Assembly (NCBI GenBank): GCA_947627905.1
Contig: CANQXX010000002.1
Location: forward strand, 1-64,000
Length of the DNA: 64,000 bases
Direction: 5' to 3'
Source of the DNA: an uncultured Clostridia bacterium
GTDB taxonomy: Bacteria > Bacillota > Clostridia > Oscillospirales > Ruminococcaceae
Shown here: positions 1-64,000 of the stretch, piece after piece
How positions within the stretch are numbered: position 1 is the stretch's first letter
Layout: each line of letters starts with the position of its first letter
Notes under the pieces: generated by a model
Database searches by the model: none
Told to the model about the DNA's origin: nothing
What the model saw: only the letters and a program-made list of their open reading frames with translations
Translations under genes and position numbers: made by a program

Positions 1-157
1 AATGTCCCCTTTCGTTAAACTTCATTTCGGTATATTTATATTATACCACATTGTCTAACAAAAGGGGAGCATTTCATTCTGGCAGCCCTGTAATTTTTAT
101 GACATAGCATGAAAAAATATCCGGAGTGATACTATCGCTCCGGATATTTTACTGCTT

Positions 158-979
158 TTAAGACTTGTCCACCATGTGAACGTCAAGCTGATTGTAGGGA
201 ATATGGATTTTTTCTTCGTCGAATTTTTCTTTTACCTGCTGGATCATGTCAAAGTAAACGTCCCAGTAATTGGCATTATTTGTCCATACTCTTACGGTCA
301 AATTAACGGCGTTGGCATTAAGTTCGCCGATACGAACGAAAATTTCTTTGTCCTGAAGGACAAGAGGGTGTTTCTCCGCAACGCTCTTGATAGCTTCAAT
401 AGCTTTTTTGTGGTCGCAGTCATGCGCGATAGAGAACACCAGATCAACCCGGCGTTCGCTTTCTGAGCTGTAATTTATCAGTGAAGACGTTGAAACGACA
501 CCGTTAGGAATGTATATATCCTTATTGTCAAGAGTAACTATTTTTGTGAAAAGTATGGAAATTTCCTCTACCACACCTGCATATGCGCCTACTTCAATAT
601 AATCTCCGACTTTAATAGTGCGGTTTATGAGCAGGAGAACTCCGCCTGCAACGTTTGAAAGGCTGTCTTTAAGGGCAAGACCTACTGCAACGCCGGCAGT
701 TCCGAGAACGGTGATTATAGAGGTCATAGGTATTCCGAGAACAGTCAATACTATAATAAGTACGATCGATGTTATAACGATCTTTATTACAGAGGACAGG
801 AATTTTTTGACTGTTTCGTCCATTTTGGTTTTTTCCGTTCCCTTTGAAAAAAGGTTCAGTACCAGCTTGTTAAGGAAAAATCCTACAATGTAAATTACTA
901 TTGCAAGCAGCAAAGTGGGGATAAATGTAATTATTGCGTCCAACATTCTTTTTAAATATCCGAGATAAATATCGACCAT
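158..979 (-). CDS. Small-conductance mechanosensitive channel (MscS family)
   Basis: 273-aa ORF with N-terminal TM helices and the MscS-like pore/beta-domain segment GTAGVAVGLALKDSLSNVAGG...VGDYIEVG. Confidence 0.9.
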   Translation of the reverse strand: MVDIYLGYLKRMLDAIITFIPTLLLAIVIYIVGFFLNKLVLNLFSKGTEKTKMDETVKKFLSSVIKIVITSIVLIIVLTVLGIPMTSIITVLGTAGVAVGLALKDSLSNVAGGVLLLINRTIKVGDYIEVGAYAGVVEEISILFTKIVTLDNKDIYIPNGVVSTSSLINYSSESERRVDLVFSIAHDCDHKKAIEAIKSVAEKHPLVLQDKEIFVRIGELNANAVNLTVRVWTNNANYWDVYFDMIQQVKEKFDEEKIHIPYNQLDVHMVDKS

Positions 980-1229
980 AAACAGGTTCTCCCTTCATAA
1001 ATATTTAATAATATCACTATATCGCATTTTTTATGTCATTAATAGTAGAATTATGTGTATTTTTATTTAAAAATCTGTTAATTATTGATTTAAAGCCGTG
1101 TTGTTACTGTGTTCATAAATATTCCTTAAAAAAATCTATAAAATGTGATTTTTTTATCAAAAAATATATTGCAAAATTATCCGAAATAGGCTATAATAAA
1201 TTAGATATTGTTTAAAGGAGAACTTTACT

Positions 1230-1625
1230 ATGGAAATGCAAATGGAATTATCTTATGTTTTTGCAGTGGTAATTACCGGTCTGGTAGTCGTTTTCCTCGG
1301 ACTGGTGTTGCTTATTGCATTTATAAACATTATAGGAGCAATATTCAAAAGCATTGACAAAAAGAGAAAGGACGCGGAAAAAGCCGCTGCCGCTTCAAAA
1401 CCGTCAGCCTCCGGAACAAGGATAGAAAGCGCTCCGGTGATCCAGCCTGCGGCAGACAGCGAGGACGAGGACGAAATAATTGCGGTGATCTCTGCGGCTG
1501 TTGCTATGATGAGCGCTGCGGAGGGTAAGGCTTACCGTGTAAGATCCGTCCGCGCCGTTAAGGGAGCGCCTGTCGGAAATGCATGGGCTTCGGCTGCTCT
1601 GAGAGAAGCCACAAGACCTTTTTGA
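1230..1625 (+). CDS. OadG-family Na+-pump decarboxylase gamma-like subunit
   Basis: Single N-terminal TM, Ala-rich linker and C-terminal tail, directly upstream of a decarboxylase beta subunit; SD aaaggag. Confidence 0.75.
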   Translation: MEMQMELSYVFAVVITGLVVVFLGLVLLIAFINIIGAIFKSIDKKRKDAEKAAAASKPSASGTRIESAPVIQPAADSEDEDEIIAVISAAVAMMSAAEGKAYRVRSVRAVKGAPVGNAWASAALREATRPF

Positions 1626-1672
1626 TCGTTCTTAGGATTTTATAATTTTATTCAGAAAGGAAACCGATCCAA

Positions 1673-2863
1673 ATGTTTGAAGTTTTTAAGGACGCCATTA
1701 CAGAGCTTGCGCAAACAAGCGGATTTGCTGCAATCGGCTGGAAGGAAATAGTAATGATACTTATTTCCTTTGTATTCATGTATCTTGCTATTTCAAAGAA
1801 TTTTGAACCGCTTTTGCTGCTGCCGATATCTTTTGGTATGCTTCTTACAAATCTGCCGCTTTCGGGACTGTATAATCCCGATCTGTTCATCATAAACGAG
1901 GAAGGACATATTGATGTTCTCAACGTACTTACAAACGGCGGTCTGCTTGACCTGCTGTATCTTGGAGTAAAGCTGCAGCTTTATCCGCCGCTTATATTCC
2001 TCGGCATAGGCACTATGACGGACTTTTCTCCTCTTATCGCTAACCCGAAGAGCTTTCTTCTTGGCGCTGCCGCTCAGGCAGGAATATTCTTTACCTTTAT
2101 AGGCGCGGCATTGCTTGGAATGTCTCCCACAGAAGCCGGCTCAATTGCTATCATAGGCGGCGCTGACGGTCCTACTGCGATCTATGTTTCAAGTAAGCTG
2201 CTGAAGCCTACCGATACCATAGATACAGGTACTATCGCTCTGGCTGCATACACATATATGGCACTTGTTCCTATTATACAGCCGCCTATAATGAAAGCAC
2301 TCACAACAAAGAAAGAACGCTCCGTAGTTATGGAACAGCTCAGAACTGTTTCCAGAACGGAAAAGATCATATTCCCGGTAGCAGTTACAATAGTAATTTC
2401 TTTGCTGGTACCGTCCGCAGCTCCGCTGGTAGGTATGCTGATGCTGGGAAATCTTCTCAAGGAAAGCGGAGTCTGCAACCGTCTTGTTGATACGGCTCAG
2501 AATGCGCTTATGAATATTGTAACGATCTTCCTCGGCGTTTCCGTAGGAGCTACAACACAGGCAGACAAGATACTTAATGCTTCATTTGCAAAGGTAATTG
2601 TTCTTGGTGTTATAGCATTTTCCATAGGAACAGCAGCAGGCGTCCTCTTTGGAAAGCTGATGTATGTTTTCACAAAGGGAAAGGTAAATCCGCTTATAGG
2701 CTCAGCCGGAGTTTCCGCCGTTCCTATGGCGGCAAGAGTATCCCAGAAGGTTGGCGCAAGCGAAAATCCTACAAACTTCCTGCTTATGCACGCTATGGGA
2801 CCTAACGTTGCCGGCGTTATCGGTTCGGCTGTTGCTGCCGGTGTTCTGCTCAGCATAATATAA
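1673..2863 (+). CDS. Na+-translocating carboxylic acid decarboxylase beta subunit (OadB/GcdB family)
   Basis: 396 aa, polytopic, with GGADGPTAIYVSSKL and the conserved C-terminal NPTNFLLMHAMGPNVAGVIGSAVAAG. Confidence 0.92.
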   Translation: MFEVFKDAITELAQTSGFAAIGWKEIVMILISFVFMYLAISKNFEPLLLLPISFGMLLTNLPLSGLYNPDLFIINEEGHIDVLNVLTNGGLLDLLYLGVKLQLYPPLIFLGIGTMTDFSPLIANPKSFLLGAAAQAGIFFTFIGAALLGMSPTEAGSIAIIGGADGPTAIYVSSKLLKPTDTIDTGTIALAAYTYMALVPIIQPPIMKALTTKKERSVVMEQLRTVSRTEKIIFPVAVTIVISLLVPSAAPLVGMLMLGNLLKESGVCNRLVDTAQNALMNIVTIFLGVSVGATTQADKILNASFAKVIVLGVIAFSIGTAAGVLFGKLMYVFTKGKVNPLIGSAGVSAVPMAARVSQKVGASENPTNFLLMHAMGPNVAGVIGSAVAAGVLLSII

Positions 2864-3032
2864 ATATCTGCGAATATTAAATTATCCCGTTTGCTGCTGA
2901 TCGGTAAACGGGATTTTTGTAAGCGGATAAATACATTCTTGACAAAAGCAAACGGCGTATAGATTTGGAATATTGACATATTCCTGAAAGCTATGATATA
3001 ATATATCCAATAAATAAAAAAGAAGGCAGAAC

Positions 3033-3578
3033 ATGGATTACCTCAGCTACAATATTTCAAAGAATTTGAACCGTATACGCACTTCACGGGGAATGAGCCT
3101 TGACGCTGCTGCGGAACAGACAGGCGTCAGCAAGAGTATGCTTTATCAGATAGAACAAGGCGGCGCAAATCCGTCAATAAATGTTCTCGGAAAGATCGCA
3201 AGCGGTCTGCGGATAGATTTCACCGAACTGATAGCTTCACCTCCGGAAGAATCATATCTTATAAGAACTTCGGACGTTCTCCCGATAAAAGAGGGCGAAA
3301 AATACACGGTAAAAACTTGTTTTCCCTATGAGGATAATAAGAAGATCGAAATTTACAGGATAGACATTCTTCCCGGAGGAGTATATGTCAGCGGAGGTCA
3401 TGGCGCAGGAACAAGAGAATATCTTGCCGTCCTTGAAGGAATACTTACCATTGACACGGGGCGGGAAACACAAAATATCGAACCTAATGAAATTTTCCGC
3501 TTCAATTGTGAGGAAGAACATAAATACATCAACAATGGTAATTCGTGCGTTAGTTTTATATGTTTTTTCACAGCATAG
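3033..3578 (+). CDS. XRE-family HTH regulator with C-terminal cupin domain
   Basis: N-terminal HTH (RIRTSRGMSLDAAAEQTGVSKSMLYQIEQG) plus cupin-like C-terminus. Confidence 0.88.
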   Translation: MDYLSYNISKNLNRIRTSRGMSLDAAAEQTGVSKSMLYQIEQGGANPSINVLGKIASGLRIDFTELIASPPEESYLIRTSDVLPIKEGEKYTVKTCFPYEDNKKIEIYRIDILPGGVYVSGGHGAGTREYLAVLEGILTIDTGRETQNIEPNEIFRFNCEEEHKYINNGNSCVSFICFFTA

Positions 3579-3744
3579 GGTACTATGCTGCTTTTTATAA
3601 CCATTTTGTTTAATATACTAAACATAATATGAATTTATTTATTAAAATAATTGCATAAATTTTTATAATTTATAAAATACATAAATATAAAAACTTGTAT
3701 TATCGGGGAAATTCGTGCATAGTGACAAAATTAAGCGAAAGTTA

Positions 3745-3773
3745 TTGACATAAAACTTGCATAGTGGTATACT
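3745..3773 (+). promoter_or_regulatory. Sigma-A-type promoter upstream of the aminotransferase
   Basis: TTGACA (3745-3750), 17-nt spacer, TATACT (3768-3773). Confidence 0.7.
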
Positions 3774-3799
3774 GTAATTGTTCAAGATAATAAACCCAA

Positions 3800-3847
3800 A
3801 AAGACAACGGTGTCCTTTAAAGGATATCGTTGTCTTTGTGTTTTTTT
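3800..3847 (+). terminator. Leader hairpin + U-tract upstream of the aminotransferase (possible attenuator)
   Basis: AAAGACAACG...CGTTGTCTTT hairpin followed by gtgttttttt, between promoter and start codon. Confidence 0.7.
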
Positions 3848-3852
3848 AGGAG

Positions 3853-5082
3853 ATGATAGTCATGAAGCTTGCAGACACAGGCTTTACCGCCGAAGAGATC
3901 AAGGCAAAGGCAAAAAAATATATTATCGAGACCTATGAACGCTTTGATTTCATAGCTGACAGCGCAAAGGACGTTTATATGTATGACGAGAAAGGAACGC
4001 CGTATCTTGACTTCTATGCCGGAATTGCCGTAAACTCGGTAGGAAACTGCTGCGAAAGAGTTGTGAACGCCGTTTGCGATCAGGCTAAAACACTTATGCA
4101 GTCTTTCAATTACCCTTATACCGTTCCGCAGGCGCTTCTGGCGGAGAAGATCTGTACCGCTATAGGAATGGATAAGATATTCTTCCAGAACACCGGTACG
4201 GAAGCAAATGAAGCAATGATAAAAATGGCTCGTAAGTACGGTGTTGAAAAATATGGAGCAAGCCGCTACAATATCGTTACCGCAGAAAATTCTTTTCACG
4301 GAAGAACTTTTGGCTCAATGAGCGCGACCGGTCAGCCGGACAATGCCTGTCAGATAGGCTTCGGAGGAATGGTCCCGGGATTTACATACGCTCCGTATAA
4401 CGATCTTCAGGCATTCAAAAACGCCTGCACGAGCAACACCATTGCGATCATGATAGAGCCGGTACAGGGCGAGGGCGGAGTTAATCCCGCGACTATGGAA
4501 TTTATGACCGGACTGCGTAAATTCTGCGACGAAAACAATATGCTGCTCCTGCTTGACGAAGTCCAGACAGGCTGGTGCAGAACAGGCGCTGTAATGTCCT
4601 ATATGAATTATGGCATAAAGCCCGATATCGTTTCAATGGCTAAGGCAATGGGCGGAGGAATGCCCATAGGCGCTATCTGTGCAACGGAGGAGGTTGCAAA
4701 AGCCTTTACAATGGGTTCTCACGGAACGACATTCGGCGGACACCCGGTATGCTGCGCGGCGTCCTATGCGGCAGTTTCCGAAATGCTTGAAAAGGATCTT
4801 GCAGGAAATGCAAAGAAAATGGGCGATTACTTCATGAAGAAACTTTCCGCACTTCCGCATATCAAGGAGGTACGCGGTCAGGGACTTCTCGTAGGCGTGG
4901 AGTTTGACGATAAAGTAAACGCTGTTGAAGTAAAACACGGCTGCTTTGACAGAAAACTTCTGATTACAGCTATTGGTTCAAACATAATCAGAATGGTGCC
5001 GCCGCTTATTATTACCGAAGGCGACTGCGACAGAGCATTCGATATTATCAAAGAAGCTGTTTGCGAAGCGGCAGAAAAATAA
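3853..5082 (+). CDS. Class-III PLP aminotransferase (acetylornithine/GABA aminotransferase family)
   Basis: NTGTEANEAMIKMARK, NSFHGRT and LLLDEVQTGWCRTG...KAMGGGMPIGA (PLP-Lys) motifs. Confidence 0.9.
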   Translation: MIVMKLADTGFTAEEIKAKAKKYIIETYERFDFIADSAKDVYMYDEKGTPYLDFYAGIAVNSVGNCCERVVNAVCDQAKTLMQSFNYPYTVPQALLAEKICTAIGMDKIFFQNTGTEANEAMIKMARKYGVEKYGASRYNIVTAENSFHGRTFGSMSATGQPDNACQIGFGGMVPGFTYAPYNDLQAFKNACTSNTIAIMIEPVQGEGGVNPATMEFMTGLRKFCDENNMLLLLDEVQTGWCRTGAVMSYMNYGIKPDIVSMAKAMGGGMPIGAICATEEVAKAFTMGSHGTTFGGHPVCCAASYAAVSEMLEKDLAGNAKKMGDYFMKKLSALPHIKEVRGQGLLVGVEFDDKVNAVEVKHGCFDRKLLITAIGSNIIRMVPPLIITEGDCDRAFDIIKEAVCEAAEK

Positions 5083-5115
5083 ATTTCACCCCCAAATACT
5101 GAAAGGAGAATTTTT

Positions 5116-6027
5116 ATGAAAGTAAAAAGATTATTTAAAGCCATAGGTATACTTACGGCAGGAATTATGGCGCTTTCCTCATTTGCAGGCTGTTCGGATA
5201 CATCGTCGGGTAATGCGGAAAATTCGGCTGCTTCCGGCGGAAGCGCTTCCGCGTCGGAAAGCAATGTGCTGAGAGTGGGTATGGAGTGTGCTTATGCACC
5301 TTTCAATTGGACGCAGGTAGGTACGGAAGTTCCTAACGGTGATACAGCCGTTGAAATTTACGGCGGTGGCGGATATGCCTACGGCTATGACGTTATGGTG
5401 GCAAAAAAACTTGCTGAACAGATGGGCATGGAGCTTGAAGTACATAAGGTAGAGTGGGATTCAATAGGCATTTCAATGGATTCCGGCGAATATGACTGCA
5501 TAATCGCCGGAATGGGCAGAACTGCCGAGCGTATGCTTTCCTATTCGTTTACAGAGCCTTATTATTACAGAAGCAACTGCGTTGTTGTAAAGAAAGGTTC
5601 GGAAATTGAAAATATCACCGGACTTTCCGATCTTGCCGGAAAGAACATTACGGTAACAACACAGCTCGGAACAGGCTGGGTACCGCTCCTTGACCAGATT
5701 CCCGATGCGGTAAAGGGAGCAAATTATGAGACTACTGCGGAAGTATTTATGGCACTTTCAAACGGTACGGCGGATCTTGCGGTAATTGATCTTCCGACGG
5801 CTCAGTCGGCACTGCTTACGAATGATGATCTTAAGATCATAACACTTGCCGACGGCGATACATTTGTAGGCGATGAAGAAATGACCAATGTCTGCATTGC
5901 TACAAGAAAAGATGATACCGAATTTCGTGATAAATTGCAGGCGGCAATGGACGCAGTAGGTCTTGACAGAGACACTATGAACTCAATGATGGAGGAAGCT
6001 ATATCCGTTCAGCCTGCGGCAAATTAA
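5116..6027 (+). CDS. Polar amino-acid ABC transporter substrate-binding lipoprotein
   Basis: Lipobox SSFAGC; family-3 SBP pattern (LRVGMECAYAPFNW...); followed by permease and ATPase. Confidence 0.9.
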   Translation: MKVKRLFKAIGILTAGIMALSSFAGCSDTSSGNAENSAASGGSASASESNVLRVGMECAYAPFNWTQVGTEVPNGDTAVEIYGGGGYAYGYDVMVAKKLAEQMGMELEVHKVEWDSIGISMDSGEYDCIIAGMGRTAERMLSYSFTEPYYYRSNCVVVKKGSEIENITGLSDLAGKNITVTTQLGTGWVPLLDQIPDAVKGANYETTAEVFMALSNGTADLAVIDLPTAQSALLTNDDLKIITLADGDTFVGDEEMTNVCIATRKDDTEFRDKLQAAMDAVGLDRDTMNSMMEEAISVQPAAN

Positions 6028-6109
6028 CTGTTCAAATAAACGCCGCTTCCGGGTAGGTACGGAGGCGGCGGTATTGTTAAGATAACTTTTGCAAAGAAGG
6101 GAGATATTT

Positions 6110-6865
6110 ATGACAAATACACCAAACGGAGTTTTTGAATGGATATGGTTCATTGCTTCTGAATACGCGCAGTTATTTGTTGAAGGTACGCTGATAACTC
6201 TTGCCGTTTCGGTTGCCGGAACTATACTCGGATTTATTCTCGGCTTCATTGTGGGTATTGCGGAGGATTCAAAACTGAGCAGGAACGATCCCGTTCCGAA
6301 AAAGATATTTTTAGGTATCATAAAAGGAATAAGCAAGGTATATATCGAGCTTTTCCGCGGAACGCCTATGATCGTACAGGCAATGATAATTTATTACGGG
6401 CTGCGTCAGGGCGGTTTTGAAATTGACCCGATAATGGCAGGAATTTTAGTTACCGTTCTTAACACCGGAGCATATATGGCGGAGACGGTACGCGCCGGAA
6501 TAAAATCCATAGATATAGGTCAGCGCGAGGGCGCGCTTGCTATGGGAATGTCGCCTATTTCGGCAATGATGAATATAGTTCTTCCGCAGGCGTTCAAGAA
6601 TATAGTTCCCGAAATGGCAAATATGTTCCTGACAAATCTGAAAATGACTTCGGTGCTTAATGTTATCGGAGTAAAGGAATTGTTCCTGCAGGCAAAAACG
6701 GCAGGCGGAACATATTACAAATATCTTGAATCCTATCTTGTAATTGCAATAATTTATTTTGTTCTGTGTTTCCTTTTCAACAGGATATTCCTGTTTATAG
6801 AAAAGAAAATGGCAGGCAAAAAAGATTATGCGCTTGCTGTGGAATATATGGATAATAACGAATAA
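6110..6865 (+). CDS. Amino-acid ABC transporter permease (HisM/GlnP type)
   Basis: [11 protein letters not shown]...[31 protein letters not shown]-loop signature; start set at MTNTPNG after ggag. Confidence 0.92.
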
Positions 6866-6879
6866 GGGGGGGCGCGAAT

Positions 6880-7647
6880 ATGAGTGATAATAACAAAAAA
6901 GAAATTATCCGCGTTGAAGAACTTAGCAAAAATTTCGGCGAACATCAGGTGCTGCGGAAAATCGACTTTTCCGTAAACAAAGGCGATGTTATCTGCATAC
7001 TTGGTTCTTCCGGTTCGGGAAAATCCACTTTGCTCCGCTGCATAAACCAGCTTGAAAAACAGACTTACGGAAAAATTTATTTTGACGGAAAAGAACTGGG
7101 AAGAACACAGCACGAAATAAACATATACCGTTCCAAGGTCGGCATGGTATTTCAGTCCTTTAATCTGTTCAATAATATGACCGTTCTGAAAAACTGTATG
7201 ACCGGAACGCGCAAGGTGCTTCACCTTTCAAAAGAAGAAGCCCATGAACGCGCTATAAATCATCTCAGATCTGTGGGAATGGCTCCGTTTATAAATGCGT
7301 ATCCTGCACAGCTTTCCGGAGGACAGAAACAGCGCGTTGCAATTGCAAGAGGACTTTGTATGGATCCGGACGTCCTGCTTTTTGATGAACCTACCAGCGC
7401 ACTTGATCCGGAAATGGTGGGAGAAGTCCTGAATGTTATGAAATCACTTGCAAAAACAGGTCTTACAATGCTGATAGTAACTCACGAAATGGGCTTTGCG
7501 AGAGATGTTTCAACGAGAGTATTGTTTATGGACAAAGGCTATATAGTTGAAGACGCGCCGCCGGAAAAATTCTTTACATCTCCTGAAAATGCCCGTACAA
7601 AGGAGTTCCTCAGCAGATATATTTCCGACGGTGAAAGGAGATCGTAA
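6880..7647 (+). CDS. Amino-acid ABC transporter ATP-binding protein
   Basis: Walker [10 protein letters not shown], signature LSGGQKQR, Walker [14 protein letters not shown]. Confidence 0.95.
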
Positions 7648-7650
7648 AGC

Positions 7651-8283
7651 ATGAAAAATTATGTCGTTACGGTTGCAAGAGGTTTCGGAACAGGCGGAAA
7701 AGCAATTGCCTCAAAACTTGCTGCCGATCTGGGCATACACTGTTATGAAAACAGGATACTGACCCTTGCTTCTCAGTTAAGCGGTCTGGACGAAAAACTT
7801 TTCAAGGAAGTCAACGAGAAGCTCCGTACTTCCGGCAACAGCTTTGCAAGTCTTATGAAAGGACTTCCCCGCGCAAGAAAATATATCGCAAGGAATGAGA
7901 AATTTGTTTCGGACGATACACTTTTTGAATACCAGAAAAAAATAATTTTAAATCTTGCTGAAACGGAATCCTGTGTGATCGTCGGGAAATGCGCCGACTA
8001 TATATTACAGGGCAGGGAAAATGTTGTAAGTGTTTATATTGAAGCTCCCAGAGATTTCTGCATAAAACGAACCATTGAAAATATGGGGGTTACCGAGGAA
8101 GTAGCGCAGGCAACTATCCGTCAGACGGATAAATTCCGCGCCGATTATTATCAGTATTACACTCACGGAAATTACTGGACAAATCCGATAAATTATGATA
8201 TGACCCTGAACAGTGAAAAAGTCGGGATAGACAACTGCGTTACGGTCATAAAGGACTATCTTAAAATAAAGGGGCTGATATGA
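7651..8283 (+). CDS. Cytidylate kinase-like family protein
   Basis: VTVARGFGTGGKAIASKLAADLGIHCYE...VGKCADYIL pattern of the cytidylate-kinase-like family. Confidence 0.8.
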   Translation: MKNYVVTVARGFGTGGKAIASKLAADLGIHCYENRILTLASQLSGLDEKLFKEVNEKLRTSGNSFASLMKGLPRARKYIARNEKFVSDDTLFEYQKKIILNLAETESCVIVGKCADYILQGRENVVSVYIEAPRDFCIKRTIENMGVTEEVAQATIRQTDKFRADYYQYYTHGNYWTNPINYDMTLNSEKVGIDNCVTVIKDYLKIKGLI

Positions 8284-9414
8284 TTGGAATTTCGTTATCA
8301 TCTTCCCGTAAACCTTATATTCGGCAGGGGAACTGCCGGTAAGATCGGAGAGATAGTTTCCGTATACGGGAAAAAAGTCCTTGTTGTTACGGGAACAGGC
8401 AGTACAAAACGTTCAGGACTTCTGGACAGAACGGTAAATTCTTTAAAAATGTCAGGCACAGAAGCTGTTATATTTGACAAGGTAACACAAAATCCGCTGA
8501 CAACAACGGTTTACGAGGGCGTTTCAATTGCCAAAGAGAATAACTGCGATGCTGTCCTCGGCGTTGGCGGAGGCTCGGTAATGGACGCCGCAAAGGCGAT
8601 AGCTTTCTGCTTTGTAAATGAGGGCGATGTTTCCGACTATATTTTCGGAAAGAAAAAGGGAAATGGTGCACTGCCGATAATACTTGTTCCCACCACCTGC
8701 GGAACAGGCAGTGAGGGAAATCAGATAGCCGTTCTTACAAATCCGGAAACAAAGGACAAAAAAGCGCTCTATACTATGGAAATAATGCCGTCCGCTTCTG
8801 TAATTGACCCCGATGTTATGATGACAATGCCAAAGCAGGTGCTTTCTTCGGTAGGATTTGATGCATTTACTCACGCGCTGGAAGCATATACTTCAAAAAA
8901 GGCAAATCCTCTTACCGACGCTCAGGCAATTACGGCAATGAAATTGATCGCAGATCATCTTCCTGAGCTAATGGAAAATTATGACGATCATGAAGCATGG
9001 GAATCGGTAAGTCTTGCCGCATCTCTCGGAGGAATGGTAATAGGCGCAGCAGGAGTATCCGCCGCTCACGGAATGGAACACCCTGTTTCCGGACTAAAAA
9101 ATATCGTTCATGGCAAAGGACTGGCAGCGCTTACTCCGGCAATTGTCAAAAGGCTTGCTCCTGCAAGTCCACAAAAATTTTCCGAAGTATCAAAAATCCT
9201 CGGAGGAAAAAACGAAAACGACTGCGCTGACAAAATACAGGAATTTTTATGCAGGATAAATCTTTCCGTAACGCTTGGAGAGCTTGGGATAACAGCTGAT
9301 GACATTGAATGGCTGACAAAAAACTGTATGAAAATTTCTTCGGGCAATCTGAGCAATGCGCCTGTTGTTTTCGGCGAAAGTGAAATTGCGGAAATTTATC
9401 ATGAAGCACTTTAA
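8284..9414 (+). CDS. Iron-containing alcohol dehydrogenase
   Basis: GGGSVMDAAKAIA, TTCGTGSEG, FDAFTHALEAY, HGMEHPVS...HGKGLAAL metal-site motifs; TTG start abutting upstream stop. Confidence 0.9.
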   Translation: MEFRYHLPVNLIFGRGTAGKIGEIVSVYGKKVLVVTGTGSTKRSGLLDRTVNSLKMSGTEAVIFDKVTQNPLTTTVYEGVSIAKENNCDAVLGVGGGSVMDAAKAIAFCFVNEGDVSDYIFGKKKGNGALPIILVPTTCGTGSEGNQIAVLTNPETKDKKALYTMEIMPSASVIDPDVMMTMPKQVLSSVGFDAFTHALEAYTSKKANPLTDAQAITAMKLIADHLPELMENYDDHEAWESVSLAASLGGMVIGAAGVSAAHGMEHPVSGLKNIVHGKGLAALTPAIVKRLAPASPQKFSEVSKILGGKNENDCADKIQEFLCRINLSVTLGELGITADDIEWLTKNCMKISSGNLSNAPVVFGESEIAEIYHEAL

Positions 9415-9442
9415 AGATCAATATTTCGGAAGGAGTTTTTTT

Positions 9443-9781
9443 ATGATCGAACCAACTAACGCTTTTATCAGCAAGAATGTTCCGAAAGGCTCGGAAACAG
9501 TTCCGGACAGTATCAAAACCCACGGTTCATACAGCGACGATATAAAAGTAATTCCCGATGAAAACAAGCGCCATTCCGGCGACGCTTCAAGACCGAAAAT
9601 AATCCCCAATGAAAATATCCCGGATATAAACCGTGCTTTCGGCAGGGAGGGAGTTCCTTTCAACACCGGGGAAAATATCAGGATCGCGCCGGAAAATCAT
9701 TCCGTATCTTATCATAACGATGATGAAAAGATACCAAGCTATATAAAACTTCACAATGAAAATAAAGGTAACCGCATATAG
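9443..9781 (+). CDS. Hypothetical polar, probably disordered protein
   Basis: 112 aa from ATG with SD ggaagg; low complexity with repeated KVIPDEN/KIIPNEN. Confidence 0.5.
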   Translation: MIEPTNAFISKNVPKGSETVPDSIKTHGSYSDDIKVIPDENKRHSGDASRPKIIPNENIPDINRAFGREGVPFNTGENIRIAPENHSVSYHNDDEKIPSYIKLHNENKGNRI

Positions 9782-9825
9782 AATTTTATACTGAATTGCG
9801 GAAAAAATTATTTCTCAAAGAAAAA

Positions 9826-9859
9826 GATCCTGTCTTACTGAATAAAATAAGACAGGATC
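9826..9859. terminator. Bidirectional hairpin between convergent genes
   Basis: GATCCTGTCTTA...TAAGACAGGATC. Confidence 0.65.
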
Positions 9860-9888
9860 ATATTTTACCGTATCGGGTCAATTAAAAC

Positions 9889-11421
9889 TCAGCTTTCTTT
9901 TTTTACCGACTTTACCTTTATTTTTTTTCTTTCCGGAACTCTGAAATAACGTTTTGAATAATCAAGTATCTTATCGGAAAGTTTTTTTGTAAGCTCGTCT
10001 CCCGAAAGCCTCCAAGCCCAGTTGCCTCCGCCTATGGTGGAGGGCGTGTTCATTCTGGCTTCCGAGCCCAGTTCAAGGAAGTCCTGCATCTGTATGATGA
10101 CAAGATCGGAAACGCTTGCATATGCTGTGCGTATCATTCCCCAGCTGACGCCTTCCTTTTTGCGGAGAGCCAAGTATTTTTTTGCATTTTTGCGGGTCTT
10201 TTTATCTGAATTTTCATACCAGCCGAGAGCGGTATCATTATCGTGAGTTCCGATATAGGTAACGCTGTTTTTTACATGATTATGCGGAAGATAATTGCTA
10301 TTGTCTCCGCCGAAAGCAAATTCCAGTACATTCATTCCGGGGAAGCCGGATTCTTTCAGCATTTTTTTCACGTCTGCCGTAAGAAAACCAAGATCCTCAG
10401 CAACTAAGCTGACATTGCCAAGCTCCGCTTTTATAGCGCGGAAAAGTTTCATCGAAGGACCGGGAAGCCATTCGCCGATCTCTGCGGTCTCGTTTCCGTA
10501 GGGAATTGCATAAAAACTTTCAAATCCGCGGAAATGGTCTATTCTTGTCAGGTCAAACAGTCTGCATGAATATCTTACTCTTGATATCCACCATTTGTAA
10601 TGTGTTTTCTCCATGTAGTCCCAGTCATAAAGCGGATTTCCCCAAAGCTGTCCGGTGGGAGAAAAATCGTCCGGAGGACAGCCCGCGACCTTTACAGGGC
10701 GTCTGTCTTTATCCAGCATGAAAAGCTTTGGCGAAGCCCATATGTCCGAACTGTCCATGGAAACATATATCGGCATATCGCCGTAAATTTTTATGCCTTT
10801 GGAATTAACGTATTTTTTTAATGAGTAATACTGTTCAAAGAATTTATACTGAATAAATTTTATACAGGTTATGTCTTTAAGAAGCATCTGAGAATATTTT
10901 TTTACGGCTTCCGGTTTTCTGAGACGTATATCGTCCTCCCATTCGGTCCACATAACGTCTTTGAAGTAGGATTTAAGAGCTGTGAACAAAGCGTAATCAT
11001 CCAGCCAGAAGCTGTTGCGGCGGCAAAATTCTTCAAAATGTTCTTTCTTTTCTTCCGAAGCGTCCGAAGCAAATTTTGCAAATGCCTTTTTCAGCAATAT
11101 CTGTTTGAAGCTGTTCAGCTTGCCGTAGTCGTCAAACTTACCGGTCTTTTCTATTATTTGCAGATCGTGGTCGTCCTCGTTTATAAGACCTTCCTTTATC
11201 AGAGCTTCAAGGTCGATCAGCAGGGGATTTCCGGCGTATGCAGAAAAGCTCTGATATGGAGAATCGCCGAATCCTGTAGGTCCTATAGGAAGTATCTGCC
11301 AGTATTCCTGACCGCTTGCAGCCAGAAAATCTGCAAATCTCCGCGCCTCAGCGCCCAGAGTACCGATCCCGTATTTACCGGGCAGACTGGAAATATGAAG
11401 TAAAATTCCACAGCTATGCAT
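9889..11421 (-). CDS. malQ: 4-alpha-glucanotransferase
   Basis: GH77 features (SSLPGKYGIGTLG, YWQILPIGPTGFGDSPYQSFSAYAGNPLLIDL, DHFRGFESFYAIP, VAEDLGFLT, YIGTHDNDT); start refined to MHSCG. Confidence 0.95.
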   Translation of the reverse strand: MHSCGILLHISSLPGKYGIGTLGAEARRFADFLAASGQEYWQILPIGPTGFGDSPYQSFSAYAGNPLLIDLEALIKEGLINEDDHDLQIIEKTGKFDDYGKLNSFKQILLKKAFAKFASDASEEKKEHFEEFCRRNSFWLDDYALFTALKSYFKDVMWTEWEDDIRLRKPEAVKKYSQMLLKDITCIKFIQYKFFEQYYSLKKYVNSKGIKIYGDMPIYVSMDSSDIWASPKLFMLDKDRRPVKVAGCPPDDFSPTGQLWGNPLYDWDYMEKTHYKWWISRVRYSCRLFDLTRIDHFRGFESFYAIPYGNETAEIGEWLPGPSMKLFRAIKAELGNVSLVAEDLGFLTADVKKMLKESGFPGMNVLEFAFGGDNSNYLPHNHVKNSVTYIGTHDNDTALGWYENSDKKTRKNAKKYLALRKKEGVSWGMIRTAYASVSDLVIIQMQDFLELGSEARMNTPSTIGGGNWAWRLSGDELTKKLSDKILDYSKRYFRVPERKKIKVKSVKKES

Positions 11422-11550
11422 ATTTATCATTCCTTTGCTAATAATTAATAACATTATACACCATGTTGACTTGAATTTCAAGCGTTGTGTATAATTTGTC
11501 TCCGCAATTTTGAAAATATACGGAGAAAATATATTAAGGAGTGTAAAAAA

Positions 11551-11685
11551 ATGAGCAATCAGAATCAGAACCAGAATAACAGCCAGAACAACAATCAGAA
11601 TAATAATCAGAACAGTAAGCAGAGCCAGAACAGCAAAAACAACAGCCGCAGCAGCAACAAAAGCAGCGACCAGAGCGACAGATAG
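11551..11685 (+). CDS. Short Asn/Gln/Ser-rich low-complexity peptide (44 aa)
   Basis: ATG with SD aaggag; MSNQNQNQNNSQNNNQNNNQNSKQSQNSKNNSRSSNKSSDQSDR*; terminator immediately downstream. Confidence 0.6.
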   Translation: MSNQNQNQNNSQNNNQNNNQNSKQSQNSKNNSRSSNKSSDQSDR

Positions 11686-11702
11686 TTTTTGAAGGTATAA
11701 AA

Positions 11703-11732
11703 AGCAGCCGCCGGAACGTTCCGGCGGCTGCT
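11703..11732. terminator. Perfect 30-bp palindrome between the N/Q peptide gene and trpA
   Basis: AGCAGCCGCCGGAACGTTCCGGCGGCTGCT. Confidence 0.65.
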
Positions 11733-11739
11733 GATCTTA

Positions 11740-12525
11740 TCAAAGCACAGCGTTTTTGAGTGACTTTACAAATTCTCCTACTTTGTCTGCGGAATTTTTT
11801 CCGTATTCCGCAACTATTTTTACAACCGCGCTTCCGACGATTATTCCGTCACAGTAGCTGCTCATCTTCTTTGCCTGTTCGGGGTTTGAGATACCAAATC
11901 CCACCATGGCGGGAACTTTGCAGCTCTTTTTTATCTCGCCGAAAAATTCGTCAAAATCAGTGGTAAATCTGCTTCTTGTGCCGGTAACGCCTGTTGAAGA
12001 AACGCAATACAGAAATCCTTCCGCTTCGGAAGCAATATCCGCTATCCTCTGATGTGATGTAGGAGCTACCATGCTTATTGCAAGCACTCCGTTGCTTTTT
12101 GCATAAGGCTTTATTTCTTCTCTTTCTTCATACGGAAGATCCGGAACGATAACGCCGTCAACGCCTTTTTCCCTGCAAAGCGTAAAGAATTTCTCCGTTC
12201 CGAAACGGAAAATAGTATTAATGTACATCATAAGTATAAGCGGCTTGTCGGTCTGCCTGCGGAGTTTTTCCACCATTCCGAAAATTCCCGTCAGATCCGT
12301 TCCGTGAGAAAGGGAACGCAGACTTGCCGCCTGTATTACTTTTCCCTCGGCTACCGGGTCGGAAAAGGGAACGCCTATTTCTATAATATCCGAACCGCTT
12401 TCAAACATTTTCAGCACAAGTTTTTCTGTTGTATCAAGATCGGGATCGCCTGCCGTTACAAATGTTATAAGAGCTTTTTCACCTTTGTTTTTAAGCTCTG
12501 CAAGCGTTTTTTCTATTCTGTTCAT
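11740..12525 (-). CDS. trpA: Tryptophan synthase alpha subunit
   Basis: FVTAGDPDLDTT, IEIGVPFSDPVAEG, GVIVPDLPYEE; in trp operon. Confidence 0.96.
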   Translation of the reverse strand: MNRIEKTLAELKNKGEKALITFVTAGDPDLDTTEKLVLKMFESGSDIIEIGVPFSDPVAEGKVIQAASLRSLSHGTDLTGIFGMVEKLRRQTDKPLILMMYINTIFRFGTEKFFTLCREKGVDGVIVPDLPYEEREEIKPYAKSNGVLAISMVAPTSHQRIADIASEAEGFLYCVSSTGVTGTRSRFTTDFDEFFGEIKKSCKVPAMVGFGISNPEQAKKMSSYCDGIIVGSAVVKIVAEYGKNSADKVGEFVKSLKNAVL

Positions 12526-12543
12526 GGGTATGCTTCCTTTCTA

Positions 12544-13740
12544 TCAAGAATTAACAACGTCTTTTCCGCGGTATTTTGCTATGGAGTAAACGTCCTTGTC
12601 ACCCCGTCCGGAAAGATTTATTACCAGTATCTGATCCTTGCTCATCGTTGGGGCGATCTTCTGAGCAACTGCTACAGCGTGAGCGGATTCGATAGCCGGA
12701 ATGATCCCTTCTGTTCTTGAAAGATATTCAAATGCCTGAACGGCTTCTTCATCTGTTATGGGAACATATTCCGCACGTCCGGTCTTGTAAAGCATAGCGT
12801 GCTCCGGACCTATTCCCGGATAGTCAAGACCTGCCGAAATGGAGTAAACAGGGTCTATCTGTCCGAAATCGTTTTGCAGGAAGAGTGATTTCATTCCGTG
12901 GAAAATACCTGTAGTTCCTTTTGCAATGGTTGACGCGTGCTTGCCCGTTTCAACGCCGAGACCTGCGGCTTCCGCGCCTACAAGACGAACTGACTTGTCG
13001 CCTATAAAATCATAGAACGCACCCATTGAGTTTGAACCGCCGCCGACACAGGCGCATACACAGTCCGGGAGTTTTCCCTCTTTTTCCATGAGCTGTTCGC
13101 GAATCTCTTCCGAGATGATCTTCTGAAAATCACGGACCATAGTAGGGTAGGGGTGAGGTCCCATTACCGAACCTATGCAGTAGAAAGTTGTGTTTACATT
13201 TTCCGCCCAATCGCGCATAGCCGCATTGATAGCGTCTTTCAGCGTGTCCGTTCCCTCATGAACGGCAATTACACTTGAGCCGAGCAGCTCCATTCTGTAA
13301 ACGTTAAGAGACTGACGTACAGCGTCCTCTGCGCCCATGTAGACCTGACATTCCAGACCGAAAAGCGCGCAGGCTGTTGCAGTTGCAACACCATGCTGAC
13401 CTGCTCCCGTTTCCGCAATAATGCGGGTCTTTCCCATTCTTTTAGCAAGAAGTATCTGTCCGAGAACGTTGTTTATCTTGTGAGAACCGGTATGGTTCAG
13501 ATCCTCACGCTTGATGTAAATTTTTGCTCCGCCAAGGTCTTTGGTCATCTTTTCTGCATAATAAAGCAGGGACGGTCTGCCGGCATAATCTCTGTAAAGA
13601 GCTTTCAGCTCGTTTTTGAAATCGGGATCGTCCTTGTATTTTGTGTAAGCTGCGTCAAGCTCGTTCACCGCATTCATAACAGTTTCGGGAACGTACTGTC
13701 CGCCGAAGATATCAAATCTTCCCTTTGAAGTTTCAGACAT
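12544..13740 (-). CDS. trpB: Tryptophan synthase beta subunit
   Basis: [48 protein letters not shown]. Confidence 0.97.
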
Positions 13741-14359
13741 TTTTATCAACCTTTCGTACTAAATTCATAATTGCTTGTATTTTGGCAGGGTCTTTAACGC
13801 CGTCTGTCTCCGTTCCGCCGGAAATATCAACTCCGCACGGAGAAATTTTCATTGCCTCGGAAATATTATCAATGTTTATTCCGCCTGCTAAAAGATACGG
13901 CATGGAAATTTCCGTCCGCCGTATAAGCTCCCAGTCGGCTGTTTTTCCCGTACCGCCGTTTGCATTAGGGGAATAACTGTCAAGAACGAGCATATCCGCA
14001 CCAAGCTTTTCGGCAGCGGAAATATCCGCTTTGCTTTGAACGCGGACGGCTTTCCATATTTTTGCATCGGAAATTTTTCTTAGCTCAGAAATATATTCTG
14101 CGTTTTCATTTCCCTGAAGCTGAACTGCATAAAAGCCTGATTTTACGGCAGTTTCCGCAACAAATTCCACCGGCTGGTCTATGAAAACGCCCACTGCTTT
14201 TACAGAACTGTCAAGCTGTTTTGCAAGCGTTTCAGCAGTTTCCGGAGAAATGGTCCTGCGGTAGCCTTCCGCAAGGATAAATCCCGCAAAATCAGGCTTT
14301 GCCTCGTTGATGTAAGCAATATCTTCGGGACGTCTTAACCCGCAAAGTTTTATCATCAT
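13733..14359 (-). CDS. trpF: Phosphoribosylanthranilate isomerase
   Basis: [33 protein letters not shown]. Confidence 0.95.
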
Positions 14360-15144
14360 AACAGTTTTTTCAACTCCTTGACAGCGGAAACTGGATCGCC
14401 GCTCCTCATAAGAGTTTCACCTATAAGAACAGCTTTTGCACCGCAGTCGGTCACAAATTTTATGTCCTCGGCTGTTTTTATCCCGCTTTCCGAAACTATC
14501 ACGCCGCCCTCCGGAACAAGTTCCGCAAGCGTCTTTGTAGTCTCAAGTGTAACATTGAAAGTTTTCAGGTCGCGGTTATTTATTCCGAAAATTGTGCAGC
14601 CTGCTTCCGCAACGGCTTTAAGCTCATCGGCATTATGGCTTTCCGCAAGAACGTCCATTTTCAGCGACTCGGCTATCTCACGAAATTCTCTCATCTGAGG
14701 AACGTCAAGCATTGCAGCTATCAGCAGTATTGCGTCAGCTCCCATTGCTTTTGCTTCGTATATCTGATACGGGTGGATAATGAAATCCTTGCGCAGCATT
14801 GGGATATTAACTTTTTGGCGTATGGCTCTGAAATATTCAGCCGAACCTTTGAAATAGTATTCCTCCGTCAGGCAGGAAATAGCCGCCGCACCTGCGGAAA
14901 CATATGCAAGAGCCTGTTCTGTCGGACGAAAATCCTCACTTATTATGCCTTTTGAGGGGGAGGCTTTTTTAACTTCCGCAATAAATGCTGGCGGCGGGGA
15001 AGCCGTTATTGCCTTACGGAAGCTCCGTCCGGTCTCGGTTTTAGCAGCAGTTTCCGCCGCCCTGCGCACTTCCTCAAAAGGAACTGCGGACATATCCCGT
15101 TCAAGCTGTTCACGGCGTTTTTCTGCAATATCGTCAAGTATCAT
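14356..15144 (-). CDS. trpC: Indole-3-glycerol phosphate synthase
   Basis: FIAEVKKASPSKGII, LRKDFIIHPYQIYEAKAMGADAILLI, FGINNRDLKTF, VSESGI. Confidence 0.97.
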   Translation of the reverse strand: MILDDIAEKRREQLERDMSAVPFEEVRRAAETAAKTETGRSFRKAITASPPPAFIAEVKKASPSKGIISEDFRPTEQALAYVSAGAAAISCLTEEYYFKGSAEYFRAIRQKVNIPMLRKDFIIHPYQIYEAKAMGADAILLIAAMLDVPQMREFREIAESLKMDVLAESHNADELKAVAEAGCTIFGINNRDLKTFNVTLETTKTLAELVPEGGVIVSESGIKTAEDIKFVTDCGAKAVLIGETLMRSGDPVSAVKELKKLL

Positions 15145-15169
15145 AATTAATTTCCTTTCGGGGAAAATA

Positions 15170-16801
15170 TCATACCCTGTTTGTAAAATCTCTCATCTTC
15201 TCAAATTTAGCGTATGCCTTGCCGCTGTCTATGGATTCACGCGCCATTGCAATACCTTCTTCTATGGAAGAAGCCGCTCCGGTGCAGTAAATCGCGCTTC
15301 CTGCATTGAGCAGAACTATGTCACGCTTTGCACCCTTTTCAATGCCTTTGAGAATGTTGAGAGTGATCTGAGCGTTTTCATCGGGAGTTCCGCCTGTTAT
15401 TTCCGAACGGTTCGCACGTCTGAATCCGAGATCCTCAGGATCTATTTCATATTTGATAAGTTTTCTGTCGCGCAGCTCGCAGACTTTTGTAGTTCCGCAT
15501 ACGGTCATTTCGTCCAGACCGTCGCCGTAAACTATCATTGCGCCCTTTACGCCTACGTTCATAAGGACTTTTGCCATAACTTCCAGAAGTTTTTCATCGT
15601 AAACGCCGAGGAGGATATAATCCGAAAGCGCAGGATTAGCAAGAGGCCCGAGAATGTTGAATACTGTTCTTACGCCTATTTCACGTCTTGCAGGACCTAC
15701 GAACCGCATTGCCTTGTGGAAAGACTGTGCAAACAGGAAGGAAATGCCGGTCTCTTTCATGCAGGCGGCAGCCATTGCAGGGGTAAGGTTCAGCTTTACA
15801 CCCAGAGATTCCAGAACGTCTGCTGCGCCGCTCTTGCTGGAAACGCTGCGGTTTCCGTGCTTTGCAACATTAAGACCTGCGCCTGCAATTACAAATGAAG
15901 ATGTTGTGGAGATATTGAATGTATTTGAAACGTCTCCTCCTGTACCTACTATATCCACCGCCGAACGCGCTGCCGGAACAACGCTTGCTTTCTGTCTCAT
16001 TATCTTTGCAAAGCCGGTGATCTCTTCGATCGTTTCGCCCTTGCAGCGCAGGGCCATAAGGAATGCCGCTATCTGAGCGTCGGTAGCACCGTCGGACATG
16101 ATTATGTTCATTGCGTTTTCTGCGTCCTCCATGGAAAGATTCTTTCCGTCGGCAGCCATTGCAATATATTTTTTAAGAGCGACCCTCTTTTCCTTGGGCA
16201 GCGAAGAAACTTCAACTCCTGTGCTCTTTATTCCGGCAACACGGAGGAATGAAGCCAATATTGCAGCGCCCTGCTCGGTAAGAATGGACTCCGGGTGGAA
16301 CTGTACGCCGAAAGTAAGGTGCGTTTTATGGCGTATAGCCATTATCTGACCTTCGCCGTCGGTAGCAACAACGTTTATGCAGTCGGGGATAGATATTGAA
16401 TCCACTACGAGGGAATGATATCTTGCTGCCGTTATCTTTTCGGGAAGATCTGCAAATATAGGACAGCCTGTGTTTATTGAAATTTCAGTGCTTTTGCCGT
16501 GCATAGGAAGTTTGGCTTTTACTATCTTTCCTCCGAAAGCCTCTGCTATTGCCTGATGACCAAGGCAGATACCCAGAATAGGTATCTGACCGCTGAAACG
16601 CTTTACCGCTTCAACTGAGATACCAGCGTCGGCAGGGTAGCCCGGACCGGGAGAAATTATAAGAGCTTCCGGAGAGAGCTTTTCGATCTCATCAAGAGTT
16701 ATCTCGTCATTTCTTACTACTTTTATATCGGGATATATAGTTCCTATAAGCTGATAAAGATTATAGGTAAAGCTGTCGTAATTATCTATCATAAGTATCA
16801 T
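15170..16801 (-). CDS. trpGD: Fused anthranilate synthase component II / anthranilate phosphoribosyltransferase
   Basis: N-terminal glutaminase (DNYDSFTYNL, SPGPGYP, GICLGHQAI, FGVQFHPES) continuous with TrpD (DIVGTGGD, NISTTSS, KHGNRSVSSKSGAADVLE). Confidence 0.95.
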   Translation of the reverse strand: MILMIDNYDSFTYNLYQLIGTIYPDIKVVRNDEITLDEIEKLSPEALIISPGPGYPADAGISVEAVKRFSGQIPILGICLGHQAIAEAFGGKIVKAKLPMHGKSTEISINTGCPIFADLPEKITAARYHSLVVDSISIPDCINVVATDGEGQIMAIRHKTHLTFGVQFHPESILTEQGAAILASFLRVAGIKSTGVEVSSLPKEKRVALKKYIAMAADGKNLSMEDAENAMNIIMSDGATDAQIAAFLMALRCKGETIEEITGFAKIMRQKASVVPAARSAVDIVGTGGDVSNTFNISTTSSFVIAGAGLNVAKHGNRSVSSKSGAADVLESLGVKLNLTPAMAAACMKETGISFLFAQSFHKAMRFVGPARREIGVRTVFNILGPLANPALSDYILLGVYDEKLLEVMAKVLMNVGVKGAMIVYGDGLDEMTVCGTTKVCELRDRKLIKYEIDPEDLGFRRANRSEITGGTPDENAQITLNILKGIEKGAKRDIVLLNAGSAIYCTGAASSIEEGIAMARESIDSGKAYAKFEKMRDFTNRV

Positions 16802-16818
16802 AAAAATATTCCTCCCTG

Positions 16819-18291
16819 TTAAATGTTAGATGCTTCGGCAATTGCGTTTACAACTGCAAGAGCCTTGTTTCTTGTTTCTTCATATTCCTTTTCAGGAACG
16901 CTGTCATAAACAATTCCTGCGCCTGCCTGTACATAAGCCTTTCCATGGCGGAAAAGAACTGTTCTTATAGCTATGCAGGTGTCGATATTTCCGCTGAAGC
17001 CGAGGTAACCCACCGTTCCTCCGTAAAGACCGCGCTTTTTGTTTTCCAGTTCGTCGATTATTTCCATTGCGCGGACCTTAGGCGCACCTGAAAGTGTTCC
17101 GGCAGGAAGTACGGACATAAGCGCGTCCATAGCCGTTCTGCCTTCTGCAAGACGTCCCTGAACGTCGGAAACAAGGTGCATAACCTTTGAGTAGCGTTCA
17201 ACTCTCATAAAGTCAGTAACGTTGACCGTTCCGAAGCTGCATACCTTGCCAACATCGTTTCTGCCAAGATCGACAAGCATTGTGTGTTCCGCGCGTTCTT
17301 TTGGATCGGAAACAAGCTGTTTTTCAAAAGCCTTGTCCTCTTCATCGGTCTTTCCTCTGCCGATAGTTCCTGCAATAGGCTTTGTGATAACGGCACCGTC
17401 TGTAACGCTTACCAGCATTTCCGGAGAAGCTCCGGCTATGCAGTAATCCTTATGATCAAAATAATAAAGGTAGGGCGACGGGTTGGTAGAACGGAGCATA
17501 CGGTAAACATCAAAAGGAGCAGGGGGATCGGCAACTTCAAATCTCTGCGACAGCACTACCTGACTGATATCACCGTTTACAATGTGTTCCTTGGCCGATT
17601 CGACCATGGAGATAAATTCTTCCTTTGTAACATTTGAGGTGACCTTTATATCCTTTGCTTCGCCTGTTCCTGTTTTGAAAGACGGATTTGCATCGGCAAG
17701 AATCTTTCCGATATCCATTGACTTCCTGAAACATTCCTCATATTTTGCGTCAACATTTTCGCCGGCATTGATGTTCAGGATTATCACAGCCTTGTTTGTA
17801 AGGTGGTCATAAGCGACTATCTCATCATAAAGGAACATATTTGAATCCGGCATCTGAAGATCGTCCTCAGGGATATTAACGAGCTTTTTCTCAAATCTTC
17901 TTACGGTGTCGTAACCGAAATATCCTATCAGACCGCCTGTGAGCTTAGGTCTGTTTAGAAAAACAGGAGAGTTCCTTTTTTCAAGAATAGAATTGAAAAG
18001 CTCTATCGGATTTTCGCATGATCTGTTTTCAACTTTTCCGTTTTCGATTATTTCCGCTTTGTCGCCGAAGATGCGGACTTCCATTTTAGGGTCTATACCT
18101 ATAAAGGAATATCGTCCCCACTGTTCGGTATTGTCCACGCTTTCAAGAATGAAGCAGTTGTCGAATTTTTCCTTGAGCGCGGCAAACAGTCCCACAGGCG
18201 TACAGCCGTCAATGAGCATTTCATAGAATACCGGAACTGTTTTGTAATTCTGAAGAAGCGTTTTTACTTCTTCTTTTGATGGATACAACAT
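16819..18291 (-). CDS. trpE: Anthranilate synthase component I
   Basis: Chorismate-binding motifs PAGTLSGAPKVRAMEIIDELE, SPEMLVSV, PIAGTIGRGKTDEED. Confidence 0.96.
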   Translation of the reverse strand: MLYPSKEEVKTLLQNYKTVPVFYEMLIDGCTPVGLFAALKEKFDNCFILESVDNTEQWGRYSFIGIDPKMEVRIFGDKAEIIENGKVENRSCENPIELFNSILEKRNSPVFLNRPKLTGGLIGYFGYDTVRRFEKKLVNIPEDDLQMPDSNMFLYDEIVAYDHLTNKAVIILNINAGENVDAKYEECFRKSMDIGKILADANPSFKTGTGEAKDIKVTSNVTKEEFISMVESAKEHIVNGDISQVVLSQRFEVADPPAPFDVYRMLRSTNPSPYLYYFDHKDYCIAGASPEMLVSVTDGAVITKPIAGTIGRGKTDEEDKAFEKQLVSDPKERAEHTMLVDLGRNDVGKVCSFGTVNVTDFMRVERYSKVMHLVSDVQGRLAEGRTAMDALMSVLPAGTLSGAPKVRAMEIIDELENKKRGLYGGTVGYLGFSGNIDTCIAIRTVLFRHGKAYVQAGAGIVYDSVPEKEYEETRNKALAVVNAIAEASNI

Positions 18292-18309
18292 AATAAAAAC
18301 TCCTTTCGT

Positions 18310-18687
18310 ATCTGACGATCAAAATAAAAGAGGTCTAACCTCCGGATCGCCGAATAATATCGGTGATCGGGACGATAGACCTCGTGGTGCCACCCGTTTT
18401 TACGGAATTAAAAAATTCCGCCTCATTGGATACAGACTGATGCGGAACTTCAACATTTTTGTTAAAACAGTTCAAGTACGCCGCTAATGCAGTTATACCC
18501 TATCCACTAACGCAGGAAATCGGCGCGGACTACTTGGGAAATTAATATCACCCGTTTGCCGTTGCTTCTCACAAACCCATTCACAGATACCGTTATGATC
18601 CGCACTCACACCAACGGCGGATTCTCTGATACATCAGCATATCTGCTACTTACTTTTGATCGTCGAATTTAAAAATATTAAATTACG
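18310..18687 (-). promoter_or_regulatory. T-box leader (probably tRNA-Trp responsive) of the trp operon
   Basis: Minus strand has the T-box core GGGTGGCACCACG (rc of 18383-18395), a following terminator GAGGTCTA...TAGACCTCTTTTA, and a candidate TGG specifier in GTGAATGGGTT; directly upstream of trpE. Confidence 0.9.
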
Positions 18688-18693
18688 TTAATC

Positions 18694-18722
18694 ATTTTAC
18701 GCCCTACAATATTATTTGTCAA
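18694..18722 (-). promoter_or_regulatory. Promoter of the trp T-box transcript
   Basis: Minus strand TTGACA-17-TAAAAT. Confidence 0.7.
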
Positions 18723-18733
18723 TAGGGAAAGAA

Positions 18734-18788
18734 TAAAATTGTCACACCGCACAATTTACTAACGCAAAATTTGTGCAGCATGACAATA
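18734..18788 (-). terminator. Intrinsic terminator of the GGDEF gene
   Basis: Minus strand ATTGTCA..GCACAA...TTGTGC..TGACAATTTTATT. Confidence 0.55.
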
Positions 18789-18798
18789 TTAACATTTG

Positions 18799-20739
18799 TT
18801 ATTTTACGCTTCCGGATTTTCTGTAGAAAAATCCTTCTTCCTGCTTGAATTTTTCCTTTGCTGAGAACATTCTGCTGTCGGCAATATTGAAAGGCTTTTC
18901 AATAGAATCATAATCCGTCACCGGACCGAAGAACGTACCTATGCTTATAGTTATCGAGTAAGGCTTATCCGCAGCTTCATTGACATTTTTCAGATAATCG
19001 TTTATCTGTTTTTCCGTTTCTGCGATCTTGTCCTCCGAAGCGACCGATCCGCTTATTATAACATATTCGTCGCCGCCTATCCTGTAGCATCTCATATCGT
19101 CCCTGCACGCTTCGCGGAAAGCATTTGCAACGGCTTTTATAGCGAAATCGCCTTCACCGTGTCCGAAAGTGTCATTTATGTATTTAAGGTTATTAAGATC
19201 TCCGAGAATTATAGTAAGACAGCCGCCGTTTTCCTTTATGCTTGAAAAGATATTTACGGAATACAGGTTGAAGCCGTTTCTGTTGTATATTCCGGTAAGA
19301 AGATCCGTAACGGCATTATCTTCCATTTTTTTATACATATACATAAGGTTTCTCTGTCTGCGCAGGCTTTCAAGAGAAGTGCATACATACCTTATCCACT
19401 GGCTGTAGCAAGCCGGATAACAATTCAGATCATCATCAGAGAAAACGGCATAGCCAAAGCACCTGTCATTGAAATGTACCGGACTGAAATAGAATGCACG
19501 CGGCTTCGGACGTCTGTCAAACAGCGTCGGGAACATTTCGGAAATATCAAATTCCAGTTCCGGATTAACGCGTTTTTCATCTCCCATTTTGCGCAGAGGC
19601 AATGTCATTTTCTGGGAATATCCTGCCTTGCGGTAATTCTGATTTTGTTCAGTCTCACCCATATTATCCCAGTTGTCACACAGACAAAGACTGAAATTTG
19701 AATTATTTCCCAAAAGATAAGTATACCATGCCAGAGTAGTCATGTAGCTTTTAAGATCCTTCTGAGAAATAAGCGATTCAAGCATGAAATTGTATGTGGA
19801 ATTGAACGCGCCGTAATAATCATGATCCCGCCAGTTCTTGTATTTTTGCCGTATCTCTTCGGCGGCTTCGTTGGGACAGCCGCAGCTTTTACCGTAAATT
19901 ATATCCGTTCCGCAGGTCTCGTCGATGAATTTTGTATCGGTCATCAGGCTGTGGAGCATACTTACCGCTCTTCTGCCGGTCACCTCCGACGGAAGCTCGC
20001 ATGAGGTAATGCATGGGATATAATTTATTCCTGCTTCGATAGAATCGTATCCCGTGACCGCAACATCTTCGGGAACTCTGTAGCCGTGGGCTTTAAGAGC
20101 TTCACATACGCTTACTGCCATTGTATCGCTTGCACAGGCGATAGCCTGCGGCATAGGACGTGGATCGTCTATAAGCGTCTGAACGACTTCTTCACCTTTT
20201 TCATACCAGAAATCCCCATAAAAAACTCTGCTCTGATCTATAGGGATATCATGTTCTATAAGCGCTTCATAATATCCGGTAAGTCGGTTGGTAGAATGCG
20301 GATGCCCTTTGATACCGGTCATGAATGCTATATCCGTGAGACGGTGTTTTTCAATAAGGTGTGAGATTATCTTCTTTATGCTGAGGATATCGTCAGTAAA
20401 AATATTATGGAAATGCTCGCTTTTTATATCGACTGATACTACGGGCTTTTTGAACTTTTTGATCATATCCTGTTCGACTATCTTGTCGATATTATTTATT
20501 CTCAGTGTGTCCGGCACGAAAATTATCCCGTCAAGGGCAGAATAATTTATCATATTGAAAATGTTTGCTTCGCCGGCGTGCCAGTCCGTGGAAAGCTCAT
20601 CTTTTATTAGTGTAGAAAACACAGCTATATCGTAATTGAGCTTGAATGCCTGTTCGGTTATGCCTGAAAGAAGTTTATGCTGATATGGAGCATCAGGCTG
20701 TGAAAGTATAACGCCGATGAGCTTCCGGAATTTTTTCAT
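18799..20739 (-). CDS. LacI/periplasmic-binding-like sensor fused to a GGDEF diguanylate cyclase
   Basis: N-terminal PBP-I-like domain (KLIGVILSQPDAPYQHKLLSGI...ACASDTMAVSVCEALKAHGYRVPEDVAVTGYDSIEAG), C-terminal GGDEYVIISG; no signal peptide seen. Confidence 0.88.
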   Translation of the reverse strand: MKKFRKLIGVILSQPDAPYQHKLLSGITEQAFKLNYDIAVFSTLIKDELSTDWHAGEANIFNMINYSALDGIIFVPDTLRINNIDKIVEQDMIKKFKKPVVSVDIKSEHFHNIFTDDILSIKKIISHLIEKHRLTDIAFMTGIKGHPHSTNRLTGYYEALIEHDIPIDQSRVFYGDFWYEKGEEVVQTLIDDPRPMPQAIACASDTMAVSVCEALKAHGYRVPEDVAVTGYDSIEAGINYIPCITSCELPSEVTGRRAVSMLHSLMTDTKFIDETCGTDIIYGKSCGCPNEAAEEIRQKYKNWRDHDYYGAFNSTYNFMLESLISQKDLKSYMTTLAWYTYLLGNNSNFSLCLCDNWDNMGETEQNQNYRKAGYSQKMTLPLRKMGDEKRVNPELEFDISEMFPTLFDRRPKPRAFYFSPVHFNDRCFGYAVFSDDDLNCYPACYSQWIRYVCTSLESLRRQRNLMYMYKKMEDNAVTDLLTGIYNRNGFNLYSVNIFSSIKENGGCLTIILGDLNNLKYINDTFGHGEGDFAIKAVANAFREACRDDMRCYRIGGDEYVIISGSVASEDKIAETEKQINDYLKNVNEAADKPYSITISIGTFFGPVTDYDSIEKPFNIADSRMFSAKEKFKQEEGFFYRKSGSVK

Positions 20740-21057
20740 TAAATAATGCACTCCCATATTCTGTAAATAAATTTATATTTTTTGCCTTGCTGGCAATAAT
20801 ATTTTACAATATTTTACAATCAGCAAATGTATACTGCCGTTGATAATATTTTAACATATTTTTTTGAGAATGTCACCATGTTTTTAAAAAATAATCTGCA
20901 TTTTTTCAGAGAGATTTTTGTGCATTTTATAGTGATTTGCAAAATTATTTCAAATACAACTGCAAATTATTAACTATTTATTGTTTAATGCAGCGGATTT
21001 TAAGGATATAATTATACTTGTATACTTTAGAATAATGAGACAGGTCGGTAGAATATT

Positions 21058-22299
21058 ATGAAATTTACATATAAACATACGCTTGCTGCCTGCTATTCGG
21101 GATATATAACGCAGGCGATAGTAAACAATCTTTCTCCGCTGCTGTTTGTTACATTCAACAGAACGCTCGGGATATCGCTTGAAAAGATATCTCTGCTGAT
21201 AACAGTGAACTTCGTAACGCAGATAGTAACGGATATATGTTCCTCAAAGATAGCTGCTTGTATGGGAGTCCGCCGTTCAATGGTCATTGCACATCTGGTT
21301 TCCGCAGCAGGGCTTGTAGGAATGGGCGTCTTTCCGTATATATTTTCCGATCCTTTTGCAGGACTGGTGCTTTCCGGCATATTATGCGCAGTGGGCGGCG
21401 GTCTGGATGAGGTCCTTGTCAGTCCTATAGTTGATTCACTGCCCGGAAGCGCAAAGGCTTCTTCAATGAGCCTGCTCCATTCGTTCTACTGCTGGGGACA
21501 GGCAGGAGTTATAATATTTTCAACGCTGTTTTTTACATTTGCCGGCATTGAAAACTGGCGGATACTTCCGGCGATATGGGCAATAGTACCTATATTAACA
21601 TCGCTGCTTTTTGTAAAAGTCCCGCTTCTGCCTTTTGCGGAAGAAACGGGAGAGAAAACGTCTTTCCGTAAAATAATGCTTAACGGGAAATTCCTGCTGT
21701 TCTGCCTGCTGATGATATCGGCAGGAGCTGCGGAGCTGGCGGTCTCCCAGTGGGCGTCTCTTTTTGCGGAAAGGGGACTGGGAGTTTCCAAGACAACGGG
21801 AGATCTGTTAGGACCTTGTATGTTTGCGCTGTTAATGGGTTCGGCAAGATTATGGTATGGTATATTCGGCAAAAAAATAAAACTTGCTCCGGTAATTGCA
21901 GCAAGTTCGGCGCTTTGCGTTTTAAGCTACGGACTTGTGGTATTTTCGCCTTATGCATGGCTTTCGCTGGCAGGCTGCGGACTTTGCGGACTTTCGGTGG
22001 GAATAATGTGGCCCGGAACTTTCAGCCTTGCAACTGAAAAATTTCCGTCGGGCGGAACGGCAATGTTCTCCGTTCTGGCGCTGTGCGGAGATATAGGCTG
22101 TTCGTCCGGACCGGGACTTGTGGGTATATTCACAGGCGCGGCTGAAAAGGGTTCCGAATGGATAATGAAGATTTTTCCGAATGCAGAAGCGTCAATGTCC
22201 GGATTGAAAGCCGGTCTTATGTTTGCGTCGGTATTTCCGGCAATTATGCTTCTGGGAGTTATCTTACTTTCAAAAAAAGAAAGGAAAGGCAATGTTTGA
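21058..22299 (+). CDS. MFS transporter
   Basis: 413 aa, about 12 hydrophobic segments, MFS-like loop motifs. Confidence 0.8.
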   Translation: MKFTYKHTLAACYSGYITQAIVNNLSPLLFVTFNRTLGISLEKISLLITVNFVTQIVTDICSSKIAACMGVRRSMVIAHLVSAAGLVGMGVFPYIFSDPFAGLVLSGILCAVGGGLDEVLVSPIVDSLPGSAKASSMSLLHSFYCWGQAGVIIFSTLFFTFAGIENWRILPAIWAIVPILTSLLFVKVPLLPFAEETGEKTSFRKIMLNGKFLLFCLLMISAGAAELAVSQWASLFAERGLGVSKTTGDLLGPCMFALLMGSARLWYGIFGKKIKLAPVIAASSALCVLSYGLVVFSPYAWLSLAGCGLCGLSVGIMWPGTFSLATEKFPSGGTAMFSVLALCGDIGCSSGPGLVGIFTGAAEKGSEWIMKIFPNAEASMSGLKAGLMFASVFPAIMLLGVILLSKKERKGNV

Positions 22300-22332
22300 T
22301 AATCGGAAAATCGGGATCTATAGGAGTATATT

Positions 22333-22863
22333 ATGAAAATAATAGCAATAGGAGCCATAACGGCAGGAGGAAAAACAACGATCGTCAATGCAGTGAAAGA
22401 CCGGCTGCCAAGAACGGCATCACTTCACTTTGACGACTATTCTTTTGAGGGAGAAGTTGAAGATTTTTCCAAGTGGTTATCGGAAGGCGCAGATGTTAAT
22501 GTATGGGATCTGACACCGCTGAAAGCGGACATTGAAAATATCATGCAAAGCGGTAATTACGATTATCTGCTGCTTGATTATCCGTTTGCATATCAGCATA
22601 ACATGATCAGGGACTATCTGGATTGCTGCATATTTATTGATACACCGCTCGATATAGCGCTTGCACGGAGAGTTATCAGAGATATGAAAGACGCTGATGC
22701 AGACGAGATACGCAATGAGATGTATTCATATCTGCAATTTGCAAGAATTGTTTATGTTCAAATGCAGCAAGAACATTTGTCGTCTTGTGATAATGTGATC
22801 GACGGTGCAAAGGAACTTGATGACATCATAAATGAAATCGCAGAAATAATTTTAAAATGTTGA
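22333..22863 (+). CDS. Uridine kinase-like P-loop NTPase
   Basis: GAITAGGKTTIVNAV P-loop, DDYSFEG, LLLDYPFAYQHN, FIDTPLDIALARRVIRDM. Confidence 0.7.
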   Translation: MKIIAIGAITAGGKTTIVNAVKDRLPRTASLHFDDYSFEGEVEDFSKWLSEGADVNVWDLTPLKADIENIMQSGNYDYLLLDYPFAYQHNMIRDYLDCCIFIDTPLDIALARRVIRDMKDADADEIRNEMYSYLQFARIVYVQMQQEHLSSCDNVIDGAKELDDIINEIAEIILKC

Positions 22864-22893
22864 ATTTCCATAATTCCTAAAGGAGAAAGGATC

Positions 22894-23556
22894 ATGCTTA
22901 AAATTTATTTTGTCCGCCATGCTCAGGCTATGGGAAATGTTCTGAAATTCTTTCAGGGACGTACCGACTGCGAATTGAGCGATCTTGGCAGGGAACAGTT
23001 AAAATATCTTGCTGAAAGATTTAAAGAAATACCCATTGAAAAAATTTATTCCAGTCCGCTTAAAAGAACTATGGAAACGGCGGAAGCGGTAAATAAATAT
23101 CACGGTGTTCCCATAATTCAGGATAACGGACTTATCGAGATAAACGGCGGTGTTCTTGAAGGACGTCCTTGGTCGGAATTTACCGAAAAATATCCTGTTG
23201 AATTTGACCTCTGGCAGAATAAAATGCAGGATTTTTACATAAAAGACGGCGAGACGATGCGCGAAGTTTTTGAGCGCATGAAAAATACCATGACAAAAAT
23301 AATTTCCGAAAATCAGGGAAGAACGATCGCCGTGGTTTCTCATGGCTGCGCGCTGAAAAATTATCTTTGTTATGCGAACGGCGACGAGATAGAGAAGATC
23401 GCAGACGTTGGCTGGTCCACAAATACGGCGGTATCGCTGGTGGAATATGACGATGAAAATTCTCCGAGGATAATTTTCAAGAATGATATCAGTCATCTGC
23501 CGGAGGAAGCATCAACGCCAATGCCTTTTAAGACAAACGAGAATATTACTGTCTGA
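22894..23556 (+). CDS. Histidine phosphatase (phosphoglycerate mutase-like)
   Basis: YFVRHAQAMGN, SPLKRTMETAE, VSHGCALK. Confidence 0.88.
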   Translation: MLKIYFVRHAQAMGNVLKFFQGRTDCELSDLGREQLKYLAERFKEIPIEKIYSSPLKRTMETAEAVNKYHGVPIIQDNGLIEINGGVLEGRPWSEFTEKYPVEFDLWQNKMQDFYIKDGETMREVFERMKNTMTKIISENQGRTIAVVSHGCALKNYLCYANGDEIEKIADVGWSTNTAVSLVEYDDENSPRIIFKNDISHLPEEASTPMPFKTNENITV

Positions 23557-23592
23557 ATCCCGCAGATCACAAAATGATAAAGGAGAATTTTA

Positions 23593-24018
23593 ATGCGTAT
23601 AATGGCAGTTGATCTCGGTGACAGCAGGACCGGCATAGCAGTATGCGACAGGGACGAGATACTTGCTTCGCCGCTGACGGTAATTACCGAATATAATACC
23701 GAAAAATGTGCGGAAAAAGTTGCCGCGCTTGCAAAACAGGAAAAAGCGGAAATGATAGTTGTGGGACTTCCTAAAAATATGAACGGGACTTCCGGAGAAC
23801 GTGCGGAAAAGTGTACGGGATTTGCACGACTTGTGGGGGAAATATCCGGACTTCCCACCGAAATGTGGGACGAGCGCAGGACTACAGTTACGGCGCATAA
23901 TTATCTCAACGAGACGAATGTACGCGGGAAAAAGCGCAAAGCCGTCGTTGATGCAGTTGCTGCTACGATAATTCTTGAGTCGTATCTTGAGTATCGGAAG
24001 AATTGTCCGAAGCCCTGA
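23593..24018 (+). CDS. ruvX: Putative pre-16S rRNA nuclease / Holliday junction resolvase-like
   Basis: RIMAVDLGDSRTGIAVCD, VVGLPKNMNGTSGERA, WDERRTTVTA. Confidence 0.92.
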   Translation: MRIMAVDLGDSRTGIAVCDRDEILASPLTVITEYNTEKCAEKVAALAKQEKAEMIVVGLPKNMNGTSGERAEKCTGFARLVGEISGLPTEMWDERRTTVTAHNYLNETNVRGKKRKAVVDAVAATIILESYLEYRKNCPKP

Positions 24019-24361
24019 AAAACAGTTCCTTAAAACCTATGATAAGGATAAATACTGCGAAAATTTTCCGCAGACCTTGTGAGCCGATATATTTAGCCGC
24101 AAAAGCTCCGAGCACGGCGAAAATACTTCCCGTTATTACTGCGGGAAGTATTTTTTTCCATTCGATAAGTTTGTTTTTAGTGTGTATAATTACAGAGAGT
24201 ATAGCTATAGGTATAAAATAAACAAGATTTATTCCCTGCGCCGCAAGCTGATCGTATCCTGCAAAAACTGTCAGATATATTATCAGTATCATTCCTCCGC
24301 CAACGCCGAGGGACGCAAATATCCCTGTAAAAAACGCTGCTGCAAAAGACCAGAACATCAT
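23963..24361 (-). CDS. TauE/SafE-family half-size permease
   Basis: 132 aa, 4 TM, GVGGGMI motif; overlaps the partner gene by 4 nt. Confidence 0.8.
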   Translation of the reverse strand: MMFWSFAAAFFTGIFASLGVGGGMILIIYLTVFAGYDQLAAQGINLVYFIPIAILSVIIHTKNKLIEWKKILPAVITGSIFAVLGAFAAKYIGSQGLRKIFAVFILIIGFKELFFRASDNSSDTQDTTQELS

Positions 24362-24717
24362 AAAAATAATATCCTTCCGCCGGAAATCATCAATATTATG
24401 CCAAAAATCCTTCTTAATAAATTTGTAGGGATCTTTTTCATTAAATATCCTCCCAGAGCCGCGCCTGCAAGCCCGAACGGGATAAGCGGCAGGGCGTCAT
24501 TCCATTGAAAATTCTTTCCGTATGCGTAAAAAAACGCCGATATCAGCGACAGCGGAAGAGTAAGCGCAAGGGAAGTGGCGTGAGCTTTTTTTATCGGTAT
24601 GCCTCCTTTTTTCAAAAGCGGTACGGCGGCAATGCCTCCTCCGGAACCGAAAAGCCCGTTGCATATCCCTGTGACTGCGCCTAAAATGCAGTAATATGTT
24701 TTCTTGAATTTTTCCAT
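24358..24717 (-). CDS. TauE/SafE-family half-size permease
   Basis: 119 aa, 4 TM, GSGGGIAAVP motif. Confidence 0.8.
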   Translation of the reverse strand: MEKFKKTYYCILGAVTGICNGLFGSGGGIAAVPLLKKGGIPIKKAHATSLALTLPLSLISAFFYAYGKNFQWNDALPLIPFGLAGAALGGYLMKKIPTNLLRRIFGIILMISGGRILFL

Positions 24718-24792
24718 AAAAAATCTCCGAATCTATAATATAAAAATATTATTTTACGGACGGCATTGATTTATTCTGTTATTTTTGCAAAT

Positions 24793-24821
24793 AAAAAGCG
24801 GACCTCCGAACGGAAGTCCGC
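24793..24821 (-). terminator. Intrinsic terminator of the minus-strand ncRNA
   Basis: Minus strand GCGGACTTCCGTTCGGAGGTCCGCTTTTTATTT. Confidence 0.85.
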
Positions 24822-25039
24822 TTATCTTCTAAAATAACCGCCTTGCCGCCATGTGAAGCATAAAACCCGCACTCAGCAGGTGGGCAACAGCCCATCAGTT
24901 TCACGCTCCCTGCGTCCGTTGTTCCCCACATCTAATGGGGCGGGAGGTCTGCAATCCGCTGACGGAGACTGAATCCCTTTATTTATGTGTTGGATTATAA
25001 AATCACACTTTATCGGACAAGGCAGAAATTCATTTTCTG
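24822..25039 (-). ncRNA. ssrS: Probable 6S RNA
   Basis: About 218 nt between a TTGATT-17-TATAAT promoter (25046-25074, minus) and a strong terminator; no ORF. Closing stem GCCTTG(t)CCG...GTGTGA / TTCACAT..CGGCAAGGC, apical CCCCATtagATGTGGGG, and 3'-side small hairpins GGGCtgttGCCC and ACCTGCtgagtGCGGGT, as in Firmicute 6S RNAs. Confidence 0.62.
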
Positions 25040-25137
25040 TATATTATTATATCACATGATAAAATAAAAATCAATAGAAATTTTTAGATTTTTTCGGGAA
25101 ATTACTTTTCATGCGGAAACAATTGCTGTTCCGGATA

Positions 25138-25165
25138 AAAAAGAGACAGCCACGCTGTCTCCGGA
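25138..25165 (-). terminator. Intrinsic terminator of the DUF1292 gene
   Basis: Minus strand GGAGACAGCgtgGCTGTCTCTTTTTTA. Confidence 0.75.
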
Positions 25166-25169
25166 AAAA

Positions 25170-25496
25170 TTATTCTTCTTCATCTTCATCGTAAATGTCA
25201 TTAAGACGTTCAAGGAACATATTTCCTATACGTTCATATTCTTCGTCATTGTCGATAGAAACGAGAGTTTCTTCATTGTTTTCGTCATATTCGGATTTGA
25301 GAACTACAAGCTCCGTATCTTCGGCAAGCTGGGCAGCCGGGTCACTGCTATAAGGAACAAGCGCATAATAACGTTCGCCGTCCACGTCCATAGTGTCAAG
25401 AAGTTCAAACTGCTGCTCGACGCCTTCCTCGTCCTCAAGGGTATAGATGTCGGCAAGCATATCCATATCGTCGTTCATATTATTCATATCCGGCAT
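25170..25496 (-). CDS. DUF1292 domain-containing acidic protein
   Basis: DIYTLEDEEGVEQQFELLDTMDVDGERYYALVPY pattern of DUF1292. Confidence 0.88.
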   Translation of the reverse strand: MPDMNNMNDDMDMLADIYTLEDEEGVEQQFELLDTMDVDGERYYALVPYSSDPAAQLAEDTELVVLKSEYDENNEETLVSIDNDEEYERIGNMFLERLNDIYDEDEEE

Positions 25497-25642
25497 GATG
25501 TATCCTCCTTAAAATTCAGAATGGGTGTCCGGCTTTCCGACACCCAACTATTTAATTATATAATATACGGAAATGATTGTCAAGATAAAAAATCAACAAA
25601 AATTCTGCACAAATACTGTGGAGTATTTTTATCAAAAAACTA

Positions 25643-25671
25643 TTGACATTGCACAATATCTGTGATATATT
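25643..25671 (+). promoter_or_regulatory. Strong sigma-A promoter of the repeat-array transcript
   Basis: TTGACA (25643-25648), 17-nt spacer, TATATT (25666-25671). Confidence 0.75.
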
Positions 25672-25710
25672 ATACTCAAGGACAAAGAAAAGATACAGAG
25701 GTCAAATTAA

Positions 25711-25811
25711 GGAAGCCGGTTTCAGAAGATCGGTTACTGCCGACGATGGTCAGGCACAACCCTTTGACAAGTCTTGTGAAGCTGCTGAGTAGGACGATGT
25801 TCCGAGCTTCC
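25711..25811 (+). other. Predicted RNA domain closed by a 9-bp stem
   Basis: GGAAGCCGG (25711-25719) pairs with CCGaGCTTCC (25802-25811), single bulged A. Confidence 0.5.
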
Positions 25812-25958
25812 GGATCGTTCCTGTAACTTTAAAGTTCTTTATCCGAAAGAAACGGATCCGATGAAAATCCGTGATTTCCACACGGTACATTCAGTCTGAG
25901 AATGGATCTGACGGGTTCGGAAATCTGTAAATTTTTCTTGGAAAGGGTGGCGAGTCCA

Positions 25959-26027
25959 ATGGAGGATGTAATTGAACAGCAGTTTACTCAGGCAGTCCGC
26001 AGCGACTCGTTTACAGCTTTGCTTTAA
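25959..26027 (+). CDS. Candidate 22-aa small ORF in the array transcript
   Basis: gggtggcgagtccaATGGAGGATG...: MEDVIEQQFTQAVRSDSFTALL*; its start region resembles the array element (GAGTCCAATGG). Confidence 0.35.
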   Translation: MEDVIEQQFTQAVRSDSFTALL

Positions 26028-26314
26028 GAAAAATTGTGTGGGGAGTATAAATGTAAGCGTCTTTAAGACCTCACTCCTGAATTAAGCGATTAGCAATTAA
26101 ATATCTTGAAGTATATAATGATAACGAGCCGCAGTTTTAGCAGATCATAGCTGAATTTGCGGTATTTTTATACCCTCAGGCTTGATATACAGTGCATCGA
26201 CGGTCTGCCGCCATGAATGTCCCGAATGGGCTTTACATAAAATGCTGTATGTTTTGATTTGAGGATTTTTTATCTTCATTGTCAGAACGGGTCACCAGTA
26301 AGAGGTGATGTCCT

Positions 26315-26356
26315 ATGAGAAAACTTAATATAGGTATCAGATACGTTATGAATTGA
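26315..26356 (+). CDS. Candidate micro-ORF MRKLNIGIRYVMN
   Basis: SD agaggtga; stop 7 nt before GGAGTGAG element. Confidence 0.35.
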   Translation: MRKLNIGIRYVMN

Positions 26357-26424
26357 TGTGATTGGAGTGAGACCACCTGACAGGTTAATTTCTTCCTGAT
26401 ATTGAATTTTAAGAAGGGATGCAT

Positions 26425-26466
26425 ATGAGGTATTTTGAATATGCGTATCACGATCTGAATATCTGA
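26425..26466 (+). CDS. Candidate micro-ORF MRYFEYAYHDLNI
   Basis: SD aagaaggga; stop 13 nt before next element. Confidence 0.35.
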   Translation: MRYFEYAYHDLNI

Positions 26467-26570
26467 ATGAATTTTGAAAGAGGTGAGTCCGACAGGACGT
26501 GCATAACGGTTTTGACCGATACGGAAAAAATCTATCGGGTGTTTCCCGTTAAGAATTGAGTGATCTTCAA

Positions 26571-26606
26571 ATGGTAATGAGAAAGGCTTTTAACAGAAAA
26601 ATCTGA
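26571..26606 (+). CDS. Candidate micro-ORF MVMRKAFNRKI
   Basis: Stop 7 nt before GGAGTGAG element at 26614; weak SD. Confidence 0.28.
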   Translation: MVMRKAFNRKI

Positions 26607-26687
26607 TAAAGCAGGAGTGAGTCCAATGGCATAGTTTGCGGCTTCAATGCCTTAATGAATTTACAATTCCAAAAGGAGTCGGTTTAT

Positions 26688-26729
26688 ATGATCTGTTCAA
26701 TAACTGTACTGAAGGAATTTGATTTTTAA
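26688..26729 (+). CDS. Candidate micro-ORF MICSITVLKEFDF
   Basis: SD aaaaggag; TAA abuts GGAGTGAG element at 26730. Confidence 0.35.
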   Translation: MICSITVLKEFDF

Positions 26730-26792
26730 GGAGTGAGTCCAATGGCATAGTCTTATTCTCTTGATGAATATTTCCGAAGGAGCTGTTGCTTT

Positions 26793-26825
26793 ATGCGCAG
26801 AAAATTTTACAGTAAGAAATATTGA
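26793..26825 (+). CDS. Candidate micro-ORF MRRKFYSKKY
   Basis: SD gaaggag; stop 7 nt before element at 26833. Confidence 0.35.
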   Translation: MRRKFYSKKY

Positions 26826-26901
26826 TTTTATGGGAGTGAGTCCAATGGCATAAGTACAGATGTTCCGCTTTATCGTTTAATTCTGAAAGGAAGCGGTGTC
26901 T

Positions 26902-26934
26902 ATGAAAAATGTTCGGAGTTATTTGAAAATCTGA
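26902..26934 (+). CDS. Candidate micro-ORF MKNVRSYLKI
   Basis: SD aaagga; stop 6 nt before element at 26941. Confidence 0.35.
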   Translation: MKNVRSYLKI

Positions 26935-27001
26935 AAGATCGGAGTGAGACCACCAGAACATTTAGTTGTGCTGCAAAGCCATATTTAATTAAAATAGATT
27001 G

Positions 27002-27033
27002 ATCCGCAGGATGTTGCTCCTGCGGATTTTTGA
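27002..27033 (+). terminator. Intrinsic terminator of the array transcript
   Basis: ATCCGCAGGatgttgctCCTGCGGATTTTT. Confidence 0.85.
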
Positions 27034-27050
27034 TTTATATGCAATTTGTT

Positions 27051-27079
27051 TTGACTATTTCTGCGTTACTGCATATAAT
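27051..27079 (+). promoter_or_regulatory. asnB promoter
   Basis: TTGACT-17-TATAAT between the array terminator and asnB. Confidence 0.75.
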
Positions 27080-27112
27080 ATTACCGAAATAAATTTTTTG
27101 GAGGAATTTATT

Positions 27113-28954
27113 ATGTGCGCTATTGCAGGGCAAATTTTTCCCGCCGGAATAAAGGCGGAAAAATTCCGCGGAACATATGAAAAAATGTACCGTACAATGA
27201 CCCGCCGCGGTCCGGATCAGAACGGCTCTTTTATAGATGAAAACGCCGCTCTTATCCATGCAAGACTTTCCGTAGTCGATCCGGAAAACGGTTTGCAGCC
27301 TATGGAACTGCATATCGGTGAAAAACATTTTATACTTATTTACAACGGCGAGATCTATAACGCTTCAGAACTTAAAAATGAACTTTCTGCCCTTGGACAT
27401 GATTTTACAACACATTCTGATACTGAAGTCCTGCTCCATGCTTATGCAGAATGGGGCGAAGAATGTACCGGACATCTCAACGGCATTTTTGCTTTTGCCG
27501 TATGGGAAAAGCATAACGGACGCATCTTTTTTGCACGCGACAGAATGGGCGTGAAGCCGTTCTTTTACGCAGTCTGCAATAACAGCTTCATTTTTGCTTC
27601 CGAAATAAAAACTTTGCTTGCACATCCGTTTTTAAGACCTGAGCTTGACCGTGCCGGTCTTATGCAGATAATGCTGTTAGGTCCGGGACGTATCCCCGGT
27701 GACGGCGTTTTCAAGGATATAAAAGAGCTTCTTCCCGGTGAACAGGGATACTTCTATTCCAAAAATTCCGGACTTGAAAAAAAAATTTACTGGCAGCTTG
27801 AAGATAAGGAGCATACCGATAATTTTGAACAGACCGTCGAAAAAGTCAGATTTCTTGTGACGGATTCGATAGAACGGCAGCTCGTATCGGACGTTCCGGT
27901 ATGTACATTTCTGTCGGGAGGATTGGATTCAAGCATAATCTCAGCCGTTGCCGATAAACATTTTACCGAAAAAGGAGAACGCCTTAAAACCGTTTCGGTA
28001 GCCTATAAGGATAACGAAAAATATTTCAGGGCAAGCAAATTCCAGCCAAACAGCGACGAAAACTTTATCAGGATAATGAATGAAAATTTAAATGCGGAAC
28101 ATATGCTTGTCCTTATTGATACTCCCGAGCTTGCATCGGCTCTTTATGAAGCTGTGGACGCGCGCGATCTTCCCGGAATGGCTGACGTGGATTCGTCCCT
28201 GCTGCTGTTCTGCAAGGAGATAAAAAAAGTCGCTACAGTTGCGCTTTCCGGCGAATGTGCCGACGAGATATTCGGCGGCTATCCTTGGTATAGGGATAAA
28301 ACTATCCGGGAAAGAGAGGGTTTCCCATGGGCACAGTCTACAGCATGGAGAGCAGGATTTTTCCGCCCGGAATTTCTTGAAGGTACAGATCCGGTGAAAT
28401 ATGTAGATCACTATTACAGAAAAACCGTTGATGAAAGTTCGATCCTTCCCGGTACAGACAAAACCGAAGCCCGCATGAAGCAGATGATGAACCTGAATGT
28501 AAAATGGTTCATGCAGACGCTTCTTGACCGCAAGGACAGAATGAGTATGTACAGCAGTCTTGAAGTGCGCGTGCCGTTCTGTGACCACAGGATAGCGGAA
28601 TATCTTTATACCGTTCCGTGGGATTTCAAGGATCATAACGGCTGCGAAAAGGGACTGCTCCGTGAAGCGATGAAAGGACTTCTCCCCGAAGAGGTCTTGT
28701 GGCGGAAGAAAAGTCCATATCCAAAAACGCATAATCCCTCGTATATGAAAGCTGTTTCGGAGGAGCTTAGAAAAATAATTTCCGATCCTGATTCTCCTCT
28801 TTTGTCACTCGTGCGGAAAGAAGCTCTGGAAGAACTTCTTGTTTCGGAAAATGCTGCTCCGTGGTACGGTCAGTTAATGAATATCCCCCAGACGATAGCG
28901 TATTTTCTTCAGCTGAATTATTGGCTCGGGAAATACAATGTACAGATCGTATGA
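27113..28954 (+). CDS. asnB: Asparagine synthase (glutamine-hydrolysing)
   Basis: MCAIAGQI (catalytic Cys2), RGPDQNG, YNGEIYN, SGGLDSSI; start set at 27113 after ggagg. Confidence 0.95.
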   Translation: MCAIAGQIFPAGIKAEKFRGTYEKMYRTMTRRGPDQNGSFIDENAALIHARLSVVDPENGLQPMELHIGEKHFILIYNGEIYNASELKNELSALGHDFTTHSDTEVLLHAYAEWGEECTGHLNGIFAFAVWEKHNGRIFFARDRMGVKPFFYAVCNNSFIFASEIKTLLAHPFLRPELDRAGLMQIMLLGPGRIPGDGVFKDIKELLPGEQGYFYSKNSGLEKKIYWQLEDKEHTDNFEQTVEKVRFLVTDSIERQLVSDVPVCTFLSGGLDSSIISAVADKHFTEKGERLKTVSVAYKDNEKYFRASKFQPNSDENFIRIMNENLNAEHMLVLIDTPELASALYEAVDARDLPGMADVDSSLLLFCKEIKKVATVALSGECADEIFGGYPWYRDKTIREREGFPWAQSTAWRAGFFRPEFLEGTDPVKYVDHYYRKTVDESSILPGTDKTEARMKQMMNLNVKWFMQTLLDRKDRMSMYSSLEVRVPFCDHRIAEYLYTVPWDFKDHNGCEKGLLREAMKGLLPEEVLWRKKSPYPKTHNPSYMKAVSEELRKIISDPDSPLLSLVRKEALEELLVSENAAPWYGQLMNIPQTIAYFLQLNYWLGKYNVQIV

Positions 28955-28961
28955 ATATTTT

Positions 28962-28994
28962 ACCGGCGGATACGATATATCCGCCGGTTTTTTA
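28962..28994 (+). terminator. asnB terminator
   Basis: ACCGGCGGATA...TATCCGCCGGTTTTTT. Confidence 0.85.
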
Positions 28995-29057
28995 TGCAAT
29001 GATATATTCCCGTGAAAAGTGCATATAATATTTTTTGAAAAAAATTTTTATTTCCTA

Positions 29058-29110
29058 TTGACAAATACCCTTATGGGGTATATAATATGTGTATACCCCA
29101 TAAGGGTATT
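29058..29110 (+). promoter_or_regulatory. csoR/copA promoter with CsoR-type operator dyads
   Basis: TTGACA-17-TATAAT overlapped by the 19-bp perfect inverted repeat AATACCCTTATGGGGTATA / TATACCCCATAAGGGTATT. Confidence 0.85.
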
Positions 29111-29134
29111 ATACTTTGACGGGGAGAGGATATT

Positions 29135-29443
29135 ATGTCTGAAAATAGATCGTGCGAATGCTGCGAAAAGTCTACCATGCGTTCAGATGATGAAAAAAAG
29201 AAACTTATACACCGTCTCAACCGTATCGAGGGACAGATACGCGGCATACGGGGAATGATCGAAAACAACGCTTACTGCACGGACGTGCTTATCCAGTCGG
29301 CAGCGGTAAATTCAGCGGTAAATTCCTTTAACAGGGAGCTTATTGCAAGCCATATCAAAGGCTGCGTCACAAGGGATATCCGCGACGGCAAGGAAGATGT
29401 GGTAGACGAGCTGGTACTTACTTTGCAGAAGCTAATGAAATAG
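29135..29443 (+). CDS. csoR: Metal-sensing transcriptional repressor (CsoR/FrmR family)
   Basis: LIHRLNRIEGQIRGIRGMIENNAYCTDVLIQ...SHIKGCVTRDI. Confidence 0.9.
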   Translation: MSENRSCECCEKSTMRSDDEKKKLIHRLNRIEGQIRGIRGMIENNAYCTDVLIQSAAVNSAVNSFNRELIASHIKGCVTRDIRDGKEDVVDELVLTLQKLMK

Positions 29444-29453
29444 AGGTGTGACT

Positions 29454-31946
29454 ATGACACAGTTCAATGTTACCGGCATGAGCTGCGCCGCCTGCAGCGC
29501 AAGGGTCGAAAAAGCAGTTTCGGGCGTAGCGGGAGTGACTTCATGCTCCGTCAGCCTGCTGACTAATTCTATGGGCGTTGAAGGTACTGCCGCTCCGGAG
29601 GAGATCATATCCGCTGTTGAAAAAGCCGGATATGGAGCGTCGCTGAAAACTTCATCTTCGTATAAGACCCGTACTTCTCCGGCTGATGATGCTCTTGCGG
29701 ATAAAGAAACTCCTAAATTGAAAAAACGTCTTATTGCGTCGCTTGTTTTTCTGGCAGTTTTAATGTATTTTTCTATGGGACATATGATGTGGGGCTGGAA
29801 AATACCTGCATGGTTTGATGGAAATCATGTTGCCATGGGTATGCTGCAAATGCTTCTTGCAGGCATTGTAATGGTCATAAACCAGAAATTTTTCATAAGC
29901 GGTTTTAAAGGACTTATCCACCGTTCGCCAAACATGGATACGCTTGTTGCCATGGGTTCTATGACGTCTTTTCTGTGGAGCGTTTATGTCCTTTTTGAAA
30001 TGACGGACGCTCAGCTTCACGGAGATCACGAAGCGGTGATGTCATATATGATGGATCTGTATTTTGAGTCCGCAGCAATGATATTAGCTTTGATAACTCT
30101 TGGAAAGATGCTTGAATCCTATTCAAAGGGCAAGACTACCAATGCCCTGAAAGGTCTTATGAAACTTTCTCCTAAAACTGCCGTTATAATAAAGGACGAA
30201 AATGAAATTACCGTTCCTATAGAGCAGGTCCGCAAGGGCGATATTTTTGTGGTAAGACCGGGAGAAAATATTCCTACAGACGGAATAGTCATAGACGGCA
30301 GCAGCGCCGTAAATGAATCTGCGCTTACCGGTGAAAGCATTCCCGTTGACAAGGCAGCAGGGGACAGTGTTTCTGCCGCAACGGTAAACAGATCTGGTTT
30401 TTTGAAATGTGAAGCTACCCGTGTAGGCGAAGATACTACTCTTTCACAGATAATTAAAATGGTAAGTGATGCGGCAGTAACAAAAGCTCCTATCGCCAAA
30501 ATAGCGGATAAGGTCTCGGGAATTTTTGTTCCTGCGGTAATAGGTATTGCTGCTGTCACTCTTATAGTATGGCTTGCCGCAGGGCAAACCGCCGGTTATG
30601 CTCTTGCAAGAGCAATTTCCGTTCTTGTAATAAGCTGCCCATGCGCTCTCGGACTTGCCACTCCTGTGGCAATAATGGTTGGCAACGGAGTCGGCGCACG
30701 AAACGGCATACTGTTCAAAAATGCAGTTTCCCTTGAAGAAACAGGAAAAATTAAAATAGCAGCGCTTGACAAGACCGGAACTATCACAAAGGGCGAACCG
30801 GAGGTCACAGATATTTTTCCGGCGGAAGATCTTTCCGAAAATGATTTTCTGACTATTGCCGCATCGCTTGAAAATAAAAGCGAACATCCCCTTGCAGGAG
30901 CGGTGATGAAAAAAGCTGCCGAAAAAAATATTTCTCCGGAAGAAGTTTCGGATTTTAAGGCATTTTCGGGAAACGGACTTTCCGCAGTTATGGACGGAAA
31001 GACCATAACCGGCGGAAGCGTAAAGTTCATATCTGAAAATACAACAGTTCCGGAGGATATCCTTTCCCGTGCCGACGCATTGTCTGAAAAAGGAAAAACG
31101 CCTGTGCTTTTCACTTCCGACGGAAAATTCATAGGTATGATAGCTGCCGCCGACGTTATCAAAGAGGATAGTTACGAAGCAATAAAGGAACTTAGGGAAA
31201 TGGGAATAAGGGTAGTAATGCTTACCGGCGACAATGAGCGCACCGCAAAAGCTATCGGCGAACAGGCAGGCGTTGATGAGGTCATTGCCGGCGTACTTCC
31301 TGACGGAAAGGAAAGCGTTATCCGTTCATTGCAGGAACAGGGCAGGACGGCAATGGTGGGCGACGGTATCAACGACGCTCCTGCGCTTACAAGAGCGGAT
31401 ATAGGCATTGCAATAGGAGCAGGTGCTGACATTGCAATAGATGCGGCGGATGTCGTTCTTGTAAAAAGCAGGCTGAGCGATGTTCCGGCGGCTGTGCGCC
31501 TCAGCAGAGCGGCGCTAAGAAATATCCACGAAAATCTTTTCTGGGCATTTTTCTATAACGTTATAGGTATTCCTCTTGCTGCCGGCGTATGGATACCTAT
31601 ATTCGGCTGGACGCTCAACCCGATGTTCGGAGCGGCGGCTATGAGCCTGTCGAGCTTCTGCGTAGTTACGAACGCATTAAGGCTCAATCTTTTCAAAGTG
31701 AACAGCAGAGCAAAGGATAATGCCGATACACCGGAAAATATGCGTATCATAAAAATAAAGGGCATGATGTGCGAACACTGTGAAGCCCGTATAAAAGGCG
31801 CTCTGGAAGCTCTTCCGGAGATAAATTCTGCGAAGGCAGACTATAAAAAAGGAACGGCTGTTGTTTCAATAAATTCCGATATAGACGCTGAAAAAGTCCG
31901 TTCGGCAATTGAGGAACAAGGTTATAAATTCAAATCTATAAAATAA
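29454..31946 (+). CDS. copA: Copper-translocating P-type ATPase with N- and C-terminal HMA domains
   Basis: GMSCAACSARVEKA, CPCALGLATPVA, DKTGTITKGE, GDGINDAPAL, C-terminal GMMCEHCEARIKGAL. Confidence 0.95.
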   Translation: MTQFNVTGMSCAACSARVEKAVSGVAGVTSCSVSLLTNSMGVEGTAAPEEIISAVEKAGYGASLKTSSSYKTRTSPADDALADKETPKLKKRLIASLVFLAVLMYFSMGHMMWGWKIPAWFDGNHVAMGMLQMLLAGIVMVINQKFFISGFKGLIHRSPNMDTLVAMGSMTSFLWSVYVLFEMTDAQLHGDHEAVMSYMMDLYFESAAMILALITLGKMLESYSKGKTTNALKGLMKLSPKTAVIIKDENEITVPIEQVRKGDIFVVRPGENIPTDGIVIDGSSAVNESALTGESIPVDKAAGDSVSAATVNRSGFLKCEATRVGEDTTLSQIIKMVSDAAVTKAPIAKIADKVSGIFVPAVIGIAAVTLIVWLAAGQTAGYALARAISVLVISCPCALGLATPVAIMVGNGVGARNGILFKNAVSLEETGKIKIAALDKTGTITKGEPEVTDIFPAEDLSENDFLTIAASLENKSEHPLAGAVMKKAAEKNISPEEVSDFKAFSGNGLSAVMDGKTITGGSVKFISENTTVPEDILSRADALSEKGKTPVLFTSDGKFIGMIAAADVIKEDSYEAIKELREMGIRVVMLTGDNERTAKAIGEQAGVDEVIAGVLPDGKESVIRSLQEQGRTAMVGDGINDAPALTRADIGIAIGAGADIAIDAADVVLVKSRLSDVPAAVRLSRAALRNIHENLFWAFFYNVIGIPLAAGVWIPIFGWTLNPMFGAAAMSLSSFCVVTNALRLNLFKVNSRAKDNADTPENMRIIKIKGMMCEHCEARIKGALEALPEINSAKADYKKGTAVVSINSDIDAEKVRSAIEEQGYKFKSIK

Positions 31947-31960
31947 ATGGAGGAATAGCA

Positions 31961-32215
31961 ATGTACAAAACAATCCTTGAAGTTGAAGGCATGATGTGCG
32001 GCCACTGTGAGGCGCACGTCAATGACACAGTAAGAAAATCATTTGATGTGAAAAAAGTCACATCTTCTCACAGCAAAGGACAGACGGAAATTATTTCCGA
32101 ATCGCCGCTCGATGAGGAAAAGCTCAAGGCTGCGATAAACGAAACAGGCTATACTGTAAATTCGGTAAAAACAGAAGAATTTGACAAAAAAGGCTTTTCA
32201 CTTTTCAATAAATAA
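31961..32215 (+). CDS. HMA-domain copper chaperone-like protein
   Basis: VEGMMCGHCEAHVNDTV. Confidence 0.88.
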   Translation: MYKTILEVEGMMCGHCEAHVNDTVRKSFDVKKVTSSHSKGQTEIISESPLDEEKLKAAINETGYTVNSVKTEEFDKKGFSLFNK

Positions 32216-32231
32216 AGGAGGAAATATTATC

Positions 32232-32435
32232 ATGGAGATCACAAAGGAAACTATAATGGGCGATATGCTCCAGTATGACGGAGGGATAGCATATATCCTT
32301 ATGCAGTCGGGAATGCACTGCGTAGGCTGTCCTTCGTCTATCGGCGAATCTCTTGAGGAAGCCTGCATGGTGCACGGTCTTGACCCTGACGCCGTACTTA
32401 AAGATATCAATGAATATCTTGCATCAAAAAAATAA
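32232..32435 (+). CDS. DUF1858 domain-containing protein
   Basis: MGDMLQYDGGIAYILMQSGMHCVGCPSSIGESLEEACMVHGLD pattern. Confidence 0.85.
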   Translation: MEITKETIMGDMLQYDGGIAYILMQSGMHCVGCPSSIGESLEEACMVHGLDPDAVLKDINEYLASKK

Positions 32436-32448
32436 TCTGACAGGTCAG

Positions 32449-32478
32449 ATTCAGGTCAGCCGTACGGCTGACCTGAAT
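32449..32478. terminator. Perfect 30-bp palindrome after the copper cluster
   Basis: ATTCAGGTCAGCCGTACGGCTGACCTGAAT; no strong U-tract. Confidence 0.5.
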
Positions 32479-32665
32479 TTGCAGAAAAATATAATGCAGC
32501 GCATGATATTTTTCAATGGGATTTAAAACAGCAGGCAAAAACTATACGAATTTTAAAATAAAACAGAGATATTATGATAAATACTATAAAATCTCGCTTT
32601 TTTTGTACATGAATTAAGAGGAATTTTTTAATTTCCTGTGCTAATATTGATCTGAGGTGATAAAC

Positions 32666-33505
32666 ATGGAATGGGTGGAACGGTTAAACAGATCCCTGAA
32701 ATACATAGAGGAACATCTTACGGACGAAATTGATTATGAGAAATTGGCGCGTACAGCCGGCTGTTCGTCATACCACTATCAGAGAATGTTTGTTTATATG
32801 GCCGGGATTCCTCTTTCGGAATATATCCGCAGACGGAAAATGTCACTTGCCGCCGTTGATATCAATAACGGTGCAAAAATTATAGACACTGCTCTGAAAT
32901 ACGGTTACAATTCTCCTACAGCATTTAACAGAGCGTTCCAAAGTATTCACGGAATTGCACCCTCCGCCGTAAAGACAGAAGGCGCGGCTGTCAGATTTTT
33001 CCCTGCAATCACCTTTACAATTTCAATAAAAGGAGCAGAGGAAATGAATTATCGTATCGAAACAAAAGAACCGTTCAGGATCGTTGGAATTTCAATTCCA
33101 ATTGCAAAAGATCTTGAAACAAATTTTAATGACGTTCCGAAAAAATGGAACGAAGCCGCTTCCGACGGAACTTTGCAGCAGCTTGTAAAGTTAATGGATA
33201 CGCCGCCTATGGGCGTGCTGGGACTTTGCGTTTACAATGAGGAACAGTGGCGGTATTTTATTGCTGTTGCGAGTTCAAAGGATGCAGGTGATTTTGAGGA
33301 ATACACAGTTCCTGCGGCAACGTGGGCGGTGTTTTCCGGAGAGGGAACGTCCAAATCAATTCAGGAGCTGGAAAGGCGCATTTATACGGAATGGCTGCCC
33401 ACTTCGGGATATGAATACGGGAACGCTCCCGATGTGGAGGTTTATCTTGACCCCGATCCTGCAAATTCAAAATTTGAAGTATGGATACCTGTAATCAAAA
33501 AGTAA
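32666..33505 (+). CDS. AraC-family regulator with GyrI-like effector-binding domain
   Basis: N-terminal AraC HTH (YHYQRMFVYMAGIPLSEYIRRRKMSLAAVDI...YGYNSPTAFNRAFQSIHGIAPS) plus C-terminal effector-binding domain. Confidence 0.9.
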   Translation: MEWVERLNRSLKYIEEHLTDEIDYEKLARTAGCSSYHYQRMFVYMAGIPLSEYIRRRKMSLAAVDINNGAKIIDTALKYGYNSPTAFNRAFQSIHGIAPSAVKTEGAAVRFFPAITFTISIKGAEEMNYRIETKEPFRIVGISIPIAKDLETNFNDVPKKWNEAASDGTLQQLVKLMDTPPMGVLGLCVYNEEQWRYFIAVASSKDAGDFEEYTVPAATWAVFSGEGTSKSIQELERRIYTEWLPTSGYEYGNAPDVEVYLDPDPANSKFEVWIPVIKK

Positions 33506-33592
33506 TTTTTTACGGCTGTGATGATCTTCACAGCCGTAAATTATGTGTAAAAAACTATTGCAAAACCCCGAAAAATAATGTATAATTGATTT

Positions 33593-33745
33593 ATGACTAT
33601 TCCCGAAAATGAATTTTATCATTTTGATGCGCCCTGCACAATTGAAAATCAGATATTGCTTTTTGAAAACGCCGGATTTGAAAATGTCCGCAAAGTTTTC
33701 AGAATGGGCAATACAACAATTATTATCGGTCAAAAAGGAAAATAA
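33593..33745 (+). pseudogene. 50-aa ORF resembling the C-terminus of a SAM-dependent methyltransferase (possible remnant)
   Basis: MTIPENEFYHFDAPCTIENQILLFENAGFENVRKVFRMGNTTIIIGQKGK*; matches the terminal strands of class-I methyltransferases; no N-terminal domain upstream. Confidence 0.4.
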
Positions 33746-33748
33746 ATT

Positions 33749-34765
33749 ATGAAAATTCTTGCAATCGAAAGCTCCTGCGATGAAACTGCTGCGGCTGTGG
33801 TGGAGGAAGGCAGAAAGATCCTTTCAAACATCGTCGCTTCGCAGATCGAGGAGCATAAAAAATTCGGCGGTGTCGTTCCCGAGCTTGCTTCAAGGCGGCA
33901 CTGTGAAAATATTCTTGACGTGGTTAAACGTTCTCTTGCGGACGCGGAATGTTCCCTTGACGATATTGACGTATTTGCGGTAACATATGCGCCGGGACTT
34001 ATCGGTGCACTGCTTGTGGGAACGAGCTTTGCAAAAGGTCTTGCAATGGCGACCGGGAAACCTCTCGTTCCCGTTCACCATATCGCGGGACACATCGCGG
34101 CAAATTACCTCACGGACGAAACCCTTAAACCGCCTTACCTCTGCCTTGTTGCAAGCGGCGGACATTCGCATATTATAGAAGTCCTTGACTACACAAAGTA
34201 TCACGTTATCGGCAGAACTCGTGACGATGCGGCAGGGGAAGCCTTTGACAAGGCGGCAAGAGTTCTTGGATTCCCGTACCCCGGCGGCGTTCATATTGAC
34301 AAGGCGGCGCAGACGGGAAACCCCGATACTTATACTTTGCCCCACCCGAAAATTTCGGGCTGCGAATTTGATTTTTCATTTTCAGGACTGAAAACAGCGG
34401 TAATAAATATTGCCCACAACGCGGAACAAAAGGGCGTTGAAATAAATAAAAACGACCTTGCGGCGTCTTTTCAGAAAACCGTTTCGGAAATTCTGGTGAG
34501 CAGGACGATCGCCGCTGCGGAACAGTTCGGATATAAAACAGTTGCACTTGCGGGGGGAGTTTCCGCAAATTCAGCGGTGAGAAATTTACTTGAAAAAGAG
34601 TGCAAAAAGAAGGGCTTCAAGCTTTATATGCCCGCGCTGTATCTTTGTGGAGACAACGCCGCAATGATAGGCTGTCAGGCGTATTACGACTATCTTGCGG
34701 GACGGCGCGCGGACGAAAGTCTTAACGCTGTAGCAACACTTTCGCTGGACGAAATTTCAACATAA
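33749..34765 (+). CDS. tsaD: tRNA N6-adenosine threonylcarbamoyltransferase
   Basis: LAIESSCDETAAAVVE, HHIAGHIAAN, GGHSHI, GGVSANSAVR, CGDNAAMIG. Confidence 0.96.
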   Translation: MKILAIESSCDETAAAVVEEGRKILSNIVASQIEEHKKFGGVVPELASRRHCENILDVVKRSLADAECSLDDIDVFAVTYAPGLIGALLVGTSFAKGLAMATGKPLVPVHHIAGHIAANYLTDETLKPPYLCLVASGGHSHIIEVLDYTKYHVIGRTRDDAAGEAFDKAARVLGFPYPGGVHIDKAAQTGNPDTYTLPHPKISGCEFDFSFSGLKTAVINIAHNAEQKGVEINKNDLAASFQKTVSEILVSRTIAAAEQFGYKTVALAGGVSANSAVRNLLEKECKKKGFKLYMPALYLCGDNAAMIGCQAYYDYLAGRRADESLNAVATLSLDEIST

Positions 34766-34787
34766 TTTTTTAATGGGGGAAAAATAA

Positions 34788-35981
34788 ATGAAATTTTTTA
34801 ATTACGCGTGGAAAATAATTTTAATGGCGGCTTTGCTTTGCGGAATGGTCGTCGGTTGGTTCATAATTGCTTTTTCAATGTCGGACGGACTTTTCGGCGG
34901 CGGACCTTCGGAGGCGGAATGGGCAATTATATGGCTGATCTCTGCGGCGGCTTTTGCTGCATACATTTTCCTTGGGATAAAATTGAGCCGTGTGGGGAAT
35001 GCAAGACCTGAAGAAACGGACAGCATTCCCCAAAAGGCAAAACAGCCGCTTTTAGTGATAATTCCGTCAATTGCATTGGCTGTTCTTGTATTTGCTTTTC
35101 CTTCATTACAATATAATTTTGAAGAATTTATCACCGCCAAAAAAGCGCAGGCGGCTGTAAAAAATGCGGAAGAAATAATTCAGTATGAACAGGGCGGGAA
35201 TATATACGGTTCAACAATTTATGACACTTCCGTAAATAAGGATTCCGTGTTGATAGACTATGACAGCAAAACCGTCACATTTCTTTTCAGTTCTCCATTA
35301 GACGAATGTATTCAGGTGGAACTGCAAAGCGGCGGTCTGCACGGCAAGCAGAATTTTCAGTATGTTACAAAGCTTGGCTCTCCCGGAAAAACTTTTACCA
35401 CATTTTACAGCAAAGAGGGTTATGAACATCTCACTTCCGGAATACTTCTGGAAATGGAGAACGGCACGGTTTATTCCGCCGAACTTGACAATGAATATCT
35501 TGGGCTTAGTGTTTATCCGTGGGGATATATAAAAAATGTTCTCGAAGCATCGGATATATCAATTCCATACGGCAATACTTTTCCCGACAATTATTTTGAA
35601 ATTGAAAAAAGTACGCTTTTCCTTGATACAAAAACAAATACCGTCTCGGTGGCATATTGTGATGAGGGACGTGTAGGCTGTAGCAGTTATGAACTTCAGA
35701 AAACCGATAAGGTGGAAGATATTTATTTGCAGGCAAAAATTCCCCTTGAGGTTGGGGGGACTGTTTACGCATATGCAATAGGAGTTTCTAAAGATTCGTG
35801 GGATAAAAAACGCACTGACGGATTTGTACTTATTGATGAGGACGGCAGTATTTTCACAGATGATGACAGAGACAATCCCGAAAGTTTCTGGGGATATTGG
35901 AACTTTTACTATTCGGAATACAAATGCCCGGAAGAACACGTTGACATAACGGCAGACGGGATCATAAAAAGAAATGATTAA
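34788..35981 (+). CDS. Hypothetical membrane protein
   Basis: 397 aa, three N-terminal TM segments, large extracytoplasmic C-terminal domain. Confidence 0.65.
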   Translation: MKFFNYAWKIILMAALLCGMVVGWFIIAFSMSDGLFGGGPSEAEWAIIWLISAAAFAAYIFLGIKLSRVGNARPEETDSIPQKAKQPLLVIIPSIALAVLVFAFPSLQYNFEEFITAKKAQAAVKNAEEIIQYEQGGNIYGSTIYDTSVNKDSVLIDYDSKTVTFLFSSPLDECIQVELQSGGLHGKQNFQYVTKLGSPGKTFTTFYSKEGYEHLTSGILLEMENGTVYSAELDNEYLGLSVYPWGYIKNVLEASDISIPYGNTFPDNYFEIEKSTLFLDTKTNTVSVAYCDEGRVGCSSYELQKTDKVEDIYLQAKIPLEVGGTVYAYAIGVSKDSWDKKRTDGFVLIDEDGSIFTDDDRDNPESFWGYWNFYYSEYKCPEEHVDITADGIIKRND

Positions 35982-36007
35982 TTATTATTATGTAAAGGAA
36001 AGATATT

Positions 36008-36301
36008 ATGACAAGCAAACAAAGATCAATTTTAAAAGGCATAGCCCAGACCGAGGACACCATTTTGCAGGTGGGAAAAAACGGCGTTATCGACACACTG
36101 GTAACACAGGTCTCGGACGCTCTGAAAGCACGGGAGCTTATCAAAATGAAAGTTCAGGACGGCTGTATGCTTTCTCCTGCGGAAGCCGCCAACGAACTTG
36201 CGGAAAAGACCAAGTCGGAAGTAGTTCAGGTCATAGGCAATAAATTTGTGCTTTTCAAACGCAATCCCCAGAAGCCTAAAATTGACCTGAAAGCAAAGTG
36301 A
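36008..36301 (+). CDS. yhbY: Ribosome assembly RNA-binding protein YhbY family
   Basis: CRM-domain-like KGIAQTEDTILQVGKNGVIDTLVTQVSDALKARELIKMKV; adjacent to nadD. Confidence 0.88.
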   Translation: MTSKQRSILKGIAQTEDTILQVGKNGVIDTLVTQVSDALKARELIKMKVQDGCMLSPAEAANELAEKTKSEVVQVIGNKFVLFKRNPQKPKIDLKAK

Positions 36302-36906
36302 GACTGGGAGTTTTCGGCGGCAGCTTCGATCCCGTTCATCTTGGACACGTTAATCTTGTGAAACAGGTCCGGGAGATCTGCCGTCTTGACAAAGTTGTCA
36401 TTATGCCTGCCGCCGTTTCGCCTTTCAAAACGGATATCGCCCGCAAAGCCGCTTCGGGGGAGGACAGGCTCGAAATGTGCCGTCTTGCTTTTGAGGAGCT
36501 TCCTTTTGTGAAAATCAGCGGCTATGAAGTTTCTCAAAAGGAAGTAAGCTACACCGTGAACACTTTGCGGCATATACGGGAAGTCCGTCCGGACGATGAA
36601 ATTTTCTTCATAATGGGCGGAGATATGCTTCTTTCCTTTGAAAAATGGCGGAATTATGAAGAAATTCTGTCTATTTGTACTTTGCTGGCGGTTTCACGGG
36701 AAAACGATCCGAACGATTTGAAAATTCTGGATAAAAAGGCTTCGGAGCTTGGAAAATACGGCACTGTACGGGTCGTACCTATCGAAACTTTTCCTGTTTC
36801 TTCTACGGAAATTCGTGAAAAAATTAAAAATAATTCGGATATATCTTGCTATGTCCCCAAAAATGTAGTAAAATATATATCGGAGCATGGTCTCTATACT
36901 GCATGA
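36298..36906 (+). CDS. nadD: Nicotinate-nucleotide adenylyltransferase
   Basis: GVFGGSFDPVHLGHVNLV, MPAAVSPFK, GGDMLLSFEKW, ISSTEIR-like VSSTEIREKI. Confidence 0.95.
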   Translation: MRLGVFGGSFDPVHLGHVNLVKQVREICRLDKVVIMPAAVSPFKTDIARKAASGEDRLEMCRLAFEELPFVKISGYEVSQKEVSYTVNTLRHIREVRPDDEIFFIMGGDMLLSFEKWRNYEEILSICTLLAVSRENDPNDLKILDKKASELGKYGTVRVVPIETFPVSSTEIREKIKNNSDISCYVPKNVVKYISEHGLYTA

Positions 36907-36919
36907 TCGGGGGAATTTT

Positions 36920-37519
36920 ATGTATTCCGCAGAGGAAATTATTGATATTCTTGATATAAGGCTGTCAAAAAAACGCTATCAGCACAGCCTGAACGTTGCG
37001 GAGGAAGCCCGCAAACTTGCTGTGCATTACGAATATCCCGATCCCGAAAAAGCCTATTTGACCGGACTGCTCCACGATATCTGCAAGGAAATACCCAAGG
37101 AAGAACAGCTTGCCATGGTAAAAGCGTCCGCGCTTGACGTTACCGATGTTGAACTTGTGACGCCGCCGCTTTATCATGCTATCGCAGGAGCGTGGTATTC
37201 CGAGCAGGCGCTCCATATCCGCGACGCAGATATGCTGAATGCTGTCCGTTACCATACCGTAGGACGAGCAGGCATGAGCCGTCTGGAAGAAATAATATAT
37301 CTTGCCGACCTTGTTTCAGCCGACAGGGATTACAAGGACGTAAATAAAATGCGTAAAATTGCTTATCAGAGCATTGATAAGGCAATGCTTGAAGCACTGA
37401 GATTTTCCATAACCGACGTTGTCGGCAAAGGCTCTATGCTCCCAAAGCATACCATTGAAGCGTATAATCAATACATTTCCATAAAAAAGAAGGACAAAGA
37501 AAGGACGGAGGCTAAATGA
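36920..37519 (+). CDS. yqeK: HD-domain protein YqeK
   Basis: KRYQHSLNVAEEARKLA...LTGLLHDICKE...HAIAGAWY; in nadD-yqeK-rsfS context. Confidence 0.92.
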   Translation: MYSAEEIIDILDIRLSKKRYQHSLNVAEEARKLAVHYEYPDPEKAYLTGLLHDICKEIPKEEQLAMVKASALDVTDVELVTPPLYHAIAGAWYSEQALHIRDADMLNAVRYHTVGRAGMSRLEEIIYLADLVSADRDYKDVNKMRKIAYQSIDKAMLEALRFSITDVVGKGSMLPKHTIEAYNQYISIKKKDKERTEAK

Positions 37520-37869
37520 CACGAGATGAGATCCTTGCGGAAGCCGTAAAGATCCTCGACAACAAAAAAGCAGAGGATATACGGGTAATTGAAATAGGCG
37601 ATCTTACTATAATTGCAGACTATTTCATAATCGCAAACGGTATTTCCACCACACATACCAAGGCTCTTGCAGATGAAGTTGAATTTCAGCTCAAGGAAAA
37701 AGGCGTTGAACCGCGTCAGATACAGGGCAACAACGGGGGCGGCTGGATAGTTATGGACTATTCCGACATAGTTATACACATTTTTAATAAGGAAATGCGT
37801 GATTTTTATAACCTTGAAAGGCTGTGGAGCGACGGAAAGGATATTGACCCGTCACAATTCTTGAAATAA
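37516..37869 (+). CDS. rsfS: Ribosome silencing factor
   Basis: LTIIADYFIIANGISTTHTKALADEVE...GWIVMDYSDIVIHIF. Confidence 0.95.
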   Translation: MTRDEILAEAVKILDNKKAEDIRVIEIGDLTIIADYFIIANGISTTHTKALADEVEFQLKEKGVEPRQIQGNNGGGWIVMDYSDIVIHIFNKEMRDFYNLERLWSDGKDIDPSQFLK

Positions 37870-37904
37870 TAAAATATTACAATAGATACAAAGGAATGAT
37901 AGCA

Positions 37905-40310
37905 ATGGAAAGATACGATTTTGCCGCAGTTGAAAAGAAGTGGCAGGATTACTGGGAAAAACACGAGAGCTTCAAAGCAGTCACCGGAAGCCCGAAAAAG
38001 AAATTTTATGCACTTGTTGAATTTCCGTATCCGTCAGGACACGGTATGCACGTTGGACATATCAAGGCATATTCCGGTCTGGAAGTAGTCAGCAGAAAAC
38101 GCCGCCTTGAAGGCTATAACGTTCTGTTCCCCATAGGTTTTGATGCATACGGACTTCCTACCGAGAATACCGCTATAAAAGACGGTATCCACCCACGCAT
38201 CGTTACCGACAGGAATATCGAAAAGTTCACAAATCAGCTTAAAAAAGTAGGCTTCTCCTTCGACTGGTCAAGAGTTATCGACACTACACAGGAAAGCTAC
38301 TATAAATGGACACAGTGGATATTCCTCAAACTATTTGAGAATGGGCTTGTTTTCCGCGACAAAACGCTTGTAAACTATTGTCCGAGCTGTAAAGTAGTTC
38401 TTTCAAATGAAGATTCTCAGGGCGGCAAGTGCGATGTCTGCCACAGCGAAATTATCCAGAAGTCAAAGGAAGTATGGTATCTGCGTATTACCGAATATGC
38501 AGACAAACTGCTTGAGGGGCTGGATACTGTCAATTATCTGCCGAATATCCGTCTCCAGCAGGAAAACTGGATAGGTAAGTCTACCGGTGCGTTTGTGGAG
38601 TTCTCCATTAAGGAAAACGGCGAGAAACTGCGCATTTACACCACCCGTCCCGATACGCTATACGGCGTTACTTTCATGGTAATTGCTCCCGAACACCCTA
38701 TTATCGAAAAGTATCGTGATTCTATTGCAAATATAGACGCTCTTGATGCTTATAAAGCTGAATGTGCAAAGAAGAGCGAATTTGAAAGGACTCAGCTCGT
38801 AAAGGATAAAACCGGTGTAAAGATAGACGGCTTAACAGCTATAAATCCTATCAACGGCAAGGAAATTCCGGTGTATATTTCCGACTATGTCATGATGGGC
38901 TATGGAACTGGCGCAATTATGGCTGTTCCTGCGCATGATACCCGCGACTATGAATTTGCAAAGAAATTCGGAATTGATATTATCGAAGTTATCAAGGGCG
39001 GAGATATTTCCAAGGAAGCCTATACAGGCGACGGCGAAATGGTAAATTCCGGCGTTCTTAACGGTATTGACAACAAGAAAGCCGCTATAGAAAAAATGCT
39101 TGATATCCTTGCGGAAAAGGGCTGCGGCGAAAAGGGCGTTCAGTATAAGATGAAAGACTGGGCGTTCAACCGTCAGAGATACTGGGGAGAGCCTATTCCT
39201 ATCGTTCATTGCCCGAAATGCGGAATGGTTGCCGTTCCTTATGACGAACTTCCGCTGAAACTTCCGCCGGTGGACAATTTTGAACCCGGTCAGGACGGCG
39301 AAAGCCCTCTTGCAAAAATAGATTCTTTCGTAAACTGCAAGTGTCCAAAGTGCGGCGGAGACGCAAAGCGCGAGACAGATACCATGCCCCAGTGGGCAGG
39401 TTCTTCATGGTATTTCCTGCGCTACTGTGACCCGAACAACGATGAAGCCCTTGCTTCAAAAGAAGCGCTTGAATACTGGATGCCTGTTGACTGGTACAAC
39501 GGCGGAATGGAACACGTTACCAGACATATGATATATTCCCGTTTCTGGCATCATTTCCTGTATGATATCGGCGCGGTAAATACCCCCGAACCTTACGCTA
39601 AGAGAACAGCGCAGGGACTTATCCTCGGACCTGACGGCGAAAAAATGAGCAAATCCAAGGGCAACGTTGTTGACCCCAACGATGTTGTTGAAACATACGG
39701 CGCGGACGTTCTCAGGGTATATGTTCTGTTTATGGGCGACTATGAGCAGGCTGCTCCTTGGAGCGAAAACAGTGTTAAGGGCTGCAAACGTTTCCTTGAC
39801 AGGATCTGGGCGCTTCAGGACAAACTTATCGACGGCGATGAATACCGTCCGGAAATGACGGCGGCTATGCACAAGACAATAAAGAAAGTTTCCGAAGATA
39901 TCGAAGCAATGAAGTTCAATACCGCCATTGCTGCTATGATGACGCTCCTTAATAACATTGACAGCATAGGAAGCATCAATAAGGCGGAATATAAATCATT
40001 GCTTATGATGCTCAATCCGTTTGCTCCGCATATTACGGAAGAAATCTACAGCAACAATTTCGGCGCGATACTCAGCGAACAGCCTTGGGTAACTTATGAT
40101 GAGGCTCTGTGCGTTGAAAGCTCCGTTGAAGTCGCAGTTCAGGTAAACGGCAAGATCAAGGCAAAGATAATGATACCTTCTGACGCAGAACAGCCGGAAG
40201 TTCTTGAAATTGCAAAGAATGACCCGAATATTGCCGGACTGGTGAACGGCAAGACCATTGTAAAGGAAATTTATGTAAAAGGCAGACTGGTAAATATTGT
40301 TGTTAAATAA
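37905..40310 (+). CDS. leuS: Leucine-tRNA ligase
   Basis: FPYPSGHGMHVGH, KMSKSKGN, editing-domain TTRPDTLYGVTF. Confidence 0.97.
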   Translation: MERYDFAAVEKKWQDYWEKHESFKAVTGSPKKKFYALVEFPYPSGHGMHVGHIKAYSGLEVVSRKRRLEGYNVLFPIGFDAYGLPTENTAIKDGIHPRIVTDRNIEKFTNQLKKVGFSFDWSRVIDTTQESYYKWTQWIFLKLFENGLVFRDKTLVNYCPSCKVVLSNEDSQGGKCDVCHSEIIQKSKEVWYLRITEYADKLLEGLDTVNYLPNIRLQQENWIGKSTGAFVEFSIKENGEKLRIYTTRPDTLYGVTFMVIAPEHPIIEKYRDSIANIDALDAYKAECAKKSEFERTQLVKDKTGVKIDGLTAINPINGKEIPVYISDYVMMGYGTGAIMAVPAHDTRDYEFAKKFGIDIIEVIKGGDISKEAYTGDGEMVNSGVLNGIDNKKAAIEKMLDILAEKGCGEKGVQYKMKDWAFNRQRYWGEPIPIVHCPKCGMVAVPYDELPLKLPPVDNFEPGQDGESPLAKIDSFVNCKCPKCGGDAKRETDTMPQWAGSSWYFLRYCDPNNDEALASKEALEYWMPVDWYNGGMEHVTRHMIYSRFWHHFLYDIGAVNTPEPYAKRTAQGLILGPDGEKMSKSKGNVVDPNDVVETYGADVLRVYVLFMGDYEQAAPWSENSVKGCKRFLDRIWALQDKLIDGDEYRPEMTAAMHKTIKKVSEDIEAMKFNTAIAAMMTLLNNIDSIGSINKAEYKSLLMMLNPFAPHITEEIYSNNFGAILSEQPWVTYDEALCVESSVEVAVQVNGKIKAKIMIPSDAEQPEVLEIAKNDPNIAGLVNGKTIVKEIYVKGRLVNIVVK

Positions 40311-40460
40311 TGTTTTCTGATACCTTGCATAAAATTGTATGAAATATTTTGTACAGTTTTTTTCGGATTGTACTTGACAAAAACAGTATATATGAGGTAT
40401 AATAAAATAGTTATATCATGTATATAAACCTCTGCCGTATGGCAAAGGGAGGGAATTAAA

Positions 40461-40634
40461 TTGGCAGAAATTCGTGTTGGAAAGAACGAATCTCTTGATA
40501 CTGCCCTTAAACGTTTTAAAAGAAGTTGTGCAAAGGACGGCGTTATTGCAGAGGTTCGCAAGAGAGAACACTATGAGAAGCCTTCGGTAAAGCGTAAGAA
40601 AAAGTCCGAAGCTGCTCGTAAGCGTAAGTATTAA
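40461..40634 (+). CDS. rpsU: 30S ribosomal protein S21
   Basis: TTG start, 57 aa: [57 protein letters not shown]; absent from the supplied track because it is <60 aa. Confidence 0.96.
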
Positions 40635-40939
40635 TTGTTAATTATCCGTCGGCTGGTTCCAGCCGTGTCCGGAACTGTCTCTGTGTGCCTGTATAAGATC
40701 CGGCAGCAGGGAAAGTATATTAACGCTTAAATGCAAAAAAGCGGGCGGATCATGTTCTGTCCGCTTTTTAAATTTGCAATGTGTGAGCATGACGGAAAAA
40801 ATTATGAAAAACACTTGCAAAATCGGAAAAACTATGGTAAAATATATGTAGACTGATTTTGCATATGAGATTTAAAGTCAGCATAAGAACCGAGGTTCCC
40901 GGGTTTTCGGGTGCTGCTTCGGAAAGGATGGTTTAATTT

Positions 40940-41497
40940 ATGATCACAGCAGGCGATTTCAGAAACGGCGTTACATTTGAGGAAGATGGAAATGTATTGC
41001 AGGTAGTTGAATTTCAGCATGTTAAGCCCGGAAAGGGTGCCGCTTTCGTAAGAACTAAGGTAAAGAACGTTATTACCGGCTCGGTAGTTGAAAAGAGCTA
41101 TAACCCCTCGGCAAAATTCCCTACAGCTTTTGTTGAAAGAAAGGATATGCAGTATTCCTATACCGACGGAGACCTTTATTATTTTATGGATCCCGAAACA
41201 TATGAGCAGGTGCCTATCAGCTCCGCAGAACTGTCGGATAACTTCAAGTTCGTTAAGGAAGAAATGATATGCAAGGTATGCTCCTATAAAGGAAAGGTAT
41301 TTGCTGTTGAGCCGCCGAACTTTGTTGAACTGGTAGTTACAAAGACCGATCCCGGCTTCAAGGGCGATACGGCTACCAATGCCACCAAGCCGGCTACTCT
41401 TGAAACAGGCGCTGAAATAAAGGTACCTCTCTTTATTGATGAGGGCGAAACTATCAGGATAGATACAAGAACAGGCGAATATATGGAGCGCGCCTGA
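40940..41497 (+). CDS. efp: Elongation factor P
   Basis: [42 protein letters not shown]...[21 protein letters not shown]. Confidence 0.97.
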
Positions 41498-41572
41498 GCT
41501 GCGCTGCTGTTTTTGGCAATATATGATATATGCCGGTGATCCCGGCACAGCTTGAAAAGGAGGATATTTATT

Positions 41573-41995
41573 ATGGACCTTGGCGAAAAAGTATCTTATC
41601 TCAAAGGACTTATGGAAGGCCTTGATATCGACGGTTCTACAAAGGAAGGAAAGATCCTTTCAGTCATGGCGGATATCCTTGCGGATATGGCAGTTGCGGC
41701 TGAGGATATGCAGGATCAGATAGATGAGATCGTTGACGTTGTCGATATGGTCGATGAGGATCTGGGCGAGCTTGAAAATGATTTTTATGAGTTCGACGAT
41801 GATGAATGCTGCGAATGTGATGACGACTGCGATTGCTGCGATGATGACGATGATCTTTATGAAGTTGTCTGCCCGAACTGCGGCGATACTATCTGCCTGA
41901 ATGAGGGTATGCTTGAGGAAGGTTCTATGACCTGCCCCGGCTGCGGAGAACTTCTTGAATTTGATTTTGACGATGAACCGGAGGACGGCGAATAA
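41573..41995 (+). CDS. Acidic Cys-rich zinc-ribbon-like protein
   Basis: Coiled N-terminal region, acidic CCECDDDCDCCDDDDD tract, C-terminal CPNCGDTIC...CPGCGELL. Confidence 0.75.
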   Translation: MDLGEKVSYLKGLMEGLDIDGSTKEGKILSVMADILADMAVAAEDMQDQIDEIVDVVDMVDEDLGELENDFYEFDDDECCECDDDCDCCDDDDDLYEVVCPNCGDTICLNEGMLEEGSMTCPGCGELLEFDFDDEPEDGE

Positions 41996-42023
41996 TTTCT
42001 GCCGTACAAATTGAATAATATGT

Positions 42024-42150
42024 TTCAGGGCGAGGTGCAATTCCTCACCGGCGGTAATGGGACGGCAGTCCTTAGTCCGCGAGCGGATAGCGATATCCGC
42101 CGATCTGGTGCGATCCCAGAACCGACGGTACAGTCCGGATGAAAGAAACA
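42024..42150 (+). promoter_or_regulatory. FMN riboswitch (RFN element)
   Basis: TTTCAGGGCGAGGTGCAATTCCTCACCGGCGGTAAT...AGTCCGCGAGCG...GATCTGGTGCGATCCCAGAACCGACGGTACAGTCCGGATGAAAGAAAC. Confidence 0.97.
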
Positions 42151-42169
42151 ACACACATTTCAGTGCATT

Positions 42170-42207
42170 TACGCCCGTGAAAATATTTTTCACGGGCGTT
42201 TTTATTT
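42170..42207 (+). terminator. Riboswitch expression-platform terminator
   Basis: ACGCCCGTGAAAatattTTTCACGGGCGTTTTTATTTT. Confidence 0.9.
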
Positions 42208-42225
42208 TCTGAGGAGGTAATTTTT

Positions 42226-42915
42226 ATGCAAAACACAGAAACGGTCAAAAGGGAAACATCTTCCCGCATGGACACTAAAAAACTGACAGTATTGGCGGTA
42301 ATGACGGCTATGGCGTATATAGCGATGATGCTTTTTAAATTTCCGGTGGTATTGTTCCTGAAATATGAACCAAAAGACGTTATAATTACTATCGGAGGAT
42401 TTATGTTTGGTCCTCTTGCGTCTGTGATAATGTCAGCGGTGGTATCACTGGTGGAAATGGTAACGGTAAGCGATACAGGTCCTATAGGAGCGCTGATGAA
42501 TTTCATTTCTACCTGTGCGTTTGCCTGTACAGCGGCAGTCATTTACAAGAAGATACATTCCTTGAAAGGCGCTGTTATAGGTCTTGCTTCGGGAACGGCG
42601 GTAATGGCTGCGCTCATGATGGCTTGGAACTATCTTATTACACCTATTTACATGGGTATAGACAGAGAAACGGTCGCGGGTATGCTTATCCCTGCGTTTC
42701 TGCCGTTCAACCTGCTTAAAGCAATACTTAACAGCGGAATTACCATGCTTATTTATAAGCCGCTTTCCAATATAATGAGAAAAGCCCATGTTCTTCCTGA
42801 AAGTACGCCGGCAAACGGCTCGGAAAGCGGTGTAAAGCGGTATGCATTTATATATATTATTGCCGCATTTATGATCGTGACCTGCATTGCGGTCATAATC
42901 ATATGGAATAATTGA
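42226..42915 (+). CDS. ribU: Riboflavin ECF transporter S component
   Basis: Polytopic 229-aa protein (LKYEPKDVIITIGGFMFGPLASV) directly after an FMN riboswitch. Confidence 0.9.
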   Translation: MQNTETVKRETSSRMDTKKLTVLAVMTAMAYIAMMLFKFPVVLFLKYEPKDVIITIGGFMFGPLASVIMSAVVSLVEMVTVSDTGPIGALMNFISTCAFACTAAVIYKKIHSLKGAVIGLASGTAVMAALMMAWNYLITPIYMGIDRETVAGMLIPAFLPFNLLKAILNSGITMLIYKPLSNIMRKAHVLPESTPANGSESGVKRYAFIYIIAAFMIVTCIAVIIIWNN

Positions 42916-42924
42916 TATTGATAT

Positions 42925-42950
42925 TTTGTAAAGTAAAATTACTTTACAAA
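42925..42950. repeat. AT-rich 12-bp perfect inverted repeat
   Basis: TTTGTAAAGTAA-AA-TTACTTTACAAA. Confidence 0.7.
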
Positions 42951-43173
42951 TTTCCGAGTGGTATCCTTTTTGCTGAAAAGCGATCGGATACCGCCGTTTT
43001 TTATTTGAAATTATTACAATATGGTTACAAAATCTCCGATTTGGGCGAAAAGTTTAAAATTTGATTACAGATTGCGTATAAGTATAGAAAAAAAATTTTT
43101 TTATGTTATAATATTATATAGGACATCCGACAAATATCTTTGCCGGAAGTACATATGTAAATGAGGTATCGTT

Positions 43174-44112
43174 ATGAAGAACAAATTAAAACCTCCTAAA
43201 ACGTCCGGATCTGCGAAAATAAAGGAGAAAAAGAAAAGGAATTTCAAAAAATTCCTTACAAGCGACGCGGCGTTCCCATATCTTTGCCTGCTGCCAAGTC
43301 TTGTGGGGGTCATGATATTCTTTATAGTTCCGTTTTTTGTAATAATTTTCTATTCAATGGTCGACAATCCTATAAATAAGGAATTTGTATTTCTGGATAA
43401 CTACATAAGCGTGATAAGGAATACAGCGTTTAAAAGAGCGGCTCTGAATACTCTTACATTTTCAATGATATCAGTCCCGCTGGCGGTAATACTTTCAATG
43501 CTGCTTGCTATGCTTCTTGACAGCAAGATACCTTTTGTAAGTCAGTTCCGGACCAGCTTCCTGTGCCCGATGATGGTGCCGGTCGCGTCTATAGTGCTCA
43601 TATGGCAGGTAATTTTCCATTATAATGGTGCGCTGAATGATTTTCTTTCAAACTTCGGGATAGAAAAGATAGACTGGCTAAAATCAACAAAAGGACAGAT
43701 AGTCATCGTCGTGCTGTTTTTATGGAAAAATCTCGGATACAATATGATATTGTTTCTTTCGGCGCTGAATAATATCCCGAAGGATATTATAGAAGTTGCA
43801 ACGCTTGAAGGCGCAGGCGGATTTTATAAATTTTTCCGCATAAAACTCAGATATCTTTCGCCGACGATACTTTTTGTCGGTATACTTTCACTGATAAATT
43901 CCTTTAAGGTATTCAGGGAGATATATCTGCTTACAGGGGATTATCCTTTCGACAGCCTGTATATGCTCCAGCATTTCATGAATAACACATTCAGGAACAT
44001 AGATTATCAGAAACTTTCTTCGGCGGCAATACTTATGGCTATAGTAATGGTCATAATTATAGGAGCGTTATTTATCGCCGAAAATAAATTCGGAGAGGAT
44101 GTGGAGGATTGA
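43174..44112 (+). CDS. Carbohydrate ABC transporter permease (UgpA-like)
   Basis: LPSLVGVMIFFIVPF..., EAA loop DIIEVATLEGAGGFYKFFRIKLRYLSP. Confidence 0.9.
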   Translation: MKNKLKPPKTSGSAKIKEKKKRNFKKFLTSDAAFPYLCLLPSLVGVMIFFIVPFFVIIFYSMVDNPINKEFVFLDNYISVIRNTAFKRAALNTLTFSMISVPLAVILSMLLAMLLDSKIPFVSQFRTSFLCPMMVPVASIVLIWQVIFHYNGALNDFLSNFGIEKIDWLKSTKGQIVIVVLFLWKNLGYNMILFLSALNNIPKDIIEVATLEGAGGFYKFFRIKLRYLSPTILFVGILSLINSFKVFREIYLLTGDYPFDSLYMLQHFMNNTFRNIDYQKLSSAAILMAIVMVIIIGALFIAENKFGEDVED

Positions 44113-45068
44113 GCGAACTGACTAAAGAGATCGACGCTGCCGGATCTGTGACCGGAGCAAAAGTTCCGCTTCGCGTAAGACTTTCCAAAAAGAAGCAGAA
44201 GATCATAATGTGGATACTTACGATCTTTGCGGCGGCAGCAGCACTTATATTCCTTATGCCGACATTCCTTACGATAGCAAATTCATTTATGAGCGCATCG
44301 GAGATAAAAGCGAACTACGGAGTTATATTTGCTGAAAATGAGGACGGCGGAAAGGAATATATTTCCGAAAAGATCAATCTTAAATTCATTCCGGATATGG
44401 TAAGTTTCAGCCAGTACTATACGGTACTGTTCAAAAGTCCGGATTATCTGCTTAAATTCTGGAACTCGGTAATACTTGTAGTGCCGATAGTTATATTCCA
44501 GCTTGTTACAGCGTCATTGGCGGCGTATTCATTTGCGAGACTGAAAGGGCGTCTGAAAGAAATAATTTTCTTTGTTTACATAGTAGTAATGCTCATGCCG
44601 TATCAGGTAACGCTTGTACCTAATTACCTTATTTCGGATTGGCTGCACATACTCAATACCCGTGCCGCGATAATCCTGCCGGGAATATTTACACCTTTTG
44701 CGGTGTTCATACTGTCAAAGATCATGAGAAGAATACCTGTTTCTCTGATAGAAGCGGCTCAGCTTGACGGGGCAGGCGAATTGCAGATATTCATGCATAT
44801 ATGTATGCCTCTTTGTAAAAGTGCGCTGTTTTCGGTAGCGATACTCGTTTTTATAGATTACTGGAATATGGTTGAACAGCCGCTGATACTTCTTTCGGAT
44901 ACGGAGCTTTATCCGCTGTCAGTGTTCCTTTCACAGATAAACAGCGGCGAGATAGGACTTGCTTTTGCAGTAGCCACTATATATATGATACCTACGCTGC
45001 TGATGTTCCTTTACGGCGAGGATTATCTTGTTGAGGGAATAGCCTATTCAGGCGGTATAAAAGGATAA
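44109..45068 (+). CDS. Carbohydrate ABC transporter permease (UgpE-like)
   Basis: EAA loop SLIEAAQLDGAGELQIFMHICMPLCKSAL; TTG start overlapping upstream stop. Confidence 0.9.
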   Translation: MSELTKEIDAAGSVTGAKVPLRVRLSKKKQKIIMWILTIFAAAAALIFLMPTFLTIANSFMSASEIKANYGVIFAENEDGGKEYISEKINLKFIPDMVSFSQYYTVLFKSPDYLLKFWNSVILVVPIVIFQLVTASLAAYSFARLKGRLKEIIFFVYIVVMLMPYQVTLVPNYLISDWLHILNTRAAIILPGIFTPFAVFILSKIMRRIPVSLIEAAQLDGAGELQIFMHICMPLCKSALFSVAILVFIDYWNMVEQPLILLSDTELYPLSVFLSQINSGEIGLAFAVATIYMIPTLLMFLYGEDYLVEGIAYSGGIKG

Positions 45069-45089
45069 ATTATTAAGGAGAGAAAAGAT

Positions 45090-47042
45090 ATGAACAAAAA
45101 AAGAGAATGGGTCAAGAATGCCGCGATAATTTTTCTGGCGGTAATGCTTATACTTACGTTTTTCTCAAATACAATAATGAATTATTCGCTGCCTGAAGTG
45201 TCAGCGCAGTATGTGAACAGCGGAAATTTGTCTGAACAGATACGCGGAAGCGGTACCGTTGAAGCAAATCAGACATATGACATCAAGATAGACGAGACAA
45301 GAACCATTGCTTCGGTAGAAGTAAAAGTAGGTCAGGACGTAAAAAAAGGTCAGACGTTGTACAAACTTGAGGACAGTGAAAGCGCCGAGCTTGAAGATGC
45401 CGAGAAAGAACTGAGGGCGGCAAAAAAAGCATATGACGAAGCGCTTTTGTCCGCAGGCTTCGATTACAGCAGCTACGAACTGGATATTGCCAGCAAAGAG
45501 AAAAATCTGGCGTCTTTGAAGGAAGATCTTTCAAATATTTCGGTATATCAGGACGATTACGAAAAAGCAAAGGAAAAAACCGATGAGATAGAAAAAGAAA
45601 TAAAGGATTATGAAAAGCAATCCAAAGATCTCGAAAATGAAACAAAACAGTATGATGATATTATTGCTGCAATAGCGGCAGAGGATTATTCTTCGCTCGA
45701 TGCCGAAAATTACAATAAAATAAAAAATGCGCAGACAAAACTTGATGATGCTGAAAAGGACAAAACCGAGTCCGAAGAAAAGATAAAGGAATACGAAAGC
45801 GATATAGCTTCCGGAGGAAATGCCGATTCAATACTTGCAGCAAGACAGGAGGTAGAAAACAAACAGCTTGAGATAAATAAAACATTGACCGCTATAGCCG
45901 AATATACTTACGGAGAAAATACTGAAACAAGTCTTAGCGATCTTCAGAGTACGCTTGCTCAGCAGCAATTGGATCTTAAATATCTTCAGGAGAGATATAA
46001 TAACGAACTTTCAAAATCAAGCAGTTATGATGTGAACAAACGAAAGCTCGATACGGAAAAAACAAATCTCGGACTTCATCAGGACAAATACGACAGAGTA
46101 AAGAAAAGTTTTGATGAGCTAATCGCTTCCATAAATAGGGACGCTAAAAACAAGAAGTCTGAAATAAGCGACAAAATAGACGATATAAATAATAAAATAG
46201 ATGACGCCAAATCACGCCTTGAGGACGCTCAGGCTGAGGAAGAAGAAGCAAAATCAAAGGCTTCCGTATCTGTGGAGGAGCAAGAAAAGAAAATAAGTGA
46301 TGCCGAATTTGAACTTGAAAAAGCCAGAATAGATCTTTCACAGAAAAAAGAAGAAGATGCAATAACTGCAAGCAAGAATGAGCTTGCCATCAGTGATCTT
46401 CAGGCTTCGGTCACCGACGCTGAAAAAAAGGTCGAAAAATATAAGTCCAAATCTACCGGCGCTGAGATTACGGCAAAGGTCGGAGGCAAGGTCACCGCGC
46501 TGGCATTTTCGGCAGGCGAGGAAGCGACAATGGACTCTGTTGTCGCATCTATAGAAATGACCGAAAAGGGCTATACGCTTGAAATGACGGTTACCGCCGA
46601 GCAGGCAAGAAAGGTTCAGGTAGGAGATGAAGCCGAAGTACAGTATTTCTGGTATGGGGACGCCAAGGCAGTTCTGGATTCTATAACTCCCGATAAGGCA
46701 AATCCGGCTCAGAACAAGATACTTAAATTTTCCATTACAGGAGATGTTACGCCGGGTCAGAATATTCAGCTTGCTTTGGGTACAAAAGGACAGCAGTATG
46801 ACTACATAGTCCCTAACAGCTCTATAAGGGAGGATACCAACGGTAAATTCGTTCTTGTGGTCACCGCTAAGAGCAGTCCTCTCGGAAACAGATATATTGC
46901 CGAAAGAGTGGACGTAGATGTACTTGCTTCCGATGATACTAAATCCGCCGTATCCGGAGGATTCCTCGGAGGAGAATTTATAATCTCTACATCGACAAAA
47001 CCTATAGAACCCGGTATGCAGGTCCGTCTGGTAGACGAATGA
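45090..47042 (+). CDS. HlyD/RND membrane-fusion-like protein with long coiled coil
   Basis: N-terminal TM, lipoyl/barrel-sandwich halves (GSGTVEANQTYDIKI...VGQDVKKGQTLYKLED; TGAEITAKVGGKVTAL) split by about 300 aa of Glu/Lys-rich coiled coil. Confidence 0.85.
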   Translation: MNKKREWVKNAAIIFLAVMLILTFFSNTIMNYSLPEVSAQYVNSGNLSEQIRGSGTVEANQTYDIKIDETRTIASVEVKVGQDVKKGQTLYKLEDSESAELEDAEKELRAAKKAYDEALLSAGFDYSSYELDIASKEKNLASLKEDLSNISVYQDDYEKAKEKTDEIEKEIKDYEKQSKDLENETKQYDDIIAAIAAEDYSSLDAENYNKIKNAQTKLDDAEKDKTESEEKIKEYESDIASGGNADSILAARQEVENKQLEINKTLTAIAEYTYGENTETSLSDLQSTLAQQQLDLKYLQERYNNELSKSSSYDVNKRKLDTEKTNLGLHQDKYDRVKKSFDELIASINRDAKNKKSEISDKIDDINNKIDDAKSRLEDAQAEEEEAKSKASVSVEEQEKKISDAEFELEKARIDLSQKKEEDAITASKNELAISDLQASVTDAEKKVEKYKSKSTGAEITAKVGGKVTALAFSAGEEATMDSVVASIEMTEKGYTLEMTVTAEQARKVQVGDEAEVQYFWYGDAKAVLDSITPDKANPAQNKILKFSITGDVTPGQNIQLALGTKGQQYDYIVPNSSIREDTNGKFVLVVTAKSSPLGNRYIAERVDVDVLASDDTKSAVSGGFLGGEFIISTSTKPIEPGMQVRLVDE

Positions 47043-48151
47043 TAATAAGGAATGATCTTATGAAGCCTAAACATATAATTTTACTTGCGGCAGATGCGGC
47101 GTCAATAGTGTTTTTTGTCTGCACGACAATAATTGCGCTTGTTCTGGCAGGTTCGCTTCCGGATCAGCAGACTGCGGAACGCTGGGGTGGAAAAGAACGG
47201 TATTCTCAGGTGAGTATGTTCACCGATTACGATAACGGGCTGACCATAGATTCTATATTCATGGCAAGAACAGATATAGAAAAGAAGTTAGTTGAAAATT
47301 CCCTGCCCGTTGAAGCTTATGGAGCCAGAGTATGGGTAGATGCGTTTTCTTCCTATGATCTTGCAATGCCGGTTGCATCTGACAGAGCATCTGCGGAATC
47401 GGCTGCAATAATTACCGGAGGAGATTTCTTCCTGTTCCACCCTCAGGATATTATAAGCGGCTATTATTATTCTGAAAGTGATACAATGTATGACAGGATA
47501 GTAATAGACGATGTCCTTGCATGGCAGCTTTTCGGAGCGTCCGATGTTGTCGGAATGCCGGTGACCATAGGCGGAAAGTATTTTTACGTTGCCGGCGTTT
47601 TCAAGCGCAGTGAAAACAGCGACATTGAAAAAGTTTATGGTGAAAAGCCCAGATTGTTCATGCCGTATCAGGGATATTCGCTTATATCTCCGGATGAGGG
47701 AATAAAGTTTTCCTGCTATGAAGCCTGCCTGCCTGATCCGGTCACGGGTCTGGGAAAACAGATAGTTTCCGAATCGTTCAGCGTAAAAGATGAAAACCGC
47801 AGGATAGTTGAAAATTCCGTGCGTTACAGACTTAAAAACCGCTTTTCGCTTATTGCAGATAACGGTATGCGTTCGGTGGTGGATATTCCTTTGGTTTATC
47901 CTTATTGGGAAAATGCGGCGCGAATGACAGAGGACAGATCCGCCGCGCTGCTTGTAATGCAGATAATAGGACTTGCCGCTCCGGTGTTCACGCTGGTTTA
48001 TCTTTTCAGACTGCTTATAAAAAACAGGAAAAAGATATTTGAAAAAGTCCGTGACGGAGCGGTAGGAGCTTACCGAAAGACAAGTGAAAAGATAAAAGAA
48101 AACAAAAAGGTAAATGCAGATAAAAAGCAGGATAATACCGTGAAAAATTAA
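47039..48151 (+). CDS. Membrane protein with MacB/FtsX-like extracytoplasmic domain
   Basis: N-terminal TM, periplasmic core-like domain (IITGGDFFLFHPQDIISGYYYSES...IVIDDVLAWQLFGASDVVGMPVTIGGKYFYVAGVFK), one C-terminal TM, basic tail. Confidence 0.65.
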   Translation: MIIRNDLMKPKHIILLAADAASIVFFVCTTIIALVLAGSLPDQQTAERWGGKERYSQVSMFTDYDNGLTIDSIFMARTDIEKKLVENSLPVEAYGARVWVDAFSSYDLAMPVASDRASAESAAIITGGDFFLFHPQDIISGYYYSESDTMYDRIVIDDVLAWQLFGASDVVGMPVTIGGKYFYVAGVFKRSENSDIEKVYGEKPRLFMPYQGYSLISPDEGIKFSCYEACLPDPVTGLGKQIVSESFSVKDENRRIVENSVRYRLKNRFSLIADNGMRSVVDIPLVYPYWENAARMTEDRSAALLVMQIIGLAAPVFTLVYLFRLLIKNRKKIFEKVRDGAVGAYRKTSEKIKENKKVNADKKQDNTVKN

Positions 48152-48285
48152 AACGCTGTCATTGCAGAAAAATATTTTGCTCTATTAACATTTTTACTGT
48201 AAGAATAGAGGAATTTTTTCGTCTTTTATATCAGATAGTATGTTCTGATGAAAACTATCGTTATAGTAAAAATGGAGGTATATTC

Positions 48286-50550
48286 ATGAACAAAATATTC
48301 AAGCAGGTCACGGCGGCGTTACTTGCGGCATTTACTCTTACAGGAATGGTCTCCTGCAAAAGAACAGAGGAAAGCGGAGAAAATTTTACCGGGAACGGCA
48401 GTTCCGTTACGGAAGAAAAAGGCGGTATATTTTCCGGAAATAAAGAAGAAAAGAAGAGCGGACCTCTTGCATCAAAGGAGCATATTTTTTCAGCGGTCAA
48501 CATAAGTATTTCAGGTGGGACGCAGCCTGTAAACGGAATTTTTTCTGACGGAGAAAAAATATTTGCCGCGGTGGGAAGCAAAATTTTTACATATTCTCTT
48601 GACGGTAAACCCGAAAATACAGTTGACATTCTTTCGGATACGGAAGGACAGCGCTTTCTGGCATTTGCGGCAGTCTGCGGATATAATTTCCTGACGGTGG
48701 AAAATTCGGAGGAGCTTCCGTTTGCGGCAAAATATGACATGACCGGAAATAAAATTTCCGAAACGAGCCTTGAAAATATCGTAAACGAAACGGGAGAGCG
48801 AAGTTTGTACGTCACCTCCGCAGCAGTCTCTGATGACGGAACGCTTTTTCTTACTCAGCACGGCGGATTATATTCCGCAAATGAAAATTCAGTGAGAAAG
48901 CTCGCAGGCGGTGCAGACAGATATTTCGGAAATGTTATAAAGACCGGTGACGGCAGGATATTTGCGGAATATTCCGATCCAAGCGGGAATAACATTCTTG
49001 CGGAAGTAAATGATACCGGAACTCTGTCCGGGGAATTTTCCCTTGATGTTTCGGGAGAAATTATAAGCGGCTCCGGCGGATATGATATGTTCATTCTCGG
49101 AAGTACGGAAATTTTTGCCTATGACATTGATACCGGTGAAACTTCAACTCTTGTCGATCTTTCCGCTTCGGGGATAGACGCTGGATCAGTCTCCGCAGAA
49201 AACGGCATAACGATACTCCCCGACGGCAGGATCATAATAACAGTGAAAAACATTATCGCCGGCGGTTTCTATTCGGAATTAGATCTGTCAGCGTGCATAC
49301 TTACCGAGATCCCTCCCGAAGAGATACCGGATAGGGAGCTTGTTAAAATTTACGCGCTGGCTTTAAATAATGATGTTAAACGGGCAGTGACCGACTTCAA
49401 CAAAAACAGCGGCGAATATTACATAGAACTTACAGATTTTTATGACGTGGACGGCGATTACGCGGACAAGCTCTCGCGAATGAACAGCGAAATGACTTCT
49501 GGGAATATTCCAGACATTATAGCGTTAAGCGGAGCAATGCCCGTAGAAAGCTACGCTTCAAAAGGATTGCTTGCAGACCTTTACGATTTTATGGACAGTG
49601 ACCCCGATTTTCACAGAGAGGACTATTTGCAGAACATCTTCGCGGCTTACGAGACCGACGGAAAGCTTTACGAGGCTGTTCCGGAATTCAGTATAAATAC
49701 GCTTGTGGGAAAGACTTCAAAAGTCGGCAGTTCCCAAGGCTGGACAATGGACGAATTTATAGCTTTTGCGGACAAAAATGCTTCTGACGGCTCATGGCAG
49801 GGACTTTTTGAATCCACATCATGCTCAAAAATGAATATGCTTTTAACTTTCATGACGTTTAATTTCAGCAGCTATATGAACGCAAAAACGGGGGAATGTT
49901 ATTTTGACGGCGATGATTTTATAAAGCTGTTGGATTTCTGCAATAGATTTCCCGAAAAGACCGTAAGCAAGGACAAAATCGACTATTCTTCCGAGCTGAC
50001 TGCATATCTTGAGGACAGAACTTTGCTGATGACAACTTCCATATGCAGCTTCCGTGACATAAAAACACTTGAACAGACCGAGTTCGGCGGCAGCATAACG
50101 TTCAAAGGCTATCCCTGCGGCGGGAACGGTTCGTTTATTTCGGAGGATCTTTCCCTTGCGATCACTTCCAAGGCGGCAGAGCCGGAGGGCGCATGGGAAT
50201 TTGTAAAATATTTCTGGTCGGAGGAATATCAGTCGGGATATATCGGAGCGCAAAGCTATAATTTTCCTGTAAAAATTTCCGTTCTGGAACGCGCCGCTGA
50301 GCGTGCAAAGACCAATGCGGACAGAGATATCTATTCAGGCAGACCTGCTGCCGATCCAAACACCGACGAGGACAATGCAAGAATTATGGATCTCATCAAT
50401 TCTCTGACGGAGACCCGAAGCTATAACAGCTATGTTTACGACATCGTAAGAGAAGAAGCAGGAGCATATTTTTCCGGACAGAAATCCGCTGAGGAAGTTG
50501 CGGAGATCATTCAGAACCGCGCTTCAAACTATCTTGCGGAAAACAGATAA
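48286..50550 (+). CDS. Large extracellular solute-binding lipoprotein (family 1 type)
   Basis: Lipobox LTGMVSC; C-terminal SBP domain (YALALNNDVKRAVTDFNKNSGEYYIELTDF...GAWEFVKYFWSEEYQ). Confidence 0.8.
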   Translation: MNKIFKQVTAALLAAFTLTGMVSCKRTEESGENFTGNGSSVTEEKGGIFSGNKEEKKSGPLASKEHIFSAVNISISGGTQPVNGIFSDGEKIFAAVGSKIFTYSLDGKPENTVDILSDTEGQRFLAFAAVCGYNFLTVENSEELPFAAKYDMTGNKISETSLENIVNETGERSLYVTSAAVSDDGTLFLTQHGGLYSANENSVRKLAGGADRYFGNVIKTGDGRIFAEYSDPSGNNILAEVNDTGTLSGEFSLDVSGEIISGSGGYDMFILGSTEIFAYDIDTGETSTLVDLSASGIDAGSVSAENGITILPDGRIIITVKNIIAGGFYSELDLSACILTEIPPEEIPDRELVKIYALALNNDVKRAVTDFNKNSGEYYIELTDFYDVDGDYADKLSRMNSEMTSGNIPDIIALSGAMPVESYASKGLLADLYDFMDSDPDFHREDYLQNIFAAYETDGKLYEAVPEFSINTLVGKTSKVGSSQGWTMDEFIAFADKNASDGSWQGLFESTSCSKMNMLLTFMTFNFSSYMNAKTGECYFDGDDFIKLLDFCNRFPEKTVSKDKIDYSSELTAYLEDRTLLMTTSICSFRDIKTLEQTEFGGSITFKGYPCGGNGSFISEDLSLAITSKAAEPEGAWEFVKYFWSEEYQSGYIGAQSYNFPVKISVLERAAERAKTNADRDIYSGRPAADPNTDEDNARIMDLINSLTETRSYNSYVYDIVREEAGAYFSGQKSAEEVAEIIQNRASNYLAENR

Positions 50551-50629
50551 GCTATGATATCCCATACCATGTGTTGAAATTTCACAGGTATTGATATATA
50601 ATTAAAGAAAAGAAAGGAAGGTTATCAAG

Positions 50630-53098
50630 ATGAATAAAACAGCATCGAGAATAACTGCCGCGGTAATGGCTGCGGCACTGGCTGTGGGGTTTTCCTCCTG
50701 CGGCAAAAAGGGTGATGTGATCGCTTCAAAGGAACACGTCTACTCTTCACAGATAATAGAGCTTCCCGAGGGCATGACCTACAGGCAGAAGGTGCTTTAC
50801 GGCAATGAAAAGCTCTTTATAATCGGCGAAAATCAATGGGAAGAACCGGCAGATAGTACGGCAGGTGCTTCTTCGGACGGGACTGCTGCCGAAACCACTG
50901 CTGCGGCTGAAGAAATTTTAGCAGATGATGCAGCTCCGGTCGAAACGGTATGGCACAGCGAGACTAAAATGCAGGTCGTTGATATGGAAGGAAATCTTAT
51001 CAAGGAAACAGTCATTTCCTCCAGCGATCAGAATATGAATGAAAGCCGCAATATTTCAAACATGATAGTTTTGAACAGCGGCGATCTGCTATCAATGGAA
51101 CAAACATACCGTTGGGACGAAACAACAGGTGAATCCGACGAGCATTACTATCTTGTAAAATACAGCGCCGAGGACGGCAGCAAAATTTCCGAAGCCGATT
51201 TGCAGGCTGTTTATGATGCCGCTTCAAAAGACGATAATTATGTATATTTCAGAGATATGATTGAAACTGCTGACGGAACAATACTGATCCCCGGCAACGG
51301 TGACGGAACGATCTACATGACAAACGACAAAGGCGAAATGCTCGGAGAGATCAAGAACGATTCCTTTGACGAAAATTCATGGATGAACGGCGTTTACAGA
51401 GCGGGCGACGGCAGGATATTTACAATGGTGACTACAAGCAGAATGGACGGCGACAATTATATCTCCGAGTCAAAACTTGTGGAAATAGATGTTGCCGGAC
51501 GTAAATTAGGCGCAGAATATCCCTGCCATATAAACGGTTCTGTAATGAACGGCACCGATAAATATGACCTGCTTATTACAAGGGATTCCGGACTTTCAGG
51601 ATATGATATCGAAACTGATACTACCGAAACTATGGTAGACTGGCTCAAATCCGGCATTGACACCACGGCTATGGACACTTCAACGGGCATAAGCGTTCTC
51701 CCGGACGGAAGAATTTTCTGCATTACCTATAATTATGACTGGAACGGCGGAGGCGGTTACAGCTGGAGCAGCGACGATCAGGTGGTAAATATCCTTACGG
51801 AAGTTGATCCGTCTACGCTGCCTGACAAGAAGCTCATAAAGCTGTATGCTATATATCTTGACGTTGGGATCAAGCGCCAGATACTGGAATACAACAAGAA
51901 CAGCACCGAATATGAGATAGAGCTTACTTCCTATCAGGATTTTGCAATAAACAGCTACGACGACGCAATTACAAAGCTGAACAATGATATGATAGCCGGA
52001 AATCTTCCCGACATTCTTGTTATCGACAGTCAGCTTCCCGTAGACAGCTATATTTCAAAGGGGCTGCTTGCAAATCTGTATGATTTCATGGACAAGGACG
52101 ATACCTTCAACCGTGATGATTACCTCCAGAATATTTTCAAAGCATATGAAACAAACGGAAAACTTTATGAAATAATCCCGTCATTCACCATAAATACTCT
52201 TGTCGGCAAGACTTCTAAGTTAGGCTCTGAACCGGGCTGGACCGTAGATGAATTTATTCAGTTCTGCGACGAGAACACCGAGTCGGCGGATCAGATATTC
52301 GGCGACAGGTGGGGAACTAAATCTTCAATGCTCAGCAACTTTATGTATTACAACAGCGCCAGCTTTATAAACAAGGAGACGGGCGAATGTAAATTCAATA
52401 CCGGAGAGTTTGAGAAGATACTTGAATTTTGCAACAAATTCCCCAAGGAATACGACGAAAGTGCTATGAACATGGACGACAATTACTGGAACGAGTATGA
52501 AAGCCGTTTCAGAGAGGACAGAGCGCTGCTCAGTCAGGCATATGTAAACAACTTCCGCTTCTTTAAGGAAAACGAACTGGGTACGTTCGGCGAACCTATA
52601 ACCGTAAAGGGCTATCCCACCAGTGAGGGCAACGGTTCTGTCATCAATGCATATACATCAATGGCAATAACCTCAAAGGCGAAAAACGCCGACGGAGCAT
52701 GGGATTTTGTAAAATACTTCTATTCTGACGAATATCAGGATCAGTTTGCAACACCAAATTCCTATGAGTTCCCGGTAAAGATCTCCTCGCTTGAAAAACA
52801 GGCGGCAGCGGCAAAGGAAAAGCCGTATTATACCGATGAGAACGGAGAAAAAGTAGAGTACGAAAACTCTTATTGGATCAACGGACAGTCTATAACCATT
52901 CCCGTGAATACCGATGAGGAAAATCAGAGAATGATGGATTTCATCAAGTCGGTAGATACCTCCGGGCGTTACGATCAGCAGGCTATGGATATAATCACCG
53001 AAGAAGCCACCGCATTCTTTGAGGGTCAGAAATCAGCAAAAGATGTTGCGAATATAATCCAGAACAGAGTTTCAAACTATATTGCCGAAAACAGATAA
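50630..53098 (+). CDS. Large extracellular solute-binding lipoprotein, paralogue of preceding gene
   Basis: Lipobox AVGFSSC; shared LPVDSYISKGLLANLYDFMDKDDTFNRDDYLQNIFKAYETNGKLYEIIPSFTINTLVGKTSKLGSEPGWTVDEFI. Confidence 0.82.
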   Translation: MNKTASRITAAVMAAALAVGFSSCGKKGDVIASKEHVYSSQIIELPEGMTYRQKVLYGNEKLFIIGENQWEEPADSTAGASSDGTAAETTAAAEEILADDAAPVETVWHSETKMQVVDMEGNLIKETVISSSDQNMNESRNISNMIVLNSGDLLSMEQTYRWDETTGESDEHYYLVKYSAEDGSKISEADLQAVYDAASKDDNYVYFRDMIETADGTILIPGNGDGTIYMTNDKGEMLGEIKNDSFDENSWMNGVYRAGDGRIFTMVTTSRMDGDNYISESKLVEIDVAGRKLGAEYPCHINGSVMNGTDKYDLLITRDSGLSGYDIETDTTETMVDWLKSGIDTTAMDTSTGISVLPDGRIFCITYNYDWNGGGGYSWSSDDQVVNILTEVDPSTLPDKKLIKLYAIYLDVGIKRQILEYNKNSTEYEIELTSYQDFAINSYDDAITKLNNDMIAGNLPDILVIDSQLPVDSYISKGLLANLYDFMDKDDTFNRDDYLQNIFKAYETNGKLYEIIPSFTINTLVGKTSKLGSEPGWTVDEFIQFCDENTESADQIFGDRWGTKSSMLSNFMYYNSASFINKETGECKFNTGEFEKILEFCNKFPKEYDESAMNMDDNYWNEYESRFREDRALLSQAYVNNFRFFKENELGTFGEPITVKGYPTSEGNGSVINAYTSMAITSKAKNADGAWDFVKYFYSDEYQDQFATPNSYEFPVKISSLEKQAAAAKEKPYYTDENGEKVEYENSYWINGQSITIPVNTDEENQRMMDFIKSVDTSGRYDQQAMDIITEEATAFFEGQKSAKDVANIIQNRVSNYIAENR

Positions 53099-53106
53099 AA
53101 CTTTCA

Positions 53107-53135
53107 GAGCCGCCCTTATAAGGGCGGCTTCCTTT
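53107..53135 (+). terminator. Intrinsic terminator
   Basis: GCCGCCCTTATAAGGGCGGCttccttttt. Confidence 0.8.
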
Positions 53136-53175
53136 TTGTGGAAATATCTGTATAAAATGTATTGCTTTTTTATTG

Positions 53176-53208
53176 AGGTCCTCCGTATATACTGCGGAGG
53201 ACCTTTTT
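53176..53208 (+). terminator. Second intrinsic terminator
   Basis: AGGTCCTCCGtatatactgCGGAGGACCTTTTTT. Confidence 0.85.
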
Positions 53209-53299
53209 TCGTTAACTTTATATTAATTAAATTCTGTATAAAATTATATTTATAAGTGGTATAATTAACATGATTATATTTTAGTACGAGGTGTTTTGC

Positions 53300-54511
53300 G
53301 TGAATAACAGAATTGTTAAAAAGGCAGGTGCTGTTCTTATGTCCGCCCTGATCGCTGTTTCAATGACTTGCTGCAATTCCGGAAACAATGATGAAGCCAA
53401 TGCTTCGGAAACTGTTTCGGAGACCGCTGCTGAATACACAAAATATGTTTCTACGGTCACACACGATGAAATGCGCGATATTTCATCTTTTGAACTTATC
53501 AAGGAAATGAAAGTCGGCTGGAGCCTCGGCAATACTCTTGACGCATACGACGGACGCGTCGAGGGCAATGAGACCGAGACCTGCTGGGGAAATCCTGCTG
53601 CCACATACGAGCTTTTTACAGCCGTTAAAGACGCCGGATTTAACGTTGTCAGGATACCGGTAACCTGGACAGGTCATATGGACGCAGAAGGCAATATAGA
53701 TGAGGCTTGGATGGACAGAGTTCAGGAAGTAGTGGATTATGCTTACGGACAGGATCTGTTCGTTATACTCAATATCCACCATGAGGACTGGCACGATCCG
53801 TATGATAACAGATTTGAAAAGGCTTCCGAAAAGCTGAAAAAGGTCTGGACGCAGATAGGCGAACGCTTTAAGGATTACGACGAAAAGCTCATATTTGAGG
53901 GACTTAACGAACCCCGTAAGAGAAATACTCCTCTTGAATGGAACGGCGGAGACGCAGAGGGTCATGATGTGGTAAACAAGCTCGACGCTGTGTTTGTTGA
54001 AACTATCCGCAGTCTTGGCGGAAATAATCCGAAAAGACATCTTATGATACCGGATTATGCAGCGTCGGTAACAGATAGTGCTATGAACGATTTCATTTTC
54101 CCGGAGGGAGACGATAAGCTGATACTTTCGCTCCATGCGTATACTCCGTATGACTTTGCTCTTGACCTTGATCTTACGAAGAATGAATTTTCGGAGGATA
54201 AAGGCGGAAAAGATATAAAGTGGGTAATGGATTCCATAAAAACAAAGTTTATTGACAATAATATCCCTGTTATTCTCGGCGAATTTGGCGCAGTAAGCAA
54301 GGGAAATATGGATGAACGGGTCGAATGGGTGAAATTCTATATCAGCGAAGCTAAAAAGATAGGAGTTCCGTGCCTGTGGTTCGATAACGGATCATTTACC
54401 GGAGACGGGGAAAATCTGGGGCTTATAGACAGAACGACATATATGTGGAGATTTAACGATCTGAAAGACGCTATGATCGAAGCCGCAAACGGCGAAGAAA
54501 CGTCTGAATAA
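53300..54511 (+). CDS. Lipoprotein GH5 endoglucanase (GH5_4-like), no dockerin or CBM seen
   Basis: GWSLGNTLDAYDG...ETCWGNP, VRIPVTW, NIHHEDW, FEGLNEPR (acid/base Glu), ILGEFGA (nucleophile Glu); lipobox VSMTCC; GTG start after gaggtg. Confidence 0.93.
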   Translation: MNNRIVKKAGAVLMSALIAVSMTCCNSGNNDEANASETVSETAAEYTKYVSTVTHDEMRDISSFELIKEMKVGWSLGNTLDAYDGRVEGNETETCWGNPAATYELFTAVKDAGFNVVRIPVTWTGHMDAEGNIDEAWMDRVQEVVDYAYGQDLFVILNIHHEDWHDPYDNRFEKASEKLKKVWTQIGERFKDYDEKLIFEGLNEPRKRNTPLEWNGGDAEGHDVVNKLDAVFVETIRSLGGNNPKRHLMIPDYAASVTDSAMNDFIFPEGDDKLILSLHAYTPYDFALDLDLTKNEFSEDKGGKDIKWVMDSIKTKFIDNNIPVILGEFGAVSKGNMDERVEWVKFYISEAKKIGVPCLWFDNGSFTGDGENLGLIDRTTYMWRFNDLKDAMIEAANGEETSE

Positions 54512-54575
54512 ATATCAAGACGGGGGGAACACTTGACGGTGTTCCCCCTGTTGAACTGGAACAGGAGAGAAATAT

Positions 54576-56318
54576 ATGATAAAAAGACTTGCAAAGTGTG
54601 TGCGCGAATATAAGAATACCTCCATAGCAACGCCCATACTTGTTTCGCTTGAAGTTGTAATGGAATGTATAATACCTTTCATTATAGCCGATCTGGTAAA
54701 CAATATAAAAGCAGGCTGCGAAATAACAGTAATTGTAAAGTATGGTCTTGTGCTGGTGCTTATGGCGTGTCTGTCACTAGCGTTCGGCGCACTGGCGGGA
54801 ATGACCTGTGCTACGGCTTCATGCGGTCTGGCGAAAAATCTGCGCAAGGATATGTTTGAAAACGTTCAGAAATTTTCTTTTGAGAATATAGACAAGTTTT
54901 CAACATCATCGCTAGTAACACGTCTGACTACCGATGTTACAAACGTCCAGATGGCATATATGATGATAATAAGAATTGCTATAAGATGTCCGCTTATGCT
55001 CATATTTGCATTTGTAATGGCATTCGTAATGGGCGGAAGAATGGCTGTTATCTTTCTTTTCGTCGTACCTGTGCTTGGTTTAGGTCTTGCACTTGTAACA
55101 TACAAGACAATGCCGCTGTTCAGGGCGGTTTTCCGCAAATACGACAGCCTGAACGAATCCATTCAGGAAAATATAAAGGGCATGAGAGTGGTAAAATCCT
55201 ATGTCCGCGAGGAATACGAAAAGCAGAAGTTCGGCAGGGCTGCCGAGGACGTCTGCCGGGATTTCACAAAAGCCGAAAGAATACTTGCTCTTAATAACCC
55301 GCTTATGCAGTTCTGTTTGTATGTGGTAATGGTTTTCGTGCTTTCATACGGTTCATACACGATAATCACAACAAGAGGTATAGACCTTGACGTGGGACAA
55401 TTCAGCGCACTGCTTACATACAGCTTTATGATACTCAGCAGCCTTATGATGATATCAATGGTTTTCGTAATGATAACCCTTGCAACGGAATCCGGTCACC
55501 GTATCGTTGAGATACTGGACGAGGAAAGCTCTTTGAAAAATCCCGAAAATCCTGTTTATGAAGTAAAGGACGGCTCTATAGATTTTGACAATGTGAGCTT
55601 CAAATATTCAAAAACTGCCGAAAGAAATGCGCTATCCGATATTGATCTTCATATCAAGTCGGGTCAGACCGTTGGAATTATCGGCGGAACAGGTTCGGCA
55701 AAATCCACACTGGTGCAGCTTATTTCCAGACTGTACGACGTTACCAATGGTTCGGTAAAGGTGGGCGGTGTTGACGTCCGGGAATACGACCTTGATACGC
55801 TGAGAAATCAGGTAGCTGTAGTTCTTCAGAAAAATGTACTTTTCTCCGGAACGATAAAGGAAAATCTCCGCTGGGGCAATAAGGACGCTACCGACGAGGA
55901 AATGATAGAAGCCTGCAAGCTCTCGCAGGCGGATGAATTTATCGAGCGTTTTCCCGATAAATACGATACCTATATCGAACAGGGCGGCGCAAATGTTTCC
56001 GGCGGACAGAAGCAAAGATTGTGTATCGCAAGAGCGCTGCTCAAAAAGCCGAAAATACTCATCATGGACGATTCTACCAGCGCAGTTGATACAAGAACGG
56101 ACGCTCTTATCAGAAAAGCAATGGCGGAATATATACCGTCCACAACTAAAATAATCATTGCCCAGAGGATATCTTCCGTTCAGGAAGCTGACGTTATAAT
56201 CGTTATGGCAGGCGGAAAGATCAGCGCCATGGGTACGCATGATGAGCTTGTAAAAAACAACGAGATATACAGGGATCTCTATACTTTGCAGAATAAGGCA
56301 GGTGATGATGATGAGTAA
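54576..56318 (+). CDS. ABC exporter, TMD-NBD
   Basis: IGGTGSAKST (Walker A), NVSGGQKQRLCIARAL, ILIMDDSTSAVD. Confidence 0.92.
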   Translation: MIKRLAKCVREYKNTSIATPILVSLEVVMECIIPFIIADLVNNIKAGCEITVIVKYGLVLVLMACLSLAFGALAGMTCATASCGLAKNLRKDMFENVQKFSFENIDKFSTSSLVTRLTTDVTNVQMAYMMIIRIAIRCPLMLIFAFVMAFVMGGRMAVIFLFVVPVLGLGLALVTYKTMPLFRAVFRKYDSLNESIQENIKGMRVVKSYVREEYEKQKFGRAAEDVCRDFTKAERILALNNPLMQFCLYVVMVFVLSYGSYTIITTRGIDLDVGQFSALLTYSFMILSSLMMISMVFVMITLATESGHRIVEILDEESSLKNPENPVYEVKDGSIDFDNVSFKYSKTAERNALSDIDLHIKSGQTVGIIGGTGSAKSTLVQLISRLYDVTNGSVKVGGVDVREYDLDTLRNQVAVVLQKNVLFSGTIKENLRWGNKDATDEEMIEACKLSQADEFIERFPDKYDTYIEQGGANVSGGQKQRLCIARALLKKPKILIMDDSTSAVDTRTDALIRKAMAEYIPSTTKIIIAQRISSVQEADVIIVMAGGKISAMGTHDELVKNNEIYRDLYTLQNKAGDDDE

Positions 56319-58206
56319 GAAACGTCACGTTAAAAAGGGTATAATAAAGCGTATAATAAAAACGCTGTTTGAATTTTACCCGGTGATGATGCCGTTCACT
56401 ATCGCCTGCATACTTTTCAATGCAATAGTAACTTCCATACCCTCCATATTCATGCAGAAAGTCATCTCCGCTGTTGAGACAAGCTGGCAGGACGGCAGCT
56501 GGAGCGTTGTGGGAAAGAGCATAATAGGCTATGTTGTTATTCTGGGAATATTTTATGTAGTATCGCTGATATCCGGATTTGTTTTTAACCAGACAATGGC
56601 GATAATAACGCAGGGTTCGCTTAAAAAGCTCCGTGAGAAGATGTTCAACAGGATGCAGTATCTTCCTGTAAAATTCTTTGACACAAACAATCACGGCGAT
56701 ATAATGAGCCATTACACCAACGATATAGATACCCTCCGTCAGATGATCTCACAGAGTATGCCTCAGCTTCTCATTTCATCGGTAACGGTGATAACGGTAT
56801 ACTTTATAATGCTTTACTTCTGCGTATGGCTTGCGCTTGTGGTACTTCTGGGCGTTGTGGCAATGCTTCTCGTTACCAAAAAAGTCGGCGGCGGTTCGGC
56901 AAAGTATTTCGTAAGACAGCAGGCGGCTCTCGGTAAAGAAGAGGGCTACATAGAAGAGATAATGAACGGTCAGAAAGTTGTAAAAGTTTTCTGCCACGAG
57001 GAAGAATGTATTTCGGATTTTGACAAGATAAACGAAAAGCTTTATGAAGAGTCGCGGGCAGCAAACAAATACGCAAACATTCTCGGTCCTATACTCAACA
57101 ATATAGGAAATGTCCTTTATGTTGTTGTAGCTCTTGCAGGAGGCATAATGCTCCTTGCCGGCGTTCCGAATGTAAGCATTTCCGGAATGGCACTCAGCAT
57201 AAGCGTTGTAGTTCCTTTCCTGAACATGACAAAGCAGTTTTCCGGAAGCGTAAGTCAGGTCTCCAATCAGGTAAACTCCGTTGTAATGGGTATTGCAGGT
57301 GCCGGAAGAATTTTTGACCTGATCGACCGCGAACCAGAAGTTGACAACGGTTATGTAACTCTTGTAAACGCAAAGGAAGTAAACGGCGAGATCACCGAAT
57401 GTGAAGAAAGAACAGGTATGTGGGCTTGGAAGCATCCTCATCAGGCTGACGGAACGGTCACTTATACAAAACTGACCGGCGAAATAGTTATGGACGATGT
57501 GGATTTTGCATACGACGAGGGAAAGACGGTCCTCCACAATGTAACGCTCTATGCCGAACCGGGACAGAAAGTAGCGTTCGTAGGCGCTACAGGCGCGGGA
57601 AAAACTACTATTACAAATCTTCTGAACCGTTTCTACGATATTGCCGACGGAAAGATACGCTATGACGGAATAAATATCAATAAGATAAAGAAGGCCGATC
57701 TCAGGCGTTCGCTCGGTATAGTCTTGCAGGATACTAATCTGTTTACCGGAACGGTAATGGATAATATCCGTTATGGACGTCTTGAAGCTCCCGATGAAGA
57801 ATGTATAGCTGCTGCAAAACTTGCAGGCGCTCATGATTTTATAACGCGTCTGCCGCAGGGATATAATACAGTCCTTACCGAAAACGGTGCAAGTCTTTCG
57901 CAGGGTCAGAGACAGCTTCTTGCCATCAGCAGAGCGGCTGTTGCGGACGCTCCGGTAATGATACTTGACGAAGCTACTTCATCAATAGATACCCATACCG
58001 AAGCGGTAGTCCAGCGCGGAATGGATGCTCTTATGATGGGCAGAACGGTATTTGTTATAGCTCACAGACTTTCCACAGTAAAAAATTCCGATGTTATAAT
58101 GGTTCTTGAACAGGGACGTATAATTGAACGCGGAAATCATGAAAAGCTGATCGCCGATAAGGGCAAATACTATCAGCTTTATACCGGAGCTTTTGAACTT
58201 GAATAA
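56302..58206 (+). CDS. ABC exporter, TMD-NBD partner
   Basis: VGATGAGKTT, LSQGQRQLLAISRA, MILDEATSSID. Confidence 0.92.
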   Translation: MMMMSKKRHVKKGIIKRIIKTLFEFYPVMMPFTIACILFNAIVTSIPSIFMQKVISAVETSWQDGSWSVVGKSIIGYVVILGIFYVVSLISGFVFNQTMAIITQGSLKKLREKMFNRMQYLPVKFFDTNNHGDIMSHYTNDIDTLRQMISQSMPQLLISSVTVITVYFIMLYFCVWLALVVLLGVVAMLLVTKKVGGGSAKYFVRQQAALGKEEGYIEEIMNGQKVVKVFCHEEECISDFDKINEKLYEESRAANKYANILGPILNNIGNVLYVVVALAGGIMLLAGVPNVSISGMALSISVVVPFLNMTKQFSGSVSQVSNQVNSVVMGIAGAGRIFDLIDREPEVDNGYVTLVNAKEVNGEITECEERTGMWAWKHPHQADGTVTYTKLTGEIVMDDVDFAYDEGKTVLHNVTLYAEPGQKVAFVGATGAGKTTITNLLNRFYDIADGKIRYDGININKIKKADLRRSLGIVLQDTNLFTGTVMDNIRYGRLEAPDEECIAAAKLAGAHDFITRLPQGYNTVLTENGASLSQGQRQLLAISRAAVADAPVMILDEATSSIDTHTEAVVQRGMDALMMGRTVFVIAHRLSTVKNSDVIMVLEQGRIIERGNHEKLIADKGKYYQLYTGAFELE

Positions 58207-58358
58207 TAAGCAGACAGACCGGACAATACTGTCCGGTCTTATGTTTTGAATGTGATCGGAATATTTTCGGCATATTTCGTGAAATTCCAAAAAATATTGA
58301 CAATACCGGAATAGTATAGTATAATAATATTTGTATCATTCTGTAAGGGGGAATTTTT

Positions 58359-59921
58359 ATGGAACAGGAACTCAATTTATTGAAAAAGCATAAAAAAGGT
58401 TTGCTCAGAATAGTATTCAGCAGGACAGGTATAGTTATACTTCTTCTGCTGCTTGGGATCGCTTGCTTTCTGTTAGTACAGACTTTTTTTGCCGGACTTA
58501 TATATAAAATACTCGGCGGAGTGGGTATATTTAATTTTATTGTTATACTTGCGCTTATAAACAGCGATATGGATTCTTCCGCAAAGCTGACATGGATACT
58601 TGTAGTTTCATTGACCTCTGTGTTCGGAACGCTTTTTTATCTTTATACAAAAACGAATATCGGGAGCCGTGCTGTAGGAGCAGGTTATAATCATCTTATA
58701 AAGACACATAAGGATGCGATCGTTCAGGACGAAAAAGTTCTTGAAAAATTAAAAAGCGAAAGTCCCGAAACAGCAGAGCTTGTTCATTATCTTGACCACA
58801 GCGGAACATTTCCCGTTACGGACAAAAACAGGATAACATATTATCCTCTCGGCGAGGAAAAATGGTCTGCTATGCTTGAAGAACTCAATAAAGCAGAAAA
58901 ATTTATTTTCATGGAATATTTTATAGTAGAAGAAGGCAGAATGTGGGGTACGATACTCAATATCCTTGCCAAAAAGGCTTCCGAGGGAGTAGAAGTCCGC
59001 GTGATGTATGACGGTACCTGCGCCATTGCGCTTCTGCCGTATAATTATCCTGAAATGCTTGAAAAATACGGTATAAAGTGCAAGATGTTCTCACCGATAA
59101 GACCGTTTGTTTCCACACACTATAACTACCGCGACCACAGAAAGATACTTGTTATTGACGGGAAAGTAGGATTTAACGGCGGCGTAAATCTTGCGGACGA
59201 GTATATCAATCACAAAGAAGTTTTCGGACACTGGAAAGATACCGCTGTTAAAATAGAGGGTGAAGCAGTAAAAAATCTCACTCTTATGTTCCTGAATATG
59301 TGGTGTCTCGGCGAAAAAGAGCCGGATTATCAAAGCTATCTGAACATTCAGCCAGAAACATTTCCCGAAGAAAAAGGCTATGCTGTTCCTTACGGATTTA
59401 ATCCGTTCGATAAGGATAAAGTAGGCGAAAAGGTCTATATGGATATCCTTAACAGGGCAAATTCTTATGTTCATATCATGACGCCTTATCTGATACTTGA
59501 TGATGCGCTGCTCAACGCACTTAAATATTCCGCCGAAAGGGGAATAGAAACAAAGCTGATACTTCCCGGCATACCGGATAAAAAGCCGGTCTATGCCCTT
59601 GCCAAAACTTATTTCAAGACTTTGCTCGATTCCGGAGTTGAGATATACCTTTACACTCCCGGCTTCGTCCATGCGAAAATGTTTATTTCCGACGATAAAA
59701 AAGCCGTTGTCGGAACGATAAATCTTGATTACAGAAGTCTTTATCACCATTTTGAATGCGGAACATACATCTATGGCTCAGACGTTGTATCCGACATTGA
59801 AAATGATTTTTCTGAAACACTGAAAAAATGTGAAAAAGTAACTTATGAAAGTATCAGGAATGACAAGGCTTTGACAAAGTTAACAGGCGGCGTTATGCGT
59901 CTTATAGCTCCGCTTCTTTGA
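58359..59921 (+). CDS. cls: Cardiolipin synthase (phospholipase D family)
   Basis: Two HKD motifs: NYRDHRKILVIDGKVGFNGG and FVHAKMFISDDKKAVVGTINLD. Confidence 0.93.
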   Translation: MEQELNLLKKHKKGLLRIVFSRTGIVILLLLLGIACFLLVQTFFAGLIYKILGGVGIFNFIVILALINSDMDSSAKLTWILVVSLTSVFGTLFYLYTKTNIGSRAVGAGYNHLIKTHKDAIVQDEKVLEKLKSESPETAELVHYLDHSGTFPVTDKNRITYYPLGEEKWSAMLEELNKAEKFIFMEYFIVEEGRMWGTILNILAKKASEGVEVRVMYDGTCAIALLPYNYPEMLEKYGIKCKMFSPIRPFVSTHYNYRDHRKILVIDGKVGFNGGVNLADEYINHKEVFGHWKDTAVKIEGEAVKNLTLMFLNMWCLGEKEPDYQSYLNIQPETFPEEKGYAVPYGFNPFDKDKVGEKVYMDILNRANSYVHIMTPYLILDDALLNALKYSAERGIETKLILPGIPDKKPVYALAKTYFKTLLDSGVEIYLYTPGFVHAKMFISDDKKAVVGTINLDYRSLYHHFECGTYIYGSDVVSDIENDFSETLKKCEKVTYESIRNDKALTKLTGGVMRLIAPLL

Positions 59922-59950
59922 TGATAATAAAAAGGTGAGATGTTTTTATA

Positions 59951-60193
59951 ATGACCCTTGATGAACTTAAAACAGGTCAGTCTGCCGTCATCTCCGAAGT
60001 AGGCGGAGAAGGCGCGTTAAGGTGCAGACTGCTGGATATGGGACTTATCCCTAAAACAAAAGTTATGATACGCAAAGTGGCTCCTATGGGCGATCCTATA
60101 GAACTTTTCCTGCGCGGATACGAGCTTACGATCCGTCTTGAAGATGCGGAAAAGATAACGGTAATTCCTGAGAAAGCCGGTGAAGAAAAATGA
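59951..60193 (+). CDS. feoA: Ferrous iron transport protein A
   Basis: FeoA/SH3-like RCRLLDMGLIPKTKVMIRKVAPMGDPIELFLRGYELTIR; adjacent to feoB. Confidence 0.92.
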   Translation: MTLDELKTGQSAVISEVGGEGALRCRLLDMGLIPKTKVMIRKVAPMGDPIELFLRGYELTIRLEDAEKITVIPEKAGEEK

Positions 60194-62199
60194 TATTTGC
60201 TCTTGCCGGAAACCAGAACTGCGGTAAGACTACACTTTTCAATCAGCTTACCGGTTCAAATCAGCACGTCGGAAATTTTCCCGGCGTTACGGTCGAACGT
60301 AAGTCGGGCGAAGTAAGGGGACTGAAAAACTGCGAAGTCGTAGATCTTCCGGGAATTTATTCTATAAGACCTTATACCGGAGAGGAACGTGTTACAAGGG
60401 ATTTCCTTATCGACGGCAAGCCCGATGCTATCATAAATATTGCCGATGCGACAAATATTGAACGCAACCTTTATCTGACATTGCAGCTGATCGAAATGAA
60501 TATTCCTATGGTCCTTGCGCTGAATATGATGGACGAAGTGCGTAACAACGGAGGAACGGTAGATGTCAGGGCTTTGTCGGAACGTCTTGGAATACCGGTA
60601 CTGCCTATAAGCGCGGCTAAAAATGAGGGTATAGACGAGCTTATCTCAAAAGCCGAAGAAATTGCTTCAAAAAACAAAAAGCCTAAGAGAACGGATTTTT
60701 GTTCCGGAGCGGTACATAGATGTATACACGCTGTTTCACATATGGTGGAAGATCATGCGCTTCTTGCCGGGGTATCTTCAAAATTTGCTGCTACAAAGCT
60801 GGTTGAGGGCGATCCGGACATAAACGGCAAGCTCGGACTGAATGAAAACGAGCTTGAAATGATAGAGCACAGCGTTACCGAAATGGAGCAGGAACTGGAT
60901 ATGGACAGGAACGCGGCTCTTGCGGATATGAGATATACATTTATTGAGGAAGTCTGCCGCGATACGGTAGTTAAGTGCCACGAAAGCAAGGAACACGCAA
61001 GAAGCGTGAAAATAGACAGCATACTTACGCATAAATATCTTGCTATACCTCTTTTTCTGTGTATAATGCTGTTTGTTTTCTGGTTAACTTTCGGCTCGGT
61101 AGGAGCATGGCTTGGGGACGGATTTTCGTATCTGATAGATAAAGCGTCTTTATATGCTGATAAGGTGCTTACCGCTTACGGACTCAATCCTGTTGTAAAA
61201 AGCCTTATAATAGACGGCGTATTTGCAGGCGTCGGAAGTGTCCTCAGCTTTCTGCCAACTATCATTACATTGTTTTTCTGTCTTTCTATACTTGAGGACA
61301 GCGGCTACATGGCGCGTGTAGCGTTTGTTATGGATAAACTTCTCAGAAAAATAGGACTTTCGGGACGTTCGTTCGTTCCTATGCTTATAGGATTTGGATG
61401 CAGTGTCCCTGCTATAATGGCAACGAGGACGCTTTCATCTGAACGTGACCGTAAGATGACGATATTCCTTACTCCGTTCATGAGCTGCAGCGCAAAGCTG
61501 CCTATTTATGCCGTGTTCACGGCAGCGTTCTTTCCGAAATACAAAGCGCTTGTAATGCTTATATTGTATGTATCCGGAATGATAGTAGGCATAATCTGCG
61601 GTCTGATAATGAATCACACAAGGTTCAGAGGAAAGCCTGTGCCGTTTGTAATGGAGCTTCCCAATTACCGTATGCCGTCTGCAAAGAGCGTATTGCTTCT
61701 GATGTGGGATAAGGCAAAGGATTTTATTGAAAGAGCGTTTACGGTAATATTCTTTGCATCAATAGCAATATGGTTCCTGCAAAGTTTTGACGCTAAGCTC
61801 AATCTTGCTTCGGACAGTTCGGAAAGTCTGCTTGCAATGCTTGGAATGATAATAGCTCCGGTGTTTGCGCCTTTGGGATTTGGAGACTGGAGAGCCGCAA
61901 CTGCCCTTATTACAGGCTTTACGGCAAAGGAAGCGGTAGTTTCTACTCTTGCGGTGCTGACAGGTTCGGATACAACGTCGCTGAATACAGTCCTTGGCGG
62001 GATATTTACACCTCTTTCGGCAGCCAGCTTCCTGATATTCACACTTCTTTATACTCCTTGTGTAGCGGCTATAGCAGCGGTAAAACGTGAAATGAACAGC
62101 AGGCTCTCCGCATTGTATATGGTAATTATCCAGTGCGCTACAGCGTGGCTCACAGCGTTTATAGTATATCAGATAGGCGGATTTATCCTATCTGCATGA
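60190..62199 (+). CDS. feoB: Ferrous iron transport protein B
   Basis: GNQNCGKTTLFNQLTG, VVDLPGIYSI, ALNMMDEV, Gate motifs. Confidence 0.96.
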   Translation: MIFALAGNQNCGKTTLFNQLTGSNQHVGNFPGVTVERKSGEVRGLKNCEVVDLPGIYSIRPYTGEERVTRDFLIDGKPDAIINIADATNIERNLYLTLQLIEMNIPMVLALNMMDEVRNNGGTVDVRALSERLGIPVLPISAAKNEGIDELISKAEEIASKNKKPKRTDFCSGAVHRCIHAVSHMVEDHALLAGVSSKFAATKLVEGDPDINGKLGLNENELEMIEHSVTEMEQELDMDRNAALADMRYTFIEEVCRDTVVKCHESKEHARSVKIDSILTHKYLAIPLFLCIMLFVFWLTFGSVGAWLGDGFSYLIDKASLYADKVLTAYGLNPVVKSLIIDGVFAGVGSVLSFLPTIITLFFCLSILEDSGYMARVAFVMDKLLRKIGLSGRSFVPMLIGFGCSVPAIMATRTLSSERDRKMTIFLTPFMSCSAKLPIYAVFTAAFFPKYKALVMLILYVSGMIVGIICGLIMNHTRFRGKPVPFVMELPNYRMPSAKSVLLLMWDKAKDFIERAFTVIFFASIAIWFLQSFDAKLNLASDSSESLLAMLGMIIAPVFAPLGFGDWRAATALITGFTAKEAVVSTLAVLTGSDTTSLNTVLGGIFTPLSAASFLIFTLLYTPCVAAIAAVKREMNSRLSALYMVIIQCATAWLTAFIVYQIGGFILSA

Positions 62200-62321
62200 C
62201 AGCGGCTTATAATTAAATATAATTGGAATTATTTATGATTCCTCCGAATAATAATTACTGATAGGAAAATATCGCGCCGAACCGTAAAATTTCGGCAGTA
62301 AATTATTTGGAGGAATTTCTT

Positions 62322-63200
62322 ATGCAGGAAAAAAATAACCTTGACGCTGTTGCGGAAAAATATAAAGCGGAAATGATGAGATTATACAGTAAAAAGCGTT
62401 CTGAGCCTGCCGCTGCGGAACATATTGAAAAGGAAGTATATATCTCAGGACAGAAAAATGACAGCGGTGAAAAAAATACGTTTGCCGTTCCTGAAAAACT
62501 TCCGTGCGGATGCGAAGACACAAAAGAAAATGATAAATTCATGGTCCCGCCTATGCCGGATATCCCATATAATGGCGATATCTGCAGCGCAAAAGAAGTT
62601 CCCGAAGAAAAAAACAATACCGAAATTCACACAGATAATGAAAAATGCAGATTTCCGTCTGCCGAAGAGCTTATCAGAATGGACAGCGGGAATAACGAAG
62701 AAGCCGTTCCTGCAACGAATATGAACACCCGGCAAACGGAAGGATATGTTCCTGACACCCGGTTTGACACAGGCATGGATAATTGGCATATGCAGGGAAA
62801 TTACGAGTTATGTGAGGAAGATGAAAAATGCGCTCCGGATAGTTCCGAAGCGGATAATAACGATATGTGCCCCGGGAAAAACGGTCAGGGATTTTTGCAG
62901 GTAGAGGTGACAAACAGCAGTGACGGTTCTCCGGTAGCCGGCGCGGCTGTAGCTGTTCTGAGAAAAGCATGGGATATGGACATACTTGAAACTATGATGT
63001 TTACCGATTCAAACGGAATGACTGAGGCTGTAGGGCTTGAAGTGACATATAAAGAGAACGATCCGCGCCCATATGATGAATATATGATAACCGTTTATAA
63101 GGAAGGCTTTTACAGTGTAAATATGCTTTCCGTGCCGATATTTGACACTATAAAGTCTATCCAGCCTGTGGAAATGAATAAAGCAGGGGAATGTCATTGA
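62322..63200 (+). CDS. Hypothetical protein with carboxypeptidase-regulatory-like C-terminal domain
   Basis: Disordered acidic N-terminal half; C-terminal LQVEVTNSSDGSPVAGAAVAVLRK...YMITVYKEGFYSVNMLSVPIFDTIKSIQPVEM. Confidence 0.65.
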   Translation: MQEKNNLDAVAEKYKAEMMRLYSKKRSEPAAAEHIEKEVYISGQKNDSGEKNTFAVPEKLPCGCEDTKENDKFMVPPMPDIPYNGDICSAKEVPEEKNNTEIHTDNEKCRFPSAEELIRMDSGNNEEAVPATNMNTRQTEGYVPDTRFDTGMDNWHMQGNYELCEEDEKCAPDSSEADNNDMCPGKNGQGFLQVEVTNSSDGSPVAGAAVAVLRKAWDMDILETMMFTDSNGMTEAVGLEVTYKENDPRPYDEYMITVYKEGFYSVNMLSVPIFDTIKSIQPVEMNKAGECH

Positions 63201-63215
63201 TCCCTCAAAGTAAAA

Positions 63216-63246
63216 AACCGTTCTGTTTTAAGAACGGTTTTTTGTT
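63216..63246. terminator. Bidirectional terminator between convergent genes
   Basis: AAAAAACCGTTCTgttttAAGAACGGTTTTTTG. Confidence 0.85.
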
Positions 63247-63248
63247 TA

Positions 63249-64000
63249 TCATGAATATATCCGCTTTGCAATATCCACAGTCTCCTTGGCGTCTTTTGCA
63301 TAGTAATCCGCGCCTATCTTTTCGGCATATTCCGGAGTAAGAACAGCTCCTCCTACAACTATTTTGCAATTTGCATTATTTTGATGCAGCAGCTTTACGG
63401 TTTCTTCCATTGATGCAAGAGTAGTTGTCATCAGCGCAGAAAGTCCTACAAGGCGGACGTCGTTTTTCACTGCTGCTTCAAGGACATTTTCCGGAGGAAC
63501 GTCCTTGCCAAGATCAATTACTTCAAAACCGTAATTTTCCAGCAGGACTTTTACAATATTTTTGCCTATGTCGTGGATATCTCCCTTTACGGTTGCAAGA
63601 ACGACTTTACCTTTGCTTACACCGCCTGCGCCGGTCCTGCTGAGATGTTCTTTTATTACTTCAAAGGAAGCCTGCGCCGCACCTGCCGCCATTATAAGCT
63701 GCGGAAGAAACAGCTTTCCTTTTTCAAATTCCGCGCCGGATTTGTCAAGAGCGGGGATAAGCATATTATCTACGATCTCCATTGTATCCTTTGTTTCAAG
63801 AAGTTTTCGGGTCAGCTTGGCGCTTTCCGCTTTCAGACCGTTTTCAATGGCATAGGGAAGATCGTCGGCGGGCATATCATTTTTCGGCTTTTCAGCCGGA
63901 GCGGAGCTGCTTACCGAAGCGGTGAAGCTGCTTCCGGAATATGCCGCAATAAATTCCGCAGAATTTTTGTCAATGTTAGTCAGAAGTTTATATGCCCTGA
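63249..64000 (-). CDS. Cobalamin-binding C-terminal part of a MetH-like corrinoid methyltransferase (partial; runs off the right edge)
   Basis: GDIHDIGKNIVKVLLENYGFEVIDLGKDV (DxHxxG B12 motif); the frame stays open upstream of the listed Met to the window end (...RAYKLLTNIDKNSAEFIAAYSGSSF...). Confidence 0.88.
   Translation of the reverse strand, partial: RAYKLLTNIDKNSAEFIAAYSGSSFTASVSSSAPAEKPKNDMPADDLPYAIENGLKAESAKLTRKLLETKDTMEIVDNMLIPALDKSGAEFEKGKLFLPQLIMAAGAAQASFEVIKEHLSRTGAGGVSKGKVVLATVKGDIHDIGKNIVKVLLENYGFEVIDLGKDVPPENVLEAAVKNDVRLVGLSALMTTTLASMEETVKLLHQNNANCKIVVGGAVLTPEYAEKIGADYYAKDAKETVDIAKRIYS

Follow-up and report, generated by a model that had tools for sequence, protein, structure and literature searches.

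Open reading frames of only two codons are familiar either as regulatory elements that occur singly or as laboratory poisons, and the lambda bar minigene is likewise a single element in cis or a laboratory construct. Elements of this type, such as lambda bar, axe-txe mg2 and B. subtilis ycbK, consist of a Shine-Dalgarno (SD) sequence, an ATG, one further codon and a stop, and two-codon ORFs of the same build, each with its own SD, are found at the locus described here. Also axe-txe mg2 and ycbK (PMC8708949) are each either one element in cis or a laboratory construct, whereas the present minigenes form a conserved array in what appears to be an independent RNA gene. With uORF and leader-peptide attenuators the unit has in common a short 5' ORF, a structured domain and a terminator-like hairpin; unlike them, it has no conserved, regulated protein gene downstream in the same transcript and finishes with a terminator that belongs to the unit itself. 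OLE, GOLLD and ROOL are, as the unit would be, large stand-alone bacterial RNAs in anaerobic Bacillota, from which it differs by having no Rfam match, by an unstructured minigene array and by a translated signature, conserved secondary structure not extending over most of its length. Repeated SD-like motifs along the RNA are also typical of CsrB/RsmY-type sponge RNAs, but those of the unit lead to a start and an immediate stop, the copies in other genera lack GGA, and the array is intact where no CsrA is detected. Single minigenes apart, we know of no conserved stand-alone minigene array, and no description of a comparable one was found in the open-licence PMC literature.

The window, that is, the whole stretch of 64,000 nucleotides that was analysed, contains between a divergent DUF1292 gene and a gene named asnB in the initial annotation (ATG at 27113) a unit of 1.35 kb whose main features are collected in Table 1. 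The promoter, hairpin and T-tract claimed for it are all present, as is a second promoter, TTGACT-17-TATAAT at 27051-27079, ahead of asnB. Promoter-like matches are not in excess in the sequence (8 found against a shuffle mean of 8.3), in contrast to terminator-like sites (8 against 2.0), but since the -35/-10 block of the unit is near-invariant across the 17 genus homologues, a chance match can be set aside. The absence of a plus-strand ORF of 60 or more amino acids inside the unit also holds, the longest having 54 codons with a GTG start (25662-25826). That the unit is not simply the asnB leader was likewise borne out: its terminator, the separate asnB promoter and the lack of alignment among relatives beyond the terminator rule this out, while the divergent DUF1292 gene upstream is conserved. 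As read from the sequence, the unit thus forms an independent RNA gene that has a promoter and a terminator of its own. When Rfam covariance models were run on it, as had been proposed, no family reached the gathering score and a permissive scan gave chance-level matches only. Elsewhere in the window, Rfam matches were limited to an FMN riboswitch (42017-42154, plus strand), a T-box leader (18365-18672, minus strand) barely over the cut-off at 94.3 vs 93 bits, and a 6S RNA (24831-25031, minus strand) just beyond the DUF1292 gene and close to the RNA unit. Directly after the terminator of one relative (L044, minus orientation) lies sequence that, judged by eye, resembles the start of RNase P RNA.

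Table 1 Features of the RNA unit and its conserved neighbour (peptides are given up to the stop codon)
Feature	Position	Strand	Remarks
DUF1292 gene (PF06949), divergent	25170-25496	-	Conserved neighbour marking the locus; PF06949 E=1.4e-17 at 25203-25430
Promoter TTGACA-17-TATATT	25643-25671	+	11/12 consensus matches; block near-invariant in 17 genus homologues
SD of ORF1, GGAAAGG	25940-25946	+	Invariant or nearly so in genus; register 8-9 nt
Helix H1, CGAGUC / GACUCG	25951-26009	+	25951-25956 / 26004-26009; encloses ORF1 start
ORF1, MEDVIEQQFTQAVRSDSFTALL	25959-26027	+	Start kept; 16-28 codons across family
Helix H2	26022-26111	+	26022-26029 / 26104-26111; encloses H3 and H4
Hairpin H3	26042-26046 / 26073-26077	+	Inside H2
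Hairpin H4	26084-26096	+	Inside H2; compensatory changes
Terminator-like hairpin H5, then UAUUUUU	26128-26169 (helix 26128-26163)	+	Possible attenuator; fold z=-3.8; paired in 14/14
Micro-ORF MRKLNIGIRYVMN	26315-26356	+	Start and short length kept 17/17
Motif copy without start codon, GGAGTGAGACCACC	26364-26377	+	Conserved in genus
Micro-ORF MRYFEYAYHDLNI (HDLNI ORF, ...YAYHDLNI)	26425-26466	+	pN/pS 0.30, P=0.007; in-frame 9-nt deletions
Motif copy without start, AGGTGAGTCCGACAGGACG	26482-26500	+	With GUCC-GACA-GGAC hairpin
Micro-ORF MVMRKAFNRKI	26571-26606	+	17/17
Minigene 1, GGAG SD + ATG GCA TAG	26614-26634	+	
Micro-ORF MICSITVLKEFDF	26688-26729	+	Counterparts in most aligned relatives
Minigene 2, SD + ATG GCA TAG	26730-26750	+	
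Micro-ORF MRRKFYSKKY	26793-26825	+	
Minigene 3, SD + ATG GCA TAA	26833-26853	+	
Micro-ORF MKNVRSYLKI	26902-26934	+	Pattern-found in 15/17
Motif copy without start codon, GGAGTGAGACCACC	26941-26954	+	
Intrinsic terminator, hairpin + T-tract	27001-27033	+	

The initial annotation had named decayed sequence, without conservation in relatives, as one way in which its interpretation could fail, and the search for homologues refutes this. The 1.4-kb sequence is single copy in its own genome, is matched in 20 of the 21 genomes of the genus and has counterparts in further genera; in public records the matching genus genomes appear as metagenome assemblies of Ruminococcus sp., Oscillospiraceae or Clostridia, several of them from herbivore guts. 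A pattern anchored on ORF1 found matches in 34 of 297 family genomes (16 of 126 genera; none with a reversed control pattern) and was almost absent elsewhere in the order, where of the matches in other families the one in G490 looks genuine and those in G488 and G486 look like chance. At nearly all homologous loci, including one genome of another family, the unit is divergent from a DUF1292 gene, mostly at 150-580 nt from that gene to the ORF1 anchor. This conservation together with the synteny indicates an orthologous locus and rules out a decayed gene. A second survey, which started from DUF1292 genes picked without reference to the motif, detected at least one minigene in 12 of 28 family genera. 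Reduced versions of the unit occur in another family of the order (L106, L139), and no version was seen at the class-level loci, most but not all of which the scan could place. A phage element was also considered; 11 pattern matches in viral contigs look like chance, since they mostly open longer ORFs, and none has a promoter plus a minigene array.

When 17 members of the genus are aligned, four parts can be told apart: the promoter, which hardly varies, a variable stretch, the structured 5' domain that contains ORF1, and finally the array. Within the 5' domain (25940-26180), which combines conserved structure with the 22-codon ORF1 and a terminator-like hairpin, a model of five helices has 94% of its cells paired, compared with 30-39% when it is slid along the alignment, the compensatory changes being concentrated in one hairpin, H4. 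Helix H1 can be formed in 28 of 33 family loci against 4.6 expected, and the reading frame into which its 3' strand falls differs between genera. The length of ORF1 is kept while H1 partly dictates its letters; with a pN/pS of 0.87, its peptide is not clearly selected. The H5 helix directly precedes UAUUUUUAUA, and the two together may form an attenuator. For CUCACUCC (26070-26077), pairing with the GGAGUGAG repeats was considered and rejected in favour of the local helix H3, which explains it better. Within H3 an ATG is followed immediately by TAA (26051-26056), and this ATGTAA is retained in most, though not all, relatives. At two loci (L042 and L049) insertions between the 5' domain and the array share a similar AAAGGCTGAGCCTTTACCCTT, possibly a small mobile repeat.

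Downstream, ORFs of 10-14 residues alternate with a motif, GGAGTGAG[TA]CC or a close variant of it, and the stops of these micro-ORFs sit a little ahead of the next SD. In the 17 homologues, ORF1 and four micro-ORFs have kept their starts and have remained short (the last one in 15 of 17, by pattern), indels being mostly of three bases. Of the six main motif copies in the window, three run on as ATG GCA TAR, giving minigenes of the form GGAG-N8-ATG-GCA-stop, two as ACCACC and one as the GUCC-GACA-GGAC hairpin; the genome has no further instance of the exact SD+ATG signature. Over the family loci, which were found via the ORF1 pattern and not via minigenes, GG-N5..10-CC-N-ATG occurs 135 times in sense and 4 times in antisense orientation, with 7 occurrences in an upstream control stretch. 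After removal of ORF1 and near-duplicates, 26 of 41 motif ATGs open ORFs of at most 3 codons, as compared to 65 of 494 (13%) antisense background ATGs (P=3e-12), and 17 of the 41 open ORFs of exactly two codons (P=3e-13), P values that are only guides because the loci are related by descent. The second codon is of 16 kinds and the stops are TAA (29), TAG (16) and TGA (12), a variability that points to selection on having a stop and not on its letters.

Of 75 minigenes, 60 have their SD at a spacing of 7-9 nt, whereas spacing is flat in the background, and SD pairing at the minigenes is longer than background, as assessed with the general Bacillota anti-SD, no 16S 3' end having been found in the genus genomes. 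In some lineages the SD is AAAGG and in others GGAG, at the same register, which fits a real SD and not a fixed sequence motif. A GGA-nnn-UCC hairpin as the repeated motif was rejected because its third pair shows no covariation, GGA..ACC and GGT..TCC both being common; an SD plus spacer is preferred. To sum up the sequence comparison, starts, stops, SD register and synteny are conserved and the peptides of most ORFs are not, while structure is predicted for the 5' domain and hardly any for the array.

We consider it about evenly probable (roughly 0.5) that the unit is an RNA gene whose transcript serves as a serial ribosome-loading device, where the start and the immediate stop would matter more than the product. 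The structured 5' domain, with its leader ORF and terminator-like hairpin, may set the amount of full-length RNA, and the remainder would resemble an mRNA, mostly open, with a series of strong SD+ATG sites that each run into a stop after a few codons, 10-14-residue micro-ORFs alternating with two-codon minigenes (Met-Ala in this window). Since the micro-ORF stops lie shortly before the next SD, a terminating ribosome could re-initiate at once on the minigene, and what is constrained would be the act of initiating and then terminating at once. According to the summary in PMC8708949, minigenes may have a protective effect on mRNA, and re-initiation is helped by a strong SD. Most likely the RNA would hold ribosomes, so as either to titrate initiating subunits and initiator tRNA, if it is abundant, or to provide a read-out of initiation capacity, and it may also be shielded from nucleases in this way. 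The abundance and translation of the RNA, the cycling or re-initiation of ribosomes on it and its physiological purpose are our inferences. Several observations count against ribosome loading: the number of minigenes differs widely between lineages, about half of the sampled family genera have no minigene of the tested pattern, one micro-ORF (HDLNI) is constrained in its peptide, and half of the six main motif copies in the window lack a start codon, so the motif may serve beyond initiation.

The initial annotation had offered two options, a micro-ORF polycistron or a large ornate RNA in the sense of OLE, GOLLD and ROOL, and of these the former finds strong support in conserved starts and stops, SD register and minigenes, and the latter finds none for the minigene array. 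In RNAalifold runs on the genus alignment, the 5' domain scored z=-6.1 and the first array part, with its local hairpins after the HDLNI ORF, z=-5.7, compared with -0.9 in the middle and -0.7 in the minigene stretch; a single-sequence fold of the minigene array gave -0.4. Conserved structure is thus predicted only in the 5' domain and in those local hairpins, the 3' array being largely unstructured. A large structured noncoding RNA with incidental short ORFs would explain the helices with compensatory changes in the 5' domain and the hairpins in the first array part, but as an account of the whole unit it is very improbable, given that the minigene part has no conserved fold, that no Rfam family matches, and that starts, stops and SD register are selected; as judged from these predictions, an ornate RNA is excluded for the minigene part and may still apply to the 5' domain. 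Turning to the polycistron, a set of functional micro-peptides would have bioactive 10-14-residue ORFs, above all the HDLNI ORF, and minigenes that act as ribosome-recycling spacers. The HDLNI ORF is the only one tested with clear amino-acid constraint; its counterparts across the family end in LNI or LNF, and in some genera (L084, L088, L104) the LNI micro-ORF and the following motif occur two to three times. However, the other four of the five ORFs tested are near neutral (pN/pS 0.77-0.90, not significantly below column-permuted controls), and the minigenes, although the most widespread element, are too short for informative peptides, which makes the micro-peptide reading rather unlikely.

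Minigenes could also act as a poison or brake of the lambda bar type, with two-codon ORFs that shed peptidyl-tRNA, sequester certain tRNAs and place a load on peptidyl-tRNA hydrolase. The form of the ORFs is identical, the literature as summarised by PMC8708949 has two-codon ORFs and strong SDs as the most toxic, and Lys codons (AAA/AAG) take second place at codon 2 with 9 of 57 minigenes. The commonest second residue is Ala, however (GCA/GCT, 26 of 57), which is found at position 2 of highly expressed proteins, and the suggestion has been made that GCN codons stabilise dipeptidyl-tRNA and that A-rich codons favour drop-off (PMC1397820). This would fit efficient, non-poisonous cycling better than a bar-type toxin, the place of Lys notwithstanding, and we regard a poison as improbable. 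Much the same low probability is given to a sponge for an RNA-binding protein, CsrA-like or other, that would recognise GGAGUGAG, with the ORFs being secondary. There are six to eight motif copies per RNA, also where no ATG follows, and CsrA is present in 18 of the 21 genus genomes, but no CsrA (PF02599) was found in the genome of the window itself (G000, 96% complete) or in its nearest relative (G018), both of which keep the RNA with its array. These intact arrays weaken a CsrA sponge in particular and leave room for another binding protein. Other genera use an AAAGG SD without GGA at the same register, and a sponge leaves the selected stop codons unexplained. The absence of PF02599 from the two genomes may itself be a lineage-specific loss or an assembly gap.

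Returning to serial ribosome loading, we tentatively propose, at somewhat less than even odds, that the unit represents a new class of stand-alone RNA, present in much of the family, in which serial start-stop cycling would control the availability of ribosomes, initiator tRNA or initiation factors and a translated 5' attenuator would gate the output. If this is true, there would be a bacterial gene whose product is the starting and stopping of translation itself. Such an RNA would also offer a natural tool for studying initiation, termination, re-initiation and ribosome availability, and it would explain an RNA of widespread gut anaerobes that is likely to have been missed by gene callers, small-protein screens and structured-RNA screens.

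Follow-up and report, generated by a model that had tools for sequence, protein, structure and literature searches.

A predicted stand-alone RNA of Ruminococcaceae carrying an array of two-codon open reading frames, possibly selected for ribosome loading

The window, a stretch of 64,000 nucleotides from an uncultured Clostridia bacterium of the family Ruminococcaceae, contains an array of conserved boxes, the most complete of which is, as read from the sequence, a Shine-Dalgarno (SD) sequence followed by an ATG start, one codon (GCA), and a stop, i.e., a two-codon ORF. As it has its own promoter and its own terminator, the array is predicted to be a stand-alone transcription unit of approximately 1.35 kb, its transcription being inferred without expression data. 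The predicted anatomy of this array RNA, comprising mini-ORFs, boxes, longer ORFs, promoter, and terminator, is strongly supported and close to certain. In the best reading, the array RNA is highly transcribed, mRNA-like, and selected for ribosome loading, and it is possibly a ribosome trap. Ribosome loading as its function is a tentative assignment with a probability of about 0.4, as there are no expression, ribosome-profiling, or binding data, and transcription, translation, and abundance are all inferred. The evidence is wholly comparative, and most of the genomes used are metagenome assemblies.

A preliminary description of the locus had listed three near-identical copies of the element, at 26614, 26730, and 26833, the last with TAA in place of TAG. 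These copies are indeed exact over the 20-nt core GGAGTGAGTCCAATGGCATA, with 0 expected by chance (100 shuffles). The two variant copies GGAGTGAGACCACC(T/A)GA reported at 26364 and 26941 were likewise found, and the degenerate copy at 26480 reads GAGGTGAGTCCGACAGG, with GTGAGTCC retained. The variants were thought to bracket the array, which has to be revised, as the predicted transcript runs from ~25680 to ~27030 and extends beyond both. Its first ORF, ORF a at 25959, also starts GAGTCCAATGG. The proposed selection on the element is borne out by the genus alignment, in which the boxes are nearly invariant and kept in 20 of 21 genus genomes, while the divergent sequence between them has drifted to 65-80% identity with indels. 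The argument against a simple VNTR also stands: the spacing varies from 103 to 134 nt and the likeness is confined to the boxes, whereas in a VNTR entire units would be almost identical and regularly spaced. Two outcomes named beforehand as refuting, uniform decay of the element and an abundant genome-wide repeat, were checked and neither was seen. A dispersed genome-wide repeat is ruled out, as the three copies of GGAGTGAGTCCAATGGCATA are the only ones in the whole 2.06-Mb genome, in which no further match with up to 3 mismatches was found. Two things had been missed: the conserved element consists of a putative translation start with a two-codon ORF, and the spacers hold short ORFs whose frame is maintained. 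The layout of such a box is an extended SD sequence, GGAGUGAGUCC, one base, and then AUG, one codon, and a stop (Table 1).

Table 1. Predicted features of the array and its surroundings in the window
Feature	Position	Strand	Support or remark
6S RNA, frequent neighbour, just past the DUF1292 gene	24831..25031	-	Rfam search
Divergent DUF1292 gene, conserved neighbour	25170..25496	-	
Promoter of array RNA, TTGACA, 17 nt, TG-extended TATATT	25643..25671	+	same layout in 38/38 readable arrays
ORF a, 22 codons (MEDVIEQQFTQAVRSDSFTALL), start context GAGTCCAATGG	25959..26027	+	intact in 19/19 genus species, pN/pS 0.73
Small conserved hairpin GGAGT...ACTCC containing ATGTAA	26040..26078	+	GGAAGU/ACUUCC in L019, L020, L099
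ORF b, 13 codons (MRKLNIGIRYVMN)	26315..26356	+	intact in 19/19 species, pN/pS 0.80
Box without start codon, GGAGTGAGACCACCTGA	26364..26380	+	sequence, genus alignment, box count
ORF c, 13 codons (MRYFEYAYHDLNI), sole peptide with clear amino-acid selection	26425..26466	+	pN/pS 0.24, 19 species
Box without start codon, GAGGTGAGTCCGACAGG (degenerate copy)	26480..26496	+	sequence, genus alignment
ORF d, 11 codons (MVMRKAFNRKI)	26571..26606	+	intact, equal length in 19/19 species, pN/pS 0.90
Box and two-codon ORF ATG GCA TAG (26626-26634)	26614..26634	+	exact copy
ORF e, 13 codons (MICSITVLKEFDF), TAA abutting next box	26688..26729	+	ortholog alignment
Box and two-codon ORF ATG GCA TAG (26742-26750)	26730..26750	+	exact copy
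ORF f, 10 codons (MRRKFYSKKY)	26793..26825	+	ortholog alignment
Box and two-codon ORF ATG GCA TAA (26845-26853)	26833..26853	+	ATG GCT TGA in L019, L020
ORF g, 10 codons (MKNVRSYLKI)	26902..26934	+	3-nt indels in relatives
Terminal box without start codon, GGAGTGAGACCACCAGA	26941..26957	+	terminal boxes of other genera similar
Intrinsic terminator	27001..27030	+	retained in relatives, stems differing
Promoter-like site of asnB	27051-27079		asnB's own
asnB, 651-codon open frame	downstream of array, enzyme start about 27112		

The 17-nt spacer and the TG-extended -10 recur in every readable array, and TTGACA is present in 34 of the 38. The search pattern demands TTGAC and a -10-like hexamer; the independent part of this result is the spacer and the TG. 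In one genome (G157), the rRNA promoters have TTGACAAAC...AAAAAGTGTG-TATA in common with the promoter of the array, a likeness judged by eye. Such near-consensus promoters suggest strong expression, the abundance of the RNA being inferred. BLAST located the array in 20 of 21 genus genomes and in 1 of 40 others tested, and a family-wide pattern search together with inspected loci brings the count within the family to 19 genera or more. Related forms occur in two genomes of another family (L107 and the compact L138). Searching the whole order with the 14-nt motif matched few genomes; the motif is exact, and many arrays have variant boxes.

Over the 19 genera, 48 of 54 CCn-ATG/GTG sites close within three codons or fewer, giving 37 two-codon, 7 three-codon, and 4 one-codon ORFs (a single locus per genus, each array's first site excluded). 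Random 9-mers from the same regions gave a mean of 11.0 closed sites and a maximum of 22 in 1000 trials, and in viral contigs the identical 14-nt motif opens an ORF of at most three codons in 4 of 81 cases. Compared with these controls, the short-ORF rule is not a by-product of the motif. The context is also peculiar to the array, as CCn precedes ATG in only 2 of the 55 long ORFs of the window. Over all sites, 13 kinds of second codon occur, encoding residues including A, K, Y, E, R, V, N, Q, C, T, and I, and the stops are distributed as TAA 29, TGA 15, and TAG 7. With the second codon free and all three stops in use, it is "start-codon-stop" that selection retains.

The same holds in the genus alignment, where the stop is kept, though spelled differently, and the second codon changes. 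The changes seen that preserve M-X-stop are GCA TAG/TAA/TGA, GCT TGA, GTA TAA, and TCA TAA. Specifically, the first repeat occurs as ATG GCA TGA, ATG GTA TAA, and ATG TCA TAA, the third is ATG GCA TAA in most genus species (exceptions in Table 1), and another, more upstream box has ATG with CAC, TAC, CAG, AAG, or GGT and a stop.

Single boxes were also noted in L105 and L106 (on the minus strand of each locus), L149, and L150, reading MG-stop, MG-stop, MY-stop, or MV-stop and located behind promoter-like sequence or within the leader of a gene. As the viral control yields approximately 5% by chance, they are not claimed here; they may be due to chance or be related to the array element as single-copy forms.

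Among the boxes of 23 arrays, 50 are without an ATG and 41 have one, a few spurious sites being captured by the pattern. The usual terminal box is GGAGTGAG(T/A)CC(A/G)CC. The feature common to all boxes is the extended SD sequence and, as boxes lacking AUG are roughly as common as those with it, ribosome binding is the likely common factor. When AAGGAGUGAGUCC is paired with GGAUCACCUCCUU, the 16S tail as taken from relatives, the predicted energy is -12.2 kcal/mol; AAGGAG by itself reaches -7.8, and the perfect complement (AAGGAGGUGAUCC), which is not used by the boxes, -23.1. UGAGUCC beyond the SD core is conserved and not fully explained, since UCC cannot pair with the 16S tail when AUG is in the P site.

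In the proposed mechanism, 30S subunits would be drawn to the strong boxes, where they would bind in the absence of a start codon or begin translation. An initiating ribosome would make a peptide of two to about 20 residues, terminate immediately, and be recycled on that RNA. As the peptides are for the most part nearly neutral, the product would be the occupied ribosomes themselves. By analogy with 6S RNA and RNA polymerase, the array RNA would withhold or buffer free ribosomes or the capacity for initiation; its minimum role would be to keep itself ribosome-coated and stable. Ribosome loading, in the form of ribosome titration or of self-protection by the RNA, is the simplest account of an RNA on which entry, very short travel, and termination are repeatedly selected, whose promoter is strong, and whose downstream gene is not constant. 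A point against pure loading is the amino-acid selection on ORF c, which loading does not need. Together with the unexplained UGAGUCC extension, ORF c leaves other readings possible. The further-reaching proposal of a new RNA class, a ribosome trap in which an abundant transcript uses dead-end and start-X-stop sites to capture 30S subunits and so buffers free ribosomes as the translation counterpart of 6S RNA, is rather doubtful, the binding of 30S or 70S particles being inferred solely from the strong promoter and the SD complementarity.

Ribosomes on the mini-ORFs might instead merely shield the RNA from ribonucleases, the payload lying elsewhere, in the 5' domain or in one conserved peptide. 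Published precedents for which this has been proposed are the SD-bound ribosome before a six-codon ORF in LEE4 and the two-codon minigene in axe-txe (PMC8708949), and the array RNA does have a conserved 5' region. A single site would suffice for such protection, whereas the arrays hold many from end to end, of which roughly half lack AUG, and this reading is considered unlikely. In published minigenes, one two-codon ORF can act in cis, nuclease protection has been proposed, and strong ones can be toxic via peptidyl-tRNA release; for some, ribosome loading in cis has been suggested (PMC8708949). The axe-txe mg2, the minigenes in the ler and LEE4 leaders, ycbK, and lambda bar consist of an SD sequence, AUG, one or a few codons, and a stop. 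The array element likewise meets the definition of a two-codon minigene (SD, AUG, single sense codon, stop). It does not lie in the leader of a gene regulated in cis, given its own terminator and the lack of a constant downstream gene: known minigenes are single or paired in such leaders, whereas here they form arrays on a stand-alone RNA, mixed with AUG-less boxes and longer ORFs.

The 5' third of the RNA contains conserved non-ORF sequence without an assigned role. RNAalifold predicts a modest 5' domain of 24 pairs, one of them compensatory, and the repeat units show almost no covariation (covariation term about 0). The ORF a start region pairs with GACTCG/GGCTCG within ORF a, with wobble changes only. 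Between 26040 and 26190, the hairpin GGAGU-UUAAAUGUAA...ACUCC is followed by the conserved blocks GCGATTAGC, CTTAAAGTAT, and GAGCCGCA...GTGGTATTTTTATACCC. A search of the window and 18 related loci with Rfam 15 detected the adjoining 6S RNA and no match to the array above the gathering threshold, and no tRNA matches the array region. At the same threshold, the window also contains a T-box leader at 18365-18672 (-) and an FMN riboswitch at 42017-42154 (+). OLE, GOLLD, and ROOL are large bacterial RNAs of unclear function, some of them from Bacillota (PMC12286853). The array is similarly a large bacterial RNA of unclear function, but those RNAs are highly structured and non-coding, whereas no Rfam family matches the array, and conservation in it falls on start and stop signals. 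A structured large non-coding RNA of this kind was rejected because of the weak covariation.

Alternatively, peptides of 10 to 22 residues could be the products, with the two-codon ORFs tuning their translation through coupling. Interspersed with the boxes are seven ORFs of 10-22 codons, for which ortholog sets from 12-19 species were aligned, wrongly picked frames being removed by hand; the sets for ORFs e, f, and g are incomplete, and the ORF e start is deleted in one relative (L008). Otherwise the ORFs are intact in the genus, their lengths are mostly retained, stop codons interchange, and the alternative frames contain stops in most species, the single exception being frame +1 of ORF f. 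The pN/pS of 0.24 for ORF c (YAYHDLNI) supports peptide products, as do HDLN/HDMNI/HDENL-like peptide ends in other genera. The other six ORFs have values of 0.73-0.93, and no signal-peptide-like stretch was seen, judged by eye only. The longer ORFs are accordingly read as putatively under selection for frame and length, mostly not for residues, and a micropeptide operon is considered distinctly unlikely.

It is improbable that, by analogy with lambda bar and other toxic minigenes, peptidyl-tRNA released from the two-codon ORFs would lower translation via specific tRNAs. The most toxic published minigenes are two-codon ORFs with a strong SD and UAA (PMC8708949), but here the second codon is not fixed, which is evidence against a specific tRNA or dipeptide, and AUG is missing from about half of the boxes.

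A sponge for a GGA-binding protein of the CsrA type or for a box-complementary antisense RNA would fit the many GGA motifs within one RNA, as in CsrB/RsmZ-type sponges, and the conservation of AUG-less boxes. The array element differs in containing ORFs, and the stops behind variable codons indicate translation. CsrA was not found in this genome or in seven others (12 genomes searched), and the CsrA sponge was rejected, as PF02599 is absent from this 96% complete assembly (G000). A sponge of any kind is very improbable. A role as leader or attenuator for asnB or another gene downstream is hardly tenable and was rejected: although the array lies directly upstream of asnB with a terminator at its end, asnB has a separate promoter-like site, and no one gene is constantly found downstream in relatives, where it varies with the genus and often lies on the opposite strand.

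On the other side of the array, the DUF1292 gene is divergent from it in most array loci. A pairing of the two throughout the order was rejected, as the array is absent from most other families sampled; at the f13 loci, an infC-like gene (as read) takes its place beside DUF1292. 6S RNA adjoins the array in 11 of 18 loci at the gathering threshold, lying within about 1-2 kb in the window and ten related loci. The synteny of 6S RNA, DUF1292, and array may be ancestral or functional. 6S RNA (SsrS, RF00013) is a structured promoter mimic that occupies RNA polymerase, whereas the array is mRNA-like with weak covariation; apart from adjacency, the likeness is limited to the proposed logic of an abundant RNA occupying a central machine. 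Further along the window, 29135-32215 (+) holds an apparent copper cassette of a CsoR-like repressor, a P-type ATPase with MxCxxC domains, and a small copper-chaperone-like protein (translations read only).

Single start-X-stop ORFs in leaders are already known. Nothing close to tandem short-ORF arrays or start-stop elements in bacteria was found in the open-licence literature or Rfam 15, nor was an earlier account found in that literature of a dedicated RNA of start-X-stop arrays that is maintained in many genera through selection on its start and stop codons, with drift of the encoded residue. If ribosome loading is true, this would represent RNA-based control of translation capacity. If the array is a micropeptide operon instead, conserved peptides of about a dozen residues would have been missed by gene callers. 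In either reading, the array is unannotated yet common in gut Clostridia.

Follow-up and report, generated by a model that had tools for sequence, protein, structure and literature searches.

Why would a bacterial RNA offer the ribosome several strong Shine-Dalgarno (SD) sequences in a row, each leading into a reading frame of two codons? This question is raised by exact repeats of GGAGTGAGTCCAATGGCATA(G/A) at 26614, 26730, and 26833 on the plus strand of a 64-kb window (i.e., the whole stretch of DNA analysed here). Each repeat reads GGAG-8 nt-ATG-GCA-TAG/TAA, as the initial annotation of this DNA had noted and as we confirm. Two-codon minigenes are known singly from phage lambda and a toxin leader and have mostly served as laboratory tools for drop-off, and our literature searches returned no description of such arrays or of any conserved chromosomal RNA composed of two-codon minigenes. 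Judging from the comparison of relatives described below, we consider it rather probable that the locus is a stand-alone RNA gene of tandem minigenes that engage ribosomes nonproductively at several sites.

Organization and distribution of the locus

The repeats sit in a 1.4-kb transcription unit on the plus strand (approximately 25643-27035), of which the span originally highlighted (26614-26853) is only a part. The unit begins with a promoter of the type TTGACA-17-TATATT with a TG before the -10 element (25643-25671, plus strand) that is strongly conserved together with about 40 nt upstream, and almost every syntenic array has TTGAC..TAT..T close to its start. It ends at an intrinsic terminator with the stem GATCCGCAGGA...TCCTGCGGATT followed by a T run (27001-27028, plus strand). 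There is no ORF of at least 80 aa between 25496 and 26999, and no protein gene lies between the array and the terminator, though tiny ORFs do follow the minigenes at a distance. The next gene is asnB, which has a promoter-like site of its own. As far as the sequence tells, the unit is a stand-alone RNA gene with its own promoter and terminator. Rfam covariance models gave zero matches at gathering score across 25500-27150, and we therefore reject membership in a known RNA family. TTGCACAAA recurs both ahead of the promoter and inside it (25600-25690) and may be the site of a regulator. The leader before ORF1 (25676-25940) is conserved in only part of the genus, varies in length by some 170 nt between species, and may be structured.

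When relatives were searched at the DNA level, the locus turned up in all but one of the 21 genomes of the genus (20 of 21). Orthologs of the unit occur in at least 15 genera within the family, and in nearly every case they diverge from a DUF1292 gene (assigned by Pfam for the neighbor in the window and found beside the array in most genera by tblastn). Beyond this gene lies a 6S RNA gene (24831-25031, minus strand), and the same order is seen in genera g3 and g88. Outside the family, the two order-level matches (G530 and G406) each consist of one isolated box and no array, and among the class-level genomes sampled from beyond the family no array was found. Plasmid sequences and viral contigs gave no match to the array, so plasmid-borne or viral spread is rejected. 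The named records are gut metagenome-assembled genomes (MAGs) that bear the labels Ruminococcus sp., Oscillospiraceae, or uncultured Clostridia, and their hosts are herbivores, among them rabbit, water deer, and goat.

Boxes and minigenes of the array

The 3 minigenes in the window share the sequence GGAGTGAGTCCA-ATG-GCA (fMet-Ala) and differ only in their stop, which is TAG in minigenes 1 (26614-26634) and 2 (26730-26750) and TAA in minigene 3 (26833-26853; all on the plus strand). The underlying box GGAGTGAG occurs 5 times in the 64-kb window, with every copy inside the array. Three copies carry ATG-GCA-stop, and the other 2 (at 26364 and 26941) carry ACCACC instead. The first of these GGAGTGAGACCACC boxes (26364-26377, plus strand) keeps its SD and never has a start codon, and the second (26941-26954, plus strand) is the terminal box of the array and is likewise startless. 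A further box without start codon, GGTGAGTCC (26482-26498, plus strand), runs into a hairpin GTCC-GACA-GGAC. These sister boxes with an SD and no start had been absent from the initial annotation, as had the 5 to 7 ORFs of 10 to 26 aa between the boxes and the existence of a stand-alone gene throughout the family.

Under a Markov null, 3 sites of the form GGAG-N6-10-[AG]TG-NNN-stop within 25643-27040 are unexpected (P = 2e-4), and the whole window contains 4 such sites on the plus strand and 0 on the minus strand. Elsewhere in the same genome, the box-like matches C2:80049 and C27:5622 are single sites with 1 mismatch each. The duplex of the boxes with the 16S tail was calculated at about -13 to -14 kcal/mol, compared to -9.6 on average across 21 gene starts of the window, using the textbook Firmicutes tail that may differ from the host's own and with bulged pairs included in the duplexes of about -13 kcal/mol. 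The predicted local fold has the GGAG of several boxes partly paired (unpaired probability of 0.01-0.38, background 0.44), so access to the boxes may be regulated or poor. Conservation of the box extends past the requirements of an SD (GTGAG.CC), which could mean that there is another binder.

Selection for a start followed by a stop

Among the boxes with an ATG in the genus (52 in total), codon 3 is without exception a stop (TAA 31, TAG 18, TGA 3), and codon 2 is GCA in 47 of them, TCA and GCT in 2 each, and GTA in 1. An extra box before ORF A, present in part of the genus, leads into MY, MH, MQ, MG, MK, MKG, or MEK, each followed by a stop. The box is also retained in other genera, where the dipeptide varies (MK, MY, MR, MT, ME, MQ, MD, MN); in g88, minigenes for MY, MR, and MT with their stops are kept in three species. 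AUG-stop and three-codon versions of the minigenes occur as well, and ATG and GTG starts are swapped at one orthologous place (GTGGCATAA in L107 versus ATGGCATAA in L108), with another GTG start in L115 (GTGGAATAA). It had been proposed at the outset to ask whether the ATG is lost in homologous arrays that keep the rest of the motif. At the minigene positions, across the genus and other genera, an ATG or GTG with a stop 1 to 3 codons on is kept, and it is the middle codon that changes. The suggestion that tandem SD-led minimal ORFs could capture or pause ribosomes thus gains support from the comparison of relatives.

Across the family, the pattern GTGAGTCCVATGNNNTRR has matches in 66 of 396 genomes and 27 of 126 genera, with only a few matches for a reversed-pattern control. 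The corresponding pattern without any stop, GGAGTGAGTCCVATG, retrieves 43 sites outside the genus, of which 27 have a stop at codon 3, 3 at codon 2, and 3 at codon 4, whereas 10 show no stop within the stretch read. Because related species inflate raw counts, we counted distinct sites per genus, in genomes that are largely MAGs: outside the genus there are 29 distinct sites, of which 20 reach a stop by codon 4 (P ~1e-11, or 3e-8 under an AT-rich null). Arrays located by their DUF1292 neighbor have 62 ORFs of at most 4 codons after boxes, including 17 outside the search pattern, besides 19 leader-type ORFs (5-30 aa), 21 CC-type startless boxes, and 18 other followers; no long ORF follows a box in these arrays. 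Since the minigenes retain their position, start, and early stop and the dipeptide is free, selection acts on "start, then stop at once". This is the signature expected if initiation and prompt termination matter rather than the product.

Short ORFs between the boxes

The array also contains short ORFs on the plus strand. ORF1 (MEDVIEQQFTQAVRSDSFTALL; 25959-26027), located after a GGCGAGTCC box, shows in-frame indels of 3 nt and a pN/pS of 0.73, and an ORF1-type leader ORF of 16 to 27 aa with ATG or GTG start is found in most genera. ORFs A to F, of 10 to 15 aa, each have a good SD and each end just before a box in the genus alignment. Among these are ORF A (MRKLNIGIRYVMN; 26315-26356; frame kept with a 3-nt indel; pN/pS 0.82), ORF C (MVMRKAFNRKI; 26571-26606; constant length of 11 aa; pN/pS 0.93), ORF D (MICSITVLKEFDF; 26688-26729; stop abutting the next GGAG; pN/pS 0.75), ORF E (MRRKFYSKKY; 26793-26825; pN/pS 0.87), and ORF F (MKNVRSYLKI; 26902-26934; pN/pS 0.98). 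These 5 ORFs and ORF1 stay open with mostly in-frame indels, and their peptides drift. ORF B (MRYFEYAYHDLNI; 26425-26466) is under purifying selection for its peptide (pN/pS 0.24), with differences of 0.25/0.08/0.36 at the 3 codon positions, i.e., nearly fixed second positions, and indels of 3 and 9 nt. The HD-N-I/L end of its peptide EYAYHDLNI is kept in g46 and g3. The constraint on ORF B as a peptide implies that the RNA is more than a ribosome sink.

The array could be viewed as an mRNA for tiny peptides (ORF1 and A to F, 10-26 aa) in which boxes and minigenes are intercistronic devices for re-loading or insulation. The ATGactTAA minigene in the txe leader, which raises txe translation in cis (PMC8708949), would be a precedent, and besides the constraint on ORF B, the stops adjoining boxes (as for ORF D) and the alternation of SD-led ORFs with boxes throughout the genus and in g46 agree with such an arrangement. 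We nevertheless consider this explanation unlikely, given that the pN/pS values of the remaining ORFs lie at 0.73-0.98 and that no peptide family is common to the genera, except perhaps the end of ORF B and ORF1. Moreover, the arrays of g117 are composed of five tandem minigenes plus ORF1, and SD-led peptide ORFs are almost lacking between these minigenes. The drift of the peptides and the g117 arrays thus disfavor a pure peptide operon, and functional peptides as the sole reason for the array are rejected, with ORF B alone clearly constrained. Because the g117 array survives with almost no peptide ORFs, the core common to the arrays seems to consist of the minigenes and ORF1, and the minigenes are more than helpers of the peptides.

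Proposed function and relation to known systems

That a whole family shares the array suggests that this RNA serves to capture or park ribosomes and not to encode protein. We propose that each box (GGAGTGAGTCC plus one base) would bind the 30S subunit through its SD and that translation would start at the ATG or GTG and end after 1 to 3 codons with the ribosome still over the SD. Because termination would come while the ribosome still covers the SD, ribosomes would idle at several places per RNA by starting, terminating, and restarting or dropping off, and the startless sister boxes would bind ribosomes without starting. Termination over the SD in minigenes favors both re-initiation without leaving and peptidyl-tRNA drop-off (PMC8708949, PMC8012679). 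Regarding the purpose of ribosome capture, our first but uncertain choice is that the RNA would load or titrate initiating ribosomes in trans, a role as ribosome sponge that fits because there is no gene downstream. As a second choice, likewise uncertain, the parked ribosomes might work in cis by shielding the RNA from RNases and setting the translation of ORF1 and ORF B, or as a roadblock. If ribosomes are caught on this RNA, bacteria would possess a device made of RNA that works on the pool of ribosomes or on their traffic, and the natural variation in codon, stop, and box across about 15 genera is ready material for testing.

Like the array boxes, the bar minigenes of phage lambda (AUG-AUA-UAA) are SD-led two-codon ORFs that end at once in a stop, and they tie up translation via peptidyl-tRNA drop-off when Pth is short (PMC8012679). 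Unlike these, the array is chromosomal and tandem (as many as five minigenes in addition to startless boxes) on a dedicated conserved transcript, and it has a longer conserved box as well as varied second codons, mostly GCA with AAA, TAC, AGA, and others elsewhere instead of the AUA (fMet-Ile) of bar. The array minigenes also resemble mg2 of the axe-txe leader and the two-codon ORFs in toxin-antitoxin operons, which are ATG-NNN-stop with an SD and have no amino-acid preference (PMC8708949). However, mg2 is single and serves the downstream toxin gene in cis, with minigenes of this type ending a few codons ahead of the protein gene whose translation they raise, whereas in the array no protein gene lies between the minigenes and the terminator.

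The startless boxes with their strong SD recall the stab-SD of Gram-positive bacteria, a strong SD outside normal translation that stabilizes RNAs even without a start codon (PMC3997798). Boxes that park ribosomes only for stability, on a structured RNA that regulates via its conserved hairpins, are somewhat less likely still than a peptide mRNA. The SD retained at CC-type boxes, the compensatory changes in the hairpins, and the presence of an RNase J homolog would all agree with such stabilization, yet stab-SD is a single 5' element of ordinary mRNAs and requires neither AUG nor stop, while the array has several internal boxes in excess of what 5' protection needs, most of them with a start and near-immediate stop, both of which are selected at many boxes. 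Boxes that bind CsrA or another RNA-binding protein, with incidental start and stop codons, would match the repeated GGA motifs of CsrB-type sponge RNAs and the presence of CsrA in 12/12 congeners of the first relatives sample, but this very improbable explanation leaves the conserved start, variable codon, and any stop unaccounted for, and a CsrA sponge is rejected because 13 of 24 genomes with the array yielded no CsrA, among them the window's own (G000) and all sampled g88 and g117, most of them at least 95% complete.

Returning to ribosome capture, it is possible, though we hold this only tentatively, that the array represents a new class of regulatory RNA, conserved across a family of gut Clostridia, in which tandem start-X-stop minigenes sequester initiating ribosomes. 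With the same reserve, this RNA may be seen as a ribosome sponge and the translational counterpart of the adjacent 6S RNA. 6S RNA ties up RNA polymerase, and a ribosome-tying RNA would be its conceptual analog in tying up a core machine; the two have no sequence or structural relation and share adjacency only.

Conserved hairpins of the transcript

The initial annotation had also listed a start codon immediately followed by a stop at 26042-26056. An ATGTAA after GGGGAG is indeed present (at 26051), but it is probably not a functional start-stop ORF because the stop is lost (ATGCAA) in the relatives G018, G001, G010, and G003 and the ATG in G015, and because it sits in a hairpin, GGGAGT...ACTCC (26040-26077, plus strand), with nearly invariant arms. 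A conserved start-stop ORF at 26051 is therefore rejected. The 3' arm of this hairpin, CTCACTCC, is complementary to the first 8 nt of the GGAGTGAG boxes, and its TCACTCC is kept in nearly all relatives. We speculate that this arm may be an anti-box in cis and could form a switch. The adjoining segment (26078-26174, plus strand) comprises a GAUUA-loop stem with compensatory changes and then a CCGCA...TGCGG hairpin, and it is part of our RNA model R1. Two other RNA elements in the window, a T-box leader (18365-18672, minus strand) and an FMN riboswitch (42017-42154, plus strand), are both ordinary.
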